A stretch of 64,000 nucleotides of DNA. Origin: Hymenobacter sp. HSC-4F20 (GTDB lineage: Bacteria > Bacteroidota > Bacteroidia > Cytophagales > Hymenobacteraceae). Shown here piece by piece: positions 1-64,000 of this stretch. A program made the translations under genes and the position numbers. The stretch's first letter is position 1, and every line of letters starts with the position of its first letter. Below the pieces are notes generated by a model. That model saw only the letters and a program-made list of their open reading frames with translations. It did no database searches and had not been told where the DNA came from. Location: NCBI RefSeq assembly GCF_019599275.1, contig NZ_JAHZTD010000003.1, positions 248,001 through 312,000 of the forward strand, given 5' to 3'.

Positions 1-783
1 CCGGTCAATCAGAAAGCCCGACAGCCCGAAAATCTTGACTTCCTTGGCCGTTTCATCCGATGCACCAGTCTGACGGAGGTAGTCCAACTCGCGCCGCTCA
101 GGCGTCCAGCCGTGTACCAGCGAGTAGCTGCGCTCATTAAAGTGCGACTCGCCCAAGAACGCCGGCACCACCGCTACCAGCAGCAGCAGCAGCAGCCACG
201 GGTTGAAAGCAGTGAGCCCGACGGCCAGAAACACCATCGTAATAAAGTCCTGGGCCTGGCTGAGCACCTGGGCCATGAGCACGGTGCGCGAAAGGGTCTG
301 GCGGCGTGCCCGCTCCAGCTTGTCATAGAATGTGCTATCCTCGAACTGGTCGAGGTCCAGCTCGGCCGCGTGCTGCATGAGGCGCACGGAGGTTTGGTTG
401 GCAAACAGGTCGCCGAGCAGCGAATCGAGCAGGGCAACGCCGCGCCCTAGCGCATCGGAGAGAATTGCCAGCCCAAATTCCAGGGCCACCAACGTCAGCA
501 CGGGAGTTAACGCCCGCTCGGCGGCCGGCTGGCGGCTGAGTTGCACTACCGTGTCGAGGATAAGCTGCCCAACGTAGAGCATGGCTACCGGTAAGGCAGC
601 CCGCAACAAGCGAAGCGCCACGTTGCCCAGCGTCAGGGCCGGGCTGGTTTGCCACACCAGGCGCAAGAACTCCGGCAGGTTTTTCAGCGCCGAGAACCGC
701 TCCTGCACCGTGAGGCTGGGCTTGCCGTCGGGGCGTGGTTTCTTAGCTGATATAGTAGAGAAAAAGGAATCGGAACGAGCCAT
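1..783 (-). CDS. ABC transporter, permease/ATPase exporter (5' part, cut by window edge)
   Basis: The reading frame is open from an ATG at 783 to the window edge (261 codons, no stop), so only the N-terminal part is visible. It reads MARSDSFFSTISAKKPRPDG, then a type-1 ABC exporter membrane domain. Hydrophobic segments occur near residues 50-80, 95-115 and 185-205. The stretch STFYDKLERARRQ is a typical intracellular-loop signature of MsbA/HlyB-like exporters. The later part, ERRELDYLRQTGASDETAKE followed by VKIFGL, is characteristic of bacterial ABC transporters with fused permease and ATPase. The nucleotide-binding domain would lie outside the window. The CAG run on the plus strand near 180 is simply a poly-Leu membrane segment. 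The substrate cannot be inferred. Confidence 0.85.
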   Translation of the reverse strand, partial: MARSDSFFSTISAKKPRPDGKPSLTVQERFSALKNLPEFLRLVWQTSPALTLGNVALRLLRAALPVAMLYVGQLILDTVVQLSRQPAAERALTPVLTLVALEFGLAILSDALGRGVALLDSLLGDLFANQTSVRLMQHAAELDLDQFEDSTFYDKLERARRQTLSRTVLMAQVLSQAQDFITMVFLAVGLTAFNPWLLLLLLVAVVPAFLGESHFNERSYSLVHGWTPERRELDYLRQTGASDETAKEVKIFGLSGFLIDR

Positions 784-884
784 ATTCCGGCTATACGGCA
801 CACTCCGCGCCGAAGTGCTGCATCAGCCGTTTTGGCAGAGTATGCAGGGTAGGAAACAGGAGCAGCTCAGGCGGGCCGTTACCC

Positions 885-916
885 GAAAGGTCCGGCTGCG
901 TGCAGCCGGACCTTTC
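885..916 (-). terminator. Hairpin downstream of the small gene at 951-1211
   Basis: A perfect 15-bp stem (885-899 with 902-916) with a 2-nt loop lies just past the stop of the minus-strand gene ending at 951. The T-run is weak (CTTTC), so this may be a terminator or an mRNA-stabilising hairpin between the two minus-strand genes. Confidence 0.5.
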
Positions 917-950
917 AAAGAAACTAGCAGTACAAGGTGCCCGACAGCCC

Positions 951-1211
951 TTACGCATTCATAATCTTGCCCTGGTTGTCCCAGTGGCTATGCTTGACGG
1001 TCATGGTGCCGGGCTCGCGCTTGATGGTGCGCGTAAACCGCTCGCCCACAATTTTGCCGTCGGGGCGGCGCTTGCCGAAGAACAGGACCACCGGCTCCCC
1101 GTTTTCATTTGTCAGAAAGGTAATGTCATAGCCCTTGAACACGTCGTTGATGCGGGCCGAAGGCTCGTAGATTTTGCTGAGCTTCTTGTCTAGTTCGTGG
1201 TGGAGTGGCAT
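951..1211 (-). CDS. Small conserved protein of unknown function (86 aa)
   Basis: The frame could start upstream at 1307, but the internal ATG at 1211 (MPLHHELDKKLSKIYEPSAR) starts the part with normal protein composition. The extension upstream is Pro/Thr rich and unconvincing. The protein is basic and soluble, with several beta-type stretches (DITFLTNENGEPVVLFFGKR) and no signal peptide or membrane segment. I do not recognise the family. It sits upstream of the ABC exporter on the same strand, separated by a hairpin at 885-916, so co-transcription is uncertain. Confidence 0.65.
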   Translation of the reverse strand: MPLHHELDKKLSKIYEPSARINDVFKGYDITFLTNENGEPVVLFFGKRRPDGKIVGERFTRTIKREPGTMTVKHSHWDNQGKIMNA

Positions 1212-1406
1212 GGTTGTACAGAAAAGGGTTATGGGTAGTGTACGGGGCATTTTCGGAAGCGGTATAGTGTTGAGGTAGGCCGGCGTTGCTCCATCCTTAG
1301 TGCCCACTACCCTATTCGAAGCGGAAGAGCGTTACTTTACAGCAGTAATTTCTTGCCGCGCGTACATACCGGTTGGGCTTGCGTAATCTGCCCGTTTGCA
1401 TTCCTT

Positions 1407-2945
1407 ATGCTGCATAGCATTCTGTTTTCTGCCTTCGATGATGTAGCCCGCCAGGCCCAGTACGTAGCGGTGAAAGCCGCTCTGGAAGCGGAGCTTACGG
1501 CCTTTCCGACCCTGCTGCTGGGCAACTTTGAGGTGGAAGGCGAGGTAGTCGATGCGCTGGTGGTGCGCCCGCACAGCCTCACCGTACTCCTGTTTGTGCC
1601 CGAGGGCGGATTGCTCGACATCGACACCCCACAAGATGGGGCGTGGCGGCTAGGCTCCTACACCCTCCAGGGCGATGAACACGCGGCCAACCCCTTCGAG
1701 CAGTTCCTGCGCCAACAGGAAGCCCTTGCCCGCTGGCTGAGCACCCAGCTGCCCACTAGTTCGGTGCAGCCCGAGCTGATTACCGGGGTAGTGCTCTTTG
1801 CGGGTCCCGTGCAGTTTGGGCCAGGGGTAGAAACCTACCTGCGCCGGCAGCCTGGGGCCGAAAGCTTCCAGCTGCTGGCCGAACTGCCTCAGCTTCCGCG
1901 CCGCCTGCGCCAGCTCAGCAACCCCGAAATCAACTTCCCCAACGACGAGCTCCTGGCCTGGGCGCAAGTGCTCAAAGATTCTCCTACCCCATCCGAAGAG
2001 GCCAACCACGATGAGCCCGGTAGCAGCTACTGGGAACAGAAGGCGCGGCAGCTCTGGCGCTGGCTGGGAGCCGAAGACATTCCGCACGACGCGCCCTACG
2101 GCTCGGCGGCCGAAGCCGTGGCCGCCAGTGAGCAGGAAATGCACCGCCTGGAGCAGCTCAGCCAGCAGGTGCGGGCCGAGCTGGCTCAGCAGCGGCAGGA
2201 AATGGAAGCCCGCGAGGCCGAACGGGAACGAAGCATTGAGCAGCTGCGGGCTCAGCTGACGCAAGCACCCGGCCCGGCCGCTGAGGTAGCCGCCCTGCAG
2301 GCCCGCCTAGCCGCCGAAACTCAGGAGAAAAACCGCCTGGAAGAAGCCATCCGAGCGGCGCAGCAGGAGTCGGCGGTGCGTAACCAGGAGCTGGACGCGC
2401 GCATTCAGCAGTTGAGCCACCTGATTCAGCAACTGCAGCGCCAGCCGGAACCGGTGGCTGCAGCAGCCCCGGCGGCCGCTGCTCCGATTATTGTTCCGCC
2501 TCGCAAGGTAGCGCCCCCCGTAGCGCGGCCAGTCCCGGCTAGCGGCAACCTGCTACCCCGCGGCTCCTGGCGCATCCAGTGGCCACGGGTGCTGATGGTA
2601 GTGGTCATTATTCTCGGCATCGGCGGCGGGGTGTGGGGAGTAATCAATCTAGTGCATAACCGCTTTGCGGCCGCGCCCTCTCCTACCCGCACGAACAATT
2701 CCAACCCTCAGCGCCCAACCGAAGAGGCGACGGTGCCCTCACTCACCGATATCCAGCCCGACACTATTGTTGTGGCCGACGAGGAAGGCGCGGCTTCCGA
2801 GCCAGCTCCTACCCCCGAAACTACCGACAACCTTGCCGCTGATAGTGCCAGCCAGGAAGATGCGGGGCTGTATGAATCGGGAGAAGAAACTCCGGAGGAA
2901 ACCAGCTCCGATACTGCGGCCGTCGAAAGTCAGCTGCCGGAATAA
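1407..2945 (+). CDS. Coiled-coil single-span membrane protein with NERD-like N-terminus
   Basis: The start is taken at 1407 (MLHSILFSAFDDVARQAQYV), giving 512 aa; the longer frame from 1353 adds an unlikely leader. Residues about 20-110 resemble the fold pattern of NERD (nuclease-related) domains, with a VDALVVRPHSLTVLLF strand pair and a later NPFEQFLRQQEALARWL helix, but the usual catalytic E-x-K of NERD is absent. Residues about 240-350 are a charged coiled coil rich in Glu, Gln and Arg. A Pro/Ala linker follows, then one membrane span at about 394-416 and an acidic Ser/Thr/Glu tail. No close neighbour suggests a pathway. The NERD relation is inference from pattern only; a structural role at the membrane is equally possible. 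Confidence 0.75.
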   Translation: MLHSILFSAFDDVARQAQYVAVKAALEAELTAFPTLLLGNFEVEGEVVDALVVRPHSLTVLLFVPEGGLLDIDTPQDGAWRLGSYTLQGDEHAANPFEQFLRQQEALARWLSTQLPTSSVQPELITGVVLFAGPVQFGPGVETYLRRQPGAESFQLLAELPQLPRRLRQLSNPEINFPNDELLAWAQVLKDSPTPSEEANHDEPGSSYWEQKARQLWRWLGAEDIPHDAPYGSAAEAVAASEQEMHRLEQLSQQVRAELAQQRQEMEAREAERERSIEQLRAQLTQAPGPAAEVAALQARLAAETQEKNRLEEAIRAAQQESAVRNQELDARIQQLSHLIQQLQRQPEPVAAAAPAAAAPIIVPPRKVAPPVARPVPASGNLLPRGSWRIQWPRVLMVVVIILGIGGGVWGVINLVHNRFAAAPSPTRTNNSNPQRPTEEATVPSLTDIQPDTIVVADEEGAASEPAPTPETTDNLAADSASQEDAGLYESGEETPEETSSDTAAVESQLPE

Positions 2946-2962
2946 TACTCGCTGTATAAGCA

Positions 2963-2996
2963 AAAAGGCCCCAGCCAAGTTGACTGGGGCCTTTTT
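2963..2996. terminator. Bidirectional terminator between convergent genes
   Basis: A GC-rich stem (2963-2974 with 2984-2995, core GGCCCCAG/CTGGGGCC) is flanked by A-run and T-run. It lies between the stop at 2945 (+) and the catalase stop at 3023 (-), and so can serve both directions. Confidence 0.9.
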
Positions 2997-3022
2997 TCAA
3001 TACGTAACGGCGGAAACCCGAA

Positions 3023-4714
<1,692 letters not shown>

Positions 4715-4864
4715 ACCTGATGTTGTGTGAGTGATGGGTGTAATACCGGCAAGGTACACCAGAGGTTAGGTCTAGTGGAGAATTTTTCTCCGAAAGAATT
4801 TTGGCATTTTCCTTCCTGCCCGGCCGAAACCACGTTTTATACGGCCGCCCGAAGCTTCAGGAGC

Positions 4865-4872
4865 TACCTTTG
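4865..4872 (+). promoter_or_regulatory. Bacteroidota -7 box (TACCTTTG) for the MFS gene
   Basis: An exact TAnnTTTG match ends 6 nt before the ATG at 4879. Transcription would start at or a few nt before the start codon, so the mRNA may be leaderless or nearly so. No -33 TTTG is visible at 19-21 nt upstream. Confidence 0.55.
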
Positions 4873-4878
4873 CCCTCC

Positions 4879-6081
4879 ATGTCTGCTCCTTCCCCGACTG
4901 CTCCTGCTCCCGTGTACACCATCGGCTTCTGGCTGATGTGCCTCTCGTCGCTCCTGTTTTTCATGAGCTTCAATATGCTCCTGCCCGAGCTGCCCGACTA
5001 CCTCACGCGCCTGGGCGGGGCCGAGTACAAGGGCTTCATTATTGCCCTGTTTACCCTCACGGCCGGCCTTTCGCGCCCCTTCAGCGGCAAGCTGGCCGAT
5101 ACGGTGGGGCGCATTCCGGTAATGGTGTTTGGCTCTTTGGTGTGCTTTGTCTGCGGGTTCTTCTACCCCTTCACGGCCACGGTAGCCGCGTTTCTGGGGC
5201 TGCGGCTGCTGCATGGCTTTAGCACGGGCTTCAAGCCCACTGGCACGGCCGCCTTCATTGCCGACATCATTCCCTATGCCCGGCGCGGCGAGGCTATGGG
5301 CCTGCTGGGGGTAGCGGGTTCGTTGGGCATGGCGGCCGGACCCATGCTGGGCTCGTTCCTGGCCGAGCAATTCTCCCTCAATACCATGTTCTACTGCTCC
5401 TCGGGGCTGGCGCTGCTGAGCCTGGTGGTGCAGGGAACCATGACGGAAACTCTACCCCAGGCTCAGCGCCAACCTTTCCGCTGGAGCCTGCTGCGCCTGG
5501 ACTGGAGTGAGGTGCTGGAGCCCCGGGTGCTCAAGCCGGCCCTCGTGACACTGCTGTGCCTCTTTCCTTTTGGGGCGGTGCTCACCGTCATTCCCGACCA
5601 GAGCCGCCTGCTGGGCCTCACCCACGGCAGCAAGGGCCTGTTCTACACCTGCTACACCGGCGCCTCCCTGGTTATTCGCCTGCTGGCCGGTCGTGCTTCC
5701 GACCGGTACGGGCGCGTGCCGGTGCTCATTGGCTCCTCGGCCCTGATGGCCCTGGCGTTGGGCCTGATGGCCCTGGCTACTTCGGTGCCGGTGTTTCTGG
5801 GCGCGGCCATTCTGTTTGGGCTGGCTACGGGGCTGAACTCGCCTACCCTCTACGCCTGGACGGTAGATTTGAGCCACCCCGAGCGGCGGGGCCGGGCCGT
5901 GGCTACCATGTACATTGCTCTGGAAGCCGGCATCGGGCTGGGCGCGTTGCTGGCCGGCTGGCTGTATGCCAATGAGCCCGCCCACCTACCCCTGGTGCAC
6001 GGCCTGAGTGCCGCCATGGTGGCCGCAGCTCTACTCTACCTGCTGCGGCAGCCGCGCACCAGTCCTGTTATGGTTGAGTAA
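4879..6081 (+). CDS. Major facilitator superfamily (MFS) transporter
   Basis: Integral membrane protein of 400 aa with about 12 hydrophobic segments, the normal size for MFS. The loop 2-3 signature GKLADTVGRIPVMV is present near residue 72, and its second-half counterpart GRASDRYGRVPVLIG appears near residue 275. The start at 4879 (MSAPSPTAPAPVYTIGFWLM) is chosen because a -7 promoter box lies directly upstream and the longer frame from 4801 has no transporter-like residues. Proton-coupled export of a small molecule is the family expectation; the substrate is unknown. It is transcribed away from katA, with no partner gene. Confidence 0.9.
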   Translation: MSAPSPTAPAPVYTIGFWLMCLSSLLFFMSFNMLLPELPDYLTRLGGAEYKGFIIALFTLTAGLSRPFSGKLADTVGRIPVMVFGSLVCFVCGFFYPFTATVAAFLGLRLLHGFSTGFKPTGTAAFIADIIPYARRGEAMGLLGVAGSLGMAAGPMLGSFLAEQFSLNTMFYCSSGLALLSLVVQGTMTETLPQAQRQPFRWSLLRLDWSEVLEPRVLKPALVTLLCLFPFGAVLTVIPDQSRLLGLTHGSKGLFYTCYTGASLVIRLLAGRASDRYGRVPVLIGSSALMALALGLMALATSVPVFLGAAILFGLATGLNSPTLYAWTVDLSHPERRGRAVATMYIALEAGIGLGALLAGWLYANEPAHLPLVHGLSAAMVAAALLYLLRQPRTSPVMVE

Positions 6082-6084
6082 GAC

Positions 6085-6115
6085 TTGCTAGCTCGCGGGG
6101 TTTTCAATAGCTTTG
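6085..6115 (+). promoter_or_regulatory. Promoter TTG-N20-TAGCTTTG upstream of the DUF3857 cluster
   Basis: A TTG at 6085-6087 and a perfect -7 box TAGCTTTG at 6108-6115 are separated by 20 nt, in good agreement with the Bacteroidota sigma-A consensus. The start codon of the first DUF3857 gene is at 6170, giving a leader of about 50 nt. That leader holds a small GC hairpin at 6123-6136. Confidence 0.7.
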
Positions 6116-6169
6116 CTGCACCCCGGGCCTGCCCGGATAGTTTATATTTCCCAAAGCTATTCTCGTCGG

Positions 6170-8203
6170 ATGATTATGCGTGTTAGCCCTACCGTGTGGC
6201 GCGGGGTCCTGAGCGGGTTGCTGCTCACCCTGCCAGCCCTGGGGCGGGCCCAGGAAGTTCCCCTTCGCTTTGGCAAGCTGGACGCCAAGGAAGCCGCCGA
6301 ACTGCTGGCCCGCCCGGCCCCCGACTCGGCCGCGGCAGAGGTAGTGTGCGACTTCGGACAATCCAAAATTCAGGGTGGCCAGGAAGGCTTCGAGTTGCGC
6401 TTCGAGCGCACCGCCCGCCTATTGATCCGGCGCCGCCCGGGCTACGAGCATGCTACCGTGCGGGTGGTGCTCTACCACGACACCAAAAACGGCGAGCAGG
6501 AGCAGATTCAGCAGCTCAAGGGCATTACCTACAACCTGAGCGGCAAGGAGCTGACCAAGGATGCGCTCCGCACCGAGGCCGTGTTCAGCCGCAAGCTCTC
6601 CGACCGCCTCGATGAGTACGCCTTCACCTTGCCCAACGTGCGCGAAGGCTCCATCCTGGAGTTTACCTACGTGATTCGCTCGCCCTTCCTGTTCAACCTC
6701 CAGGACTGGCAGTTTCAGCAGGAAATACCCGTGCGCTGGAGCGAGTACCGGGTGCAGATTCCAAGCTTCTACCGCTACAAGGAAATAACCCGCTCCTACT
6801 GGCCCTTTGCCGCCAACGAAACGGGCGCCGCGCCCTACTCCACCGCCTACCGCGAAAGAGTCCGGGATTCATATGGGGTTAGCTCCAGCGCCACCGAACG
6901 CGCTTATACCATTACCACCCAGGCGCTTACCCGGCGCTGGGCCCAGAAAGATATGCCGGCCTTCCGGGCCGAGCCCTTCCTGACGACGGAAAACGACTAC
7001 CTGAGCCGGGTGGATTTTGAGCTGGAACGCATCCAGTTTGACGCCGACCGTGACCCGCAGTTTGTGGTGGGCACCTGGGGCCAGATTGAAAAGGAGCTGC
7101 TGGAGCAGGAGGGGTTTGGGGAGTACCTGACGCTCGACTCGCCGCTGGCAGCCGGCGCAGCGGCCCTGCGCACCATGCCGGACCCAGCCGCCCGCGCCGC
7201 CGCGGCCCGCCGGCTGGTGCAGCAGGCCGTAGGCTACTCGGGCACGGCCTCGCTCTATGCCCGCGCTACCCCCAAGCGGGTGCTGGAAACGCGCCAGGGC
7301 AATGCCGCTGAGGTAAATCTGCTGCTGGTACGCGCCCTGCGCGAAGCTGGCCTGGAAGCCCAGCCTCTGCTGCTGAGCACCCGCAGCCACGGCCAGATTC
7401 AGACGGAGCTGCCCGTGCTCAGCCAGTTCAACTACGTGGTGGCCCACGTGCGCCTGCCCGGCGACAAGGAACTGCTGCTCGACGCCACCGACCCTACCCT
7501 GCCCGGGGAGCTGCTGCCCCAGAACTGCCTGAACGGGCAGGGCCGCCTGCTCGGGCCGGCCGGGCGCTGGGTTCCGCTGGTTTCGGCCACACCCCACCTG
7601 CGCTACACCCACGCCCGCTTGGCGCTTGATGCCCAGGGCAGCCTGCAGGGAACCGTGCGCCAGGAGTACGCCGGCTACGCCGCCACCGAGTACCGACAGC
7701 CCCTGGCTGCCCTGCGCCAGCAGTGGCAGCAGGCCCACCCCGACTGGCAGGTGGAAAAAGCGGAAGCCACTACCGACGACCTGTCCCGCCCCGTAATCCT
7801 GACCCTGGCGGCCCGCCTGCCCGGAGCCGAGGCGCGCCCCGCTACCCTCTACGTGCGCCCCCTGGCCCAGCTCGGTATTCCGGCTACCCCCTTCCAGCAG
7901 CCCGACCGCCTATATCCCCTGGATCTGGGCAATAGCCGTCGGCTGGACTACTTGCTGGAGCTGACGTTGCCCGCGGGCTACGCGGCTACTGAGCTACCCG
8001 CAGCGGCCACGCTTTCCTTGCCCAATGATGGCGGCCGCTTTATTTTCCAGGTGGTGCAGCCCACGCCCCAGACCCTGGCCATTACCGGCAGGCTACACCT
8101 GGCCAAAACCCGCTATTCGGCTCAGGAGTACGCGGCCGTGCGCGAGCTATACGCCCGCGCCCTGGCCAAGCTGGCCGAACCCATTGTGCTGCAGCGGCAG
8201 TAG
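6170..8203 (+). CDS. Exported DUF3857/transglutaminase-like protein, catalytically degenerate (paralogue 1)
   Basis: 677 aa with a signal peptide (MIMRVSPTVWRGVLSGLLLT, Ala-rich cleavage region ending GRAQ). Residues about 60-230 match the DUF3857 domain seen in Bacteroidota, followed by a transglutaminase-like fold (about 330-450) and a beta-rich C-terminal domain. At the catalytic positions Cys is replaced by Ala379 (RQGNAAEVNLLL) and His by Tyr422 (SQFNYVVAH); the Asp remains as Asp438 (LLLDATD). A peptidase or crosslinking activity is therefore not expected, and a binding or structural role is more likely. It is a close tandem relative of the gene at 8376: both share LPNVREGS or MPNVREGS, NFQDW and VRWSEYR. 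Located in the periplasm or at the cell surface. Confidence 0.85.
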   Translation: MIMRVSPTVWRGVLSGLLLTLPALGRAQEVPLRFGKLDAKEAAELLARPAPDSAAAEVVCDFGQSKIQGGQEGFELRFERTARLLIRRRPGYEHATVRVVLYHDTKNGEQEQIQQLKGITYNLSGKELTKDALRTEAVFSRKLSDRLDEYAFTLPNVREGSILEFTYVIRSPFLFNLQDWQFQQEIPVRWSEYRVQIPSFYRYKEITRSYWPFAANETGAAPYSTAYRERVRDSYGVSSSATERAYTITTQALTRRWAQKDMPAFRAEPFLTTENDYLSRVDFELERIQFDADRDPQFVVGTWGQIEKELLEQEGFGEYLTLDSPLAAGAAALRTMPDPAARAAAARRLVQQAVGYSGTASLYARATPKRVLETRQGNAAEVNLLLVRALREAGLEAQPLLLSTRSHGQIQTELPVLSQFNYVVAHVRLPGDKELLLDATDPTLPGELLPQNCLNGQGRLLGPAGRWVPLVSATPHLRYTHARLALDAQGSLQGTVRQEYAGYAATEYRQPLAALRQQWQQAHPDWQVEKAEATTDDLSRPVILTLAARLPGAEARPATLYVRPLAQLGIPATPFQQPDRLYPLDLGNSRRLDYLLELTLPAGYAATELPAAATLSLPNDGGRFIFQVVQPTPQTLAITGRLHLAKTRYSAQEYAAVRELYARALAKLAEPIVLQRQ

Positions 8204-8375
8204 CGGCTTTTCCCCGTTTGCGTGTGTGCCCGCTACTCGTGATATTTAGCTGTCGGCCGTTTCCCGGTGCTGCTTTTATCCCGTTGCCGCATTTTAGCCC
8301 CGTTCTGGCTTCCGCCAGCCCCAGTGTCCTACCCTAGCTATATCCTAACTTACCCTTTTTCCTACCCCTGTTGGT

Positions 8376-10421
8376 ATGATGCAACCTCTACTCCGCCAGC
8401 TGCTACTAGCCGGTATCTGCAGCGCCGCGTCCGTGTCGCTGGCCCAGGCCCAGGCCGAGCCTATCAAGTTCGGTAAGATTGACGAGCGAGACCTGACCGG
8501 GCAGAACTTCGTGGCCGACAGCGCCGCTCCCGCCGTGGTTCTATGCGACTTCGGCCGCTCTACCTTCGACTACAGCGAAGGTCAATTTCGAGTGATTTTT
8601 GAGCGGGTCGCCCGTATCAAGATCCTAAAAAAAGCAGGCTACGAACACGCCACGGTAGAGGTGCCACTCTACCACCGCGGCACCTCGGAGGAAAAGCTGA
8701 CCGGGTTGCGCGGCTTCACTTACAACTTGGTGAATGGGCAGGTAGTCAAGGAAAAGCTCAATTCCGAGTCTATATTCCGAGAAATCAGTACTCCTAATAT
8801 TACCATCCGCAAGTTCACCATGCCCAACGTGCGCGAGGGCTCTGTTGTGGAGTTTACCTATACCGTGGCGTCGGAATTTACCTTCAACTTCCAGGACTGG
8901 AAGTTTCAGTCGGACATTCCGGTGCGCTGGAGCGAATACCGGGCGGCTATTCCAGAGTACTTTGATTACAAGATGCTGATGCAGGGCTACGAGCCCCTGG
9001 AGGTGCAGGAACGCACGGAAGGCACCACGCAATACACCATCCGGTGGTCATCCAACATAGACTCGCGCACGGGCCAGCGCGAATCAGGCGGGGCGGGCGT
9101 GGTAACGCCGCGCGTAACCAACTACCGCTGGGCTATGAAGAACGTTCCTGCCCTGCGCGAGGAGCCCTACATGACCACCACCGACGACTATATCGCCAAG
9201 ATTGACTTCGAGTTGGCCGGCACCAAATGGCCCGATGAGCCCTACAAGGCAGTAGCAAACACCTGGGAAAAGATTGACCGGGAGCTGCTCAACGAAGAAA
9301 ACCTGGGGGCTCAGCTTAGCCGCGGCGGCTTTCTGAAGGAACAATTGGCCCCGCTGCTGGCCCAGCATACGGAGCCCGCCGCTCGCGTAGCGGCTATTCA
9401 TGACCTAGTGCGCCGGGCCGTGAAGTATAATGGCAATACTGGCATCCTGACCTCGGGTAACCTGCGCCGGGTGTACGAGCAGAAAACCGGCTCGGCCGCC
9501 GACATTAACCTGCTGCTGGTTGCGGCCCTGCGCGAGGCCGGCCTGACGGCTAATCCGGTACTACTAAGCACCCGCAGCCACGGCCGGATGGAAACCAATG
9601 TGCCCTTAATCAGCCGGTTTAACTACGTGCTAGCCCACGTAGCCCTGCCCGAAGGCAAAACAATGCTGGTAGACGCTACCGAAGAGCTGGCTCCGTGCGG
9701 TATGCTACCCTACCGCTGCCTGAACGGGGTAGGGCGCCTGCTGCTGCCCAAAGAAGGAGAATCGCGTTGGGTGGAGCTAAAGCCCGCCGACCGTCTGCTC
9801 ACGTACCGCCAGGTAAACCTGACGGTGGATAATACCGGAGCCCTCAGCGGCAAGGTACACCAAGAGCACGGCGGCTACCTGGCCCTGACGCAGCGCGAAA
9901 AATTGCGCAAGCTGGGCGAGAAAAAGTACGTGGAAGAGCTGGCTGCCGGGCACGAAGGCTGGAGTGTGCCAAAGTTCACCTTCAAGGAACGTGACACTTT
10001 CCACAAGCCCCTGACCCTGGAGTATGAGTTTACTGCGGCGGGCGGCGAAACGCCTGCTGGCACCATCTACCTCAACCCGCTGCGGCATTTCGGCACCGAT
10101 AAAAATCCCTTCCTGCACGAGGACCGTCGCTTTCCCGTGGACTTCGGCACTGCCCTCGACGAAACGGTGCTCATAAACATTACCCTACCCGCTGGCTACG
10201 AGTTAGAGGAAACCCCTAAAGGCATGGCGGTGGAAATACCCGAGGGCGGCGGACGCTTCCTCTACAGCGTGCAGCCGGGCCAGGGGACGCTCCAGATCAT
10301 CAGCCGCCTAAGCCTGATGCGCCCCGTGTATTCGGCGGAGGAATACGCCCATCTACGCGAGTTTTTCACGCACGTCATCACCAAGCAGGGCGAGAAGCTG
10401 GTGCTTAAAAAGAAAGCCTGA
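8376..10421 (+). CDS. Exported DUF3857/transglutaminase-like protein, catalytically degenerate (paralogue 2)
   Basis: 681 aa; the start is ATGATG at 8376, with a signal peptide MMQPLLRQLLLAGICSAASV ending near SLAQAQA. Domain order is as in the gene before it: DUF3857, transglutaminase-like core, C-terminal beta domain. The catalytic triad is again broken: Ala374 replaces Cys (KTGSAADINLLL), Tyr417 replaces His (SRFNYVLAH), and Asp433 is kept (LVDATEE). The stop TGA shares one base with the ATG of the next gene at 10421, so translation of the two is probably coupled. The 172-nt spacer before it (8204-8375) shows no clear promoter or terminator, so transcription from 6085 may continue. Function unknown. 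Confidence 0.85.
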   Translation: MMQPLLRQLLLAGICSAASVSLAQAQAEPIKFGKIDERDLTGQNFVADSAAPAVVLCDFGRSTFDYSEGQFRVIFERVARIKILKKAGYEHATVEVPLYHRGTSEEKLTGLRGFTYNLVNGQVVKEKLNSESIFREISTPNITIRKFTMPNVREGSVVEFTYTVASEFTFNFQDWKFQSDIPVRWSEYRAAIPEYFDYKMLMQGYEPLEVQERTEGTTQYTIRWSSNIDSRTGQRESGGAGVVTPRVTNYRWAMKNVPALREEPYMTTTDDYIAKIDFELAGTKWPDEPYKAVANTWEKIDRELLNEENLGAQLSRGGFLKEQLAPLLAQHTEPAARVAAIHDLVRRAVKYNGNTGILTSGNLRRVYEQKTGSAADINLLLVAALREAGLTANPVLLSTRSHGRMETNVPLISRFNYVLAHVALPEGKTMLVDATEELAPCGMLPYRCLNGVGRLLLPKEGESRWVELKPADRLLTYRQVNLTVDNTGALSGKVHQEHGGYLALTQREKLRKLGEKKYVEELAAGHEGWSVPKFTFKERDTFHKPLTLEYEFTAAGGETPAGTIYLNPLRHFGTDKNPFLHEDRRFPVDFGTALDETVLINITLPAGYELEETPKGMAVEIPEGGGRFLYSVQPGQGTLQIISRLSLMRPVYSAEEYAHLREFFTHVITKQGEKLVLKKKA

Positions 10422-12373
10422 TGCGTACGTTGCTAGCGGCTCTGACGATGGGAGCCAGCCTTTCCTTTCCCACCACCTCCTGGACAGTTGCCGGCCCGGC
10501 TCCCAAATATGCGGTAGCATCCATGCCGGCCGCCCTGCGCGAAAATGCCCACGCCGTAGTGCGCCGCCACGAGGAAACCCTGACGGTGAAATCGGTGGGG
10601 CGCACGGTGGAAACCTTGCGCCGGGCCGTGACGGTGCTCGATGAAGCCGGCTCCCGCTGGGCCAGTGAGTTGGTATACTACAGCCAGCTCAACAGCATTA
10701 GCTACTTCCGGGGTAGCGTATACGATGCCGAGGGCCGGCTGCTGCGCCAGCTGCGGGCCGCCGACGTCCAAGACATCAGCCTCTCCGACGGCTTTAGCCT
10801 GGCCTCCGATGCCCGCGGCCGCGTGGCCGATCTGAGCCAGCCTACCTATCCCTACACCGTGGAGTTTGAGTACGAGGTAGTTTCCGACAACCCTCTGTTT
10901 TACTCCACCTGGCGGCCCCAGCCGGTGGAGCAGCTGAGCGTGGAGCAGGCCTCTTTTCGGGTGCTGATGCCCACGGGCCTGCCCCTGCGCTACCAGGAGC
11001 AGCACCTGCCCGCCGGCGCTGCTCAGGCCCGACGTACTCAGGGGGGCCAGGAAGTGTACGAGTGGCAGGTGCATGACCTGGCCGCCCGTGAGGAGGAGCC
11101 TGATGCGCCTTCGGTAGCCGAAGTTACACCGGCCGTACTGACGGCACCCGCCGAGTTTGAGGTAGAAGGCCATGCAGGCCGCCTAGCCTCCTGGGCCGAC
11201 CTGAGCCGCTGGACCTACGAGCTGAACGCCGGCCGCGACGCCCTACCTCCCGCCTTGCAAGCCAAAATGGCGGCCCTGAAGCAGGAAGTGCCCGACGAGC
11301 GGGCCCGCATTCAGAAGGTGTACGAGTTTCTGCAGACCACCACTCGCTACGTATCCATTCAGCTGGGGCTGGGCGGCTGGCAAACCTTTCCAGCCACTTC
11401 CGTGGCCGCCAACGGCTACGGCGACTGCAAAGCCCTGACTAATTACTGCAAGGCCTTACTGGGGGCGGCCGGCATCCGGGGCCACGCCGCCCTGGTGCGG
11501 GCCGGCTCCGATGAGCAGGATATCCGCGTGGACTTCCCCAGCTCCCAGTTCAACCACGTGGTGTTGTGCGTGCCGCTGGCCCACAGCGCCCGCCCCGATA
11601 CCGTGTGGCTGGAGTGCACTAGCCAGAGCAACCCCTTCGGCTACATGGGCGGCTTTACCGGCAACCGCCACGCCTTGCTGCTGCTTCCGGAAGGCGGCCG
11701 CCTAGTGCCCACCCCCCGCTACGGAGCCCCAGAAAACCGCCGCGAGCGGCTGGCCGACGTGTTCGTGGATGCCCAGGGTAATGCCACCGCCACCCTGCGG
11801 ACCCTGCGCACCGGGCTGGAGTATGATGCCGTGGCCGACCTGCCCGGGCTAGACTTGGCCGAGCAAAAAAAGCGTATTGGCAGCCGCCTGTCCTTGGCCA
11901 ACTTTGCCCTCACCAAAGTAGCCTTCCGGCCTACCCCGCCCGGTGCAGCCGTGCCGGGCCTGACGGAGAACCTGACCCTGACGCTTCCTGCCCTGGCTCC
12001 GCCCAGCGGGAAGCGGGTGTTTCTGACGCCCAACCTGCTCAGCCGATGGTCGGCGCCGGCGGCCTCAGTAGGTGAGCGGCAAACTGATCTATGGCTGGGG
12101 CATGCGCTTACATATACCGACACCGTGCGCCTGCACCTGCCCGCCAGCCTGCAGCCCGAGCAGTTGCCGGCACCAGTGCAGCTCAGCACTCAGTTCGGGA
12201 CCTACTCCAGCCGGCTGCATACCCTCCCTGATGGGACTCTGCAGTACATCCGGCGGCTGCAGGTGCCCCGCACTCGCTTTTCCCGCACCGAATATCCGGC
12301 CTACCTGGAGTTTCGGCGCAAGATCAGTGCGGCCGACAAAGCGCAGGTGGTGCTGCTGAAAACCGATGCCTAG
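10421..12373 (+). CDS. DUF3857/transglutaminase-like protein with Cys and His retained (paralogue 3)
   Basis: 650 aa, starting on the last base of the preceding stop codon. The N-terminus (MRTLLAALTMGASLSFPTTS) is a short signal-like segment. A DUF3857 domain spans about residues 50-240, then a transglutaminase-like core whose nucleophile Cys336 (YGDCKALTNYC) and His379 (QFNHVVLCV) are intact; the third position, normally Asp, is Glu398 (WLECTSQ). It is thus the only member of the trio that could be catalytic, as a cysteine peptidase or acyl transferase. It is more distant from the other two than they are from each other. The coupling of one competent copy and two dead copies suggests a complex, but that is inference. 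Confidence 0.85.
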   Translation: MRTLLAALTMGASLSFPTTSWTVAGPAPKYAVASMPAALRENAHAVVRRHEETLTVKSVGRTVETLRRAVTVLDEAGSRWASELVYYSQLNSISYFRGSVYDAEGRLLRQLRAADVQDISLSDGFSLASDARGRVADLSQPTYPYTVEFEYEVVSDNPLFYSTWRPQPVEQLSVEQASFRVLMPTGLPLRYQEQHLPAGAAQARRTQGGQEVYEWQVHDLAAREEEPDAPSVAEVTPAVLTAPAEFEVEGHAGRLASWADLSRWTYELNAGRDALPPALQAKMAALKQEVPDERARIQKVYEFLQTTTRYVSIQLGLGGWQTFPATSVAANGYGDCKALTNYCKALLGAAGIRGHAALVRAGSDEQDIRVDFPSSQFNHVVLCVPLAHSARPDTVWLECTSQSNPFGYMGGFTGNRHALLLLPEGGRLVPTPRYGAPENRRERLADVFVDAQGNATATLRTLRTGLEYDAVADLPGLDLAEQKKRIGSRLSLANFALTKVAFRPTPPGAAVPGLTENLTLTLPALAPPSGKRVFLTPNLLSRWSAPAASVGERQTDLWLGHALTYTDTVRLHLPASLQPEQLPAPVQLSTQFGTYSSRLHTLPDGTLQYIRRLQVPRTRFSRTEYPAYLEFRRKISAADKAQVVLLKTDA

Positions 12374-12391
12374 GCTAGTGCAGTAATCTGC

Positions 12392-12434
12392 AACCAGTGC
12401 GCCTACCTCCAGCGGGTAGGCGCACTGGTTTTTT
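12392..12434 (+). terminator. Terminator after the DUF3857 trio
   Basis: A perfect 16-bp stem (12392-12407 with 12415-12430) with a 7-nt loop is followed by TTTTTT. It closes the three-gene unit. Confidence 0.92.
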
Positions 12435-12603
12435 AAGGACCCGGCTGGTCGTCTATTTTACGCCCGAAGCGCGCTTCGCGTAGGATTTTCCTGCCGACAC
12501 TACGCCAAATTATGTGGCGCAGCGGCAGAGGGCCTGGTCGCAAAACCAGTACATTAGAGCTTTCTGATTAGGCCACTTATTCCCTTCAGTCTACCCTACT
12601 TGT

Positions 12604-15600
12604 ATGCCTGATACTTCTACTCCGCGCTGGCGGCGGCTCTCCTTCCTGAAGGCAGGCACCTTGGTGGCTGCGCTTGGCGCTTCTATCACGTCGGCCACGG
12701 CGCAGCGGGTACTGTGGGCCGATGCACCCGCCCTGTCAGTGGCGGCTCGCCGCGCTACTCAACCGCTGGCTCACTTTCGCTCGGTTACATTTCAGCTGGA
12801 TGCTGTTCGCAGCGTGTTGCAAACAGCTCCTGCAGCCCGCGGTACCAGCGCGGCCGGCTCTACTACGGTGTTGTCTTTGCCCCTCCCCGATGGCACTTCC
12901 CAGCGGTTTCGGGTGGTGCAAACGCCCGTTATGGCGCCGGCGCTGGCGGCTGCCTTTCCTTCCATTCAGACGTACGCGGCCCAGGGTATTGACGACCCTA
13001 CCGCCACGGCCCGCCTGGACGTAAGCCCCGATGGCTTTCACGCCATGATTCTGGCGCCCGATAAAACGGTGTACATTGACCCAGCCGTGCGCGGCGCAGC
13101 CGACCACCTGGTGTTTGAGCGGCGGGCCATGAACCGCGCCGCGTTTCCCTTCGTGTGCGCCACACCCTCACCCACGGAACTTACGCCCGCCGCTGCGCCC
13201 GGGCCAGTGAGCCGCGCGGCCCGGGCTGCCGTAGCTAACGGTACTACCCTGCGCACCTACCGGCTGGCCCTGGCCTGCACCGGCGAGTACGCGGCCTTCC
13301 ATGGGGGCACCAAGCAGGGTGCTATGGCGGGCATGGTGGCCTCTATCAACCGCGTGAACGGCATCTATGAAAAAGAGCTGGCTGTGCGTCTGGTAATGGT
13401 ACCCAATAACGAGAGCCTAATTTTTCTGAACGCTGCCCAGGACCCTTACTCCAATGATGACGGGGTAGCCCTGCTCGATGAAAACCAGACCGTAGCCGAC
13501 TCGCTCATTGGGCCCGCCAATTACGATATTGGCCACGTGTTCAGCACCGGGGGCGGGGGCATTGCCCAAAAGCCCTCCGTGTGCGTCGAGGGAAAAGCCC
13601 GCGGGGTAACGGGTTCCCCGGCGCCTCAGAATGACGCCTTCGACGTGGACTACGTCGCCCACGAGATGGGGCACCAGTTTGGCGCCGACCACACGTTCAA
13701 CAGCACGACGAACTTCTGCAGCGGCAACCGCACCGCTTCGGCGGCCTACGAACCGGGCTCGGGCTCAACCATTATGGCCTACGCCGGCATTTGCGGAGCC
13801 GATGACTTGCAGCCTAACTCAGACCCCTATTTCCACTCCTATAGCTTCGACCAGATTGTGGCCCACATTACGGGGGCGGGCAACTGCGCCGTTGCTACGG
13901 CGACGGGCAACACGCCGCCCGTGGTGAATGCGGGCCGTAACTACGCCATTCCCCTCAGCACGCCGTTTGTGCTCACCGGCTCGGCCACCGATGCCAACGG
14001 GGATGCCCTTACCTACTCCTGGGAGCAGTTTACCCTGGGCCCCAGCGGTGCGCCCAACTCCCCTGCTGGCGACGCGCCTATCTTCCGCGCCTTCTCCCCC
14101 ACAGCTACTCCTTCCCGCACCTTCCCGCGCCTGGCTGACTTGCTCGGCAACACCCAAACCAAAGGCGAGCTGCTCCCAACCTACGGCCGGCGCCTTACCT
14201 TCCGGCTGGTTGCGCGCGACAACCGTGCGGGTGGGGGTGGCGTCGACTACGACTCCATGCAGGTGGTGGTAGTGCCCACGGCCGGGCCGTTTGTAGTGCG
14301 GGCCCCCAACTCGGCTACCGCATGGGTAGCGGGGGCTTCCCAACAGGTTATCTGGGACGTGGCCAACACCAGCCAGGCCCCTGTTAATGCCGCCAACGTG
14401 GACATTCTACTTTCCACCGACGGCGGCCTAACTTACCCCACGGTACTGCTGGCCAACACCCCCAACGACGGGTTTGAGGCCGTAACGGTGCCCGCCAGTG
14501 TGGCGGCCAGCTCTACCGCCCGGGTGCGGGTGCAGGCCAGTGGCGGCATCTTCTTCGATATTTCCAACCAGAACCTGACCCTGACGGCGCCCACCGGCCC
14601 AACGTTCTTTTTGCAGAGTACGGTGGCCGCTTCCCTGGCCTTTTGCCCGGGCACCTCGGCAACTCTACCCGTTAGCGTGGGTCAGTTGCAGGGCTTTTCA
14701 GGAGACGTCGCCCTCTCGGCTACCAACCTGCCCACCGGCGTTACGGTGAGCTACGGCGCAGCAACGCTGCCCGCCGGCGGCAGCACTACGGCTACTATTA
14801 CGGCGGCGGCCACGGCCCCGTCGGGCACCTACACGCTCCAACTCACCGGCACCAGCGGCGGCGTAACCCGGGTGCTGGATGTGCTCTTGACCATTCAGGC
14901 TACGGCTACGCAGGCCGCCATTATTTCCACGCCAGTCGCCGCGGCGGCGTCTACCCTGCGGCCGCGCATTACCTGGGCGGCCGTGCCAAGCGCCAGCTCT
15001 TATGAAGTGCAGGTAGCTACCGACGGGGCCTTTAGCAATGTGGTAGTTTCGCAAACCGGCATCACGGGCACTTCCTTCACTACGGCGCTGCTCCAGCCCA
15101 GCACCCAGTACTACCTGCGGGTGCGCGCCGTCAGCACCTGCGCGGCAGCTCCCTACTCGGCCACCCGGGAATTCCGGACGGGGACGCACACCCTGCGCAG
15201 CATTGCCGCCACGCAGGTACCTCGTACCATCGGTACGGCCGCCGGGGCTACGGCCACGTCTACTATTGTTATCGGCAACACGGAGCGGGTGTCGGACTTG
15301 CGCATCCGGGACTTGGTCGTTACGCACCCGGATATAAGTGAGCTGGAAATTACGCTTACCAATCCGGCCCGCCGTCAGACTGTGCTGCTTGCTCAGGTCT
15401 GCTCCGGCACCGCCAACCTGAACCTGAGCTTTGCCGATGATGGCTCAACGCAAACCTGCCCCCTACCTGCGGGTACTACCGTGCGCCCCGCCGGCTACCT
15501 CGGCGACCTGTTGAACGACCCGGCCCTGGGCAGCTGGACACTTACCATCCGGGACACGAAGGCGGCCCGCGGCGGTACGCTCACTGGCTGGAAACTCGAC

Positions 15601-16185
15601 CTCTATACTTTGAATGAAGCCCCGGCCGCACCTTCGGGCCTGAGCGTGCTGGCGCCAGTAATTACCAACAACATGGCCAGCATTGACCTGGCCTGGCTGG
15701 ATAACTCGGGGAATGAAACCAGCTTCGAGATTGAGCGCGCGCAGCTGAACACCTCCACTTTCAGCCGCATTGCCACGGTAGGCGCCAACGTAACGGCCTA
15801 CACCGACCAAGTGCGCACGAACGGCACGTTCTGCTACCGGGTGCGCGCCATCAATGCTACGGGGGCTTCGGCCTACTCCAACGAAGGCTGCCAGACGGTT
15901 TCCACCGTTACCAATACCGTCAGTGCGGCCCTGCTTCCTGGCATTTCCGTTTACCCTAATCCCAGCGCCGATGTTTTCACTGTGCAGGTGGACAACTCCC
16001 AGCGCGGCCCAGTTACGCTCCGCGTCGTGGATGCCCTGGGGCGGAGCATCGCCACCCAGACGCTAACCAAATCGGGGGCAGTGTTCCAACATCCGCTTGA
16101 CTTACGCACGCTAGCACCGGGCGTGTACAATCTGCACCTCGATATGCCCGATGGCTCAGCGGTGGTACGGCTGCTCAAGCAGTAG
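12604..16185 (+). CDS. Large secreted zinc metalloprotease with T9SS sorting domain
   Basis: 1193 aa. After a signal region (hydrophobic about residues 16-33, cleavage near SATAQ) comes a prodomain, then a reprolysin-like metalloprotease whose zinc motif HExxHxxGxxH is His353, Glu354, His357, His363 (AHEMGHQFGADH); a Met-turn candidate is IMAYAGIC. Downstream are Ig/PKD-like beta domains, a fibronectin type III-like domain (about 785-860), a proprotein-convertase P-domain-like module (RIRDLVVTHPDISELEITL, about 900-995), a second FN3 and a C-terminal T9SS sorting domain (ISVYPNPSADVFTV, ending VVRLLKQ). The protein is expected to be exported through the outer membrane by T9SS and to be released or anchored. 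It is a monocistronic unit bounded by terminators on both sides. The natural substrate is unknown. Confidence 0.92.
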   Translation: MPDTSTPRWRRLSFLKAGTLVAALGASITSATAQRVLWADAPALSVAARRATQPLAHFRSVTFQLDAVRSVLQTAPAARGTSAAGSTTVLSLPLPDGTSQRFRVVQTPVMAPALAAAFPSIQTYAAQGIDDPTATARLDVSPDGFHAMILAPDKTVYIDPAVRGAADHLVFERRAMNRAAFPFVCATPSPTELTPAAAPGPVSRAARAAVANGTTLRTYRLALACTGEYAAFHGGTKQGAMAGMVASINRVNGIYEKELAVRLVMVPNNESLIFLNAAQDPYSNDDGVALLDENQTVADSLIGPANYDIGHVFSTGGGGIAQKPSVCVEGKARGVTGSPAPQNDAFDVDYVAHEMGHQFGADHTFNSTTNFCSGNRTASAAYEPGSGSTIMAYAGICGADDLQPNSDPYFHSYSFDQIVAHITGAGNCAVATATGNTPPVVNAGRNYAIPLSTPFVLTGSATDANGDALTYSWEQFTLGPSGAPNSPAGDAPIFRAFSPTATPSRTFPRLADLLGNTQTKGELLPTYGRRLTFRLVARDNRAGGGGVDYDSMQVVVVPTAGPFVVRAPNSATAWVAGASQQVIWDVANTSQAPVNAANVDILLSTDGGLTYPTVLLANTPNDGFEAVTVPASVAASSTARVRVQASGGIFFDISNQNLTLTAPTGPTFFLQSTVAASLAFCPGTSATLPVSVGQLQGFSGDVALSATNLPTGVTVSYGAATLPAGGSTTATITAAATAPSGTYTLQLTGTSGGVTRVLDVLLTIQATATQAAIISTPVAAAASTLRPRITWAAVPSASSYEVQVATDGAFSNVVVSQTGITGTSFTTALLQPSTQYYLRVRAVSTCAAAPYSATREFRTGTHTLRSIAATQVPRTIGTAAGATATSTIVIGNTERVSDLRIRDLVVTHPDISELEITLTNPARRQTVLLAQVCSGTANLNLSFADDGSTQTCPLPAGTTVRPAGYLGDLLNDPALGSWTLTIRDTKAARGGTLTGWKLDLYTLNEAPAAPSGLSVLAPVITNNMASIDLAWLDNSGNETSFEIERAQLNTSTFSRIATVGANVTAYTDQVRTNGTFCYRVRAINATGASAYSNEGCQTVSTVTNTVSAALLPGISVYPNPSADVFTVQVDNSQRGPVTLRVVDALGRSIATQTLTKSGAVFQHPLDLRTLAPGVYNLHLDMPDGSAVVRLLKQ

Positions 16186-16201
16186 CCTAGCGCCCGTACT
16201 C

Positions 16202-16255
16202 GCATTATACAAAAAAGGGGTTCCTGTAAGCAGGAGCCCCTTTTTTGTATAATGC
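16202..16255. terminator. Bidirectional terminator (25-bp stem)
   Basis: Arms 16202-16226 and 16231-16255 are complementary over 25 bp with one G-T type mismatch, containing AAAAAAGGGG and CCCCTTTTTT. It lies between the convergent stops at 16185 (+) and 16275 (-). Confidence 0.92.
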
Positions 16256-16274
16256 ACTACCCCAGCTCTGCGGT

Positions 16275-18383
16275 TCAGAACCGGTAGCGTATCTGGGCCT
16301 TGACCTCGGAGCGGTGCGCCCCTTGTATTTCCTCCAGCCCGGAGCCGATGGTGCGCTGGTGACGGTAATGCGTATTGGCGTAGCGCAGCCACAGCGTGAG
16401 GTGCCGGGTAGCCTCCACCTGGGCTAACAGATAGGCGCGCGTACCCTGCCCGGATAAGGCCGGCACGGAAAAGGCGTAGAGCACGTCCTGCTCATACACG
16501 TACTGGCGGGTATCGTAGTCGTCGGTGTCAAAGAGAGCATACCGGGCGCTCAGGCGCAGGGCGCGGGCAGGGTGCACGGTTACATCCTGGGCCAATACGT
16601 AGCCGCGCCGGATAGGCCCTCCGGCCTGCTCCTGGTACGTAGTGCCCTGCACGCGGGTGCGCAGGCTAAGTACCGGGCTAGGGCTGGCATCATAAAAAAA
16701 TAGCAGGCTGCGGCGGTGGGTAGGCACGGGCAGCGGCACGGGGCGGAGCGTATCGGCATCGTAGGCCTTGGTACGCTGGCGGAGCTGGGCGTAAAGCAGG
16801 CTGGTTTTGGTGGGGCTGAACGTAACACGCACCAGCCAGTCGTGGCCGGTGCTGGGAGCCCCTACCTGGTAGCGCAGCCACGGAAACTGGAACCGGTCGT
16901 AGTAAGCCGAAACTTCCCAGCGCGCCGTGGGCCGTACTTTCAGCCCCAGATACAGGCCGCTTTCGTTGGTGTTGCGGGAGTTTTCGCCAAAGGCATTGCC
17001 GTAGAGGGTGTGGAACGTGCGGCCGTAGCGGCGGTAGAGCAGGGCCATGTCTACAGTCGGAGCCAGGCTGGCCAGCAGCCCGTTGACGGTGCCCAGTCCG
17101 CCGCTGCTGCTGCGCGCCGTTTCGCCGAACAGCAGCACGTTGCGCCACACGTAGCTGTAGTGGGCTCCCAGGGCCAGGTTGCGCGTGCCCCGCAGCTCAA
17201 AAGCGTTGTACGGCTCGTCGCGGCGCAGCAGGGGCTTATCGAACTGGGTGCCCACGGCAGTAAATCCGGCCTGTAGGTTGCCACCAGGGCTGGCGTAGCT
17301 GACGTTGCCCCCCAGTACCGTTTCGCGCAATACTTGCCGGTTCGTCAGCTCCGTAGGGGTGCGGTGGAAGCCCGTCAGCAGCAGCCCCGAAGAAAACTCG
17401 CTGAAATCGGCCAGCGAATCCTGGGCTTGCTGCACGGAGGCATCCACCCGCTTGCGCGAGGCAAAAGCTGTAGCCCGAACGGTGGGGGTTACGGCCACGG
17501 TAGCGGCGGCCCCGCGGAAGAAAGTGTTTTCCAGCACCGAGGAATAGGGCCGCACCCCAACGGAGCTGCGGCGCAGGGTGGTAATCGTTTCGGCCCCTTT
17601 CCCTACTGCCAGCCCCGAGGATAGCAGCAGCCCTTGCCCAAACTGCAACTGGTAGTCGCCCAGGGCCAGGGTTTTCAGCCGCCCCCGCTCCTGCACCACC
17701 ACGTGGGCCGAGTAAAAGTCGGCCCCGAATTGCCGGGTAGCAGGGTTCCAGCGAAACTGCTCGCCAGCGTCCTTTTCAGCCGTGAAGCCCAGGCTGAAGT
17801 CTTTGCTGTGGCTGACGCGGTAGCGCACCAGCAGCTTATCCGGGGAGCCAAGATAGCGCGTAGCTGGCGCGCCGGAACGGGTAGTATCGGGCGGGGCGTA
17901 GCCGGAGCGGCTTTGCAGCACCCGCTCGTAGCGCAGGAACAAGGCGTTGTTTTCTTCGTGCGCAATACGCTGCCAGAGCGAGCCGCGCCCGGCATTGGGG
18001 TTGGTAGAGGTAACCGCTACAAAAGGCGCCAGCCGGTAAATCGTGCGCAAGTCGAAGCCCTCAATGGTTTGCAGCTCGTAGAGGCTAAGCAGCGCGCCGT
18101 TGCGCTGCCGGTGGTTTAGCAGGCTGGTTATCTGGGTTTCGGAGAGCAGCAACACGCCTCGCAACTCTTCCCGGGTAGCCGAGTTCAGGTTGAGCGGCGT
18201 CTGGTAGTACTGCAGCAGCGTTTCATAGAGGTCTTCGGAGGGGACCTGCTCGCTCTGGATTTCGGCAAACAACTCCTGGGTCAGGCGGTCGAGGTCGGGT
18301 ACCGCAGGGCGCGGGTACTCCTGGGCCCAGGCGGGCAGGGTCGCGGTCAGGGTGCCCACCAGGGCTAGTATACGCCACCTCAT
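16275..18383 (-). CDS. Helix-hairpin-helix outer-membrane beta-barrel protein
   Basis: 702 aa with a clean signal peptide (MRWRILALVGTLTATLPAWA, then QEYP). Residues about 63-120 form a ComEA-like tandem helix-hairpin-helix region (LNLNSATREEL, then NGALLSLYELQTIEGFD). The rest, from about residue 135, is an alternating beta pattern ending in a C-terminal aromatic strand (VKAQIRYRF), typical of an outer-membrane beta barrel. HhH folds usually bind the DNA backbone, so a periplasmic or surface DNA-binding channel is a reasonable inference but unproven. The start overlaps the stop of the upstream PorV/PorQ-like gene by 4 nt (ATGA), so the two are co-translated partners. Confidence 0.82.
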   Translation of the reverse strand: MRWRILALVGTLTATLPAWAQEYPRPAVPDLDRLTQELFAEIQSEQVPSEDLYETLLQYYQTPLNLNSATREELRGVLLLSETQITSLLNHRQRNGALLSLYELQTIEGFDLRTIYRLAPFVAVTSTNPNAGRGSLWQRIAHEENNALFLRYERVLQSRSGYAPPDTTRSGAPATRYLGSPDKLLVRYRVSHSKDFSLGFTAEKDAGEQFRWNPATRQFGADFYSAHVVVQERGRLKTLALGDYQLQFGQGLLLSSGLAVGKGAETITTLRRSSVGVRPYSSVLENTFFRGAAATVAVTPTVRATAFASRKRVDASVQQAQDSLADFSEFSSGLLLTGFHRTPTELTNRQVLRETVLGGNVSYASPGGNLQAGFTAVGTQFDKPLLRRDEPYNAFELRGTRNLALGAHYSYVWRNVLLFGETARSSSGGLGTVNGLLASLAPTVDMALLYRRYGRTFHTLYGNAFGENSRNTNESGLYLGLKVRPTARWEVSAYYDRFQFPWLRYQVGAPSTGHDWLVRVTFSPTKTSLLYAQLRQRTKAYDADTLRPVPLPVPTHRRSLLFFYDASPSPVLSLRTRVQGTTYQEQAGGPIRRGYVLAQDVTVHPARALRLSARYALFDTDDYDTRQYVYEQDVLYAFSVPALSGQGTRAYLLAQVEATRHLTLWLRYANTHYRHQRTIGSGLEEIQGAHRSEVKAQIRYRF

Positions 18384-19276
18384 GGCTGCTTCGGGGCGCG
18401 CTGCCAGGTTACGCTTAGTTGCTGGCTCAGTCCCAGGGTTTCGTGCCAGCCGGCGGCGTAATCAACCCGAAGCCGGCCAGCCTGCACTCCTACCCCGCCC
18501 GTGAGCTGGGTGGTAAGCGAGGAAAGACCGGCGCGCAAGGCCAACACCGGCAACGGCTGATATTCCAGGCCGGCTTTGAAATCAGCGTCCTGCTCCACGT
18601 CTTTTTCCGTTTCGGTCAGCAGCAGCACCTTCTCGGAAGCTCGCCACGCCAGCCCAGCCCGCAGCACGGTAGGCACCCGCTCCTCTTGGTAGCGGGCCAG
18701 CCGGGCCTGGGTGAGGTTGTAGAGGGTAGCGCCGAAGGTGAGCTTGCGCGGAATAATATCGGCCTGTCCGCCCAGGGAAGCCACCAGCACCCGCCGACTG
18801 CCCAAACTTTCCAAACTCGTTTGCAGCATCTCTGCCCGGGCACCCAGCCGCACTGTGCCCAGGCGGTAGCCGTAGCCCAGCCCCAGCCGTTGCTCCGAGT
18901 ACAGCTTGCCCCCGAACCGCTGGGCAGTCAGGCCGAGTACCCCGTAGCGCGGCGCATCGGCTGCCGCCACCGCGGCTGGTACACCTGTCACCGGCGCGGC
19001 GGGAGCCTGATAGCCCAGCGGCATTGCAGCGGCTACGGCTACGGTGTTCAGCACGGGCAGCAGGTAACGGTTTTCGGCGCCCATGCCTACACTCAGTTGC
19101 GAGAGGCTACCTAACGCCGCTGCGTTGGTGGCGCTGGCCCACACGTCATCCTCCAGCACACTCCCAATCTGCCCGAGGCCCGCGCTGCGGGCACCCCACA
19201 AGCCAGGCCCATTGCCCTGAGCGCACACACTCTTACTAAACAGCAAAGCAGCTATCCAACAGTATATTTTTATCAT
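18380..19276 (-). CDS. PorV/PorQ-like outer-membrane barrel protein
   Basis: 298 aa. A signal peptide (MIKIYCWIAALLFSKSVCAQ) precedes GLWGARSAGLGQIGSVLEDD, which resembles the start of PorV/PorQ/UPF0164-type Bacteroidota barrels (ARSAGMG, then a stretch about asparagine or alanine-rich 'ATNAAAL'). The remainder is glycine-rich alternating beta strands ending in LSQQLSVTW. Such proteins in T9SS act as shuttles or cargo receptors, but this one is encoded with an HhH barrel rather than with por genes, so its role is open. First gene of a two-gene minus-strand unit. AT-rich upstream region 19277-19310 holds a near -7 box (TATCTTTC). Confidence 0.7.
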   Translation of the reverse strand: MIKIYCWIAALLFSKSVCAQGNGPGLWGARSAGLGQIGSVLEDDVWASATNAAALGSLSQLSVGMGAENRYLLPVLNTVAVAAAMPLGYQAPAAPVTGVPAAVAAADAPRYGVLGLTAQRFGGKLYSEQRLGLGYGYRLGTVRLGARAEMLQTSLESLGSRRVLVASLGGQADIIPRKLTFGATLYNLTQARLARYQEERVPTVLRAGLAWRASEKVLLLTETEKDVEQDADFKAGLEYQPLPVLALRAGLSSLTTQLTGGVGVQAGRLRVDYAAGWHETLGLSQQLSVTWQRAPKQP

Positions 19277-19356
19277 ACGCAGGATATATAGAATGTATAT
19301 TATCGAAAGATAGGACAGCCTCCGTAACGTGCCAAATTTCCCGGTGCATGCTCACG

Positions 19357-19393
19357 AAAAAGCCCTGGCACCACATGGCACCAGGGCTTTTTT
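19357..19393 (-). terminator. Terminator of the S46 peptidase gene
   Basis: A stem of 12 bp (19357-19368 with 19381-19392, core AGCCCTGG/CCAGGGCT) bears an A-run and T-run on either side. On the minus strand it follows the stop at 19416. Confidence 0.85.
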
Positions 19394-19415
19394 ACACGCA
19401 CGACCGGGCTACTTC

Positions 19416-21707
19416 CTAGAGCCCGGCGGCGTCCTTCTTGCGCTTGATTTTGGTTTTACCGCCCTGCTCGGTTTTCACCTTCATCTTCTCTACGTCACTC
19501 ATGTCGGCGGCGGAAGCGGAGGCAGACGGGCCTACACCGGGGTTGGGGCCGTTGTTAACAATAGTCATTTCATCGACGAGGTGCTTGGCGCCGCCCAGCT
19601 TCTCCACGCACCAGAGCACGTAGCGAATATCTGCGTTGATACAGCGCTTCAGCTCGGGGTCGTAGGCTAAGTCGCCGGTCATGGCTTCCCAGTTGCCGTC
19701 GAAGGCCAGACCAATCAGCTCCCCGCGCCCATTGATGACGGGTGAGCCCGAGTTGCCGCCGGTAATATCGTTGTCGGTGATGAAGGCCACGGGCAGGCTG
19801 CCCTGCTTATCGGCGAAGCGACCGTAGTCTTTCAGCTGAAGTAGCTCCAGCTCTTTCTGGGGCACCACGAACTCGGGGGTGGTAGCGTCCTCCTTTTCCA
19901 GAATACCTTGGGCCGTGGTTTTGTAGTCGTACGCTACGGCGTCGCGGCCGCGGTAGGGACGCACCGTGCCGTAGCTGAGACGCAGCGTGAAGTTCGCATC
20001 GGGCGAGTACACTTTCTGGGAGTTCTTTTCGCGCAGGGCAGCCACGTAGAGGCGGTTAGCCCGGCCCAAGCCGGCTTGCAAGCCCTGCAGCTTGGGTACA
20101 ATGTTCTGCACGTAGTTCTGGTACACCGACTGGTACGTTTTATAGGCTGGATCGGCTTCCAGCTTAGCCAGGGTTGGCCCGGCCAGGAACGCTTTTATCT
20201 TCGCCTCCGAGGCCAGGAAGGAGTTGCCGAACACGTAGGCGGCGTACTTCGGCATCGAGCCCCCGTACTGCTTTTCTACCGTCTGAAACACATCGGGCAG
20301 TTGGTCTTTGGGCACGTCCTGCATATACAGGTTCAGCAGGGCTGCAAACACTTTCTGGTCAGTAGAAGCGCTATAGTCCTTGAAATGCTCGGTCATAGGC
20401 TCCTGCAGGTCAGCCACGGCCTTGTCGATGGCCGCCTTGTCGCCGGCCTTCAGGGCTGTGGCCAGGGGCATCAGACGGGCAGCCAGCGGAATAATTTCGG
20501 TGCCAAATGCGGCTTCGTTCACGTACTGCGTGCTCAGGTTATATTGCCGCAGACCGGCGTAGGCCTGGTTGATGACGTTGAGGGCGTCGCCGTACTGCTG
20601 GGCGCGGGCCGGCTCCTGGGCAATCCACTGGAGCAGGGCATTTTCTTCGGCCTTTTTAGCCTCCACGGTTTTCAGCCGCTTCATGCCTTCATTCTGCCCG
20701 ATGTAGTACTTCCAGTAGTTGGCAATGCCGGCGTACTTGGAAGCGTACTTGAGGCGCAGGGCCGGATCCTGGTCCATGTCTTCCTTCCACAGTTTCAGGC
20801 GGGTGTCGCGCAGTTTGATGCGGGCGGGGTTGGTCTGGTCGAGGGTGAGCTGCAGGCCGGCGGCGGGCAGGAAGCGCTGCGTGCGGCCGGGGAAGCCAAA
20901 CACCATGGCAAAGTCACCTTCGCTCACGCCCTGCAGGCTCACGGGCAGGTGCTTTTTGGGCACGTAGGGTACGTTGCCGGGCTGGGGGGTAGCGGTGGGC
21001 TGGTTGTTTTTGTCGGCGTAGACGCGGAACATCGAGAAGTCGCCGGTGTGGCGGGGCCACATCCAGTTGTCGGTGTCGCCGCCAAACTTACCCACCGCTT
21101 CTGGCGGCGCGCCTACCAGGCGCACGTCGCCGAAGCGCTGGTAGATGAAGAGGTAGTATTCGTTGCCCCCGAACATGTCGCGCACGTAGGCCACGTACTT
21201 GCCGTTTTCCTTTACGTTATCGGCCAGCTCGCGCTGGCGCTGCTGCACCTTGGCCGTGCGCTCCTGCTCGGGCGTGGCCGGCGTGATGCCCTCCAGCACC
21301 TTGCTCGTGACGTCCTCCATGCGCACGAGAATATCCACGTACAGGCCGGGGTTCTGCTTTTCATCCCGCCGCGTGGCTGCGTAGAAACCGTTTTGCAGAA
21401 TGTTGTTCTGGGGGGTGCTGTGGCTCTGAATGGCGTCGTAGCCGCAGTGGTGGTTGGTGAGCAACAACCCCTGGCTGCTGACGAACTCGCCGGTACAGAA
21501 GCCGCCAAGCTGCACTACGGCGTCCTTCAGGGAAGCATTGTTCACGTCATAGATTTCTTCGGCCGTCAGCTTGAGGCCCTTCTTCTGCATGTCGGCCTGG
21601 TTAAGGCGCTTCACAAAGAGGGGTAGCCACATCCCTTCGTCGGCGCGGGCCGCGAGGGGTAGCAGCAGCGTCAGCAGCAGGGCTTTGGCCCAGTGAGTAG
21701 TACGCAT
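19416..21707 (-). CDS. S46 family dipeptidyl-peptidase, DPP7-type
   Basis: 763 aa exported serine exopeptidase that removes dipeptides from oligopeptides in the periplasm. The signal peptide (MRTTHWAKALLLTLLLPLAA) is cut before ADEGMWLP, the usual mature start of S46 enzymes. The catalytic His lies in TNHHCGYDAIQ (residues 84-94) and the nucleophile is Ser653 in TGGNSGSPVING. Eighteen residues after the Ser the protein has Gly671 (AFDGNWEAM), the position that is Arg in DPP11 and Gly in DPP7, so a preference for hydrophobic rather than acidic P1 residues is expected. That assignment rests on known family rules. The tail (KTKIKRKKD) is unusually basic. Probably works with the secreted metalloprotease at 12604 in protein nutrition. 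Confidence 0.94.
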   Translation of the reverse strand: MRTTHWAKALLLTLLLPLAARADEGMWLPLFVKRLNQADMQKKGLKLTAEEIYDVNNASLKDAVVQLGGFCTGEFVSSQGLLLTNHHCGYDAIQSHSTPQNNILQNGFYAATRRDEKQNPGLYVDILVRMEDVTSKVLEGITPATPEQERTAKVQQRQRELADNVKENGKYVAYVRDMFGGNEYYLFIYQRFGDVRLVGAPPEAVGKFGGDTDNWMWPRHTGDFSMFRVYADKNNQPTATPQPGNVPYVPKKHLPVSLQGVSEGDFAMVFGFPGRTQRFLPAAGLQLTLDQTNPARIKLRDTRLKLWKEDMDQDPALRLKYASKYAGIANYWKYYIGQNEGMKRLKTVEAKKAEENALLQWIAQEPARAQQYGDALNVINQAYAGLRQYNLSTQYVNEAAFGTEIIPLAARLMPLATALKAGDKAAIDKAVADLQEPMTEHFKDYSASTDQKVFAALLNLYMQDVPKDQLPDVFQTVEKQYGGSMPKYAAYVFGNSFLASEAKIKAFLAGPTLAKLEADPAYKTYQSVYQNYVQNIVPKLQGLQAGLGRANRLYVAALREKNSQKVYSPDANFTLRLSYGTVRPYRGRDAVAYDYKTTAQGILEKEDATTPEFVVPQKELELLQLKDYGRFADKQGSLPVAFITDNDITGGNSGSPVINGRGELIGLAFDGNWEAMTGDLAYDPELKRCINADIRYVLWCVEKLGGAKHLVDEMTIVNNGPNPGVGPSASASAADMSDVEKMKVKTEQGGKTKIKRKKDAAGL

Positions 21708-21753
21708 GAGTGGGTGGTTAGGGGGTAGAAAATAGGCTGGCCAAGTCAGCGGA

Positions 21754-21761
21754 CAAATTTA
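21754..21761 (-). promoter_or_regulatory. -7 box (TAAATTTG) for the S46 peptidase gene
   Basis: Minus-strand TAnnTTTG match about 47 nt upstream of the start codon at 21707. No good -33 element at the expected spacing. Confidence 0.45.
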
Positions 21762-21900
21762 CAGAATGCCGGGTAGGGCCGGTATCTTGTGCCCCGTTTA
21801 TCAGCATTGCACTACCAGCGAAGTAGTACCCAGAAATGCCCACTACGACGCGACTGGGCGGGCTCAGAATCTATCATTGTGCACCGCCTATCCTCGTAGT

Positions 21901-22122
21901 ATGCCTAGAATCCTGAATATCGTTCTGACACTGCTGCTTTCAATTTTGCTGATTGCAGGCTTAGCCCATCTCTGTAAGGATGCAGTTGACAACATGCTGT
22001 ATTAGATAGCCGGGTTCATATTAATCTCTTTCTGGCTTTTCTGGCCTGTTTATCTAGTTATTATTCTGGGCGTAGTCCTCATGATCTTGGGCCGATTATT
22101 CCAGAAAAAGTGCCAGCCGTAA
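21901..22122 (+). pseudogene. Small two-span membrane protein interrupted by an in-frame TAG
   Basis: From the ATG at 21901 the frame reads MPRILNIVLTLLLSILLIAG and on to residue 34, then TAG at 22003-22005. The same frame continues without another stop for 38 more codons to TAA at 22120-22122 and encodes a second very hydrophobic segment (FILISFWLFWPVYLVIILGV) and a basic tail (GRLFQKKCQP). The second half has no ATG before 22081. A 74-residue two-span protein broken by one nonsense change is the simplest reading. A separate 34-aa peptide, or stop readthrough, are alternatives. Not a family I recognise. Confidence 0.5.
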
Positions 22123-22232
22123 TTCTTCAAGGTTCAGTAGCGCTTGTCCTGCTTCCAAGACATTTACGTAGCTCCATAGAGTAGACTTCCTAGGGCGTGT
22201 TAACAGTCAGGGTTTGTGCCTTATATAAGGCC

Positions 22233-22271
22233 GTCATGCCCAGCCAGATACTTTGCTGCGCTCGGCATGAC
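22233..22271. repeat. Short member of the GTCATnC inverted-repeat family
   Basis: Terminal 8-bp inverted repeats GTCATGCC and GGCATGAC (22233-22240, 22264-22271) enclose an imperfectly complementary middle. It matches the ends and layout of the elements at 25146 and 42675 and lies in the spacer before yidD. The rest of 22123-22437 shows no gene. Confidence 0.6.
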
Positions 22272-22437
22272 AGTTTTCCGAGTTAGCTGGCAACCAGCTC
22301 CTAACTTATGGGCGCACGACTGCCGTACACGCCAGTTCCGGGAAAGTAGAACGAGTAGGGTGCTCTTGTCACGACCATCACAGCTGCTTACGTATCGTTC
22401 CGCAATCTTTCCGCTCCGTTTGTGGTTCTTTGCGGGT

Positions 22438-22659
22438 ATGTCGTACCTGTTTCGCCAGCTGCTACTAGGCTTGCTCTGGGTGTACCGCCACCTGATTTCG
22501 CCGCTCACTCCGGCCAGCTGCCGCTACACCCCTACCTGCTCAGCCTACGCCGTGGAAGCCGTAACCAAGTACGGCCCCTGGCGCGGCAGCCGCCTGGCCC
22601 TGCGCCGCATCAGCCGCTGCCACCCCTGGGGCGGCCACGGCTACGACCCGGTGCCGTAA
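22438..22659 (+). CDS. yidD: Membrane protein insertion efficiency factor YidD
   Basis: 73 aa, starting at the ATG at 22438 ([20 protein letters not shown]); the frame is open upstream but those residues are not YidD-like. It carries the family signature [20 protein letters not shown] with three conserved cysteines, followed by [18 protein letters not shown]. YidD is a small membrane-associated protein that assists YidC in inserting membrane proteins. Here it is separate from rnpA and yidC. No terminator is evident; the following 284 nt (22660-22943) show nothing I can name. Confidence 0.93.
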
Positions 22660-22943
22660 GAGGTGGCTGAACGCGGAAGGGCACCTTCTCCTGCGCTCCA
22701 AGCGCAGAACTGTATCACGCGGAATGATTCGCTGGTGCGATAATCGAGCGGACGTGAGGTGTTCGTGCAGCTACCTGCTCCGGATCAGGTGCTGTTCTGA
22801 GGTAGCAACTTGCGCATCCGCTGAATCACTACCTCCCTGCTCACCATTTCACCACCTCCCTACCCTTCTCTTCCGTATAAGCACTAGTGTTGCTGCTGTA
22901 GCTATTGGCTGTGGCAGCTTTTTTTTCAGCTAGCTACCACCTT

Positions 22944-23831
22944 ATGCGTACTGTATCGTTTGCCGCCGCCGTGGCTGCCCTGCTGCTGAGCAGCTGTTCC
23001 GAAGCGCAAACCAAGCAATCTGCCGCCGACCAGCCCAAGCAGGAAAAGTCAGGTAAGAAAAAGGGTAAGAAAGGAAAGGGCACCGCCGACATTGCCAACC
23101 TGACCCGCCTGGGTTCTATGGACGGGGTACCGGAAAGCTCGGGCCTGGCCCTGACGGGCGAAGTTGGCACGTTCTACACCCACGGCGACGAGGGCGCCCG
23201 CCCCATTCTGTTTAAAGTGGATGCCACCGGCCGGACGCTGGCCGAGCTGGAAGTGCCCGTGCAAGGCGACGACTGGGAAAGCATTACCCGCGATACGCAG
23301 GGCAACCTCTACATCGGCGACGTGGGCAACAATAATAACAACCGCCGCGACCTGGTCATCTACCGCGTTAATCCGCAGAATATTCAGCAAATCCAGGAAA
23401 TCAAGCTCACTTACCCCGACCAGAAAGATTTTCCGCCCGCCAAGCAGGAGCAGAATTTCGACTGCGAGGCTACCCTCTGGCACGCGGGCAACGTGTACTT
23501 GTTTACCAAGGACCGGGGCCAGGGCCAGACCAGCAAGGTGTATGCCGTGCCCGACCGGCCCGGCTCCTACACCGCCCGCCTTATTACCAAGCTGGCCATT
23601 CCCGGCGAAGTGACGGACGCGGCCCTCAGCCCCGATGGGCGTCGGCTGGTGCTGCTGGCGCGCCAGGAAATGTTCGTGCTGGAAGGCAGCAATTTTGACG
23701 AAGCATTACGGGCTACTCCCCAACAGATTTCGCTGAAAGGTGCCGGTCAGACGGAAGGAGCCGTGTTTGCCGATAACAATACCCTCTACATTAGCAGTGA
23801 GCAGGGCGCGCTCTACAAGTACACCTTCTAA
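22944..23831 (+). CDS. Lipoprotein with beta-propeller-like repeats
   Basis: 295 aa from the ATG at 22944 (MRTVSFAAAVAALLLSSCSE). The lipobox LSSC gives lipidated Cys18. A lysine-rich linker follows (KQEKSGKKKGKKGKG), then repeated WD/NHL-like beta blades: ESSGLALTGEVGTFYTHGDE, DWESITRDTQGNLYIGDVGN, CEATLWHAGNVYLFTKDRG, VTDAALSPDGRRLVLLAR and GAVFADNNTLYISSE. The pattern resembles SdiA-regulated or esterase-like phytase propeller proteins, but I cannot assign a reaction. It would be anchored in the inner or outer membrane with the propeller in the periplasm or outside. Monocistronic between yidD and fbaA. Confidence 0.75.
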   Translation: MRTVSFAAAVAALLLSSCSEAQTKQSAADQPKQEKSGKKKGKKGKGTADIANLTRLGSMDGVPESSGLALTGEVGTFYTHGDEGARPILFKVDATGRTLAELEVPVQGDDWESITRDTQGNLYIGDVGNNNNNRRDLVIYRVNPQNIQQIQEIKLTYPDQKDFPPAKQEQNFDCEATLWHAGNVYLFTKDRGQGQTSKVYAVPDRPGSYTARLITKLAIPGEVTDAALSPDGRRLVLLARQEMFVLEGSNFDEALRATPQQISLKGAGQTEGAVFADNNTLYISSEQGALYKYTF

Positions 23832-23929
23832 CGCCTGCATCCTGCACAGCCAGGGCCTGTTTGTAGCAGTACCTCCGGGGAGTTTTCTTCTCGCAAATGT
23901 TATCCTGTGGATAGGCCCGCTTCTTTCCT

Positions 23930-23937
23930 TAAGTTTG
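23930..23937 (+). promoter_or_regulatory. -7 box (TAAGTTTG) for fbaA
   Basis: TAnnTTTG match with a leader of about 55 nt to the start codon at 23997. No clear -33 TTTG at the standard spacing. Confidence 0.45.
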
Positions 23938-23996
23938 GCCTACGATTCCGAAACCCGGCGCGGCCTTTCCCCGACCACGTCATCATTTTTTAGTAC

Positions 23997-25085
23997 ATGG
24001 CTGACCAAACCACCCTCACCGGCCTGCGCGCCGGCGTGCTGCACGGCGACGAAGTGCAGCAGCTCTTCGAACACGCCAAGGCCAACGGCTACGCCCTGCC
24101 CGCCGTGAACGTAACGGGTACCGACACGGTAAACGCCGTGCTGGAAGCCGCCCGCGACCTGAACTCGCCGGTGATTATTCAGTTCTCGAACGGCGGCGCT
24201 CAGTTTTTTGCCGGCAAGGGCCTGCCCAACGACAAGCAGCAAGCCAGCATTGCCGGGGGCATTTCGGGGGCGCAGCACGTACACCTGATGGCTGAAGCCT
24301 ACGGTGTACCCGTGATTCTGCACACCGACCACGCCGCCAAAAAGCTGCTGCCCTGGATTGATGGCCTGCTGGAGGCCGGCGAAAAGCACTTCGCCCAGTA
24401 CGGCCAGCCGCTGTACTCTTCCCACATGCTGGACCTCTCGGAGGAGCCCATTGAGGAGAACATTGAGATTAGCAAGCAGTACCTGGAGCGCATGGCCAAA
24501 ATGGGCATGACCCTGGAAATTGAGCTGGGCGTAACCGGCGGTGAGGAAGACGGCGTGGACAACTCCGACGTAGACTCCAGCAAGCTCTACACCCAGCCTT
24601 CGGAGGTAGCCTACGCCTACGAGGAGCTCAGCAAAATCAGCCCGCGCTTTACGGTAGCGGCGGCGTTCGGCAACGTACACGGTGTGTACAAGCCTGGCAA
24701 CGTGAAGCTGCAGCCCGTTATCCTGAAAAACTCGCAGGAGTACGTAAAAGAGAAATACGCGCTGGAAGCGGAGCGACCCATCAACTTTGTATTCCACGGC
24801 GGCTCGGGCTCGTCGCAGGAAGAAATCCGGGAGGCTATTAGCTACGGGGCCATCAAGATGAACATCGACACCGACCTGCAGTGGGCGTTCTGGGACGGTA
24901 TTAAGAACTACTACCAGAAAAACGAAGGCTTCCTGCAAAGCCAGATCGGCAACCCCACCGGCGAGGACTCGCCGAACAAGAAGTACTACGACCCGCGCGT
25001 GTGGTTGCGCGAGGGCGAAAAAACGTTCGTTACCCGCTTGAAGTCGGCCTTTGAGGACCTGAACGCCGTGAACCGGCGCTTCTAG
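23997..25085 (+). CDS. fbaA: Class II fructose-bisphosphate aldolase
   Basis: 362 aa, full length for the class IIA (FbaA) group. Cleaves fructose 1,6-bisphosphate to dihydroxyacetone phosphate and glyceraldehyde 3-phosphate, in the cytoplasm. Zinc-binding and catalytic landmarks are visible: ILHTDHAAKKLLPWIDGLL (Asp and His of the active site), the Glu stretch EIELGVTGGEEDGVDNSDVD, AAFGNVHGVYKPGN and NFVFHGGSGSS, plus the phosphate-binding KMNIDTDLQWAFW. The gene is alone between a -7 box upstream and a strong terminator at 25108, so it is probably monocistronic. Confidence 0.97.
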   Translation: MADQTTLTGLRAGVLHGDEVQQLFEHAKANGYALPAVNVTGTDTVNAVLEAARDLNSPVIIQFSNGGAQFFAGKGLPNDKQQASIAGGISGAQHVHLMAEAYGVPVILHTDHAAKKLLPWIDGLLEAGEKHFAQYGQPLYSSHMLDLSEEPIEENIEISKQYLERMAKMGMTLEIELGVTGGEEDGVDNSDVDSSKLYTQPSEVAYAYEELSKISPRFTVAAAFGNVHGVYKPGNVKLQPVILKNSQEYVKEKYALEAERPINFVFHGGSGSSQEEIREAISYGAIKMNIDTDLQWAFWDGIKNYYQKNEGFLQSQIGNPTGEDSPNKKYYDPRVWLREGEKTFVTRLKSAFEDLNAVNRRF

Positions 25086-25107
25086 CCGCCCGGATTATTT
25101 ACGCGTA

Positions 25108-25143
25108 AAAAAGCCCCGCTCTCAGCTGAGAGCGGGGCTTTTT
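25108..25143 (+). terminator. Terminator after fbaA
   Basis: AAAAAGCCCCGCTCTC, a 4-nt loop AGCT, and the perfect complement ending in TTTTT. With A- and T-runs on both sides it can also act on the minus strand. Confidence 0.93.
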
Positions 25144-25145
25144 AT

Positions 25146-25221
25146 GTCATTCCGAGCAGAGGAAGGAATCTGGGTTAGCCTCTGGCAGGTAATTCAGATT
25201 TCTCGCTCTGCTCGGAATGAC
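25146..25221. repeat. GTCATTCC inverted-repeat (REP-like) element
   Basis: Arms 25146-25172 and 25195-25221 are complementary over 27 bp with about 4 mismatches; the outer 16 bp (GTCATTCCGAGCAGAG) are exact. The spacer is about 22 nt. It lies between the fbaA terminator and the end of lgt. Same family as the elements at 22233, 28996, 29184 and 42675. Confidence 0.85.
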
Positions 25222-25227
25222 ACGCTC

Positions 25228-26226
25228 CTACTTACGACTGCCTAAGGCAGCTTCGGCCGCGGCCTGTTCCTCCAGGTCGCGTGGGGCAAAGCCGTAGGGG
25301 TTATGGGGGTCTTTGCCCGCGCGCCACACTACCCACAGCCCAATGAAAATCAGCGGAACGCTCAGCCACTGGCCCATATTCAGGCTCATGTTCTGCTCAA
25401 ATGCCACCTGATCTTCCTTGAGGAACTCCACCAGGAAGCGGAAGGAGAACAGCAATACCACAAACAGCCCGAACAGCTGCCCGCGCGGCGTACGGTCCTT
25501 GGTGCGGTTCCACATGCTGTAGAGCAATGCGAAGAGGAACACGCAGTACAACGACTCGTAAATCTGGGTGGGGTGGCGGGGCACCGCCACTTCGGTAGTA
25601 GCGGCTACCGCCCCCGACACAGCCTGAGTTTCTACTTTGATCTTGCCATCAGCGTCGCGAAAGCGCTGCACGGCGACGGAGCCGGCCGGCACGGGCTGGC
25701 CGGCGCTCATTTGCTGCAGGTGCTCTACGTCGCGCGGAAACACGAACGCCCAGGGCACATCCGTTGGGCGGCCCACAATTTCCGAGTTCATCAGGTTGCC
25801 CAGGCGAATCAAAGCTCCGCCCACGGCCACTACCAGCACAATCCGGTCGAGGGTCCAGAGCCAGTCGAACTTATTATTGCGGCTGAATAGCCACACGGCG
25901 AAGATGATACCAATGGTAGCTCCGTGCGAGGCCAGCCCGCCCTCCCAGATCTTGAAAATATCTACCAGGCGGTCCTTGTACTGGTCCCAGTCGTAGAAGA
26001 AAACGTGCCCCAGGCGGGCGCCTAGCACCGTGCCCAGCAGCATGTAAATGGTAATGACATCGACCCAGCGCGGCGACACCTTCTCGGAGCGGTAGATATG
26101 CGAGAGAATAAAGGTGCCCACCACGAAGCCCGACATGAACAGCAGGCCATACCAGCGCAAGGTTAGCGGCCCGATTTCCGCGAGGATGGGGTTGGGGCTC
26201 CACAGAATGGCGCTCAGAAAACTCAT
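25228..26226 (-). CDS. lgt: Prolipoprotein diacylglyceryl transferase
   Basis: 332 aa polytopic inner-membrane enzyme that transfers diacylglycerol from phosphatidylglycerol to the lipobox Cys of prolipoproteins. The Lgt signature is clear (ALIRLGNLMNSEIVGRPTDV), as are EGGLASHGATIGII and the C-terminal RFLVEFLKEDQ. Between the signature and the PTQIYES motif there is an extra periplasmic stretch of about 40 residues (VEHLQQMSAGQPVPAGSVAV onward), longer than in Escherichia coli Lgt. Several lipoproteins in this window would be its substrates. Start ATG at 26226. Confidence 0.95.
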   Translation of the reverse strand: MSFLSAILWSPNPILAEIGPLTLRWYGLLFMSGFVVGTFILSHIYRSEKVSPRWVDVITIYMLLGTVLGARLGHVFFYDWDQYKDRLVDIFKIWEGGLASHGATIGIIFAVWLFSRNNKFDWLWTLDRIVLVVAVGGALIRLGNLMNSEIVGRPTDVPWAFVFPRDVEHLQQMSAGQPVPAGSVAVQRFRDADGKIKVETQAVSGAVAATTEVAVPRHPTQIYESLYCVFLFALLYSMWNRTKDRTPRGQLFGLFVVLLFSFRFLVEFLKEDQVAFEQNMSLNMGQWLSVPLIFIGLWVVWRAGKDPHNPYGFAPRDLEEQAAAEAALGSRK

Positions 26227-26295
26227 AAGCAGAAAGAAAGGGTTAGGAGCCCGAAAGTACGGAAAGGCGCGGGTACTCGCTTGCTTGTTGGGTGC

Positions 26296-27576
26296 TCAGT
26301 TCAGCAGCAGCTTGCCGTAGGCGGCCCAGTCCCACTCCTGGGTACCGTAGAAGCAGCCATCATAACGCACCGACAAACGCATATTGTACGCCAGGGCCAG
26401 CACTAGCAAGCTTCCGGCGCTCCAGCGCACCGCCCGCGAACGTTGCAGCAAATACCCGACGGCAGCCGCTATCGGCCAAGCCAGCACCGGATACAGCTCC
26501 ACGAAGCCCCGACCCGCGTAGGCGCAGCCCAACCCATAATCCCACCAGGCGGCATAGAAATAAGAAGCGGCTGCCCATAGGCCCAGCGCCAGCACGGCCC
26601 GGCGCGACGAAGTGCGGGCCAGCAGCAGACTACCCGGCAGCAGCAGCAGCAGCACCGGATTATACAGAAAGCTACCGTTGCGGGGTGCCAGCCACAGCTC
26701 AATCAGTTTGGGCGCGAGGGCATTCGGAAATCCTTCCTGGCCGTAGCTATACACCAGCCAGCTGCCGCTCAGGTAGTGGTAGTAAGCCAGCTGGGGCAGC
26801 CATAATACCAGCCCTGCCACTAGCAGCAGCCCCACTACTCGCCCGTGCACTAAGGCGCGCACCTGAGTTAACCACGAAACGCCCTCCCTCACCGGCCATA
26901 ATAACAGCGGCACGGCAAACACCAGATTCAGGGGGCGGAGCACCGAAATCAGGGCCACGGTGGTGGCAATGGCGGCTACATGCCCTATGGAGGCTTCCCG
27001 CTCATACCAGGCCGGGCCTTCCCGCCTGGTTAGCAGGTAGAGCAACAGAGCAAATGCGAAAAACGAGAATACATGCGACATGCCCGTTTCTCGGATGCCG
27101 TAATACCACAGGTTGGTACCGACTACCAGCACAGCAACGGTCAGGGCCGTGACCAGGCCCGAGAAGTGGCGGCGCAGGGTAGCGGCCAGCAGCCAGAGCC
27201 CCAGCACGAAATAAGTAGCCGCCGCTACGTCAATGGCTTTGTGCTCGGCCTTGGAAAAGCCCGACTTATCAGTTGTGATGGCGTGCGCTGCCGCCCAGAA
27301 CGGCGCTTCCAGCAGCGCTACCCCGTACGGATACTTGGTTTCTACCTTACCCGTAGCTTGGTTTAGCCGGAATCCGTCGCCGGTAGCTTTGGCCAGCGAA
27401 TCGGGGATGGCGCGGGCGTCGAAGTCGTACCTAAAGGCCGCCGGCAGGTACACATAATAGCCAGCCTTGTCGGCCCAGATTTCGCTGTGGTACGTGAAAG
27501 GCTTGGCTTTGGAGTGCCGGTTTAGCGCCAGAAAAACTACTAGGCCATAGAATAGCACCCACGCCAAGTATTTCAT
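26296..27576 (-). CDS. Polytopic membrane protein, possible GT-C type glycosyltransferase
   Basis: 426 aa with about 10 hydrophobic segments. The first loop after span 1 (HSEIWADKAGYYVYLPAAFR) with acidic residues, and a later large loop (YYHYLSGSWLVYSYGQEGFP), recall GT-C/GT39-like membrane glycosyltransferases that use polyprenyl-linked sugars, but no decisive motif is present. The tail FYGTQEWDWAAYGKLLLN lies at the membrane surface. The start ATG is at 27576; a near -7 box (TACCTTTA) lies about 30 nt upstream on the minus strand. It may have been co-transcribed with the decayed acyltransferase upstream. Function not assigned. Confidence 0.75.
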   Translation of the reverse strand: MKYLAWVLFYGLVVFLALNRHSKAKPFTYHSEIWADKAGYYVYLPAAFRYDFDARAIPDSLAKATGDGFRLNQATGKVETKYPYGVALLEAPFWAAAHAITTDKSGFSKAEHKAIDVAAATYFVLGLWLLAATLRRHFSGLVTALTVAVLVVGTNLWYYGIRETGMSHVFSFFAFALLLYLLTRREGPAWYEREASIGHVAAIATTVALISVLRPLNLVFAVPLLLWPVREGVSWLTQVRALVHGRVVGLLLVAGLVLWLPQLAYYHYLSGSWLVYSYGQEGFPNALAPKLIELWLAPRNGSFLYNPVLLLLLPGSLLLARTSSRRAVLALGLWAAASYFYAAWWDYGLGCAYAGRGFVELYPVLAWPIAAAVGYLLQRSRAVRWSAGSLLVLALAYNMRLSVRYDGCFYGTQEWDWAAYGKLLLN

Positions 27577-27629
27577 ATATCGTACGGGTTAATGATGCCC
27601 TAAAGGTACGGGCCCAAGTATCCCCTACC

Positions 27630-28811
27630 TTATTTCTTGCTGGCAGGGCTGGCAGGAAGTACTCCAGGATGTTTCGGCTCGGCCCGGTAATCAGGCTGTG
27701 AAAAAAGCCGGCGCCGGTAGAGCAAAGCCAGAAGTGCCATCGAAAGCAGCGTGTAAGCTACGGCCCCGCCGCGGGAGGCATGGTAGGCACCCGTGAACAG
27801 AGGGTGTCAGTGGGCATACTGCCAGCCGCGGGCGTAGAAGACACAGCCATCCGGGTGGTGAAAGCGGAAGCGGGTCAGAAAGTGTTCCAGGGCTTCCGGC
27901 ACGGAAAATACCAGCAGCGCGTTGCTGCCACAGGCCACCAGGGGCCAGGGCCAGACCCCGCGCCAGCCCTGCACGTCGCGGAGGAAATACAGCGTGGTCA
28001 GAATAGCGCCCGCCAGGCCCCCGGCGTATAGCACGTAGGAGCTAGTGGCTTATTGATGGGAAACCAACTATGCCAGATCAGGCCCAGCACCACCAGCCCG
28101 GCGCTGACCACAAACAGCCACGCGGCTTTCTTGCTGCCATCCGGGGTGGGGTGGTGCAGCCACTACCCCGCCAGCACCCTCGAATACTGATACTCACGGT
28201 TGGATATAAGGCCTGGCACCAACTCCGGGTCCCAACCTTCCTGGTCGTGGTTCAGATGATGGCGGCTGAATAGCTGCCGATCCGGCCAGGCCCCCAGCTT
28301 GGTAGCCGGCTCTAGGTTAGCAGCACCGAAACCCGACACGGGCACTGCCTGCAGCGGCAAGGCATAGAGCACGAGCAGCGCCACGGCCAGCATCACCTGC
28401 CGCCACATCGTTTTCAGGTATAGCACGGCGCAGATGCCGTACACTACCCCCAGTCGCTGCAGCAGCCTAGTATGCGGAACGAGGTAAAGTAGAAGTTGGG
28501 AACCAGCCCGATCAGCATCCCGAGCACGACCAGGATTGCTACCCGCTGGCCCACGCGCCCCAGGGCCGGGCAGTGCTTTACAGCGTCGGGACGCACTATG
28601 GCCAGCCGTACACCACCGACACCCCCATGATAGCCCCGAAAGAAGGAAACACCAGGCCAGCGAGGTGAAGTCCATGCCATTGGCGTGCATTAGGGGGTAT
28701 AGTAGTAAGGCTATTTCCCCAGTTGTTTACCGGCAGCATCAGCCCAATGGCCAGCCCCCGAAACACGTCCAGCGACACCAGTCGGCTAACGGGCGGGGTA
28801 GAACCCAACAC
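27630..28811 (-). pseudogene. Decayed HGSNAT/YeiB-type membrane acyltransferase
   Basis: Pieces of one membrane acyltransferase (heparan-alpha-glucosaminide N-acetyltransferase-like, DUF5009) occur in order but in different frames. The start at 28811 gives VSRLVSLDVFRGLAIGLML, followed by GAIMGVSVVYGWP. A second frame holds VGQRVAILVVLGMLIGLVPN (about 28590-28500). A third holds LQRLGVVYGICAVLYLK (about 28460-28410) up to 28163. Then come GLIWHSWFPIN near 28080, and ILTTLYFLRDVQGWRGVWPW with SNALLVFSVPEAL in another frame (about 28000-27890). The tail TGAYHASRGGAVAYTLLSMA ends at TAA 27630. At least four frame changes or stops are needed to join them. The total of about 393 codons equals the intact family length, so this is recent decay by small indels rather than truncation. 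Confidence 0.85.
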
Positions 28812-28875
28812 CGCTTTTTTACTTCGGTGGCTTCACGTACTTGGACCTGACGCGGGGAAATATTGCTATCAAGAA

Positions 28876-28943
28876 CAATCGAAGCAGAACCTGCGGATAA
28901 TGGCTACTACTAGCGCCAAAATACGCAGGTTCTGCTTCGATTG
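28876..28943. repeat. Perfect 20-bp inverted repeat
   Basis: Arms 28876-28895 (CAATCGAAGCAGAACCTGCG) and 28924-28943 are exact reverse complements separated by 28 nt. There is no T-run. It sits just upstream of the decayed acyltransferase gene and 53 nt from the next repeat element. Confidence 0.8.
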
Positions 28944-28995
28944 AGCTATTGCCAACGGAGCCGGGAAATAGGGGTTACAACAAGGAAGAAGACCA

Positions 28996-29093
28996 GTCGT
29001 TCTGCAAAGGCAGAGCCGAAGCATCTTGCGGGCTACTGTTGGAGGTGCTGCTCAGCCAGTTGAGTGAGATGCTTCGGCTGCGCTCAGCAGAAC
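28996..29093. repeat. Divergent member of the GTCATnC inverted-repeat family
   Basis: Outer arms GTTCTGC (28999-29005) and GCAGAAC (29087-29093) and inner arms GCCGAAGCATCT (29015-29026) and AGATGCTTCGGC (29067-29078) are exact inverted pairs. Layout and GCTCAGCA words match the family. The surrounding spacer 28812-29220 has no gene. Confidence 0.65.
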
Positions 29094-29183
29094 AATACCA
29101 CTTCAAGGGTAATACGCCAAATCCTCGGGCTGTGCCTCCACAAGGCCGCCTTTTGGGCGCATTATTAACGCATCTGGCTACCC

Positions 29184-29217
29184 CAGATTTCTTCCGCAGC
29201 GCGCAGGCTGGTATGAC
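29184..29217. repeat. Half copy of the GTCATnC element
   Basis: A single arm beginning CAGATTTCTTCC and ending GTATGAC resembles the right arm of the element at 25195-25221. No partner arm is seen. It abuts the end of nadE (29221). Confidence 0.45.
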
Positions 29218-29220
29218 CGG

Positions 29221-31155
29221 TCACAGCTGACTTAACTCTTCTGTGAAGCCCCCGCTCAGGATGGGGAAGCGCAGCCAGGAGCGCGGGTCTACGTTGTAGT
29301 CGTCGAGGTGAAAAGCGGGGGCAAACCGTTCCCGCTTCCACTGGTTGCGACTCCAGAGGCTATAAAAGCGCTTTACGTAGGTTTTGAGCACCTCCGGGTC
29401 AGTGCCCGATTCTTCCTCGCGCAGTACATTGAACACCTGCCGGGGGCTGAGCCGGTCGTAGAAAGCCAGGCGCTCAATGCGGTTGAGGATGACGTAGGGC
29501 ATCAGGTCCCGCTCGTCGGTTTGCTTGTCTTCCAGGGGGCGCAGCTCGGCAGTGGGTTGAAGGTTATTTACGTGGCGCAGAGCGGGGTAGCCCAGTTCTG
29601 TTTCGGCCCAGCGCAGCCACTTCTTCACGAAGTCTTTGTCCACATCAGCAATGGGCGAGATGGAGCCGGCCGTGTCGCCATCCATGGTGCAGTAGCCTAC
29701 ACTGGCCTCCGAGCGGTTAGAGGTAGTGATGAGCAGGCAATTCTGTACGTTGGCCAGCAGCCAGATGGAAGGGGCGCGCACCCGGGCCTGAATGTTCTGC
29801 AGGGCCAGATCATCGGTTTTCCAGGTTAGCTCCCGGCCCAGGGCCTGCTGAATCTTGCCCACGTACCCGGTTACTTCCTGGTCAATTTCCCAGTGGTAAA
29901 ACACGGCACCAATGGAATCAGCCAGCTCCTTGGCTGAGTTAAAGGTGTCATCGGAGGAATTTACGGTACCCTGGTAGGCGCAGGTGAGCAGGCGGCCGGT
30001 TAGTTCTCTGTTAATAGCCAGCTGCTCCGGGCTGGGTTCCGTGTGGGAGGCATCCTTAGGACCGGGTGTATTCTGGTCGGGCGTGGGCGCAGCGGGGCCG
30101 GCCAGGCGCTCAATGTCTTCCGTAGTGAAGCACCCCGAGCGGCGCATAAACTCCGCCGTCCCAATTTCATTGGTACCCAGGCGTACCAGTTCGGCTACCG
30201 CCACGGCGCACATCACGGAGTCTGCGCCACCGGAGAGGCTCAGCACAAAGCCCCGGCTGCGGGCCTTGCGCAGGTAGTCGAACAGGGCTAAACTCAGGGC
30301 TTGGTTTAGTTCGCGGTACTCATCGGGGGTAGGCAAAGGCTGAATTTCATCGGCCCGGACCTGCTCCGTAGCAAAGTCCACATCCACGTACTCCATATCC
30401 ACCTCCTTGAAGCTCATGAGCTGGTTGCGCAGCAGCAAGTGGCCGTTGCGGGCCACCAGAATTTCGCCGTCGTAGACGATGCGGCCGGCCTCGTTGCCCA
30501 GCAGGTTGGCGTAGAGGTAGGTGCAGTTAAAGTTGCGCGAGGCATTCAGCACCAGCTTATAGCGCAGGTCCGTCTTGCTCATGGCAAAGTGGCTGGCCGA
30601 CGGGTTCACAATCAGGTCAACCTTGCCTGCCAAGCGGGCCGCCGGGCGCACGTTGTCGGGTCGCCAGGCATCCTCACAGATTTCAAACCCGAACCGCACG
30701 CCTTTGTGCTCAAACGTCAGGTCGCCGAGGGGCCATTCTTCTCCCTCCCACTGCACTGTGGTAGTTTCGCCGGCCGGCCAGGGATAGAAAAAGCGCTGCT
30801 CATAGTGCACCCCGTCGTTGGCCAGAAACTGCTTGGCTGCAAAGCCCAGAATCTGCCCGTCGCGCAGCACTGCCGCCGCATTGTAGGTCCGGTGCTGCAG
30901 CCGCACGGGCACCCCCACTACCACGCAAATACCATCGGTCCAGGGCCGCACCTGTTGCAGATGGGCTAGCGCCGCCTCAGGCATCCAGTCACTGAGAAAA
31001 AGGTCTTCGCAACCGTACCCGGTAAGGCAAAGCTCTGGCAGGCAAAGTAGTTCAACGCCCGCGGCTTTGGCCTGGCTAATGGCCTCGCGGATGGTACGCA
31101 GGTTATGGGTCCAGTCAATGGGTATCTGGTTGAGGGCGGCGCCGGCTATTCGCAT
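29221..31155 (-). CDS. nadE: Glutamine-dependent NAD+ synthetase
   Basis: 644 aa two-domain enzyme making NAD+ from nicotinic acid adenine dinucleotide, ATP and glutamine. The N-terminal nitrilase-type glutaminase has the Glu-Lys-Cys triad: Glu in LLCLPELCLTGYGCEDLF, Lys in AAKQFLANDGVHYEQRFF and Cys in GFEICEDAWRP. The C-terminal synthetase has the P-loop FVLSLSGGADSVMCA, and TSNRSEASVGYCTMDGDTAG for NaAD and ATP binding. Length fits the long bacterial form. Start MRIAGAALNQIPIDWTHNLR at 31155. Separated from the upstream rnc by a strong terminator (31229-31291). Confidence 0.97.
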   Translation of the reverse strand: MRIAGAALNQIPIDWTHNLRTIREAISQAKAAGVELLCLPELCLTGYGCEDLFLSDWMPEAALAHLQQVRPWTDGICVVVGVPVRLQHRTYNAAAVLRDGQILGFAAKQFLANDGVHYEQRFFYPWPAGETTTVQWEGEEWPLGDLTFEHKGVRFGFEICEDAWRPDNVRPAARLAGKVDLIVNPSASHFAMSKTDLRYKLVLNASRNFNCTYLYANLLGNEAGRIVYDGEILVARNGHLLLRNQLMSFKEVDMEYVDVDFATEQVRADEIQPLPTPDEYRELNQALSLALFDYLRKARSRGFVLSLSGGADSVMCAVAVAELVRLGTNEIGTAEFMRRSGCFTTEDIERLAGPAAPTPDQNTPGPKDASHTEPSPEQLAINRELTGRLLTCAYQGTVNSSDDTFNSAKELADSIGAVFYHWEIDQEVTGYVGKIQQALGRELTWKTDDLALQNIQARVRAPSIWLLANVQNCLLITTSNRSEASVGYCTMDGDTAGSISPIADVDKDFVKKWLRWAETELGYPALRHVNNLQPTAELRPLEDKQTDERDLMPYVILNRIERLAFYDRLSPRQVFNVLREEESGTDPEVLKTYVKRFYSLWSRNQWKRERFAPAFHLDDYNVDPRSWLRFPILSGGFTEELSQL

Positions 31156-31228
31156 AAGTCAGGAAGTTCGTTTTGCAAATCAACTCCATTTTTGCGGTTC
31201 AGGTTGCCCGCCGCGCCTACTGCAGACA

Positions 31229-31291
31229 AAACCCGCGTCCTCCGTGCGCTACGTCGTTAGTACGATGTAAGCGCGCGGAGGACGCGGGTTT
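31229..31291 (-). terminator. Terminator after rnc
   Basis: A 16-bp perfect stem (31229-31244 with 31276-31291) encloses a partly paired loop; on the minus strand it is followed by TTTTG. It ends the acpP-fabF-rnc unit before nadE. Confidence 0.8.
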
Positions 31292-31312
31292 CTGCGGTGC
31301 GTATCCGCATTC

Positions 31313-32062
31313 TTACACGCCGAGCACTTCCAGGGCCCGCTCGGCAGCCAGCTGCTCAGCCTGTTTTTTGCTCAGGCCCATACCGGTAGCCACCGGGTTT
31401 TCATCTACCAGCACGGTAGCCGAAAACTCCATGACGCCGCCGGGCCGGGCCTCGCCGGTGAGGTCGTAGCGCAGGTTTTTGCCGTGGCGCTGGGCCCACT
31501 CAATGAGCTTGCTCTTAAAGTTAGTGGTCGTCTGGGTCATGGCCTTCACATCCACGTAGGGCTTAATCAGGCGACCCAGCACAAACTTGCGGGCCGTTTT
31601 GTAGCCCTGGTCCAGGTATACGGCACCTACCAGCGCCTCCAGGGCGTTGCCGTTTACGGAGCGGGAACGGGCGGCCCGGCCCTGGCCAGCATCCAGCTGC
31701 ACCAGCTTATCGAGCCCAATTTTAAGGGCAATGGCGTTGAGGCTTTCCCGGTTCACAATGCGGCTGCGCATCTCCGTCAGAAAGCCTTCCTGCTCGTACG
31801 GAAACTTCCGGAACAGGTATTCCGCTACCACCGTGCCTAGCACCGCGTCGCCGAGAAACTCCAACCGCTCGTTGCTCTGATGACGGGCCTGCTCCCCTTG
31901 CTGGCGGACCACCGAGGAATGAGTGAAGGCCAGTTGGTAGAGGCGCACGTTGTCGGGCGTGTAGCCCGTGAGCGTGGCAATGGCCTGCCGAAAAGCCCGG
32001 TCACGACCCAGCAGTCGGCGAAAGAAGCCAAACAACGGCAGGGGCTGACCGGGCTTGGGCAT
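31313..32062 (-). CDS. rnc: Ribonuclease III
   Basis: 249 aa. Cleaves double-stranded RNA, including rRNA precursors. The RNase III signature NERLEFLGDAVLGTVVAEYL contains the catalytic Glu and Asp, with the second acidic pair in NALEALVGAVYLDQGY. A double-stranded RNA-binding domain follows (FKSKLIEWAQRHGKNLRYDL to SKKQAEQLAAERALEVLGV). The ATG shares one base with the fabF stop (TAATG), so translation is coupled. The order acpP-fabF-rnc is a well-known conserved arrangement. The N-terminal extension of about 20 residues is common in Bacteroidota. Confidence 0.97.
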   Translation of the reverse strand: MPKPGQPLPLFGFFRRLLGRDRAFRQAIATLTGYTPDNVRLYQLAFTHSSVVRQQGEQARHQSNERLEFLGDAVLGTVVAEYLFRKFPYEQEGFLTEMRSRIVNRESLNAIALKIGLDKLVQLDAGQGRAARSRSVNGNALEALVGAVYLDQGYKTARKFVLGRLIKPYVDVKAMTQTTTNFKSKLIEWAQRHGKNLRYDLTGEARPGGVMEFSATVLVDENPVATGMGLSKKQAEQLAAERALEVLGV

Positions 32063-33309
32063 TAGTCGCGCACTTTGCGGAAGATAACGGACGTATTATG
32101 GCCGCCAAATCCGAAGGTATTACTCATGGCCACATTCACCTCGCGGGCCTGGGCCTGGTTGAACGTGAAGTTCAGCTTAGGGTCCAGTTCCGGGTCATCG
32201 GTGAAGTGGTTAATGGTAGGCGGCACCACGTTGTGCTGCATAGCCAGAATACAGGCTACCGCTTCAATAGCCCCGGCACCACCCAGCAAGTGGCCCGTCA
32301 TGCTCTTGGTAGAGCTGATATTCAGACCGTAAGCATGCTCGCCGAACACTTTCTGGATAGCCTTCACCTCGGCCCCGTCACCCAGCGGGGTGCTCGTGCC
32401 GTGGGTGTTGATGTAGTCCACGTCGGCCGGCGAAATGCCGGCGTCGCGCAGGGCATTCTGCATGACCAGCACTACGCCGTTGCCCTCAGGGTCCGGCGCG
32501 GTAATGTGGTAGGCATCAGCCGACATGCCACCGCCGATCAGCTCCGCGTAGATTTTCGCCCCGCGGGCTTTCGCGTGCTCGTATTCTTCTAAAATCAGCG
32601 AAGCTGCTCCCTCCCCTAGCACAAAACCGTCGCGCTCCTTATCGTAGGGGCGCGAGGCCTGCTCAGGTGCATCGTTCCGCTCGCTCATAGCCTTGAGAGC
32701 ATTGAAGCCGCCTACCCCTGATTCGGTGATGGCCGCCTCCGAGCCCCCGGTTACTACCACATCGGCCATGTTCAGGCGAATGTAGTTGAAAGCCGAGATG
32801 ATAGAGTCAGAGGAAGATGCGCAGGCCGAGGTAGTCACGAAGTTCGGCCCCCGGAATTTGTGACGAATGGAGATGTTGCCCGACGCGCTGTCGGCAATCA
32901 TCTTCGGAATGAAAAAGGGATTGAAACGGGGCGTACCGTCGCCGTTGGCGAAGGCAATGCACTCGGCCTGCAGGGAGGTGAGACCTCCGATGCCGGAGCC
33001 CCAAATAACGCCCACCCGGTCTTTATCTACTCCCTCCAGGTTGGCATCCTTGATGGCCTCATCGGCGGCAATCAGGGCAAACTGGGTGAAGATGTCCATC
33101 TTCCGGCCTTCCTTGGTGGGGAAATAGGTATCCGGGTTATAGTTCTTCACTTCGCAGGCGAAGCGAGTCTTGAACTTGCTGGCATCGAAACGGGTGATGG
33201 GGGCGGCCCCGCTCACGCCGGCTTGCAGGCCCTCCCAATAAGCGGGGGCGGTGTTGCCCAGCGGGGTAATGGCACCCAGGCCGGTCACGACAACTCTCCG
33301 AAGAGACAT
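32062..33309 (-). CDS. fabF: 3-oxoacyl-ACP synthase II
   Basis: 415 aa. Condenses malonyl-ACP with acyl-ACP in fatty-acid chain elongation. The thiolase-fold triad is visible: Cys in VTTSACASSSDSII, His in YINTHGTSTPLGD and His in KSMTGHLLGGAGAIEA. The start MSLRRVVVTGLGAITPLGNT at 33309 is the family-typical N-terminus. It lies between acpP (105 nt upstream, with an attenuator-like hairpin) and rnc (1-nt overlap). Confidence 0.98.
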   Translation of the reverse strand: MSLRRVVVTGLGAITPLGNTAPAYWEGLQAGVSGAAPITRFDASKFKTRFACEVKNYNPDTYFPTKEGRKMDIFTQFALIAADEAIKDANLEGVDKDRVGVIWGSGIGGLTSLQAECIAFANGDGTPRFNPFFIPKMIADSASGNISIRHKFRGPNFVTTSACASSSDSIISAFNYIRLNMADVVVTGGSEAAITESGVGGFNALKAMSERNDAPEQASRPYDKERDGFVLGEGAASLILEEYEHAKARGAKIYAELIGGGMSADAYHITAPDPEGNGVVLVMQNALRDAGISPADVDYINTHGTSTPLGDGAEVKAIQKVFGEHAYGLNISSTKSMTGHLLGGAGAIEAVACILAMQHNVVPPTINHFTDDPELDPKLNFTFNQAQAREVNVAMSNTFGFGGHNTSVIFRKVRD

Positions 33310-33353
33310 AGGCTGGCTCAGAGAAGCGAAAGAAAGGAAATCACTGGAAAAGC

Positions 33354-33378
33354 AAAACGGCCGGCGGCAGGCCGGCCG
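33354..33378 (-). terminator. Attenuator-like hairpin between acpP and fabF
   Basis: Stem CGGCCGGC (33358-33365) with GCCGGCCG (33371-33378), followed on the minus strand by TTTT. Its place inside the operon suggests partial termination that would keep acpP mRNA in excess over fabF. Confidence 0.6.
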
Positions 33379-33413
33379 GTAAGCACTTTAAGGGTAGAAG
33401 AGCTTGCCGCGGA

Positions 33414-33650
33414 TTACTTGGCGTGCTCCTCGAGGTAGCTGATAGCCTGACCCACGGTACCGATATTCTCGGCTTGGTCGTCCGGAATCGACACGTTGAA
33501 TTCTTTTTCGAACTCCATGATGAGCTCAACGGTATCCAGCGAGTCGGCGCCCAGATCGTTTGTGAAGCTAGCTTCCGGGGTAACTTCCGAAGCTTCTACG
33601 CCAAGTTTATCAATGATGATGGCCTTTACTTTTTCTGCAATTTCAGACAT
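33414..33650 (-). CDS. acpP: Acyl carrier protein
   Basis: 78 aa, acidic, normal length. The phosphopantetheine attachment site is Ser37 in [15 protein letters not shown]. Carries the growing acyl chain in fatty-acid synthesis. First gene of the acpP-fabF-rnc unit; the following hairpin at 33354 may set its higher expression. Confidence 0.98.
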
Positions 33651-33779
33651 TTCCGTGGGGGTTTAAGGAAAACTCGGCACAAATAACACCATCTTCGCTA
33701 ACATTGTCAAACTTCGCCCCCCTAATCTTCCCGGTGCAAGATTATGGCCCGGGGAGTTCCGCGGGGGTACTGCGGTGCC

Positions 33780-33787
33780 TATTTTTG
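33780..33787 (+). promoter_or_regulatory. -7 box (TATTTTTG) for the IPExxxVDY gene
   Basis: TAnnTTTG match 25 nt upstream of the start codon at 33813; the leader would be about 20 nt. Confidence 0.45.
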
Positions 33788-33812
33788 CGTTTCCTCTCCT
33801 TTGCCACCGCCC

Positions 33813-34241
33813 ATGAAAACTCTGACGCTCGATGTAGAGTACGACTGCGAGTTCGACCTGTTTGGGTTGGTTTCCTCGACCCGGGAGCATACGTTGGCCT
33901 GGCTGTTGAACCGGTCCCTGAAGCTGCGCCTGGTGAAGCAGCAGGATCTGATCTATGACTTGTTTAACAAAGGTCGGTTGGTAATCAGCAATTACCTCTA
34001 TGCCACGGAGCACTACACGCTACGCCTGCTGCGAAACCGCTCCGTGGACCCTTCTCCGTTAAAAAAGCCGTTTCTCGCGCCGGATATCAAGGAATACGAT
34101 TATCTGCTGCAAGTCAGCAATGGCACCGGAGCCTTGGCCTCTGAGCAGTTGCTGGCACAGCTTACGGCCTTGCCAGAAGTTCAGTTGGTCAGCCAATTCG
34201 ACCCCAATGACCTTAAATTCAAAGAAAATCTGCTCTTTTGA
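33813..34241 (+). CDS. IPExxxVDY-family protein
   Basis: 142 aa from the ATG at 33813 (MKTLTLDVEYDCEFDLFGLV). Sequence features fit the Bacteroidota IPExxxVDY family: the opening LDVEYD, the middle RLVISNYLYATEHYTLRLLR and the APDIKEYDYLLQV region that corresponds to the name motif, here with the motif altered. Function unknown. No membrane segment. It lies just upstream of pyk on the same strand and beside acpP-fabF-rnc, the expected neighbourhood in this phylum. Spacer to pyk is 153 nt without a terminator, so the two may be co-transcribed. Confidence 0.82.
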   Translation: MKTLTLDVEYDCEFDLFGLVSSTREHTLAWLLNRSLKLRLVKQQDLIYDLFNKGRLVISNYLYATEHYTLRLLRNRSVDPSPLKKPFLAPDIKEYDYLLQVSNGTGALASEQLLAQLTALPEVQLVSQFDPNDLKFKENLLF

Positions 34242-34394
34242 GCTTCGGAGCCATCCTTCAGCTTGAGCCGGGCCGCAGCCCCACCACGGAATTACTGCAA
34301 TGGCATTCGGCCGTGGTAAGGGCTCTGGCAGCCGACGCAGGCAACGGATGGCTATACTCCGCACTTACGATTTTTTGCATACAAACCCCCGAAC

Positions 34395-35834
34395 ATGGAA
34401 TCTCGCCCGCAGTTTAATAGGACTAAGATTATTGCCACCGTTGGCCCCGCCTCCAACACCTACGAAAAGCTGGGTATGCTCATGCGGGAAGGCGTGGACG
34501 TGTTCCGCCTGAACTTCTCCCATGGCAGCCACGAAGACCACCTCTCGGTGATTAACACGGTGCGCCGTCTTAACAAGGATATGCGCACACACGTGGGCTT
34601 GCTGCAGGATTTGCAAGGCCCCAAAATCCGGCTGGGCGAGGTAGAAGGCGGAGGCGTGGAGATTAAGCCCGGCGACAAAATTAAGCTGGTATGCGGCGAG
34701 AAGGAGATTAGCACGGCTACCCGTCTGAGCACAATTTACCTGGGTCTGGCCCGCGACGTGAAGGCTGGCGACATGATTTTGATTGACGACGGCAAAATTG
34801 AGCTGCGCGTACTGGCTACGGACCGCGACAAGGAAGTGGACGTGGAGGTAATCTACGGGGGCCTTGTGAAGCCCCGCAAAGGCATCAACCTGCCCGACTC
34901 TGACGTGTCGGCTCCGTCTATGACGGAAAAGGACATTGAGGACCTGAAGTTCGGGCTGGAAAACGAGGTGGACTGGATTGCCCTTTCGTTCGCCCGTCGC
35001 GCCGAGGATATTCGCTTTATTAAGAGCCTGATTGCGGAGAGCGGTAAATCGGCCCGCGTTATTGCCAAGATTGAAACGCCGGAAGGCCTACGTAACCTCG
35101 ACGAAATCATTGCCCTCTCCGACGCCATAATGGTAGCCCGCGGCGACTTAGGGGTGGAGGTAAAGATGGAAGAGGTGCCGATGGCTCAGAAAATGATTGT
35201 GGAGAAGTGCAACAAGGCGGGCAAACCCGTAATTGTGGCTACCCAGATGATGGAAAGCATGATTACGGCCCCCCGCCCGACCCGCGCCGAAACCAGCGAC
35301 GTAGCCAACGCCGTTATTGACGGGGCCGACGCCGTAATGCTGTCCGCTGAAACGGCCGTAGGTCAGTACCCAGCCGAGGTGATCCGCTCTATGGTAGGCA
35401 CGATTACCAGCGTAGAAAGCCGTATGCCCAGCCTCTACCACCACTGGCACCCCATCACTCCGGAGTCGCCTACCTTCATGGTCGACAGCGTACTTTCCGC
35501 CGCCTGCCACCTGGCCAAGAACACGGGGGCGAAGGCCATTACCGGCATGACCCACCGCGGCTACACGGCCTTCCAGATTGCCAAGTACCGCCCCAAAGCC
35601 AGCATCTTTATCTTCACCGACAACCGGGCGCTGCTCACTACCCTAAGCCTGATTTGGGGAGTCCGCGGCTTCTACTACGACCGGATGGTAAGCACCGACG
35701 GCACCGTGTCGGACATTAAGTATGCGCTGACCACTACGGGTCACCTGCAAAAAGGCGACGTATTTATCAACACGGCTTCCATGCCCATCAATGAGAAAGG
35801 CAAAACGAATATGGTGAAAGTAAGCGTAGCGTAA
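34395..35834 (+). CDS. pyk: Pyruvate kinase
   Basis: 479 aa. Last step of glycolysis, phosphoenolpyruvate plus ADP to pyruvate plus ATP. Typical motifs: KIIATVGPASNTYEKLGMLM, FRLNFSHGSHEDH, LLQDLQGPKIRLGEV, the active-site segment VIAKIETPEGLRNLDEI, MVARGDLGVEV and VATQMMESMITAPRPTRAE. The C-terminal domain (residues about 340-479) carries the allosteric region. Start ATG at 34395. A terminator follows at 35856. Confidence 0.98.
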   Translation: MESRPQFNRTKIIATVGPASNTYEKLGMLMREGVDVFRLNFSHGSHEDHLSVINTVRRLNKDMRTHVGLLQDLQGPKIRLGEVEGGGVEIKPGDKIKLVCGEKEISTATRLSTIYLGLARDVKAGDMILIDDGKIELRVLATDRDKEVDVEVIYGGLVKPRKGINLPDSDVSAPSMTEKDIEDLKFGLENEVDWIALSFARRAEDIRFIKSLIAESGKSARVIAKIETPEGLRNLDEIIALSDAIMVARGDLGVEVKMEEVPMAQKMIVEKCNKAGKPVIVATQMMESMITAPRPTRAETSDVANAVIDGADAVMLSAETAVGQYPAEVIRSMVGTITSVESRMPSLYHHWHPITPESPTFMVDSVLSAACHLAKNTGAKAITGMTHRGYTAFQIAKYRPKASIFIFTDNRALLTTLSLIWGVRGFYYDRMVSTDGTVSDIKYALTTTGHLQKGDVFINTASMPINEKGKTNMVKVSVA

Positions 35835-35855
35835 GCTTCGCCGACTGCTCCCAGC

Positions 35856-35892
35856 AAAAAGCCCGCTCAACTAATGGTTGAGCGGGCTTTTT
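35856..35892 (+). terminator. Terminator after pyk
   Basis: AAAAAGCCCGCTCAAC, loop TAATG, and the perfect complement ending in TTTTT. Confidence 0.93.
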
Positions 35893-35986
35893 AGTGCCAG
35901 TAACACAGGATGCCTTCGCTCTCTTTTCGACGGTATTCGCCTTGGCAGTGCCGCCGGGTGGAAGGGTAGAAAACCGGTCACACGCA

Positions 35987-36018
35987 GCAAGGCCCCGAGC
36001 TTGCGCCCAGGGCCTTGC
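35987..36018 (-). terminator. Hairpin after rpsT
   Basis: Stem GCAAGGCCC (35987-35995) with GGGCCTTGC (36010-36018), loop 14 nt, about 30 nt past the rpsT stop. No T-run. Confidence 0.45.
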
Positions 36019-36046
36019 GTATATAGAGCAGAGTGCCGTTAACTGC

Positions 36047-36304
36047 TTAGGCAGCCAGCGACTTCACGAACTTAGCCAGCTTCGACTTGTTGTTAGCGGC
36101 TTTGTTCTTGTGAATGATGTTCTTCTTGGCCAGACGGTCCAGCATCGACGAAACTTTCTGCAGCAGCTCCTGAGCGGCCGAAGCGTCGGTGGTAGCACGC
36201 AGCTTCTTGATAGCCGTGCGAGTAGATTTAGCCTGGTAACGGTTCAGCACGCGCTTAGCTTCGTTGGAACGGATGCGCTTGAGGGCCGACTTATGATTTG
36301 CCAT
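36047..36304 (-). CDS. rpsT: 30S ribosomal protein S20
   Basis: 85 aa, Lys/Arg/Ala-rich, normal length. Starts MANHKSALKRIRSNEAKRVL and continues as the three-helix S20 fold (KSTRTAIKKLR, LAKKNIIHKNKAANNKSKLA). Binds the 5' domain of 16S rRNA early in 30S assembly. Monocistronic, with an ideal promoter at 36354-36384. Confidence 0.98.
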   Translation of the reverse strand: MANHKSALKRIRSNEAKRVLNRYQAKSTRTAIKKLRATTDASAAQELLQKVSSMLDRLAKKNIIHKNKAANNKSKLAKFVKSLAA

Positions 36305-36353
36305 GGGGGTTGAAATATGGTCTTCTGCTCGAAATCAATTCAATTGGGGAGTG

Positions 36354-36384
36354 CAAAGGTAAGGCTTTGCTCGGAAATAGCAAA
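36354..36384 (-). promoter_or_regulatory. Consensus promoter TTTG-N19-TACCTTTG for rpsT
   Basis: On the minus strand, TTTG (36384-36381), exactly 19 nt, then TACCTTTG (36361-36354). This is the full Bacteroidota sigma-A consensus, as expected for a ribosomal protein gene. Leader about 45 nt. Confidence 0.85.
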
Positions 36385-36442
36385 TAGTGTGTCAGGAATT
36401 GACCCAGCATTCTGCCCTACCTCTGGCCCGGCTTACAAGCAG

Positions 36443-36474
36443 CGGAGCACCGCAGAAGGGACTGCGGTGCTCCG
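36443..36474 (-). terminator. Hairpin after the DUF4142 gene
   Basis: Perfect 13-bp stem (36443-36455 with 36462-36474), loop 6 nt, 33 nt past the stop at 36507. No strong T-run on the minus strand. Confidence 0.55.
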
Positions 36475-36506
36475 TTTACAGCGTGCTTTGTTGGGCCGTC
36501 GCCACT

Positions 36507-37247
36507 TTAATCTACCTTTTTCTCGATTTCATTCGCCATTTTTTCGTGGGAGCGAAGCATTGGCAGCGTTTTCGTAGCAAATGATTTCACGGTAGGCGTT
36601 TCTGCCGCATTGCTTTTCACCTCAAACATGGCAATATCCATCTTGTGGGCCGTTTCCATAGCGTCCATGTAGCCTTCGTCAAACGCCTTGCCCGACTTGT
36701 TCATCAACTTGTCGGCCATGGCCTGGTGCACGGGCATCATGGTTTGGGGTAGGGTGACGCCGAGCGGCGTGGCTACCGTTTTCAGTTCCTGGGTAGCCTT
36801 GGTGTGGTGGTCGACCATCATCTGGCCAAATCTTTTCACATCAGCATTCGTTGATTTCTGGGCTGCCATCTGCCCTAGCTGAATTTCCAGCAGGTTGCTG
36901 CTGGCGGCATTCATCAGGAATACCGGGTCTTGCATGGTGGCAAACGTAGCCATGAAGGCTGTCATATCCGATGCACTGCCCGTACCCATGGTAGCGCTGC
37001 TGCCTCCCGAGCCACCAGTTGCTGCCGCGCTGCTGGAGCCCGCGTCTCCCATGCTGCCCGAGGAGCTGGTATTTGTGCCGGTAGCAGCGGTACCGCTGGC
37101 CGAACTCATGTCGGAGCTCATCTGGCCGTTCATACTGCTCCCGGAGGTAGTGCCGGTACTGGTTCCGGTGTTGGTGCTGCTACAGGCCGTGCCGAGCACG
37201 AAAGAGCTAGCTGCCAGGAAAAGAGAAAATGCGTGAGTCGTTTTCAT
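36507..37247 (-). CDS. DUF4142 lipoprotein with long low-complexity linker
   Basis: 246 aa from the ATG at 37247 (MKTTHAFSLFLAASSFVLGT), with lipobox ending in Cys22 (GTACSS). Residues about 23-95 are almost only Ser, Gly, Thr, Ala and Met (STNTGTSTGTTSGSSMNGQM and similar). The C-terminal half is a four-helix DUF4142 domain (ferritin-like bundle): AASSNLLEIQLGQMAAQKST, RFGQMMVDHHTKATQELKT, AFDEGYMDAMETAHKMDIAM, SFATKTLPMLRSHEKMANEI. DUF4142 proteins are envelope proteins of unknown function, often stress related. The linker length is unusual and would let the bundle reach away from the membrane. Confidence 0.85.
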   Translation of the reverse strand: MKTTHAFSLFLAASSFVLGTACSSTNTGTSTGTTSGSSMNGQMSSDMSSASGTAATGTNTSSSGSMGDAGSSSAAATGGSGGSSATMGTGSASDMTAFMATFATMQDPVFLMNAASSNLLEIQLGQMAAQKSTNADVKRFGQMMVDHHTKATQELKTVATPLGVTLPQTMMPVHQAMADKLMNKSGKAFDEGYMDAMETAHKMDIAMFEVKSNAAETPTVKSFATKTLPMLRSHEKMANEIEKKVD

Positions 37248-37542
37248 AGGAAAGAAGTTTAGTAATACGAATACCTCCATACGTTTTTTCACCGGCCAGG
37301 TCAACGCCGCCGGCTACTTTGACAAGATTTTACTAACGAGGCCCACTACCGTTGAGCTACTGATTATAAGCCACTTACACAATAAGCATACAAGGTAACG
37401 CCCTGTCCACGCAAACGCTAAGCACTGAAAAGCTGCTGAAGAGCAGCAAGCAGCAACTTCCCCGAACTAGGTATGCATGCCTACTTGTTTTCTACGTACA
37501 TTTAACTAACTGAACAAGCCTTTCACGCCAGCTTGTCGTCTT

Positions 37543-38529
37543 ATGCCCCTCGTCCCGCACTCCCCTTATCAGCCACCGTTCTACCTCTTCAACGGCCACC
37601 TGCAAACTATTGTCCCTAGCCTGTGGCGCTCCGTGCCGGAAGTTCGCTACCAGCGCGAGCGGGTAGAAACGAAGGATGGCGATTTTCTGGACCTGGACTG
37701 GTCGCGGCAACCGGCCGACCAGCCGACGGACACGCTGGGCATCGTATCGCACGGCTTGGAGGGCGACGCCGGCCGGCCCTACGTGCGCGGCATGGTGCGG
37801 GCTCTCAACCGCGCCGGTATGGATGCCCTCGCCTGGAACTACCGCAGCTGCAGCGGTGAAATGAACCGGCTGCTTCGCTCCTACCACCTCGGCGATACTG
37901 ACGACCTAGACTTTGTGGTGCGCTACGCCCTGGGCACTGCCCGTTACCGCCGCGTATTTCTCACGGGGTTTTCGGCCGGCGGCAACGTGACGCTGAAATA
38001 CCTGGGTGAAAACCCGGACCGGGTACCTCTCCAGGTGCAACGGGCGGCCGTATTCTCGGTACCCACCGATCTGAAGTCCAGCTCCTACCACATTGCCCGA
38101 CCAGAAAACCGTATCTACCTCAAGCGCTTCCTGAAAACCCTGCGGGCCAAAATCCGGCAGAAAGCGGCCCTGCTGCCCGGGCAGGTAGACCTCACCGACC
38201 TCGACCAGCTGCAGGACTTTCCGCAGTTCGATGACCGGTACACGGCCCCCATGCACGGATTTACCTCGGCCGATGAGTACTACGAGCACGCCAGCTCCGG
38301 CCGCTACCTCAGCGGCATCCGGGTACCCACGCTGCTGGTCAACGCCCAGAACGACCCGTTCCTGCCTCCCTCCTGCTTTCCTCGCGAAGTAGCCGCCCAA
38401 AGTAAGTACGTGTACCTGGAAACGCCTTCTGCTGGTGGTCATGTAGGCTTTGGCGAGGGCAGCCCCGACGGCGCATACTACTCCGAGCGGCGCGCCGTGG
38501 AGTTCCTGACGGCCGACAGGCCCGCGTAA
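37543..38529 (+). CDS. YheT/EMB8-family alpha/beta hydrolase
   Basis: 328 aa. Alpha/beta hydrolase fold with the family opening PFYLFNGHLQTIVPSLWR and oxyanion region IVSHGLEGDAGRPYVRGMV. The catalytic triad is Ser in LTGFSAGGNVTLKYLGE, Asp in LVNAQNDPFLPP and His in SAGGHVGF. No signal peptide, so cytoplasmic; members act as esterases or lipases of uncertain natural substrate. Start MPLVPHSPYQPPFY at 37543. The spacer before it (37305-37542) shows nothing I can name. Ends at a convergent terminator with rsmG. Confidence 0.9.
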   Translation: MPLVPHSPYQPPFYLFNGHLQTIVPSLWRSVPEVRYQRERVETKDGDFLDLDWSRQPADQPTDTLGIVSHGLEGDAGRPYVRGMVRALNRAGMDALAWNYRSCSGEMNRLLRSYHLGDTDDLDFVVRYALGTARYRRVFLTGFSAGGNVTLKYLGENPDRVPLQVQRAAVFSVPTDLKSSSYHIARPENRIYLKRFLKTLRAKIRQKAALLPGQVDLTDLDQLQDFPQFDDRYTAPMHGFTSADEYYEHASSGRYLSGIRVPTLLVNAQNDPFLPPSCFPREVAAQSKYVYLETPSAGGHVGFGEGSPDGAYYSERRAVEFLTADRPA

Positions 38530-38580
38530 TACCGTGCTACCCGAGCGCACGCAACAACACTTACTGGTTTTCTCATAATT

Positions 38581-38633
38581 GCAAAGAAGCCCTCCTCTAC
38601 TCCTCATACCGAGGTAGGGAAGGGCTTCTTTGC
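38581..38633. terminator. Bidirectional terminator between the hydrolase gene and rsmG
   Basis: Arms 38581-38600 and 38614-38633 (GCAAAGAAGCCCT and its complement, then an imperfect extension) are complementary over 20 bp with about 3 mismatches, between stops at 38529 (+) and 38651 (-). Confidence 0.8.
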
Positions 38634-38650
38634 TGATGCTACTTGCTGCT

Positions 38651-39289
38651 TTAGCGCTTTTTGCTGGGACCAGCGGGCACTATCACTACCTTCTTAGTGT
38701 CAAAGAATTCTTCGCTGTAGAAGTCTTTCAGATCTATCACCTCGGCCTTCAGGCCCGACTCCTCGATTTCTTCGGCTAGGTCGCCACCTTTGAGGTAGTA
38801 AAGGCCGCTGCCGGGGGCAGCTTCGGCCAGGGGCTTGTAACGGTGCTCAATCCAGGTGTAGAAAGTAGCCAGGCGGGCGACGGCGCGGCTTACCACGTAG
38901 TCGTAGTGCGGGCGCAGCTGCTCGGCGCGGGTTTGCTCGGCCGTGACGTTGGGCAGCTGCAGGGCGCGGGCCATTTCCTGCACCGCCTTAATCTTTTTGC
39001 CGATGCTGTCCACCAAGTGAAACTGCACCTCCGGAAACAGAATAGCGAGTGGCAAACCTGGCAACCCGCCGCCCGTGCCCACATCCAGCACCGAGGAACC
39101 AGGTGCAAAGTCCACTACCTTGGCAATACCCAGAGAATGGAGGAAGTGCCGCTCGGCCAGGTTGTCGACATCGGTGCGGGCCACCAGATTCAGGCGCTCA
39201 TTCCAGCCCCGGAATTCGGTTTCCAGCTGCTGAAAAAGCTGGCGCTGATGGTCGGTAAGGTGCGGGAAGTAGTGGGTGATAATCTCCAT
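38651..39289 (-). CDS. rsmG: 16S rRNA (guanine527-N7)-methyltransferase
   Basis: 212 aa from the ATG at 39289 (MEIITHYFPHLTDHQRQLFQ). Methylates G527 in the 530 loop of 16S rRNA. RsmG motifs: NERLNLVARTDVDNLAERHF, the SAM-binding VLDVGTGGGLPGLPLAILFP, and VSRAVARLATFYTW. The start is favoured over the upstream ATG at 39331 because a -7 box lies between them at 39298-39305. That leaves almost no leader. Confidence 0.95.
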   Translation of the reverse strand: MEIITHYFPHLTDHQRQLFQQLETEFRGWNERLNLVARTDVDNLAERHFLHSLGIAKVVDFAPGSSVLDVGTGGGLPGLPLAILFPEVQFHLVDSIGKKIKAVQEMARALQLPNVTAEQTRAEQLRPHYDYVVSRAVARLATFYTWIEHRYKPLAEAAPGSGLYYLKGGDLAEEIEESGLKAEVIDLKDFYSEEFFDTKKVVIVPAGPSKKR

Positions 39290-39297
39290 AGTAGGCG

Positions 39298-39305
39298 CAA
39301 AGATA
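39298..39305 (-). promoter_or_regulatory. -7 box (TATCTTTG) for rsmG
   Basis: TAnnTTTG on the minus strand ends 8 nt before the rsmG ATG, implying a leader of only a few nt. It decides the start codon. No -33 TTTG in place. Confidence 0.5.
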
Positions 39306-39599
39306 GCAGCACGATGTTTGGGCTTCAGCACTACTTTCTTCTACTTACTGGCCGTAAATCTACGCCAGCTCTCAGCTCCCAATCTGTTTGAAGCTTCCGC
39401 TGATAACCGAGCAGTCAGGACCTGTGACGAATGCACGGGCCTGTTTTCTGCTGGCTCCGCTGTAGTGCTTGGGCTACGCGCTGAGTGCGCTTATCATCAA
39501 TATGCTCTATCCAAACTGTGAGCATAGGGTTGAAAATGGCAGAGGTGTGAACTGCTGCTGGGATGGGGGCACAACCTATTTCACAGAAAGCCTGAAATG
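39306..39599. other. Intergenic stretch without recognisable gene
   Basis: Short open frames occur on both strands but none has protein-like composition or a family motif. No clear repeat or RNA structure apart from the terminator that follows. Confidence 0.5.
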
Positions 39600-39629
39600 A
39601 AAAAGCCCCGACTTGCATCGGGGCTTTTT
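39600..39629 (-). terminator. Terminator after the ECF sigma factor gene
   Basis: AAAAAGCCCCGA, loop CTTGCA, TCGGGGCTTTTT. It abuts the sigma-factor stop at 39632. Confidence 0.92.
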
Positions 39630-39631
39630 CG

Positions 39632-40249
39632 CTAGATGATTTCCTTTTTGTTTTTCACCATGTCGTAGAGCAGTTCGCGGGCGCGGTGCAGCTGGGCTTT
39701 CACGGTGCCGAGCGGGGCTTTCAATTCCTGGGCAATTTCCTCGTAGCTCAGCTCATCGAAGTAGCGCAGAGTTACTAGGCGCTGATATTTCTCGGGCAGC
39801 CGGGACACCACGTGCTGCATGATTTCGATTTTCTGATTTTTGATGGCCGACTCCTGCGGGTTCAGGTTCTGGTCGCGGAAGTCGATGGTGATTTCGTCGC
39901 CGTTGTCAATCTTGATGGCCGAATCGATGGACATCGTCTTGATTTTATTCTTGCGAATAAAGTCGATGCAGTTGTTGGTGGCAATGCGGAACAGCCAGGT
40001 GCTGAAGGCAAACTCCGGGTTGAACTTGTGCAGGTTCCGGAAGGCTTTGGCGAAGGCTTCGATAGTGAGGTCCTCCGCATCGTCGGGGTTGCGCACCATC
40101 TTTAGCACGACGTGGTACACCGGCTTCTTGTAGATCTGCATCAGCTCGGCGTAAGCTTTTTCGTCGCTCTGCTCAACGGCGGCCCGAATCAGCTTGAAGT
40201 CGTGCTTGGCTTTGGCGGAGAACTGTTTTTCCTGATTGTTTACTTCCAT
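39632..40249 (-). CDS. ECF-type RNA polymerase sigma factor
   Basis: 205 aa from the ATG at 40249 (MEVNNQEKQFSAKAKHDFKL). The frame reaches back to 40564 but overlaps the glycosyltransferase there. Region 2 is at about residues 30-95 (YKKPVYHVVLKMVRNPDDAE, DLTIEAFAKAFRNLHKFNPE, FAFSTWLFRIATNNCIDFIR) and region 4 at about 140-200 (LPEKYQRLVTLRYFDELSYE, EIAQELKAPLGTVKAQLHRA), joined by an acidic linker. This is the SigW-like form common in Bacteroidota. The start overlaps the end of the upstream GT2 gene by 10 nt, so translation is likely coupled. No anti-sigma gene is adjacent. Confidence 0.93.
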   Translation of the reverse strand: MEVNNQEKQFSAKAKHDFKLIRAAVEQSDEKAYAELMQIYKKPVYHVVLKMVRNPDDAEDLTIEAFAKAFRNLHKFNPEFAFSTWLFRIATNNCIDFIRKNKIKTMSIDSAIKIDNGDEITIDFRDQNLNPQESAIKNQKIEIMQHVVSRLPEKYQRLVTLRYFDELSYEEIAQELKAPLGTVKAQLHRARELLYDMVKNKKEII

Positions 40250-41361
40250 CGGAGGGTGCGGTAGAGGAACAGCGACATTCCCAGAGCGAGATAATAAAAA
40301 AAATACACAGCGTCGAGGACGGGCAGCCACGCAACCGGCAGCCGGTCCTCGAGCCGACGGCCGAGTTGGTAGTACACGGCCGTCATAGCCACGGTGCGCA
40401 CCAGCCACACCACAGCCAAAGGTACCCAATCGGGCCGGGAAAACAGCAAGCCGACTGCCATGCTGTGGAATAGCAAATTTACGCCAATAAATGTTCCAAT
40501 CCGAAGACGATCGGCAAGCCGGTATTGCCGGCCGGCGGAGAGATGCCGCCGCTTTTGGCACCACCAGGCTTCCCAGGTCTGGGCTGGTTCACTTAGGGTA
40601 TGGGCCCCGGCATCGGCTACTACCGCTACCCGGGCGCCCCGGGCCACGGCATCCTGCACCAGCAGGTCGTCGTCGCCGGAAAGGCTGCGGATATGGGAAG
40701 CGAAACCTTTGGTCAGCTGAAAGACCTGCCGGGTGTACCCGAGGTTGCGCCCTACCCCCATATAGGGGTAGCCGCGCCACGCGAACGACAAATACTGTGC
40801 CCCGGTCAGGAAGGTTTCAAACCGGATGAGCTTATTTAGAAAGCCGTTTTCCTCGGCGTAAGCCGAATATCCCAGCACCACATCGGCCGGCTTACTAAAG
40901 CCACGCTGCATATACCTGAGCCACTGATTGGTGACCGGAATACAATCGGCATCGGTGAACAGCATCCGCTCGTGGCGGGCCGTTTTAATGCCCAGGGTCA
41001 GGGCATATTTTTTGGGTGCCAATCCGTCAGGCGTTTTGTTGACGGTTACGAGCCGGACGTGGGGGTAGTACTGCGTGAGTTGCTGCACGAATAGATAGGT
41101 GTCGTCTTGGGAGCGGTCATCAATGACGACCAACTCAAAGCCGGCGGGGTAGTCTTGTTGCAGCAATAGGGGTAGCAACCGCCGCAGGTTTTCCAACTCG
41201 TTGTGAGCACACACCAGGATGGAAACCGGCTCGGTATCGGGGCCATCGGCGGCTTCGGAAGGCCGGCGGGCAAAGGGCAGAAAGTAGTAGGCCGCGTAGA
41301 AAAGCTGCCCCAGCACGCAGGCCAGCAGCAGCCACAGGGCCGGAGAAAGATGGAAAGGCAA
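40240..41361 (-). CDS. GT2 family membrane glycosyltransferase
   Basis: 373 aa. One N-terminal membrane span (LWLLLACVLGQLFYAAYYFL), a GT-A catalytic domain and about three C-terminal spans. Catalytic motifs: SILVCAHNELENLRRLLPLL, VVIDDRSQDDT, the metal-binding FTDADC, SGDDDLLVQDAV, and a QxxRW-like QKRRHLS, the processive GT2 pattern. It probably adds a sugar to a lipid or polysaccharide at the inner membrane; donor and acceptor are unknown. The 3' end overlaps the sigma factor gene by 10 nt. Confidence 0.9.
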   Translation of the reverse strand: MPFHLSPALWLLLACVLGQLFYAAYYFLPFARRPSEAADGPDTEPVSILVCAHNELENLRRLLPLLLQQDYPAGFELVVIDDRSQDDTYLFVQQLTQYYPHVRLVTVNKTPDGLAPKKYALTLGIKTARHERMLFTDADCIPVTNQWLRYMQRGFSKPADVVLGYSAYAEENGFLNKLIRFETFLTGAQYLSFAWRGYPYMGVGRNLGYTRQVFQLTKGFASHIRSLSGDDDLLVQDAVARGARVAVVADAGAHTLSEPAQTWEAWWCQKRRHLSAGRQYRLADRLRIGTFIGVNLLFHSMAVGLLFSRPDWVPLAVVWLVRTVAMTAVYYQLGRRLEDRLPVAWLPVLDAVYFFYYLALGMSLFLYRTLRWK

Positions 41362-41412
41362 AGCAGAGCAGGTAGTTCAGGCGGTAAAAGTAGGCATTCG
41401 GGGTAGGCCGAG

Positions 41413-41420
41413 TACCTTTG
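41413..41420 (+). promoter_or_regulatory. -7 box (TACCTTTG) for tgt
   Basis: Exact TAnnTTTG. The predicted transcript start, about 5-7 nt downstream, coincides with the first base of the inverted repeat at 41426, so nearly the whole 5' leader of tgt is that repeat. Confidence 0.5.
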
Positions 41421-41425
41421 CAGGA

Positions 41426-41520
41426 AGAAGCTGGGAGCGGGAAGGTAGAAGTACGTAGCCACTGAAAATGTTGGCTACGAATTTCTGGCATCTCACTTTC
41501 AGCTTCTCGCTCTAGCTTCT
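41426..41520 (+). repeat. Inverted-repeat leader of tgt
   Basis: The outer arms 41426-41444 (AGAAGCTGGGAGCGGGAAG) and 41503-41520 pair with 3 mismatches and a one-base bulge. An inner perfect 7-bp hairpin is formed by CGTAGCC (41454-41460) and GGCTACG (41473-41479). The element ends 9 nt before the tgt ATG. Not a preQ1 riboswitch by consensus. Confidence 0.6.
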
Positions 41521-41529
41521 ATTTGCAGA

Positions 41530-42660
41530 ATGACCTTCGACCTCGTAGCCAACGACCCGCATACCAAAGCCCGCGCCGGCATAGTCCACACCGACCACGG
41601 GGCTATTGAAACGCCCATTTTCATGCCCGTGGGCACGGCCGGCACCGTGAAAGCCGTGCAGCAGCGCGACCTCAAGGACGACGTGCAGGCCCAGATTATC
41701 CTCGGCAATACCTACCACCTCTACCTGCGCCCCGGCCTGGAGGTGCTCAGCAAAGCCGGGGGCCTGCATAAGTTCAACGGCTGGGACCGGCCCATTCTCA
41801 CCGACTCGGGCGGGTACCAGGTGTACTCCCTTTCCGGCACCCGCAAAATCAAGGAGGAGGGCGTGAAGTTTCGCTCCCACATTGATGGCTCCCAGCACCT
41901 GTTCTCGCCGGAGGGCGTCATGGACATTCAGCGCACCATCGGGGCCGACATCATCATGGCTTTCGACGAGTGCACGCCCTGGCCCTGCGAGTACAGCTAC
42001 GCCGCCCGGTCCCTGGACATGACCCACCGCTGGCTGAAGCGCTGCATCGAGCGTTTCGACAGCACCGAGGGCCACTACGGCTACTCCCAGACGCTTTTCC
42101 CGATTGTGCAGGGTAGCACGTTCAAGGATTTGCGGGTGAAATCGGCGGAGTTTATTGCCGAGCAGGGCCGCGAGGGCAACGCCATTGGGGGCCTGAGCGT
42201 GGGTGAGCCGGCCGAACTGATGTACGAAATGACCGAACTGGTCTGCGACATTCTGCCCCGGGACAAGCCCCGCTACCTTATGGGGGTAGGCACGCCGGCC
42301 AACATCCTGGAAAACATAGCCCTGGGCGTGGATATGTTCGACTGCGTGATGCCCACCCGCAACGCCCGCAACGGCATGCTGTTCACTACGCAGGGCATTA
42401 TGAACATTGCCAATAAGAAGTGGGCCGACGACTTCTCGCCGATTGATGAAGAGCTGGGCGGCTACGTCAGCACGTTTTACTCCCGCTCCTACGTGCGCCA
42501 CTTGTTCCACAGCAAGGAAATGCTGGGCCCGCAGATTGCCTCCATCCACAACCTCACCTTCTACCTCTGGCTGGTGAAGCAAGCCCGCCAGCAAATTCTG
42601 GCCGGCACCTTCCGCGAGTGGAAAGAGAGGATGGTAAGACAGGTCATGACACGTTTGTAA
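41530..42660 (+). CDS. tgt: Queuine tRNA-ribosyltransferase lacking the zinc cysteines
   Basis: 376 aa. Exchanges guanine 34 for a queuine precursor in tRNAs with GUN anticodons. The TIM-barrel motifs are intact: ILTDSGGYQVYSLSGTRKIK (general Asp), AIGGLSVGEP, and the nucleophile Asp in DMFDCVMPTRNARNG. In the zinc site the usual C-x-C-x-x-C is replaced by residues 309-314 LGGYVS (Leu309, Gly311, Ser314), while the fourth ligand His340 (SIHNL) remains. The enzyme therefore probably holds no structural zinc. Start MTFDLVANDPHTKARAG at 41530. Confidence 0.96.
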   Translation: MTFDLVANDPHTKARAGIVHTDHGAIETPIFMPVGTAGTVKAVQQRDLKDDVQAQIILGNTYHLYLRPGLEVLSKAGGLHKFNGWDRPILTDSGGYQVYSLSGTRKIKEEGVKFRSHIDGSQHLFSPEGVMDIQRTIGADIIMAFDECTPWPCEYSYAARSLDMTHRWLKRCIERFDSTEGHYGYSQTLFPIVQGSTFKDLRVKSAEFIAEQGREGNAIGGLSVGEPAELMYEMTELVCDILPRDKPRYLMGVGTPANILENIALGVDMFDCVMPTRNARNGMLFTTQGIMNIANKKWADDFSPIDEELGGYVSTFYSRSYVRHLFHSKEMLGPQIASIHNLTFYLWLVKQARQQILAGTFREWKERMVRQVMTRL

Positions 42661-42674
42661 GCCCCCATTCGTTT

Positions 42675-42765
42675 GTCATCCTGAGCAGCGCGAAGGACCT
42701 CTACCGCTTCGATGAGGGTAGTAAGAGTACCTCCGGTAGAGGTCCTTCGCGCTGCTCAGGATGAC
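42675..42765. repeat. GTCATCCTGAGC element with perfect 32-bp arms
   Basis: Arms 42675-42706 and 42734-42765 are exact reverse complements over 32 bp around a 27-nt spacer. It fills the 117-nt gap between tgt and the LptF/LptG-family gene and ends 12 nt before that start codon. Same family as 25146-25221. Confidence 0.92.
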
Positions 42766-42777
42766 AGATAACACGTT

Positions 42778-43854
42778 ATGCGCCTCCTCGATAAATACAT
42801 TCTCAAAAAATTTCTCACGGCGTTTTTCTTCACGGTGGTGCTGCTCGTGTCGGTTATCTGCGTGATTGACTTCACGGAGAAAAACGACGATTTTCTCAAG
42901 CATGACCTCGGGGCCTGGCAGATTGTGTCGGAGTACTACGTGAACTTGTTTCCGTATTTCGCTAACCTGCTCTCCCCCATCACGGTGTTTATTGCGGTGG
43001 TGTTCGTGACGGCCCAGCTAGCCTCGCGCACGGAGGTAGTGGCTATGCTGGCCTCGGGCATCAGCTTTAAGCGGTTTCTGCTGCCCTACATCATGGGCAG
43101 CGCCATTCTGGGCGTCCTGACCATGGCCATGACGGGCTGGTTGATTCCTCTTGCCAACAAAACCCGGGTCCAGTTCGAGAAGGCCTACATCAAAAATCCC
43201 TACCGTTTCGATGCGCGCAACGTGCACATCAAAATCGGGCCGCAGAGCTACGCCTACATGGAAAGCTACGACAACGTGAACAACGTAGGCTACAAGTTTG
43301 CGCTGGAAACCATTGACGGGCAGCTCCTCAAGCGCCGCATGACGGCCGAGGCCATTACCTGGGACTCCACGAAGCGGGCCTGGAAGCTTACCCCGCAGCT
43401 TGTGCGCACCTTCAACGGCGAAAAGGAAACCCTGCTGAGCCTGCCCGCCCGCGACACTACCCTCAACCTCTACCCCAAGGACTTTGCCAGCACCTACCGC
43501 CTGGCCGAAACCCTGACCCTACCCGAGCTGAACCGCTACATCAATCAGAAGATAGCCCGCGGCGCCGACGACACGCAGGTGTACCTCAGCGAGAAGTATG
43601 AGCGCTACGCCTACCCTTACGCCATGTTCATCCTGACGGTGATTGGGGTGATTATGAGTGCCCGCAAGAGCCGGGCCGGGGTAGGCGGCCAGATTGCGTT
43701 GGGCTTCGTGCTGGCCTTCGTGTTTATCATCTTCGTGATTCTGAGCCGCAACCTGGCGGCCGTGGGCACGCTCTCACCGTTGCTGGCGGCCTGGGTGCCC
43801 AGCATTGTGTTTACCATTATTGGCCTGTTCCTGTACCGCGTGGTTCCACGCTAA
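42778..43854 (+). CDS. LptF/LptG family permease
   Basis: 358 aa inner-membrane protein with three N-terminal spans, a periplasmic beta-jellyroll region (about residues 130-265) and three C-terminal spans, the LptF/LptG architecture. Landmarks are LLDKYILKKFLTAFFFTVVL at the start, ISPI-like NLLSPITVFIAVVFVTAQLA, and the tail VGTLSPLLAAWVPSIVFTII. With LptB it would extract lipopolysaccharide from the inner membrane. Which of the two paralogues this is cannot be decided. Start ATG at 42778. Confidence 0.92.
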   Translation: MRLLDKYILKKFLTAFFFTVVLLVSVICVIDFTEKNDDFLKHDLGAWQIVSEYYVNLFPYFANLLSPITVFIAVVFVTAQLASRTEVVAMLASGISFKRFLLPYIMGSAILGVLTMAMTGWLIPLANKTRVQFEKAYIKNPYRFDARNVHIKIGPQSYAYMESYDNVNNVGYKFALETIDGQLLKRRMTAEAITWDSTKRAWKLTPQLVRTFNGEKETLLSLPARDTTLNLYPKDFASTYRLAETLTLPELNRYINQKIARGADDTQVYLSEKYERYAYPYAMFILTVIGVIMSARKSRAGVGGQIALGFVLAFVFIIFVILSRNLAAVGTLSPLLAAWVPSIVFTIIGLFLYRVVPR

Positions 43855-43863
43855 CGGTGAAAT

Positions 43864-43958
43864 AGTGAATGAGTGAATGCGTGAATTGGGGGTTCTACTA
43901 CCACTACTCGCGCCATTGGAGCAGTTACTCCACTCATTCACGCATTCACTCATTCACT
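43864..43958. repeat. GTGAATGA-word inverted repeat before the EamA gene
   Basis: Arms 43864-43886 and 43936-43958 are exact reverse complements over 23 bp, made of the word GTGAATG/GTGAAT repeated three times. The right arm ends 2 nt before the ATG at 43961. Spacer 49 nt. Confidence 0.9.
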
Positions 43959-43960
43959 CT

Positions 43961-44896
43961 ATGCTCAAAGACTACCTCCGCCTGCATTTCATTGTGTTGC
44001 TCTGGGGCTTCACGGCCATTCTGGGGAAGCTGATTTCGGTGCCGCCGGTGGAACTGGTATTCTGGCGGACGTTGCTGGCAGCTACCGGGCTAGCCGGACT
44101 CTTGCTCGGGCGGCGCCAGCCCTGGCGTATTCCGGCGAGTGAGGCGTTGCGGCTGTTGGGCATTGGGGCACTGGTAGCAACGCACTGGATTACCTTTTTT
44201 CTCTCGGCGCGCTTGTCGTCGGTGAGTGTGAGTTTGGCGGGCATGGCCACCCTGGCCCTCTGGACCTCCCTGCTGGAGCCGCTGCTGCTGTGGCGGCGGG
44301 TGCGCTTTTATGAGGTAGGGCTGGGCCTGCTGACGATGGTAGGGCTTTACCTCGTGTCGCAGGCAGAGCTGGATCAGCTGCCGGGTTTGCTGGTAGCTAT
44401 TGTATCGGCGGGGCTTTCGGCTTTGTTTAGCGTGTTCAACTCCAAGCTGGTACACCGTCATCCTCCGCTACGCCTCACGCTGTACGAAATGACGGGGGCC
44501 TGCCTGAGCATTGCGCTGTTTCTGCCCATCTATGGCCGCTATTTCACCGAAGGTCGTGGCGTGCAGCTGAGCCTCTCGGGTTTCGACTGGCTATGGCTGC
44601 TTATCCTGGCGGGCGTGTGCACCGTGTACGCCTTTTCCGCCTCCGTGGAGCTGATGAAGCGGATTTCAGCCTTCGTAGTAAACCTGACCATCAACTTGGA
44701 GCCGGTTTATGGTATCATTCTGGCCGTGCTCATGTACACGTTTCATATTCCGGGCTTCGGGCAGGAAAAGCTTTCCACCGGTTTCTACCTGGGCACCTTC
44801 ATCATCCTGCTCAGCGTGCTGATTCACCCCATCCTCGACCAGTGGAACCGCCGGCGCATTCGCCAGAAGGAAGCCGCCGACTTGCTGGTAGGATAA
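43961..44896 (+). CDS. EamA/DMT family transporter
   Basis: 311 aa with ten hydrophobic segments in two EamA halves, first HFIVLLWGFTAILGKLISVP, second SAGLSALFSVFNSKLVHRHP to LEPVYGIILAVLMYTFHI. Drug/metabolite transporter superfamily; the substrate is unknown. The start at 43961 (MLKDYLRLHFIVLLWGFTAI) is chosen because the upstream frame from 43877 lies inside the inverted repeat. Translation signals would be partly within the repeat's right arm. Convergent with ispE. Confidence 0.9.
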   Translation: MLKDYLRLHFIVLLWGFTAILGKLISVPPVELVFWRTLLAATGLAGLLLGRRQPWRIPASEALRLLGIGALVATHWITFFLSARLSSVSVSLAGMATLALWTSLLEPLLLWRRVRFYEVGLGLLTMVGLYLVSQAELDQLPGLLVAIVSAGLSALFSVFNSKLVHRHPPLRLTLYEMTGACLSIALFLPIYGRYFTEGRGVQLSLSGFDWLWLLILAGVCTVYAFSASVELMKRISAFVVNLTINLEPVYGIILAVLMYTFHIPGFGQEKLSTGFYLGTFIILLSVLIHPILDQWNRRRIRQKEAADLLVG

Positions 44897-44904
44897 CTGG
44901 TGGA

Positions 44905-44937
44905 ATAGTGATTAGGTGAACAGGTGAGGTAGATAAC
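44905..44937. repeat. Possible half copy of the GTGAAT-word repeat
   Basis: The plus-strand run AATAGTGATTAGGTGAACAG and neighbours repeats the GTGAA word with the same spacing as the arms at 43864, with no partner arm. Located between the convergent EamA gene and ispE; no standard terminator is seen there. Confidence 0.3.
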
Positions 44938-44978
44938 CTCAAGAGCAGAGTTACCCCAGGCAGTACATACTTTCTCTC

Positions 44979-45791
44979 CTACAGCTTTCCGTCCCAGATC
45001 TGGTACTCTGCGGGCAACCCTAAATGCGGGGGCTGCTCGTGGCCCGGAAACAGGCCATATACCGCCGAGCCGGAACCCGACAAGCTAGCGTAGGCAGCCC
45101 CGGCCGCGTAAAGTGCTTGCTTTATTTCGCCCAGTACCGGGTAGTGTGGCGTTAAGGCCTCCTCGAAGTCGTTACTGACGGTGTGTCGCCAGCTTTCCAG
45201 AGGTTGGGCCAGCGCCGTGCGCAGGTCGTGGCGCGGAGTGCGAGGCTGCACGCGGGAGTAGGCCTCAGCGGTGCTAATGTGCAAGCCGGGGTAAATAACC
45301 TTGCAGGCAGTGCCCGTGAGGTCCAGGCTGATGTCTTCGAAAACGTCGCCCTTCTCGTAGGCAAAAACGGGTTGGTTGCGAATAAAGAAAGCACAGTCCG
45401 CGCCCAGCCGGCGAGCATAGCTTTGCAGGGTTTCGGGGGGTAGGCCTAGTTGAAAAAGATCATGTAAAGCCCGCAGGGCAAATGCTGCGTCGCCAGAGCC
45501 TCCGCCTAAGCCAGCACCAATAGGCACCACTTTGTGCAGATGCAGGTGCACCGGCGGCAGGTTAAAATCGGCCTTGAGGAGCTGGTACGCCCGCAGACAC
45601 AAGTTTGTAGTCGGCTCGCCGGGGATAGGAATGCCGCTGAGGCCCAGAGTGGTTTCGGCGGCTGGCAGCACCTCCAAGGCATCGGTCCAGGGCAAGGGAA
45701 TAAACACCGATTCGAGGTTGCGGAAGCCATCGGGGCGCTGGCCGGTGATGTAGAGGCCAAGGTTGAGCTTGGCGTTGGGGAAAACGAGCAT
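44979..45791 (-). CDS. ispE: 4-diphosphocytidyl-2-C-methyl-D-erythritol kinase
   Basis: 270 aa GHMP kinase of the MEP pathway to isoprenoids. The start MLVFPNAKLNLGLYITGQRP carries the substrate motif, and the ATP-binding PIGAGLGGGSGDAAFALRAL and ADCAFFI follow. The C-terminal motif AYASLSGSGSAVYGLF completes the GHMP fold. Slightly short but complete. Convergent with the EamA gene, divergent from the sugar cassette (49-nt spacer). Confidence 0.96.
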   Translation of the reverse strand: MLVFPNAKLNLGLYITGQRPDGFRNLESVFIPLPWTDALEVLPAAETTLGLSGIPIPGEPTTNLCLRAYQLLKADFNLPPVHLHLHKVVPIGAGLGGGSGDAAFALRALHDLFQLGLPPETLQSYARRLGADCAFFIRNQPVFAYEKGDVFEDISLDLTGTACKVIYPGLHISTAEAYSRVQPRTPRHDLRTALAQPLESWRHTVSNDFEEALTPHYPVLGEIKQALYAAGAAYASLSGSGSAVYGLFPGHEQPPHLGLPAEYQIWDGKL

Positions 45792-45840
45792 ACAAAGCGC
45801 AGATTGGACCGCAAGCTAACCGCTCCAACGGCGAAGTCAA

Positions 45841-46521
45841 ATGCCCACTACATTTCGCCGTATTTTTGACGCTATGTGCGCCGTTGTAACTTCCTGGTAC
45901 GCCCGCCGCGGCAAACGTCTGCTTGATGTAGCCGTGGCCGCGCCCTTGCTTCTGCTTTCGGTGCCGTTGCTCCTACCCCTGGCGGCGGCACTAGCCGTTC
46001 AGAATGGCGGAGCCTGGTTGTTTCGGCAGCAACGGCCAGGCTTACACGGTAAGTTGTTTACCTTCTACAAGCTTCAAACCATGACCTCCCGGCACGACGC
46101 TCAGGGTCACCTCCTACCCGATGCCGAGCGGCTACCCCGCTTGGGCCGCTGGGTGCGCGCCTCTTCCCTCGACGAGTTGCCCCAACTCTGGAACGTACTC
46201 CGGGGCGACTTAAGCTTGGTAGGGCCACGTCCGTTACTGGAGCAATACCTACCCTTGTACTCGCCGGAGCAGGCCCGCCGCCACGATGTACGCCCCGGTA
46301 TTACGGGCTGGGCCCAGGTAAATGGCCGCAATGCCATCAGTTGGGAGCAGAAGTTTGTGCTGGATGTGTGGTACGCCGACCACCTCTCCTTTGGGCTGGA
46401 TATGCGCATCTTGTGGCGCACGCTAAGCCGGGTGCTCGGCGCCCACGGAATTTCAGCTCCTGGTCAAGCCACCACTACCGCATTCACGGGCACTCCTCCC
46501 TCTAACCTGCCGACTGCATGA
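45841..46521 (+). CDS. Bacterial sugar transferase (phosphoglycosyl transferase, PglC-like)
   Basis: 226 aa. Transfers a phospho-sugar from a UDP-sugar to undecaprenyl phosphate. One reentrant hydrophobic segment (DVAVAAPLLLLSVPLLLPLA) precedes the catalytic core FRQQRPGLHGKLFTFYKLQT, RASSLDELPQLWNVLRGDLS, LVGPRPLLEQYLPLY and RPGITGWAQVNGRNAI. The stop overlaps the next start by 4 nt (ATGA). First gene of a three-gene glycan cassette. Confidence 0.93.
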   Translation: MPTTFRRIFDAMCAVVTSWYARRGKRLLDVAVAAPLLLLSVPLLLPLAAALAVQNGGAWLFRQQRPGLHGKLFTFYKLQTMTSRHDAQGHLLPDAERLPRLGRWVRASSLDELPQLWNVLRGDLSLVGPRPLLEQYLPLYSPEQARRHDVRPGITGWAQVNGRNAISWEQKFVLDVWYADHLSFGLDMRILWRTLSRVLGAHGISAPGQATTTAFTGTPPSNLPTA

Positions 46522-47210
46522 CTACATCCTCTACGGTACCTGGTGCTGCTACCTTACTGCCCCAACTGGTTATCGTTGGGGCGGGCGGGCTGGGCCGCGA
46601 AGTGCTGGTGCTGGCCCGGCAGATCAACGAAGCCCACCCGACCTGGGAATTAGCCGGCTTTTACGATGACCGCGCGCCGGTTACCCCTTCCGTCCACGGC
46701 CTTCCCTACCTCGGCACCATTGCCAGCCTCAATGAGCAGCCCGAGGCGCTGCACGTGGTAGTAGCCGTCGGCAACAGCCGCAGCCGGGCCGCCATTGTAG
46801 CGCGGCTCTCCTCACCACAACTCACCTTTGCTACCCTTGTGCATCCCAGTGTAGCCCGCGCCGACTACCAGCAGCTGCGCATTGGGGCAGGCAGCGTTAT
46901 CTGTCAGGGCTGCATCCTGACGTGTGATATTACGCTGGGCCGGCACGTGCTGCTTAATCTGGCCTGCACCATTGGCCACGATGCTGTACTGGAAGATTTT
47001 TGCTCCCTGATGCCTCATGCTAACGTGGGCGGCGAAGCCTACCTCGAAGCTGGCGTGTATCTGGGTACTAATGCTACCGTCATCAATCAGGTGCGCGTCG
47101 GCGCCGGTGCCATCATCGGGGCCGGGGCCGTAGCCGTGCGCAACCTGCCGGCCCATTGCACGGCTGTGGGTGTACCGGCCCAGATAATTAAAATAAGAAA
47201 TCCGAAGTAG
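46518..47210 (+). CDS. PglD/NeuD-type sugar O/N-acetyltransferase
   Basis: 230 aa. The N-terminal sugar-binding fold has a Rossmann-like VIVGAGGLGREVLVLARQIN. A left-handed beta-helix of hexapeptide repeats follows (IGAGSVICQGCILTCDITLG, RHVLLNLACTIGHDAVLED, GTNATVINQVRVGAGAIIGA). This is the PglD/NeuD architecture that acetylates UDP-4-amino sugars with acetyl-CoA. It overlaps the phosphoglycosyl transferase gene and precedes the matching aminotransferase. Confidence 0.92.
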   Translation: MTTSSTVPGAATLLPQLVIVGAGGLGREVLVLARQINEAHPTWELAGFYDDRAPVTPSVHGLPYLGTIASLNEQPEALHVVVAVGNSRSRAAIVARLSSPQLTFATLVHPSVARADYQQLRIGAGSVICQGCILTCDITLGRHVLLNLACTIGHDAVLEDFCSLMPHANVGGEAYLEAGVYLGTNATVINQVRVGAGAIIGAGAVAVRNLPAHCTAVGVPAQIIKIRNPK

Positions 47211-47311
47211 GCACCAGGAAACCAGGAATTTGTCCGTTCTTTCCCGCTTAGTACGTGCGTTTGGCCCGTAGGTCAGCGCCTCGTTTCTCTGCTTTCACTC
47301 ATCCTTCTTCA

Positions 47312-48451
47312 ATGCGCAGCCAGGATTACGACCGACTGTACCTCTCTCCTCCCCACCTCGGCCGGCACGAATTAAACTACCTGCACAAAGCCATTGAAGA
47401 CAACTGGGTGGCGCCGGTTGGTCCGAACCTGGACGGGTTTGAGCGCGACATCTGCGAGTTTACCGGTGCCCGGTACTGCGTTGCCCTTACCTCCGGCACG
47501 GCCGCTATTCATCTGGGCCTTCGCCTGCTAGGGGTGGGCCCCGGCGACGAGGTGCTCTGCCCTTCTTTCACCTTTGTAGCCACGGCTAACCCTATCTTAT
47601 ACGTGGGTGCTACCCCGGTTTTTGTTGACAGCGAAGCCGAAACGTGGAACCTCTGCCCCGAGCGGCTGCGCGAGGCGCTGGAGGATATGCGCCGCCACAA
47701 TCGTCGGCCCAAAGCTCTCATAATCGTGCATTTATACGGCATGCCCTGCCGCCTGCGCGAAATCATGGCCGTAGCCAGGGAGTATGAGGTGCCTGTGCTA
47801 GAAGATGCCGCCGAAGCCCTGGGCAGCCGCTACGACGGCCACCCCCTCGGCACCTTCGGGGACGTTGGCGTTTTCTCATTCAATGGCAACAAAATCCTGA
47901 CTACCAGCGGCGGCGGAGCCCTTATCACGAACACTGCTGAATGGGCCCAGAAAGCTCGTTTTTGGGCCACCCAAGCTCGCGATGATGCCCCTCATTATCA
48001 ACACAGCGAATTAGGCTACAATTACCGCCTCAGCAATCTGCTCGCCGGGATTGGGCGAGGGCAAATGGAACTGCTGGAGGACCGCGTAAAGAAGCGCCGG
48101 GAGATTTTCGCGTGGTACCAAAAGCACTTGTCCGATATTCCGGGCCTGGTGTTCGGACCTGCGGAGCCTATGGGTGGGCGCTCTAACCGCTGGCTTACCT
48201 GCGTAACGCTTCATCCCACTGATACTACCTCTTCGCCTGAGCAGCTACGCGTTCATATGGAAAAGCACAACATCGAAAGCCGGCCGCTCTGGAAGCCGCT
48301 GCACTTGCAGCCGCTATTCGCTACGGTGCCCGTTTACGGTGGCGAAGTTTGCGAAAAACTTTTCAAGCAAGGCCTTTGCCTACCCTCCGGATCGGCCATG
48401 ACGGAAGCAGATTTGCAGCGTGTGGCCGGGGTAATAAAAGCTATTCTATAA
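47312..48451 (+). CDS. DegT/DnrJ/EryC1 aminotransferase (PglE-like)
   Basis: 379 aa from the ATG at 47312 (MRSQDYDRLYLSPPHLGRHE); the longer frame from 47255 is not conserved-looking. PLP-dependent sugar aminotransferase that forms UDP-4-amino sugars from 4-keto intermediates. The PLP lysine is Lys194 in FSFNGNKILTTSGGG; other motifs are ALTSGTAAIHLGLRLLGVGP, PSFTFVATANPILYVGATP and VLEDAAEALGSRY. With its two upstream neighbours it completes a bacillosamine-like cassette, except that the PglF-type 4,6-dehydratase is not in this window. Confidence 0.93.
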   Translation: MRSQDYDRLYLSPPHLGRHELNYLHKAIEDNWVAPVGPNLDGFERDICEFTGARYCVALTSGTAAIHLGLRLLGVGPGDEVLCPSFTFVATANPILYVGATPVFVDSEAETWNLCPERLREALEDMRRHNRRPKALIIVHLYGMPCRLREIMAVAREYEVPVLEDAAEALGSRYDGHPLGTFGDVGVFSFNGNKILTTSGGGALITNTAEWAQKARFWATQARDDAPHYQHSELGYNYRLSNLLAGIGRGQMELLEDRVKKRREIFAWYQKHLSDIPGLVFGPAEPMGGRSNRWLTCVTLHPTDTTSSPEQLRVHMEKHNIESRPLWKPLHLQPLFATVPVYGGEVCEKLFKQGLCLPSGSAMTEADLQRVAGVIKAIL

Positions 48452-48897
48452 CTTAATCTTGCAGCCCTGGCCTACCCCTTTTAGTACATAAAGTTCATTC
48501 GGCAGTTTATAACGCACAAAGCTTGCAGTGTGTAGTATATCACAAAATGGCTTATTCCGGCGCATAGAGGTGGTTTTATGGCGTCTTCCTTCTTAGGGCC
48601 AGCTCCCAAGTACTAAAAAATAATACCTCTTCAGTGGGTTGGCGCCTGCTCGACACGAAATTGAAGCGCCCATGTTACCCAGCCAGTTCGGGTGCGCTTT
48701 GTGCTGGACTCTCTTCGACAAAGCCTTCGGACGTGCCGGCCACATTATGTGCTACCGTATCAAAGCGGGCACTAGTGAGTTGGAAGGCCGATTTGCTCAG
48801 ACTCCGGTACATAGTATTGCTATCAGACAGGAGCAGAGAGGCCCGTACTGATACCTGTCAGTAACTGTTCACCTACTGGCTTTCACTCTCCTCCACG
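48452..48897. other. Intergenic stretch with only doubtful open frames
   Basis: 446 nt between the aminotransferase gene and the trans-sulfuration gene. Two overlapping plus-strand frames (about 48634-48864) of 70-76 codons exist in different phases; neither has recognisable motifs. The 17-mer GGCCCGTACTGATACCT occurs at 48840-48856 and again at 48969-48985 inside the next gene. No convincing gene or RNA is seen. Confidence 0.4.
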
Positions 48898-50019
48898 CTA
48901 CCCCAGCGCTTGCTTCAAATCAGCCAATAATTCTTCAACTGGTTCTATGCCCACCGACAACCGTACCAGGCCCGTACTGATACCTAGTTCAGCTTGCTGC
49001 TCCGGCGTGAGGTAGCGATGTGAGGTACCAAGCGGATAAGACAGAGACGAATCGACCCCCGCCAGGGACGGAGCAAAGGGAAACCGCTGGCTGCGCTGCA
49101 TAAAGCGGTTAACCACTTCCACTTCATCGGCTAATAGTACAGACAACATACCACCGAACAGGCCTGCACCCTGCTCCTGGGCTAGTGCGTGCTGAGGATG
49201 GTCGGGCAAGCCCGGATAATACACCTCCCGTACAGCTGGTTGCTGACGCAAAAACTCAGCTACGGCTAGGGCATTATGGCTGTGCTCACGCACGCGCAGC
49301 CGCAACGTTTTCAGTCCACGTACCGCCAACCAGCTTTCCATGGGACTCAACGTCAGGCCATAGAACACGCTTACTTGTTTGAGCCGCGCCGCTACTTCAG
49401 GCTCTGCCGCTACCACTACCCCCGCCGTTACGTCGGAGTGGCCGGCAATGTATTTCGTGACGCTGTGCATCACCATATCGGCACCCAGTTCCAGCGGGCG
49501 GGTGAGCACCGGGGTAGCAAAGGTATTGTCTACCACCAGCTTTAGTCCGTGCTGATGGCACTCAGCAGCCAAACGGCGAAGGTCGGCTACCCGCAACAGC
49601 GGGTTACTGATAGTTTCAGCCAGCATCACCCGCGTGGTAGCCTGCACAAACTGCCCTACGTTATAAAGCTGCTCAAACGGCACATAGGTTACGGTAATGC
49701 CCAGCCGGCTGAGTTCTTGATTCAGCAACGACGACGAGCCGCCGTAAATATCTGCCGCGCACAGCACATGGTCGCCGGCCTGGCAGCAGGCGGCCAGTGC
49801 GGCAAAAATGGCGGCCATACCTGAGCCCGTAGCAATAGCCCCCACGCCGCCTTCCCATCGATTTACAGCCGCGGCCAGCTCATCGGAGTTGGGGTTGCCG
49901 TTGCGGGAGTACATATAGCGGCTGCCCGGCTCCCCAAAATACTGCTCCAATTCGGTGAGGTCTTCGAACTTGAAAACAGAAGTTTGATAAATCGGGGTGA
50001 TTTTGGGGTGGATATGCAT
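48898..50019 (-). CDS. Trans-sulfuration family PLP enzyme (cystathionine synthase/lyase-type)
   Basis: 373 aa of the Cys/Met-metabolism PLP family. PLP lysine Lys189 in MHSVTKYIAGHSDVTAG; other motifs are YSRNGNPNSDELAAAVNRWE, the Gly-rich TGSGMAAIFAALAACCQAGD, KLVVDNTFATPV, VYYPGLPDHPQHALAQ and VRLSVGIEPVEELLADLKQA. It begins MHIHPKITPIYQTSVFKF, so it lacks the 15-20 residues that usually precede this region in MetB or MGL. Whether it makes cystathionine, cleaves it, or is a methionine gamma-lyase cannot be told from sequence alone. Monocistronic with its own promoter. Confidence 0.9.
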   Translation of the reverse strand: MHIHPKITPIYQTSVFKFEDLTELEQYFGEPGSRYMYSRNGNPNSDELAAAVNRWEGGVGAIATGSGMAAIFAALAACCQAGDHVLCAADIYGGSSSLLNQELSRLGITVTYVPFEQLYNVGQFVQATTRVMLAETISNPLLRVADLRRLAAECHQHGLKLVVDNTFATPVLTRPLELGADMVMHSVTKYIAGHSDVTAGVVVAAEPEVAARLKQVSVFYGLTLSPMESWLAVRGLKTLRLRVREHSHNALAVAEFLRQQPAVREVYYPGLPDHPQHALAQEQGAGLFGGMLSVLLADEVEVVNRFMQRSQRFPFAPSLAGVDSSLSYPLGTSHRYLTPEQQAELGISTGLVRLSVGIEPVEELLADLKQALG

Positions 50020-50048
50020 GGGTGGGGAAGTCAGGCAAAGCGGAAAAG

Positions 50049-50056
50049 CAAAGGTA
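50049..50056 (-). promoter_or_regulatory. -7 box (TACCTTTG) for the trans-sulfuration gene
   Basis: Exact minus-strand TAnnTTTG, 30 nt upstream of the ATG at 50019, giving a leader of about 24 nt. It supports the short start chosen. Confidence 0.55.
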
Positions 50057-50082
50057 AACTACGGCAGCGTTGCAACCGGGCA

Positions 50083-50967
50083 CTATTTCATTTTGCGCAC
50101 TTCCTTACCCAAGTCAGCAGCGGCAGGGCGCCCGGCGGGCAGCTTCTGCAATGATGCAAGGTACTGTTGAGCTTCGGTTTTACGATTCATACTGATGGCC
50201 AAGCGGGTGAGATTAGCCAGCGTTTGCCAATCGTTAGGGCGGCGGCTGTTGGCCTGCTGAAACAGAGGGTAAGCTTTATCGGGTTGCTGCTGCAGGGTGT
50301 AGTACATGCCCAAATTGAAGGGACCTAATGAGCTTTCCGGATAGTACTGGCTGATAAGCTCAGCCAGTCGTCGGGCCACTTCTGCTCCCTCGGGCGTGTC
50401 TGATTGCCAATAGGGTAGCATATACTCTTCCAAGCTTTCGGGCAGAAAAACAGCTTCTGATGCGGGTAGTGCTTTGCCTTCACTCCACCGCCAGGGCTTG
50501 CTGCTGGCTTTGTGGTCGGCTAAGGCTGCTGTCAGCACGGCTACTTCCTTGTCGGGCTCGTGGGTCATTTCGTAAGTCTTGGCCAAACCGAACCGCATAT
50601 CCAGTCGGTCAGGTGCAACCTTAATACCCTCTTGTAAAGTAGCACGGGCGGCTTCGAGCAGTTGTGGCTCATAGCCCTCATTAAGCGAGCCCGCTGCTTT
50701 TCCATCTTTCTGTTGAACTGCTACCCCCCGACCCGAAGGCGGTGCCGCACTTACCACTACTCGGTACGACTTCCGAAGCAGGTAATTAAACCGAGCCACA
50801 TACAAGTCAGGATTCTGAGGATCTTTTTGCTGCCAAGCGACTAGCACTTTGCGCACTTTAGCAGTATCCTGAGCCTGCATGGCCCGCCGATAGTCAATCT
50901 GAAACGTTTGAGCGAAACCCGAAATAGCAACCAGCAACAGGCCAGCCGTGACAAGAGGAATATGCAT
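50083..50967 (-). CDS. Exported TPR-repeat protein
   Basis: 294 aa from the ATG at 50967 (MHIPLVTAGLLLVAISGFAQ), whose first 20 residues are a signal peptide. TPR-like helical pairs follow: AMQAQDTAKVRKVLVAWQQK, AARATLQEGIKVAPDRLDM, LGPFNLGMYYTLQQQPDKAY and NDWQTLANLTRLAISMNRKT. Such periplasmic TPR proteins act as scaffolds; the partner is unknown. The frame from 51057 would add residues before the signal peptide and is rejected. Not in an obvious operon. Confidence 0.8.
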   Translation of the reverse strand: MHIPLVTAGLLLVAISGFAQTFQIDYRRAMQAQDTAKVRKVLVAWQQKDPQNPDLYVARFNYLLRKSYRVVVSAAPPSGRGVAVQQKDGKAAGSLNEGYEPQLLEAARATLQEGIKVAPDRLDMRFGLAKTYEMTHEPDKEVAVLTAALADHKASSKPWRWSEGKALPASEAVFLPESLEEYMLPYWQSDTPEGAEVARRLAELISQYYPESSLGPFNLGMYYTLQQQPDKAYPLFQQANSRRPNDWQTLANLTRLAISMNRKTEAQQYLASLQKLPAGRPAAADLGKEVRKMK

Positions 50968-51120
50968 AATAACCGCTGTGATAAGCCCAGAGAAGAGGTT
51001 CTGCAAGCTACGGCAGTTGCCGAATTTTCCACTGTCTTCTAGCAGGCCGTGCCTCATTCAAAATCTGCTTCCTTTACCTTATTTTCTCATGTGAGCCAGC
51101 TTCCTTTTTCGCCATATGTA

Positions 51121-51156
51121 AAAAGCCCCGTGCCTGAGAGCAGACACGGGGCTTTT
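51121..51156 (-). terminator. Terminator after atpC
   Basis: Stem AAAAGCCCCGTG (51121-51132) with CACGGGGCTTTT (51145-51156), loop 12 nt, just past the atpC stop. Confidence 0.88.
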
Positions 51157-51178
51157 CACCGAATAACCTTTAAGCAGA

Positions 51179-51418
51179 CTAGGCTGAAGCGCCTTCGGCC
51201 AGTACGATTACGTTGTTGCGCAGCACCTCCACTACCCCGCCTTCAATGGCAAAGCGAGTAGCACCGCCGTTCACCACTACCTCTCCGGCTTTCAAAGCCG
51301 AAATCAGCGGGGCATGGTTGTTCAACACTTCAAATAACCCATCAACGCCGGGAAACTGAGCCGACGCAACTTCGCCTTCAAACACCTTGCGGTCGGGCGT
51401 GATGATTTCCAGATGCAT
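51179..51418 (-). CDS. atpC: ATP synthase epsilon subunit, N-terminal domain only
   Basis: 79 aa (MHLEIITPDRKVFEGEVASA). It contains the beta-sandwich domain that binds the gamma subunit and c-ring (FPGVDGLFEVLNNHAPLIS, LRNNVIVLAEGASA) but lacks the C-terminal helical hairpin found in the about 135-residue subunit of Escherichia coli or Bacillus. That hairpin inhibits ATP hydrolysis, so this form should lack epsilon-type inhibition. The stop is followed by a strong terminator, so this is the natural end and not a frameshift. It follows atpD with an 81-nt spacer filled by an inverted repeat. Confidence 0.95.
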   Translation of the reverse strand: MHLEIITPDRKVFEGEVASAQFPGVDGLFEVLNNHAPLISALKAGEVVVNGGATRFAIEGGVVEVLRNNVIVLAEGASA

Positions 51419-51421
51419 AGT

Positions 51422-51499
51422 TTTGGTTGTTGATTGTTAATGGCTGATTGGTGGAAGCTGAAAAGAGTAACTATCAACTTCCACCAATCAACAACCAAA
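51422..51499. repeat. Inverted repeat between atpD and atpC
   Basis: The 22-nt right arm 51478-51499 pairs with 51422-51436 plus 51451-51457 on the left, which is interrupted by a 14-nt insertion that looks like a partial duplication of the GATTG word. The element occupies nearly the whole 81-nt spacer of this essential gene pair. Confidence 0.8.
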
Positions 51500-53011
<1,512 letters not shown>

Positions 53012-53045
53012 TTATATAAGGGGATGGGTGCAACGTTTCAGGACG

Positions 53046-53076
53046 CAAAAGTACGGCTTAATCCCGGCATTGCCAA
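53046..53076 (-). promoter_or_regulatory. Promoter TTG-N20-TACTTTTG for atpD
   Basis: On the minus strand, TTG (53076-53074), 20 nt, TACTTTTG (53053-53046). Leader about 35 nt to the ATG at 53005. Confidence 0.65.
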
Positions 53077-53198
53077 GACCCCTCTAAAGCCTGCCCCGTC
53101 AACTTTTTTTTCAGCGCCTGAAGACCTGAAAATCAGCTCAAAAAGCCACGTTGCCGGGCTTTTCGGGGGTAGCCCGACGAAAAATTTTTACCCGGAAA

Positions 53199-53229
53199 TT
53201 TGCCTTGAATAAAAGCTGCCGTACATTTG
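53199..53229 (+). promoter_or_regulatory. Consensus promoter TTTG-N19-TACATTTG for tRNA-Gln
   Basis: TTTG at 53199-53202, exactly 19 nt, TACATTTG at 53222-53229. Transcription would begin about 35 nt before the tRNA. Full Bacteroidota consensus. Confidence 0.82.
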
Positions 53230-53271
53230 CACAACCAAACGGCATACTTACACCGGTAGCCGCCTGGAAAT

Positions 53272-53344
53272 TGTCCGATGGTGTAACTGGCAACACGCTT
53301 GATTTTGATTCAAGAAAGTCCAGGTTCGAGCCCTGGTCGGACAA
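53272..53344 (+). tRNA. tRNA-Gln (anticodon UUG)
   Basis: 73 nt with a complete cloverleaf. The acceptor stem is TGTCCGA (53272-53278) with TCGGACA (53337-53343) and discriminator A. The anticodon stem CTTGA/TCAAG carries the loop TTTTGAT, anticodon TTG. The T arm is CCAGG/CCTGG with loop TTCGAGC. The D arm GTGTAACTGGCAACAC is typical of Bacteroidota tRNA-Gln. CCA is not encoded (the next bases are CCG). A terminator follows at 53358. Confidence 0.97.
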
Positions 53345-53357
53345 CCGACAACCCAAC

Positions 53358-53410
53358 GCGAAAGGCGCTGATTCTTCCTACCCCGGAAGAGTCAGCGCCT
53401 TTCGCTTTTT
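53358..53410 (+). terminator. Terminator after tRNA-Gln
   Basis: Long stem beginning GCGAAAGGCGCTGA (53358-53371) pairs with TCAGCGCCTTTCGC (53392-53405), an inner CTTCC/GGAAG pair closes the loop, and TTTTT follows. Confidence 0.9.
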
Positions 53411-53431
53411 CGCCACGGATGAAACGGGTAG

Positions 53432-53484
53432 AAAGCGGATGGCACGGATGCAGTAACTACTCCTGTATTCGTGCCATCCGTTTT
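53432..53484. repeat. ACGGAT-word inverted repeat before prs
   Basis: Arms 53432-53449 and 53467-53484 pair over 18 bp with 2 mismatches and contain the words GGATGGCACGGAT and its complement, followed by TTTTTT. It resembles the ACGGAT words of the element at 55363. It could also act as a second terminator. Confidence 0.6.
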
Positions 53485-53530
53485 TTGCGCCATACAATCT
53501 GACTTCTATACCTTCTCCACCTTTCCTTTC

Positions 53531-54460
53531 ATGTCACAGCAGGTAAAAATATTCGCGGGCAACGCCTCGCGCGAACTGGGCGAACAAATTGCGGCCGCCT
53601 ACGGCACTCCGCTCGGCGACCTGAGCATTCAGCGCTTTGCAGACACGGAGCTAGGACCCAGCTTTAATGAAAGCATTCGGGGCTGCGCCGTGTTCCTGAT
53701 TCAGAGCACCAACCCGCCCGCCGAAAACCTGATGGAGCTGGCCCTGATGGTGGACGCTGCCAAGCGCGCCTCGGCCTATAAGGTGAACATTGTGATGCCC
53801 TACATGGGCTACGCCCGCCAAGACCGCAAGGATAAGCCACGGGTAAGTATTGGAGCGAAGGTGGTAGCCAACATGATTCAGAGCGTAGGCGCCGACCGCA
53901 TGATGACCTGCGACCTGCACGCCGGCCAGATTCAGGGCTTCTTTGATATTCCCGTCGACCATTTGGACGGTGCTACCGTGACGGCGCCCTATATTCAGTC
54001 GTTGAACCTGGACAACCTGATTTTCGCTTCGCCCGACGTAGGAGGAGTAGTGCGTACCCGCGCCTTTGCCAAGAAGTTCGGGGCGGAAATTGTGGTTTGC
54101 GACAAGATGCGGCTGCGGGCCAACGAAATTGCTTCTATGCAGGTTATCGGCGACGTAGCCGGCATGAACGTAGTGCTTGTGGATGACATTGTGGATACGG
54201 CCGGCACCATCTGCAAAGCCGCCGAGCTGCTGATGGAGCGCGGCGCCAAATCGGTGCGGGCCGTAATTACCCACGGCGTGCTCAGCGGCCCGGCCCACGA
54301 CCGAATTCGGAATTCTGTATTGGAAGAGTTGGTGATTACCGACACCATTCCGCTCAAGCAGGAAAACCCCAAAATCAAGGTAATTTCCGTAGCCAGCTTG
54401 TTTGCGCAGGCCATTCGCAACGTGGTAACCCACGAGTCAATCAGCTCGCTGTTTATCTAG
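53531..54460 (+). CDS. prs: Ribose-phosphate pyrophosphokinase
   Basis: 309 aa from the ATG at 53531 (MSQQVKIFAGNASRELGEQI). Makes PRPP from ribose 5-phosphate and ATP for purine, pyrimidine, His, Trp and NAD synthesis. Motifs: the flexible loop YMGYARQDRKDKPRVSIGAK, metal and catalytic DLHAGQIQGFFDIPVDHL, and the PRPP-binding signature VVLVDDIVDTAGTICKAAEL. Normal length for class I. No -7 box was found directly upstream; transcription may start further up or run on past the tRNA terminator. Confidence 0.97.
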   Translation: MSQQVKIFAGNASRELGEQIAAAYGTPLGDLSIQRFADTELGPSFNESIRGCAVFLIQSTNPPAENLMELALMVDAAKRASAYKVNIVMPYMGYARQDRKDKPRVSIGAKVVANMIQSVGADRMMTCDLHAGQIQGFFDIPVDHLDGATVTAPYIQSLNLDNLIFASPDVGGVVRTRAFAKKFGAEIVVCDKMRLRANEIASMQVIGDVAGMNVVLVDDIVDTAGTICKAAELLMERGAKSVRAVITHGVLSGPAHDRIRNSVLEELVITDTIPLKQENPKIKVISVASLFAQAIRNVVTHESISSLFI

Positions 54461-54632
54461 CTTCTACCTAGTAAGGTAAGCTCTTTATTACCCGGCGCTT
54501 CCTAAGTATCGTCCTTCTATAGGGCAAAGCACTGGTTGTCGGCATCCTTACATCCCGCAGGGTACTGCTTGCTAACTTGTCATCAGAGGAAGGCCATAGG
54601 CTGCTGGTTGTCCTCTTTGTCTGCGCTATAGC

Positions 54633-54660
54633 CATTAGCCTGACAGCTGACAGGCTAATG
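54633..54660. repeat. 10-bp hairpin in the prs-rplY spacer
   Basis: CATTAGCCTG (54633-54642) and CAGGCTAATG (54651-54660) are exact complements, loop 8 nt, without a T-run. The rest of the spacer 54461-54727 shows nothing else I can name. Confidence 0.45.
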
Positions 54661-54727
54661 CTAGAGGAGCCTTCTTGCGTGCTAGGGAATCTTTGCTCTT
54701 TCCATGGCTAGTGTAAAGCAAAAATCA

Positions 54728-54735
54728 TATCTTTG
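54728..54735 (+). promoter_or_regulatory. -7 box (TATCTTTG) for rplY
   Basis: Exact TAnnTTTG; leader about 50 nt to the ATG at 54790. No TTTG at the standard -33 spacing. Confidence 0.5.
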
Positions 54736-54789
54736 CGGCCCGTTTACCTGCTGTGGGTAAGCGTTTTTCTCTTCAAACGAACACGTTTT

Positions 54790-55362
54790 ATGAAAAGCCT
54801 CGAGATTGTAGGGTTTAAAAGAGCGAATCTCGGTAAGAAGGATGCCAAGGCCCTGCGCCTGGAATCCTACGTACCGTGCGTACTGTACGGTGCAGGTACC
54901 CAAGTGCACTTCTCGGCTCCGGCCATCCTATTCCGCGAACTGCTGTACACCCCCGAGGTGCACATCGTGGACCTGAACATTGAAGGCGAGATGCGCCGCG
55001 CTATCGTGCAGGACGCGCAGTTCCACCCCGTGAACGAAATGCTGCTGCACGTTGACTTCCTGGAACTGCAGGAAGGCAAAGAAGTGAAAATGGACGTGCC
55101 CGTGAAGTATGTGGGTACTTCGCCTGGCGTTCAGCAAGGTGGTAAGCTGGTAAGCAAGCTGCGCAAGCTGAAAGTAAAGGCTACCCCCGAAAATCTGCCC
55201 GACTTCGTAGAGGTAAACATTTCGGACCTGGGCCTGGGCAAGTCGATTAAGGTGAACAAAGTGGAAGCCCAGGGCTACACCATCCTCACCAACCCGCTGG
55301 CTCCCATTGCTACCGTGACCATCCCGCGTGGTCTGCGTGGCACGCTGCAGGCTGACAAATAA
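54790..55362 (+). CDS. rplY: 50S ribosomal protein L25 (general stress protein Ctc type)
   Basis: 190 aa from the ATG at 54790 (MKSLEIVGFKRANLGKKDAK). Two domains: N-terminal 5S rRNA-binding L25 (residues about 1-92) and the C-terminal TL5/Ctc beta domain (KEVKMDVPVKYVGTSPGVQQ, LPDFVEVNISDLGLGKSIKV). The long Ctc form is normal for this phylum. It stands immediately upstream of pth, a conserved pairing, but the two are separated by a terminator and a long inverted repeat. Confidence 0.95.
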   Translation: MKSLEIVGFKRANLGKKDAKALRLESYVPCVLYGAGTQVHFSAPAILFRELLYTPEVHIVDLNIEGEMRRAIVQDAQFHPVNEMLLHVDFLELQEGKEVKMDVPVKYVGTSPGVQQGGKLVSKLRKLKVKATPENLPDFVEVNISDLGLGKSIKVNKVEAQGYTILTNPLAPIATVTIPRGLRGTLQADK

Positions 55363-55606
55363 ATCACGGATTAAGACGGATTTTTCGGATTACACGGATA
55401 CCGTGCCCGAGTTACTCCGTCTGCCGAAAAAAGCCGTTCTGCTTGCAGAGCGGCTTTTTTGTTGTCAGCTGCCGACTGTTAGTCAATTCCCTACCCCTCT
55501 ACTGGAAGCTAAAGCCTTACGAAGCATCCGCCCCGGCAGAAGGAAGTTGAACCGCAGGCTGACAAGCGAATCCGTGTAATCCGTTCAATCCGTCTAAATC
55601 CGTGAT
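55363..55606. repeat. 37-bp inverted repeat flanking the rplY-pth spacer
   Basis: Arms 55363-55399 and 55570-55606 are complementary in 33 of 37 positions and are built of the word CGGATT/ACGGAT. The left arm starts directly after the rplY stop codon and the right arm ends 3 nt before the pth ATG, so the arms exactly bracket the spacer. The rplY terminator lies inside. Confidence 0.9.
55427..55460 (+). terminator. Terminator after rplY
   Basis: AAAAAAGCCGTTCTGC, a 2-nt loop, then GCAGAGCGGCTTTTTT with one G-T mismatch; it sits inside the large inverted repeat. Confidence 0.85.
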
Positions 55607-55609
55607 TTT

Positions 55610-56176
55610 ATGAAGTTCCTTGTTCTGTGCCTGGGCAACATCGGGCCGGAGTATGCCGATACGCGGCACAACGTAGGATTTATGGTAGGCGACTACCTGG
55701 CCAAGAAGTTTGAGGCTGCACCCTTTGAGTTGGGGCGCCATGCCTTCACCACCGAAATCAAGCACAAGGGCCATACGTTTGTGCTGGTAAAGCCAACTAC
55801 CTACATGAACCTGAGCGGCAAAGCTGCGGCCCACTGGCTGAGTGCGCTGAAAATCCCGAAAGAGCAGCTGCTGGTAGTTACCGACGACCTGGCCCTTCCT
55901 TTTGGCAAGTTACGTCTGAAAGGCAAGGGCTCGGCCGGCGGACAAAATGGCCTCAAGCACATTCAGGAAATCCTGGGCACCGACGAGTACGCCCGCCTGC
56001 GCTTCGGCATCGACTCCAGCTTCTCGAAGGGCCGGCAGGTAGATTACGTCCTCAGCCCCTTCTCCGCCGACGAGCAGATTGATTTGGCGGCGCGCCTGGA
56101 AAAGGCAGCCGAAGCCGTGCTACTGTTTGGCACTGTAGGGCTGGAGCGGGCCATGAATGTGGTGAACGTAAAGTGA
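55610..56176 (+). CDS. pth: Peptidyl-tRNA hydrolase
   Basis: 188 aa. Hydrolyses peptidyl-tRNA released from stalled ribosomes. Family motifs: LCLGNIGPEYADTRHNVGFM with the catalytic His, KPTTYMNLSGKA, VVTDDLALPFGKLRLKGKGS, AGGQNGLKHIQEILGTDEYA and RLRFGI. The first motif has Ile in GNIG where GNPG is usual. The start codon lies 3 nt after the right arm of the 37-bp repeat. Confidence 0.97.
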   Translation: MKFLVLCLGNIGPEYADTRHNVGFMVGDYLAKKFEAAPFELGRHAFTTEIKHKGHTFVLVKPTTYMNLSGKAAAHWLSALKIPKEQLLVVTDDLALPFGKLRLKGKGSAGGQNGLKHIQEILGTDEYARLRFGIDSSFSKGRQVDYVLSPFSADEQIDLAARLEKAAEAVLLFGTVGLERAMNVVNVK

Positions 56177-56182
56177 GCAGGC

Positions 56183-56404
56183 TTACAGGAAGTTAATCAC
56201 ACTCATTAGCGCTACCGCCGCACAAAATAGCAGCAGTAAGCCACGAAGGGGAGTTACCACTTGATGTCGTTCCTTGCTATTAGACCGCAACAGGTTGATG
56301 CCGCCCCATATAACTCCTACTGCTAAGCTCGGGTAGCAAAGGCCGGCAAGTATAACAGCAATAAAAGCCCCCGCATTCCTGGTGTCAAGTGGCCCGGTAT
56401 TCTA
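56183..56404 (-). pseudogene. Remnant of a small two-span membrane protein
   Basis: A minus-strand frame of about 73 codons ending at TAA 56183-56185 reads GAFIAVILAGLCYPSLAVGV, then IWGGINLLRSNSKERHQVV and GLLLLFCAAVALMSVINFL: two clear membrane spans around a polar loop. It begins right after an in-frame TAG at about 56405 and has no ATG before the first span. An N-terminal truncation is the likely cause. Family not recognised. Confidence 0.4.
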
Positions 56405-56459
56405 AGCAGTGGCGTATACTTTAATACCGTACGGCAGAAGTTATAACCTAGCGCGTTAC

Positions 56460-56508
56460 CAAAGCAAGCCGGCCACCAAGTTCTCAACTCGGCGGCCGGC
56501 TTGCTTTG
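56460..56508 (-). terminator. Hairpin after metG
   Basis: Perfect 15-bp stem (56460-56474 with 56494-56508, CAAAGCAAGCCGGCC), loop 19 nt, 20 nt past the metG stop; on the minus strand it ends in TTTG. Confidence 0.65.
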
Positions 56509-56527
56509 GGGGCTTGAAGTAATAACG

Positions 56528-58573
56528 CTACGCTACTCCCGAACCGGGGCGCACGGAGCTGCTGGGCTGCATCAGACTCAGGGAGCCATCGGCGTTTTCG
56601 GCCATCAGGAGCATGCCCTGGCTTTGGATGCCTTTGATTTCGCGGGGGGCCAGATTGAGGAGCACCTGCACCTGCTGACCTACCAAGGCTTCGGGCAGGA
56701 AGTGCTCAGCAATACCCGAGACGATAGTGCGCGGCTCCTCGAAGCCCAGATCCACGCTGAGCTTAAGCAGCTTCTTGGTTTTAGCAACTTTCTCAGCGGC
56801 TACAATGGTCCCAATGCGCAGATCCATCTGCTGAAACTGCTCAAAGCTGATGTCGTCCTTGGCAGGGGCTGAAACGGCTGCGGCCAGTTCATTGGCTTTC
56901 TTAGTATCGAGCAGCTTCTGGACCTGCGCCTCCACAGTGGCGTCTTCAATTTTCGTGAATAGCAGCGCCGCTTCGGCCAGCTGATGCCCGGCAGCCAGGT
57001 TATTGGGCTGGCCGGCTTGCTGCCACGGGCCTTTTTCAATGGTAAGCATCTGCCCCAGCTTACCAGCCGCCGTAGGCAGGAAGGGCTCCAGCAGCGTGAC
57101 GAGGCTGGCAGCCAGCTGCAGGGCCACGTGCAGCACCGTACCCGTGCGCGCCTCATCCGACTTAATCAGCTTCCAAGGCTCCATGTCGGCCAGGTACTTG
57201 TTGCCCAGGCGCGTCAGGTTCATCAGCTCGTTCAGGGCGTCGCGGAAGCGGTAATTGTCAATCAGCTCCCCGATGCGCTGTGGGAACTCCTGGAGCTGGC
57301 GCAGCACGTCCTCATCCTCAGTGGTGAAGCCCACGGCGGCGGGCACTTTGCCCTCGAAGAATTTGTGGGTGAGCACCACGGCCCGGTTCACGAAGTTACC
57401 CAGGTTGGCTACCAGCTCGTTGTTGTTGCGGGCCTGAAAATCCTTCCAGGTGAAGTCGTTGTCCTTGTTTTCGGGAGCATTGGCGCACAGCACATAGCGC
57501 AGCACATCGGCTTGGCCAGGGAAGTCCTGCAGGTACTCGTGCAGCCACACGGCCCAGTTGCGCGAGGTGCTGATCTTGTCGCCCTCCAGGTTCAGAAACT
57601 CGTTGGCGGGTACGTTGGTGGGCAGAATATAGTCGCCGTGGGCCTTGAGCATCGCCGGGAAGATGATGCAGTGGAACACGATATTATCCTTACCGATAAA
57701 GTGCACCAGCTGGGTGCCCTGGTCTTTCCAATAGGTTTCCCAGGTGTCAGGCAGCAGGTCTTTGGTAGCGGAGATGTAGCCAATGGGCGCGTCAAACCAC
57801 ACGTAGAGCACTTTGCCCTCGGCTCCTTCCACCGGTACGGGCACGCCCCAGTCCAGGTCGCGGGTTACGGCGCGGGGCTGCAGGCCCTGGTCGATCCAGG
57901 ATTTGCACTGGCCGTACACGTTGGTTTTCCAGTCCTGCTTGTGGCCTTCCACAATCCACTCGCGCAGCCAGGGCTCGTACTGATCCAGGGGCAGGTACCA
58001 GTGTTTGGTTTCGCGGAGCACGGGCTGATTGCCCGAAAGCATGGAGCGGGGGGCAATCAGCTCCGTAGGCGAAAGAGACGTGCCGCATTTCTCGCACTGG
58101 TCGCCGTAGGCGTTGTCGTTGCCGCAGTTCGGGCAGGTACCCACGATGTAGCGGTCGGCCAGGAACTGGTCGGCTTTCTCATCATAATACTGCTGCGAGA
58201 CCTGCTCGATGAACTTGCCGTCCTCGTAGAGCTTTCTGAAAAAGCCGCTGGCTACCTCGGCGTGGGTTTGGGAAGAGGTACGTGAGTAAATATCGAAGGA
58301 AATCCCAAAGTCCTGGAACGAGTCGCGGATGATGGCGTGGTACTTATCCACTACCTGCTGGGGCGTGACGCCTTCCTTCTGGGCCCGAATGGTGATGGGC
58401 ACCCCGTGCTCATCAGAGCCGCAAATGAATTTTACGTCGCGCTGCTGGGCGCGCAGGTAGCGGGCGTAGATGTCGGCCGGAATGTACACCCCGGCCAGAT
58501 GACCGATGTGTACCGGACCGTTGGCGTAGGGTAGGGCCGCCGTAACAGTGTAGCGTTGGGGAGTAAGGGACAT
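56528..58573 (-). CDS. metG: Methionyl-tRNA synthetase
   Basis: 681 aa, the long form. Class I signature [20 protein letters not shown] (HIGH) and [13 protein letters not shown] (KMSKS equivalent). The zinc knuckle is [20 protein letters not shown]. The anticodon-binding helical domain covers about 390-540. A C-terminal tRNA-binding OB domain (Trbp111-like) begins near residue 575 ([25 protein letters not shown]-like [20 protein letters not shown]). Start [20 protein letters not shown] at 58573. The spacer 58574-58869 shows no clear promoter for either strand beyond a near -7 box (TACCTTGC) at 58799. Confidence 0.97.
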
Positions 58574-58869
58574 ATCAGAAGCGAAAAGCTACTTTTCAAA
58601 TCAAGCTTGGCGCTGGCGTACCAGCCGCCGGAGCTGCAAAGGAACAGCTAAAAAAGAGGAAAGACGCGGATTGGTTTTCGGCTCGGGCCGGCAAACGTCG
58701 TATAACCAGCTGCGGTGGGCTGCCTGCAACGGGACGCGCTTGCACCCGGCGCCAGAAAAGTCCCATACTTATTAAACAAATTCATCTGCGAATCCTTCTA
58801 CCTTGCAACTACCTACGGTGGAGTTTTGCCGTATGCCACAGTAGTACTGCCCTTCCTACGTTCAAAGAC

Positions 58870-59484
58870 ATGAAGAACTCCGATCAGGACCAGCCCGCTA
58901 AAAAGGCTAAAAAAGAAAAAGACCCGGCCGAAAAGGCTCAGCGCAAAGTTGCCAAAGCTGCCCAATCAGCCTCTGCTACTATTTCCGAAGCGGGGTCCGG
59001 CAAGAAAGCCAGCCAGAAAAAGGCCCTGAAAACGGCGGCTAAGCAGCTGCAAAAACAGCTCGACATCCGCATTAACGAGGTAGTAAAGCGCATTCGCAAG
59101 GAAACGAAGGCCAAGCTGAAGGAGGTAGTGAAAGATGCTACCCGCCGCCTCGACGTGGACATGGAGCACCTCTTCGAGGAAGCCTTGCACACCATTGTGC
59201 GCCACCATGAGGCCGGCACCCCCGCCGCGTCCGACAGCTTCTCTACTCTATCGGAGGGTAGCACAACGGAAGCGGCCCCTGCTTCAGCCGCTCCAGCCCG
59301 GACCCGGTCGGGCAGCTCTACCAGCCGGTCAGCCGCGCCGAAAGTAACGCCGAGTGTTCCGCCCACTACTGCCCGCCCAGCCACGCCCGCCCGCTCGCGC
59401 ACTACAGCGAAGAAAGTAGCTTCTTCCGACAGCCTACGTGACATTCCAGCCTCCGACCTGAGCACTAACGAAGTGGGGCTGTAG
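58870..59484 (+). CDS. Lys/Ala-rich histone-like protein with disordered tail
   Basis: 204 aa. Residues 1-60 are dominated by Lys, Ala and Gln (KKAKKEKDPAEKAQRKVAKA). A helical, charged middle follows (QLDIRINEVVKRIRKETKAK, LKEVVKDATRRLDVDMEHLF), then a Ser/Thr/Pro/Ala-rich tail with AAPARTRSGSSTSRSAAPK. The composition recalls histone H1-like or phasin-like proteins, but no fold is assigned. No signal peptide. A nucleoid role is a guess from composition. Confidence 0.65.
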   Translation: MKNSDQDQPAKKAKKEKDPAEKAQRKVAKAAQSASATISEAGSGKKASQKKALKTAAKQLQKQLDIRINEVVKRIRKETKAKLKEVVKDATRRLDVDMEHLFEEALHTIVRHHEAGTPAASDSFSTLSEGSTTEAAPASAAPARTRSGSSTSRSAAPKVTPSVPPTTARPATPARSRTTAKKVASSDSLRDIPASDLSTNEVGL

Positions 59485-59507
59485 CTTTACTTGTTCTTAA
59501 ACACACC

Positions 59508-59543
59508 GAGCCCCCGATGGTGCTGATGCATAATCGGGGGCTC
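59508..59543 (+). terminator. Hairpin after the Lys-rich gene
   Basis: Perfect 11-bp stem GAGCCCCCGAT (59508-59518) with its complement at 59533-59543; no T-run. It lies between convergent genes. Confidence 0.6.
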
Positions 59544-59588
59544 AGTGCGTTGGGACCAGCTCGCAGGCATAATGCGGCCACTGCCAGG

Positions 59589-59939
59589 TTACTGCCGCGG
59601 CAGCCGCATGGTGTCGGCGGGGGCCCCATTGAGGCGGCGCAACCGCGTTTCGGGGGTAGTCGTGTTGTTGTCGTTGGTATTGAGGCTTTCGGGGCGCTTG
59701 CGGGAGTTAATACCACTGGCCTGTTCCCCCAGAAGTACGCGGCCAGGCGTAGCATCGGGCACGGAGCCGCCGTAGCCCGCATTACTGTTGTAGGCTGCCT
59801 GCCGGTCAGCATCGGTGAGAATCTGCGTTGGGGGCCGGCGGACGGCGCTTTCCTCTGTTGAGGTTTCCTGGGAAGCAGTGCAGGCCGCCAGCAGACCCAG
59901 AGCAGGAATAGCCAGGCGAATAGAATGAAGCAGGTTCAT
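59589..59939 (-). CDS. Small lipoprotein of unknown function
   Basis: 116 aa from the ATG at 59939 (MNLLHSIRLAIPALGLLAAC). The lipobox LLAAC places lipidated Cys20. The mature part is polar and probably disordered (QETSTEESAVRRPPTQILTD, then Asn/Thr/Arg-rich to the end RLRRLNGAPADTMRLPRQ). No known domain. It follows the DUF3050 gene on the same strand, separated by a hairpin. Confidence 0.65.
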   Translation of the reverse strand: MNLLHSIRLAIPALGLLAACTASQETSTEESAVRRPPTQILTDADRQAAYNSNAGYGGSVPDATPGRVLLGEQASGINSRKRPESLNTNDNNTTTPETRLRRLNGAPADTMRLPRQ

Positions 59940-59947
59940 GGCAAAAT

Positions 59948-59979
59948 AGAGAAGCTGGCCCACGCGGGCCAGCTTCTCT
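59948..59979 (-). terminator. Hairpin after the DUF3050 gene
   Basis: Perfect 14-bp stem (59948-59961 with 59966-59979, core GAGAAGCTGGCCC), loop ACGC; on the minus strand followed by TATTTTG. It ends 8 nt before the lipoprotein ATG. Confidence 0.65.
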
Positions 59980-60009
59980 CCTAACGAACTGGAAGCCGGT
60001 AGGTTGACT

Positions 60010-60807
60010 TTAGCCCTGGCTGGCGTGTACCAAGCTCGCCTGAATTCCGTCCCAGAGGGCCACGCGCGCCTGCATGCAGCGGGCCGCCACGGCTTGGCTT
60101 TCCTGCCAGCGCTGGGCGTCGTCGCCGCACAATTCGCGCACCATCTGCTGAGCCAGAGGTGTGTGCACCTCCTCGTCAAGCTGAATGTGGCGGTCGAGGT
60201 AGTAGGTGAAGGTATCGAGCTGACCGGGAAAGCGCTGGCGCAAGTCGTGCACGAGGTGACGGAACATATCGGGGATGACATCTTCCCGTCCGAAGGTGAA
60301 GGCTGCCGCCACGGCGTGGGGCTGGCCCGAGTTAATGATGCGGAAGGTATCCAGCACAAACTCCCGCACCGAAGCCGGTACCTGGGCCTGCTCCAGGGCC
60401 TCTCCTACCGTGGCGCCCTGGGCCAGAGCGGCGAGCAGACGCTCTACCGGGACCGTATCGGCGCCGCACTCGCGCATGGAGCGCAGGTACAGCTCGAAGT
60501 GGCTGGCTGGGTTGCCCTCGGGGTCCACGTCGGTTTCTTCTTCCAGCACAATATCGTTGATGAGGCGGCGGGTAGTAGGGTTGCCACGCGGCACCCAGGG
60601 CACATCTACGCAGGTCAGTTCCCGCTGCAACGCTTTCAGCAGCGACATAAAGTCCCAGACGGCAAACACATGGTGCTGCATGAACACGCGCAGGTCGTCG
60701 AGGGAATGCAGGGACTGGTACACACCGTGAGCTACGAGCTGCTCGCGGGCCGGGGCCAGGGCTTGTTGCAGGGCGGCAATGGAATCAGACTGAACTTGGG
60801 TTGACAT
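60010..60807 (-). CDS. DUF3050 domain protein (heme-oxygenase-like fold)
   Basis: 265 aa from the ATG at 60807 (MSTQVQSDSIAALQQALAPA). The frame is open to 61164, but residues 5' of 60807 are of poor composition and include a fragment of another gene. Family landmarks: HHVFAVWDFMSLLKALQREL, INDIVLEEETDVDPEGNPAS, HFELYLRSMRECGADT, AAFTFGREDVIPDMFRHLVH and YYLDRHIQLDEEVHTPLAQQ, with His and Glu residues placed for a diiron or heme-oxygenase-like fold. Function unknown; soluble and cytoplasmic. Confidence 0.88.
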   Translation of the reverse strand: MSTQVQSDSIAALQQALAPAREQLVAHGVYQSLHSLDDLRVFMQHHVFAVWDFMSLLKALQRELTCVDVPWVPRGNPTTRRLINDIVLEEETDVDPEGNPASHFELYLRSMRECGADTVPVERLLAALAQGATVGEALEQAQVPASVREFVLDTFRIINSGQPHAVAAAFTFGREDVIPDMFRHLVHDLRQRFPGQLDTFTYYLDRHIQLDEEVHTPLAQQMVRELCGDDAQRWQESQAVAARCMQARVALWDGIQASLVHASQG

Positions 60808-60999
60808 AAAACAAGCAGAAAAAGGCAGCGTGGGTGAGTCCGGGCTACCCACAAACGGAATAGCTGATCCGGCCGGATTGGGCAAAATTACGGATGAGGT
60901 GTCAATTCCTTCCCCACTCGGAGTATCACGTCTTTTACTTTGCCTTCTCGAACACCATGCCCTAGGAATCCATGCACTACCGCTGGCTAGTGGGCTGGG

Positions 61000-61116
61000 G
61001 CCTTCATCGAAGACGTAGCCGAGGTAGCCGCCGCATCGGGCGCAGAGCAGCTTGTTGCAGGGGAGCACGCTGCGCATACCACCGGTAAGGCCGAAACGCG
61101 CATAGAAAGAGACCGG
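61000..61116 (-). pseudogene. MsrB-like fragment upstream of the DUF3050 gene
   Basis: Minus-strand residues SFYARFGLTGGMRSVLPCNK and LLCARCGGYLGYVFDEGPSP resemble the C-terminal zinc/active-site region of peptide-methionine (R)-S-oxide reductase (CxxCxxHLGHVFxDGPxP), with His replaced by Tyr. No other part of MsrB is found around it. It runs in frame into the DUF3050 reading frame but after 60 residues of meaningless sequence. A relic is the best reading. The surrounding spacer 60808-61328 holds nothing else. Confidence 0.4.
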
Positions 61117-61328
61117 TAAGAAAATACTCAGCTGCCCGTGCCCGACGGATGGTGCTGGCCGCATAGCGCATGCTGTTAAGCTTGGGCTCGCTCTGGGGCG
61201 GGCTGGGGCGACCTAGGGGCCGGCGGCGGGAACATCAGCAGCCCAAGTAGTTGTCTTGTTTACTACCTGCGGTTTCTTCCTCACTCAGTAACAATTAATT
61301 AGTGCGCGCTTTTGCGCCAAACATTCCA

Positions 61329-61336
61329 TACCTTTG
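61329..61336 (+). promoter_or_regulatory. -7 box (TACCTTTG) for typA
   Basis: Exact TAnnTTTG, 19 nt before the ATG at 61356; leader about 14 nt. It decides for the 61356 start over the in-frame ATG at 61302. Confidence 0.55.
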
Positions 61337-61355
61337 CGCCCGGAAAACCCTTTGT

Positions 61356-63164
61356 ATGCAGAACATCCGGAATATCGCCATCATTGCGCACGTTGACCAC
61401 GGCAAGACGACGCTCGTGGACAAGATCATTCACGCCTCGAAGATTTTCGGCGAACACCAGCAGTTCGACGACTTGATCCTCGACAACAATGACCTGGAAC
61501 GTGAGCGGGGCATTACTATCGTCTCCAAGAACGTATCGGTACGTTACAAGGACGTTAAAATCAATATCATCGACACCCCTGGTCACGCCGACTTCGGCGG
61601 GGAAGTAGAGCGCGTGTTGAAAATGGCCGACGGCGTGCTGCTGCTGGTGGACGCCTTTGAAGGCGCCATGCCCCAGACGCGCTTCGTGTTGGGCAAAGCC
61701 ATTGACCTGGGCCTGAAGCCCATTGTAGTGGTAAACAAGGTAGACAAGGAAAACTGCCGCCCCGACGAGGTGCACGAGCAGGTGTTCGACCTGATGTTTA
61801 ACCTGGGCGCTACCGAAGATCAGCTGGACTTCGTGACCCTGTACGGCTCGTCGAAGCAAGGCTGGATGTCGCGGGACTGGAAACAGAAGACCGAAGACAT
61901 TACCCCCCTGCTCGACGCCATTATTGATGTCATCCCGCCGGCTCCCTTCCTTGAGGGCACGCCCCAGATGCAGGTTACCTCGCTCGACTACTCAGCTTTC
62001 GTAGGCCGTATTGCCATTGGGCGCGTGCACCGCGGTGTCCTGAAAGAAGGCTCGAACATGAGCCTGATGAAGGCCGACGGCTCGGTGAAGAAAGTAAAAA
62101 TCAAAGAGCTGCAGGTATTCGAAGGTCTGGGTAAAGCCAAGGTAAGCGAAGTGCAGGCCGGTGAAATCTGCGCCGTAACCGGCATCGAAGGCTTCGACAT
62201 CGGCGACACGCTAGCCGACGCCGAAAACCCCGAGGCGCTGACCCGCATTGCCATCGACGAGCCGACGATGAACATGCTGTTCACTATCAACAACTCGCCT
62301 TTCTTCGGTAAAGAAGGCAAGTTTGTTACCTCGCGCCACCTGCGCGACCGTCTCTACAAGGAAACCGAGAAAAACCTGGCCTTGCGCGTGCAGGAAACTG
62401 ACCGGGAAGACACCTTCCTGGTGTACGGCCGCGGCATTCTGCACTTGTCGGTACTCATCGAAACGATGCGCCGCGAAGGCTACGAGCTGCAGGTAGGTCA
62501 GCCTCAGGTACTGTTCCAGGAAGACGAGAATGGCAACCGTCTGGAGCCCATCGAGCACTTGGTAGTGGACGTGCCCGAGGAAACTGCTGGTAAGGTGATT
62601 GAGCTGGTAACCCAGCGCAAGGGCGAGCTAACCATCATGGAGCCCAAAGGCGACCTGCAGCACCTGGAGTTCAACATTCCGTCGCGCGGGCTGATTGGCC
62701 TGCGTAACAACGTGCTGACTGCCACCGCCGGGGAGGCTATTATGAACCACCGCTTCACCAGCTATGAGCCCTACAAAGGCACCATTCCTGGTCGTATCAG
62801 CGGCTCACTCATCTCGATGGAAAGCGGTCCTGGCACCGCCTACACCATTGACAAGATGCAGGACCGCGGCGAGTTCTTCGTGGACCCAGGCGAGGAAGTG
62901 TACGGCGGCCAGGTTATCGGGGAGCACACCCGTCCCAACGACCTGACCATCAACATTCAGAAGGGCAAGAAGCTCACGAACATGCGCGCTTCGGGCTCGG
63001 ATGAAAACGTGAAGATTGCGCCCAAGCGCCAGTTCTCGCTGGAAGACGCCATGGAATACATCCAGAAGGATGAGTACCTGGAAGTAACCCCGAAATCGGT
63101 GCGGATGCGCAAGATTCTGCTCGACGAAAACGAGCGTCTGCGTTCGGCTAAGAAGGAAGACTAG
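61356..63164 (+). CDS. typA: Translational GTPase TypA/BipA
   Basis: 602 aa ribosome-associated GTPase involved in 50S assembly and stress adaptation. G motifs: IIAHVDHGKTTLVDKI (G1), RERGITIVSKNVSV (G2), DTPGHADFGGEVERVLKMAD (G3) and VVVNKVDKENCRPDE (G4). EF-G-like domains II, III and V follow, and the BipA-specific C-terminal domain (SGSDENVKIAPKRQFSLEDA, MEYIQKDEYLEVTPKSVRMR). Start MQNIRNIAIIAHVDHG at 61356. Confidence 0.98.
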   Translation: MQNIRNIAIIAHVDHGKTTLVDKIIHASKIFGEHQQFDDLILDNNDLERERGITIVSKNVSVRYKDVKINIIDTPGHADFGGEVERVLKMADGVLLLVDAFEGAMPQTRFVLGKAIDLGLKPIVVVNKVDKENCRPDEVHEQVFDLMFNLGATEDQLDFVTLYGSSKQGWMSRDWKQKTEDITPLLDAIIDVIPPAPFLEGTPQMQVTSLDYSAFVGRIAIGRVHRGVLKEGSNMSLMKADGSVKKVKIKELQVFEGLGKAKVSEVQAGEICAVTGIEGFDIGDTLADAENPEALTRIAIDEPTMNMLFTINNSPFFGKEGKFVTSRHLRDRLYKETEKNLALRVQETDREDTFLVYGRGILHLSVLIETMRREGYELQVGQPQVLFQEDENGNRLEPIEHLVVDVPEETAGKVIELVTQRKGELTIMEPKGDLQHLEFNIPSRGLIGLRNNVLTATAGEAIMNHRFTSYEPYKGTIPGRISGSLISMESGPGTAYTIDKMQDRGEFFVDPGEEVYGGQVIGEHTRPNDLTINIQKGKKLTNMRASGSDENVKIAPKRQFSLEDAMEYIQKDEYLEVTPKSVRMRKILLDENERLRSAKKED

Positions 63165-63181
63165 GTTGTCCCTGGTTACCG

Positions 63182-63227
63182 AAAAACACAAAAGGCGCAG
63201 CCAGTTGGCTGCGCCTTTTGTGTTTTT
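63182..63227. terminator. Bidirectional terminator after typA
   Basis: A perfect 21-bp stem (63182-63202 with 63207-63227) starting AAAAACACAAAAGGCGCAGC, loop AGTT, ending TTTTT. It lies between the convergent typA and SMR genes. Confidence 0.94.
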
Positions 63228-63286
63228 GACATTTATGGGCCACCCACTCAGTTCTTGGGAAAGGGGTGGCGCATAAGCTGCTAGCT

Positions 63287-63622
63287 TTACTCGTGCCCTG
63301 CCATGTTGGAGAAGATATTGATGATGATAACCCCGGCCAGGATGAGCCCCAACCCGAGCAGAGCGGGCCAATCGGGCACCTGCTTGTAGAACACTATCCC
63401 AACCAGCGTGATGAGGACGATGCCAACGCCCGACCACACGGCATAGGCAATGCCCATCGGAATACTTTTCAGCGTCAGGCTCAGAAAGTAAAACGCCAGC
63501 CCGTAGCCTACTACTACCGCCACGCTGGGTAGCAGCCGGCTAAAGCCGGCCGAGGCTTTCAGCGCGGAGGTGGCAATAGTTTCCGACACAATTGCCACGA
63601 ACAGGTACAGCCAGTGTTTCAT
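63287..63622 (-). CDS. Small multidrug resistance (SMR/EmrE-type) transporter
   Basis: 111 aa from the ATG at 63622 (MKHWLYLFVAIVSETIATSA), with four membrane spans. The essential membrane-embedded Glu is Glu14 in VSETIATSALKAS, and the second signature is GIAYAVWSGVGIVLITLVGI. Proton-coupled exchange of cationic or guanidinium compounds across the inner membrane as an antiparallel dimer is the family norm. It starts 4 nt after the acylphosphatase stop, so the two form an operon. Confidence 0.95.
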   Translation of the reverse strand: MKHWLYLFVAIVSETIATSALKASAGFSRLLPSVAVVVGYGLAFYFLSLTLKSIPMGIAYAVWSGVGIVLITLVGIVFYKQVPDWPALLGLGLILAGVIIINIFSNMAGHE

Positions 63623-63626
63623 GCCG

Positions 63627-63902
63627 CTAGCGTTGCACAACAAACTCCCGGTAGCCTTGCACGGCTCCGCGGCTGGCTTGCACCTGCTCTACCTGGGCCG
63701 CCGGTGGCCCCTGTCGGCACCAGGCTTCTAAGGCATCCAGCACTTCGGCGGGGCCTTCAGCCTCAATTACTACCGTACCATCGGGGTTGTTGCGGACGGT
63801 GCCTACCAGACCCAGGCGGCGGGCCTCCTGCTGGGTGCTTTGTCGGTAGAATACGCCCTGGACGTGGCCCCGAACCAGGAAAGTGCGGTGTTCGATGCTC
63901 AT
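63627..63902 (-). CDS. acyP: Acylphosphatase
   Basis: 91 aa from the ATG at 63902 (MSIEHRTFLVRGHVQGVFYR). Hydrolyses acyl phosphates such as acetyl phosphate. Both family signatures are present: FLVRGHVQGVFYRQST with the catalytic Arg, and GTVRNNPDGTVVIEAEG with the catalytic Asn. Normal length. Its ATG overlaps the stop of an upstream open frame by 3 bases (ATGA), and the SMR gene follows by 4 nt. Confidence 0.95.
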   Translation of the reverse strand: MSIEHRTFLVRGHVQGVFYRQSTQQEARRLGLVGTVRNNPDGTVVIEAEGPAEVLDALEAWCRQGPPAAQVEQVQASRGAVQGYREFVVQR

Positions 63903-64000
63903 AAATAATAAAGCGAAAGGCAAATGCGCTCCGGCGGCACTGCGTCTGCCTGATACGGGTGTGCGGCCTTGCAGGCGGTAATCTGCCCATTTGTTCCCAA
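63899..64000 (-). CDS. C-terminal end of an upstream gene (cut by window edge)
   Basis: A minus-strand frame is open from the window edge at 64000 for 33 codons to TGA 63899-63901, reading LGTNGQITACKAAHPYQADA and ending PPERICLSLYYL. The stop overlaps the acyP start as ATGA, the arrangement used by other coupled genes in this window. The ending R-x-x-LSLYYL after an HP motif faintly resembles the end of 2-oxoglutarate/Fe(II) oxygenases, but 33 residues are too few to assign a family. Confidence 0.4.
   Translation of the reverse strand: MGTNGQITACKAAHPYQADAVPPERICLSLYYL

Follow-up and report, generated by a model that had tools for sequence, protein, structure and literature searches.

The window analysed here is a stretch of 64,000 nucleotides from Hymenobacter sp. 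HSC-4F20, and the genes that concern us are a pair on its minus strand. The first encodes an exported barrel protein of 298 residues, hereafter the partner, and the second a protein of 702 residues in which a ComEA-type tandem HhH domain is followed by a predicted large beta barrel. The features of the locus are as follows:

16201..16256, unstranded: strong inverted repeat with A/T ends, 3' of the HhH-barrel gene (-37.9 kcal/mol, z -10.3 against shuffles)
16275..18383, minus strand: HhH-barrel gene, an open reading frame of 702 aa with a 4-nt overlap with the partner gene
16278..17951, minus strand: predicted beta-barrel domain, residues 145-702, about 24 strands in the AlphaFold2 model
17520..17642, minus strand: most conserved barrel segment by alignment conservation, residues 248-288, between strands 5 and 6 and mostly non-strand
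18009..18200, minus strand: ComEA-type tandem HhH domain with degenerate hairpins, residues 62-125, from the HHH_3 match and the model helices
18324..18383, minus strand: signal peptide of the HhH-barrel protein, residues 1-20, with cleavage after AWA or AWAQ, read directly from the sequence
18380..19276, minus strand: partner gene, first of the unit, an open reading frame for a 298-aa exported barrel of predicted FadL/PorV fold
19307..19335, minus strand: promoter-like site 5' of the partner gene, TTGGCA-17-TATCTT, from a consensus scan

The open reading frames in the window place the stop codon of the partner gene and the start codon of the HhH-barrel gene within a shared ATGA, and this overlap probably couples their translation. 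The promoter-like site resembles the Bacteroidota -33/-7 element, and as the scan found 2 such sites against 0.7 expected it is weak evidence; the inverted repeat is likely to be a bidirectional terminator closing the two-gene unit. With a promoter-like site before the first gene and a stable repeat after the second, the transcription unit probably consists of the partner and HhH-barrel genes alone, and comEC lies outside it, elsewhere in the genome. The closest named relatives of the 702-aa protein are from Hymenobacter species, with identity of up to 88%. Convergent with the barrel gene is a plus-strand gene (12604-16185) for a secreted protein of 1193 aa. This protein carries a motif of the HExxH metallopeptidase kind (VAHEMGHQFGADH) as well as fibronectin-like stretches, and TIGR04183 identifies a T9SS type A sorting domain in it. 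Upstream of the pair (19416-21707, minus strand) is a gene for an S46-family dipeptidyl-peptidase, which is Dpp7-like at 756 bits and below the equivalog cut-off of 1200. Farther off, two overlapping plus-strand genes of 681 and 650 aa (8376-12373) form an apparent tandem pair of transglutaminase-type, exported appearance, for which there was no NCBIfam match.

The first-pass annotation of this DNA had described an exported protein that joins an HhH module to a large barrel and overlaps a second barrel gene by 4 nt, and on this the open reading frames, the HHH_3 match and the AlphaFold2 model all agree. The model, built with 38 sequences, has a mean pLDDT of 82.3 and a pTM of 0.79; it begins with a helix at residues 2-20, in the signal-peptide region, and continues through a helical N-terminal part to approximately 24 strands, counted by hand from the DSSP line. 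The barrel's closest structural neighbours are the FimD/PapC ushers, AlgE and TonB-dependent receptors (Z 13-15), and since many unrelated barrels tie at these scores, the matches indicate a large barrel and nothing more specific. The resemblance to FimD and PapC is to their wide, 24-stranded barrel (best Z 15.2, rmsd 4.0 over 362 residues), but identity is only about 10% and there is no usher family match in Pfam. TonB-dependent receptors combine an N-terminal plug domain with a 22-stranded barrel; we rejected this identity given approximately 24 strands and the lack of any Plug or TonB-receptor family in Pfam, and likewise that of a secretin such as PilQ, for which Pfam gave no match at E 1. 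A BamP-type subunit of the BAM complex was considered and dropped, BamP being described as periplasmic or part-periplasmic (PMC12611786). A search by domain words of the openly accessible literature returned no characterised member of the family.

Conservation is concentrated in the barrel rather than in the HhH domain, which contains just 3 of the 63 positions at which at least 85% of the 26 divergent sequences agree. Eight residues of the segment between strands 5 and 6 (G249, Q250, G251, L252, K262, Y280, S282 and E285) reach the same level, and this segment may possibly be a plug or constriction, should it lie within the lumen as we infer. The protein would be inserted in the outer membrane, its orientation there and its use as a pore are likewise putative, and neither the size nor the fold of the barrel proves a DNA pore.

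The family to which the HhH domain belongs is clearer than its activity. Pfam HHH_3 aligns with residues 62-122 (E 1e-5) at 26 bits, just under the cut-off of 27, and a six-frame search of the whole genome scores the 702-aa protein at 30.9 bits, above it; the comEA model TIGR01259 matches residues 63-124 only weakly, and at 24.3 bits against a cut-off of 152.35 the protein falls far short of ComEA proper. The helices expected of the domain are modelled at residues 71-75, 82-95, 101-106 and 112-121 with pLDDT of about 77-89. Hairpin glycines are the mark of DNA-binding HhH motifs, and in the 702-aa protein GIG is replaced by LLS in hairpin 1 and by GFD in hairpin 2. Among 38 Cytophagales sequences the second glycine of hairpin 1 is never retained and that of hairpin 2 is aspartate in every case; what is conserved instead is Gln, Glu and Phe. 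In the 702-aa protein the domain (residues 62-125) has a net charge of 0, and the average over the Cytophagales sequences is -2.4. With its glycines lost and without a net positive charge, DNA binding by this domain is doubtful in the Cytophagales lineage. The label of a 'DNA-binding type' module given in the first-pass annotation must therefore be withdrawn, and the loss of hairpin glycines and basic residues, which it had said would count against its proposal, is largely what these sequences present.

Some distant homologues are better preserved. Glycine occupies the second position of hairpin 2 in 10 of 34, some of them with GIG, and distant homologues fit comEA models far better than the 702-aa protein does (TIGR01259 E 2e-13 and 3e-16, with scores of 22-60 bits overall), the homologue at locus L147 reaching the cut-off of TIGR00426. 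The domain probably descends from a ComEA-type module, to judge from these sequences, and its appearance in the Cytophagales lineage is that of a structural or docking module. It might still be argued that the barrel's own HhH domain takes hold of DNA entering at the pore, so that no separate ComEA would be needed, and the ComEA-type fold and the GIG hairpins of some distant homologues speak for this; we think it improbable, given that neither second glycine occurs in any of the Cytophagales sequences, that the domain is on average acidic, and that the genome has another ComEA. Hymenobacter sp. HSC-4F20 carries comEC, dprA and a separate 3xHhH ComEA-like protein of 346 aa (G000:C20, L003 1129-2169), with an N-terminal hydrophobic segment and one intact GIG hairpin, which exceeds the ComEA repeat cut-off. 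This membrane-anchored protein is likely to be the true ComEA of the genome, and a separate ComEA is likewise found in nearly all genomes of the sister family f13 discussed below. The barrel thus does not replace ComEA, and the suggestion that it offered a compact alternative to a separate one falls.

The AlphaFold2 model of the partner (pLDDT 84.8) matches the T9SS translocon 8gl6 in its PorV chain (Z 30.7), and FadL (Z 30.9); across PorV and FadL structures the range is Z 29-31 over about 250 residues at 12-18% identity, and the FadL-type subunits found in BAM complexes of Bacteroidota give Z 25-26. A FadL/PorV fold is therefore predicted, and the earlier comparison with PorV and PorQ holds at the level of fold, though the protein is below the curated cut-offs: it scores 38.7 bits against 90 for the NCBIfam model PorV_fam and is also under those of the PorV and PorQ models, with homologues at 23-75 bits. 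In the T9SS translocon the lateral opening of SprA is where PorV docks (PMC10994853), and BAM includes the FadL-family subunit BamG (PMC12611786), so that a FadL-type accessory barrel beside a large barrel is an established theme in Bacteroidota. By analogy, the HhH-barrel and its partner may be in physical contact, although the main barrel differs from those of SprA-PorV and BamA-BamG and its distribution is independent of SprA.

The pair is widespread. Of 29 related genomes 27 carry the barrel gene, with rare exceptions as a single copy and in one case split into two open reading frames, and 212 of a sample of 296 Bacteroidota genomes have a strong match (E <= 1e-20, our own cut). The association with a PorV-like protein, proposed from the single locus, is borne out across the phylum: among the 111 genomes where both are listed, 94 have the partner as the adjacent upstream gene on the barrel's strand, 95 of 114 inspected loci have a same-strand partner match, and the 4-nt overlap recurs in Fulvivirga, Reichenbachiella and Anditalea. 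Loci with very long open frames contained overlapping or adjacent frames and no fusion of partner and barrel, and the 114 loci revealed no conserved neighbour besides the partner, other than porD in 16 distant loci and taxon-specific genes. Because both the architecture and the gene order recur across the phylum, the joining of HhH domain and barrel is not a product of chance; the pair appears from its distribution to be old and under selection to stay together.

The clearest indication of function comes from the sister family f13, which is probably Chitinophagaceae and is represented by 61 genomes, 48 of them with the barrel. Here comEC lies directly downstream of the barrel gene on the same strand in 44 of the 48, covering 21 of 22 genera, with the Competence domain beginning 680-1279 bases beyond the barrel in those 44. 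We read 23 of these loci in full: the comEC frame touches or overlaps that of the barrel in all of them, a partner was identified in 19, and the neighbour ranking next in conservation occurs in 13. The identity of ComEC is secure (PF03772, E 4e-53 to 4e-60). In classical comE operons of other bacteria, comEA precedes comEC; the f13 barrel gene, with its ComEA-type domain, occupies that same place. Within the family, 47 genomes have both barrel and comEC, one has the barrel alone (in a genome 76% complete), 8 have comEC alone and 5 have neither (Fisher p 0.001), an excess of joint loss over expectation, although adjacency itself favours joint loss. We regard this linkage as strong indirect support for a role in DNA uptake, and it is the part of the first-pass proposal that stands, while the part that rested on the HhH domain is weakened by degenerate hairpins and the absence of a basic character.

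Elsewhere in the phylum the evidence is less telling. A barrel in lineages lacking DNA-uptake genes, which would have spoken against the original proposal, is not what we see for comEC, which is present in 211 of the 212 barrel-bearing genomes of the phylum sample; comEC is, however, nearly universal (288 of 296 genomes), and co-occurrence consequently has little power. Seven near-complete genomes of family f46 (G195, G234, G242, G273, G285, G297 and G305) are without a comEC match. The barrel is absent from all seven, which as a single lineage amounts to weak evidence from few phylogenetic events. Many comEC-bearing genomes in families f16, f15, f33 and f38 are without the barrel. The large family f16 (e.g., G049, G057 and G131) has comEC and SprA, lacks the barrel and almost never has a partner match, and must either manage without the system or use another.

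Such observations give some credit to a different reading, in which the barrel is a general outer-membrane transporter or exporter of polymer, lipid or nutrient, the HhH domain is a structural module, and the position before comEC is historical and silent on cargo. This reading would accommodate the degenerate, non-basic HhH domain, the comEC-bearing families without a barrel, the structural neighbours (AlgE, TonB-dependent receptors and ushers) and the fact that, with positions compared by eye among the matches listed, comEC was not seen adjoining the barrel outside f13. What it explains poorly is why linkage to comEC should be kept in 21 of 22 f13 genera while other neighbours change, why a ComEA-type domain should sit where comEA would, and why the barrel genomes without a comEC match are just two, one of them 76% complete and the other in about 290 contigs. 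We consider it unlikely, if the most serious of the alternatives.

A component of type IX secretion or sorting, with barrel and PorV-like partner forming a translocon or shuttle, is suggested by the fold of the partner, by the T9SS sorting domain of the protein encoded downstream of the barrel, and by porD (DUF4835, NF052317), which divergently adjoins the pair in 16 of 34 distant loci. Examples of porD beside the pair are L147 8916-9872, L149 8949-9842 and L173 6139-7119. The distribution of the barrel does not follow SprA, however: 68 of 69 genomes without SprA have a strong barrel match, while the SprA-bearing families f16, f15, f38 and f46 have none, and the partner is itself under the PorV, PorQ and PorV_fam cut-offs. 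We reject this explanation as improbable; the linkage to comEC and the retention of the barrel in SprA-less genomes together favour DNA uptake over type IX secretion.

Our preferred reading, to which we assign a probability of roughly 0.55, makes the 702-aa protein an outer-membrane part of ComEC-dependent DNA uptake in those Bacteroidota without a recognisable uptake pilus and secretin; the part it would most likely be is the large channel or the core of that channel. In proposing a mechanism, we envisage that a barrel of approximately 24 strands would sit in the outer membrane, the ComEA-type domain at its N-terminus facing the periplasm, and that the FadL/PorV-like partner would dock beside it and gate or stabilise it, much as PorV does on SprA and BamG in BAM. 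DNA, which we infer to be the cargo, would pass through the barrel into the periplasm, where the separate, membrane-anchored ComEA would receive it, and from there would reach ComEC. In the Cytophagales lineage the barrel's own HhH domain would probably be a docking or plug module, since its hairpins seem to have lost the features needed for DNA binding. The full form of this proposal, that the barrel with its built-in ComEA-derived domain and PorV-type gate is the DNA channel of pilus-less Bacteroidota, takes the place of the secretin of the type IV pilus and passes DNA on to ComEA and ComEC, we offer more tentatively, as a possibility that is less likely than not.

The proposed system has analogues among known routes of DNA uptake. 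Its HhH domain is of the same tandem family as ComEA of Bacillus subtilis and Vibrio cholerae (TIGR01259) and as PGN_0421 of Porphyromonas gingivalis (PMC11532111), but unlike ComEA it is fused to a large barrel, has lost its hairpin glycines and coexists with a separate ComEA. Like the PilQ secretin and type IV pilus of proteobacterial DNA uptake, it would let DNA cross the outer membrane and reach ComEA and ComEC, but it is a single-chain beta barrel with no secretin domain in the Pfam scan. In Riemerella anatipestifer the HhH protein RA0C_RS02645 is essential for transformation (PMC8459023), and like the HhH-barrel it is an HhH protein of a pilus-less Bacteroidota lineage; unlike the barrel, it carries its HhH at residues 236-301 and is predicted to be periplasmic. 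On both counts its counterpart in Hymenobacter is likely to be the 3xHhH protein and not the barrel, and the same is likely for the ComEA of P. gingivalis (PMC11532111). A transposon screen in R. anatipestifer also found other outer-membrane candidates, RA0C_RS04915/04920, to be essential (PMC8459023).

Riemerella and similar naturally competent Bacteroidota have no recognisable pilus genes (PMC8459023), and how DNA gets into the periplasm of P. gingivalis is described as unclear (PMC11532111). The barrel described here is a strong candidate for the outer-membrane part that is missing from the picture of DNA uptake in Bacteroidota: a barrel with a ComEA-type domain, found phylum-wide and in an apparent operon with comEC across one family, supplies, together with its partner, two candidate genes for the question of DNA entry. 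Bacteroidota are abundant in soil, water and the gut, and the barrel could explain part of the spread of genes among them, resistance genes included.
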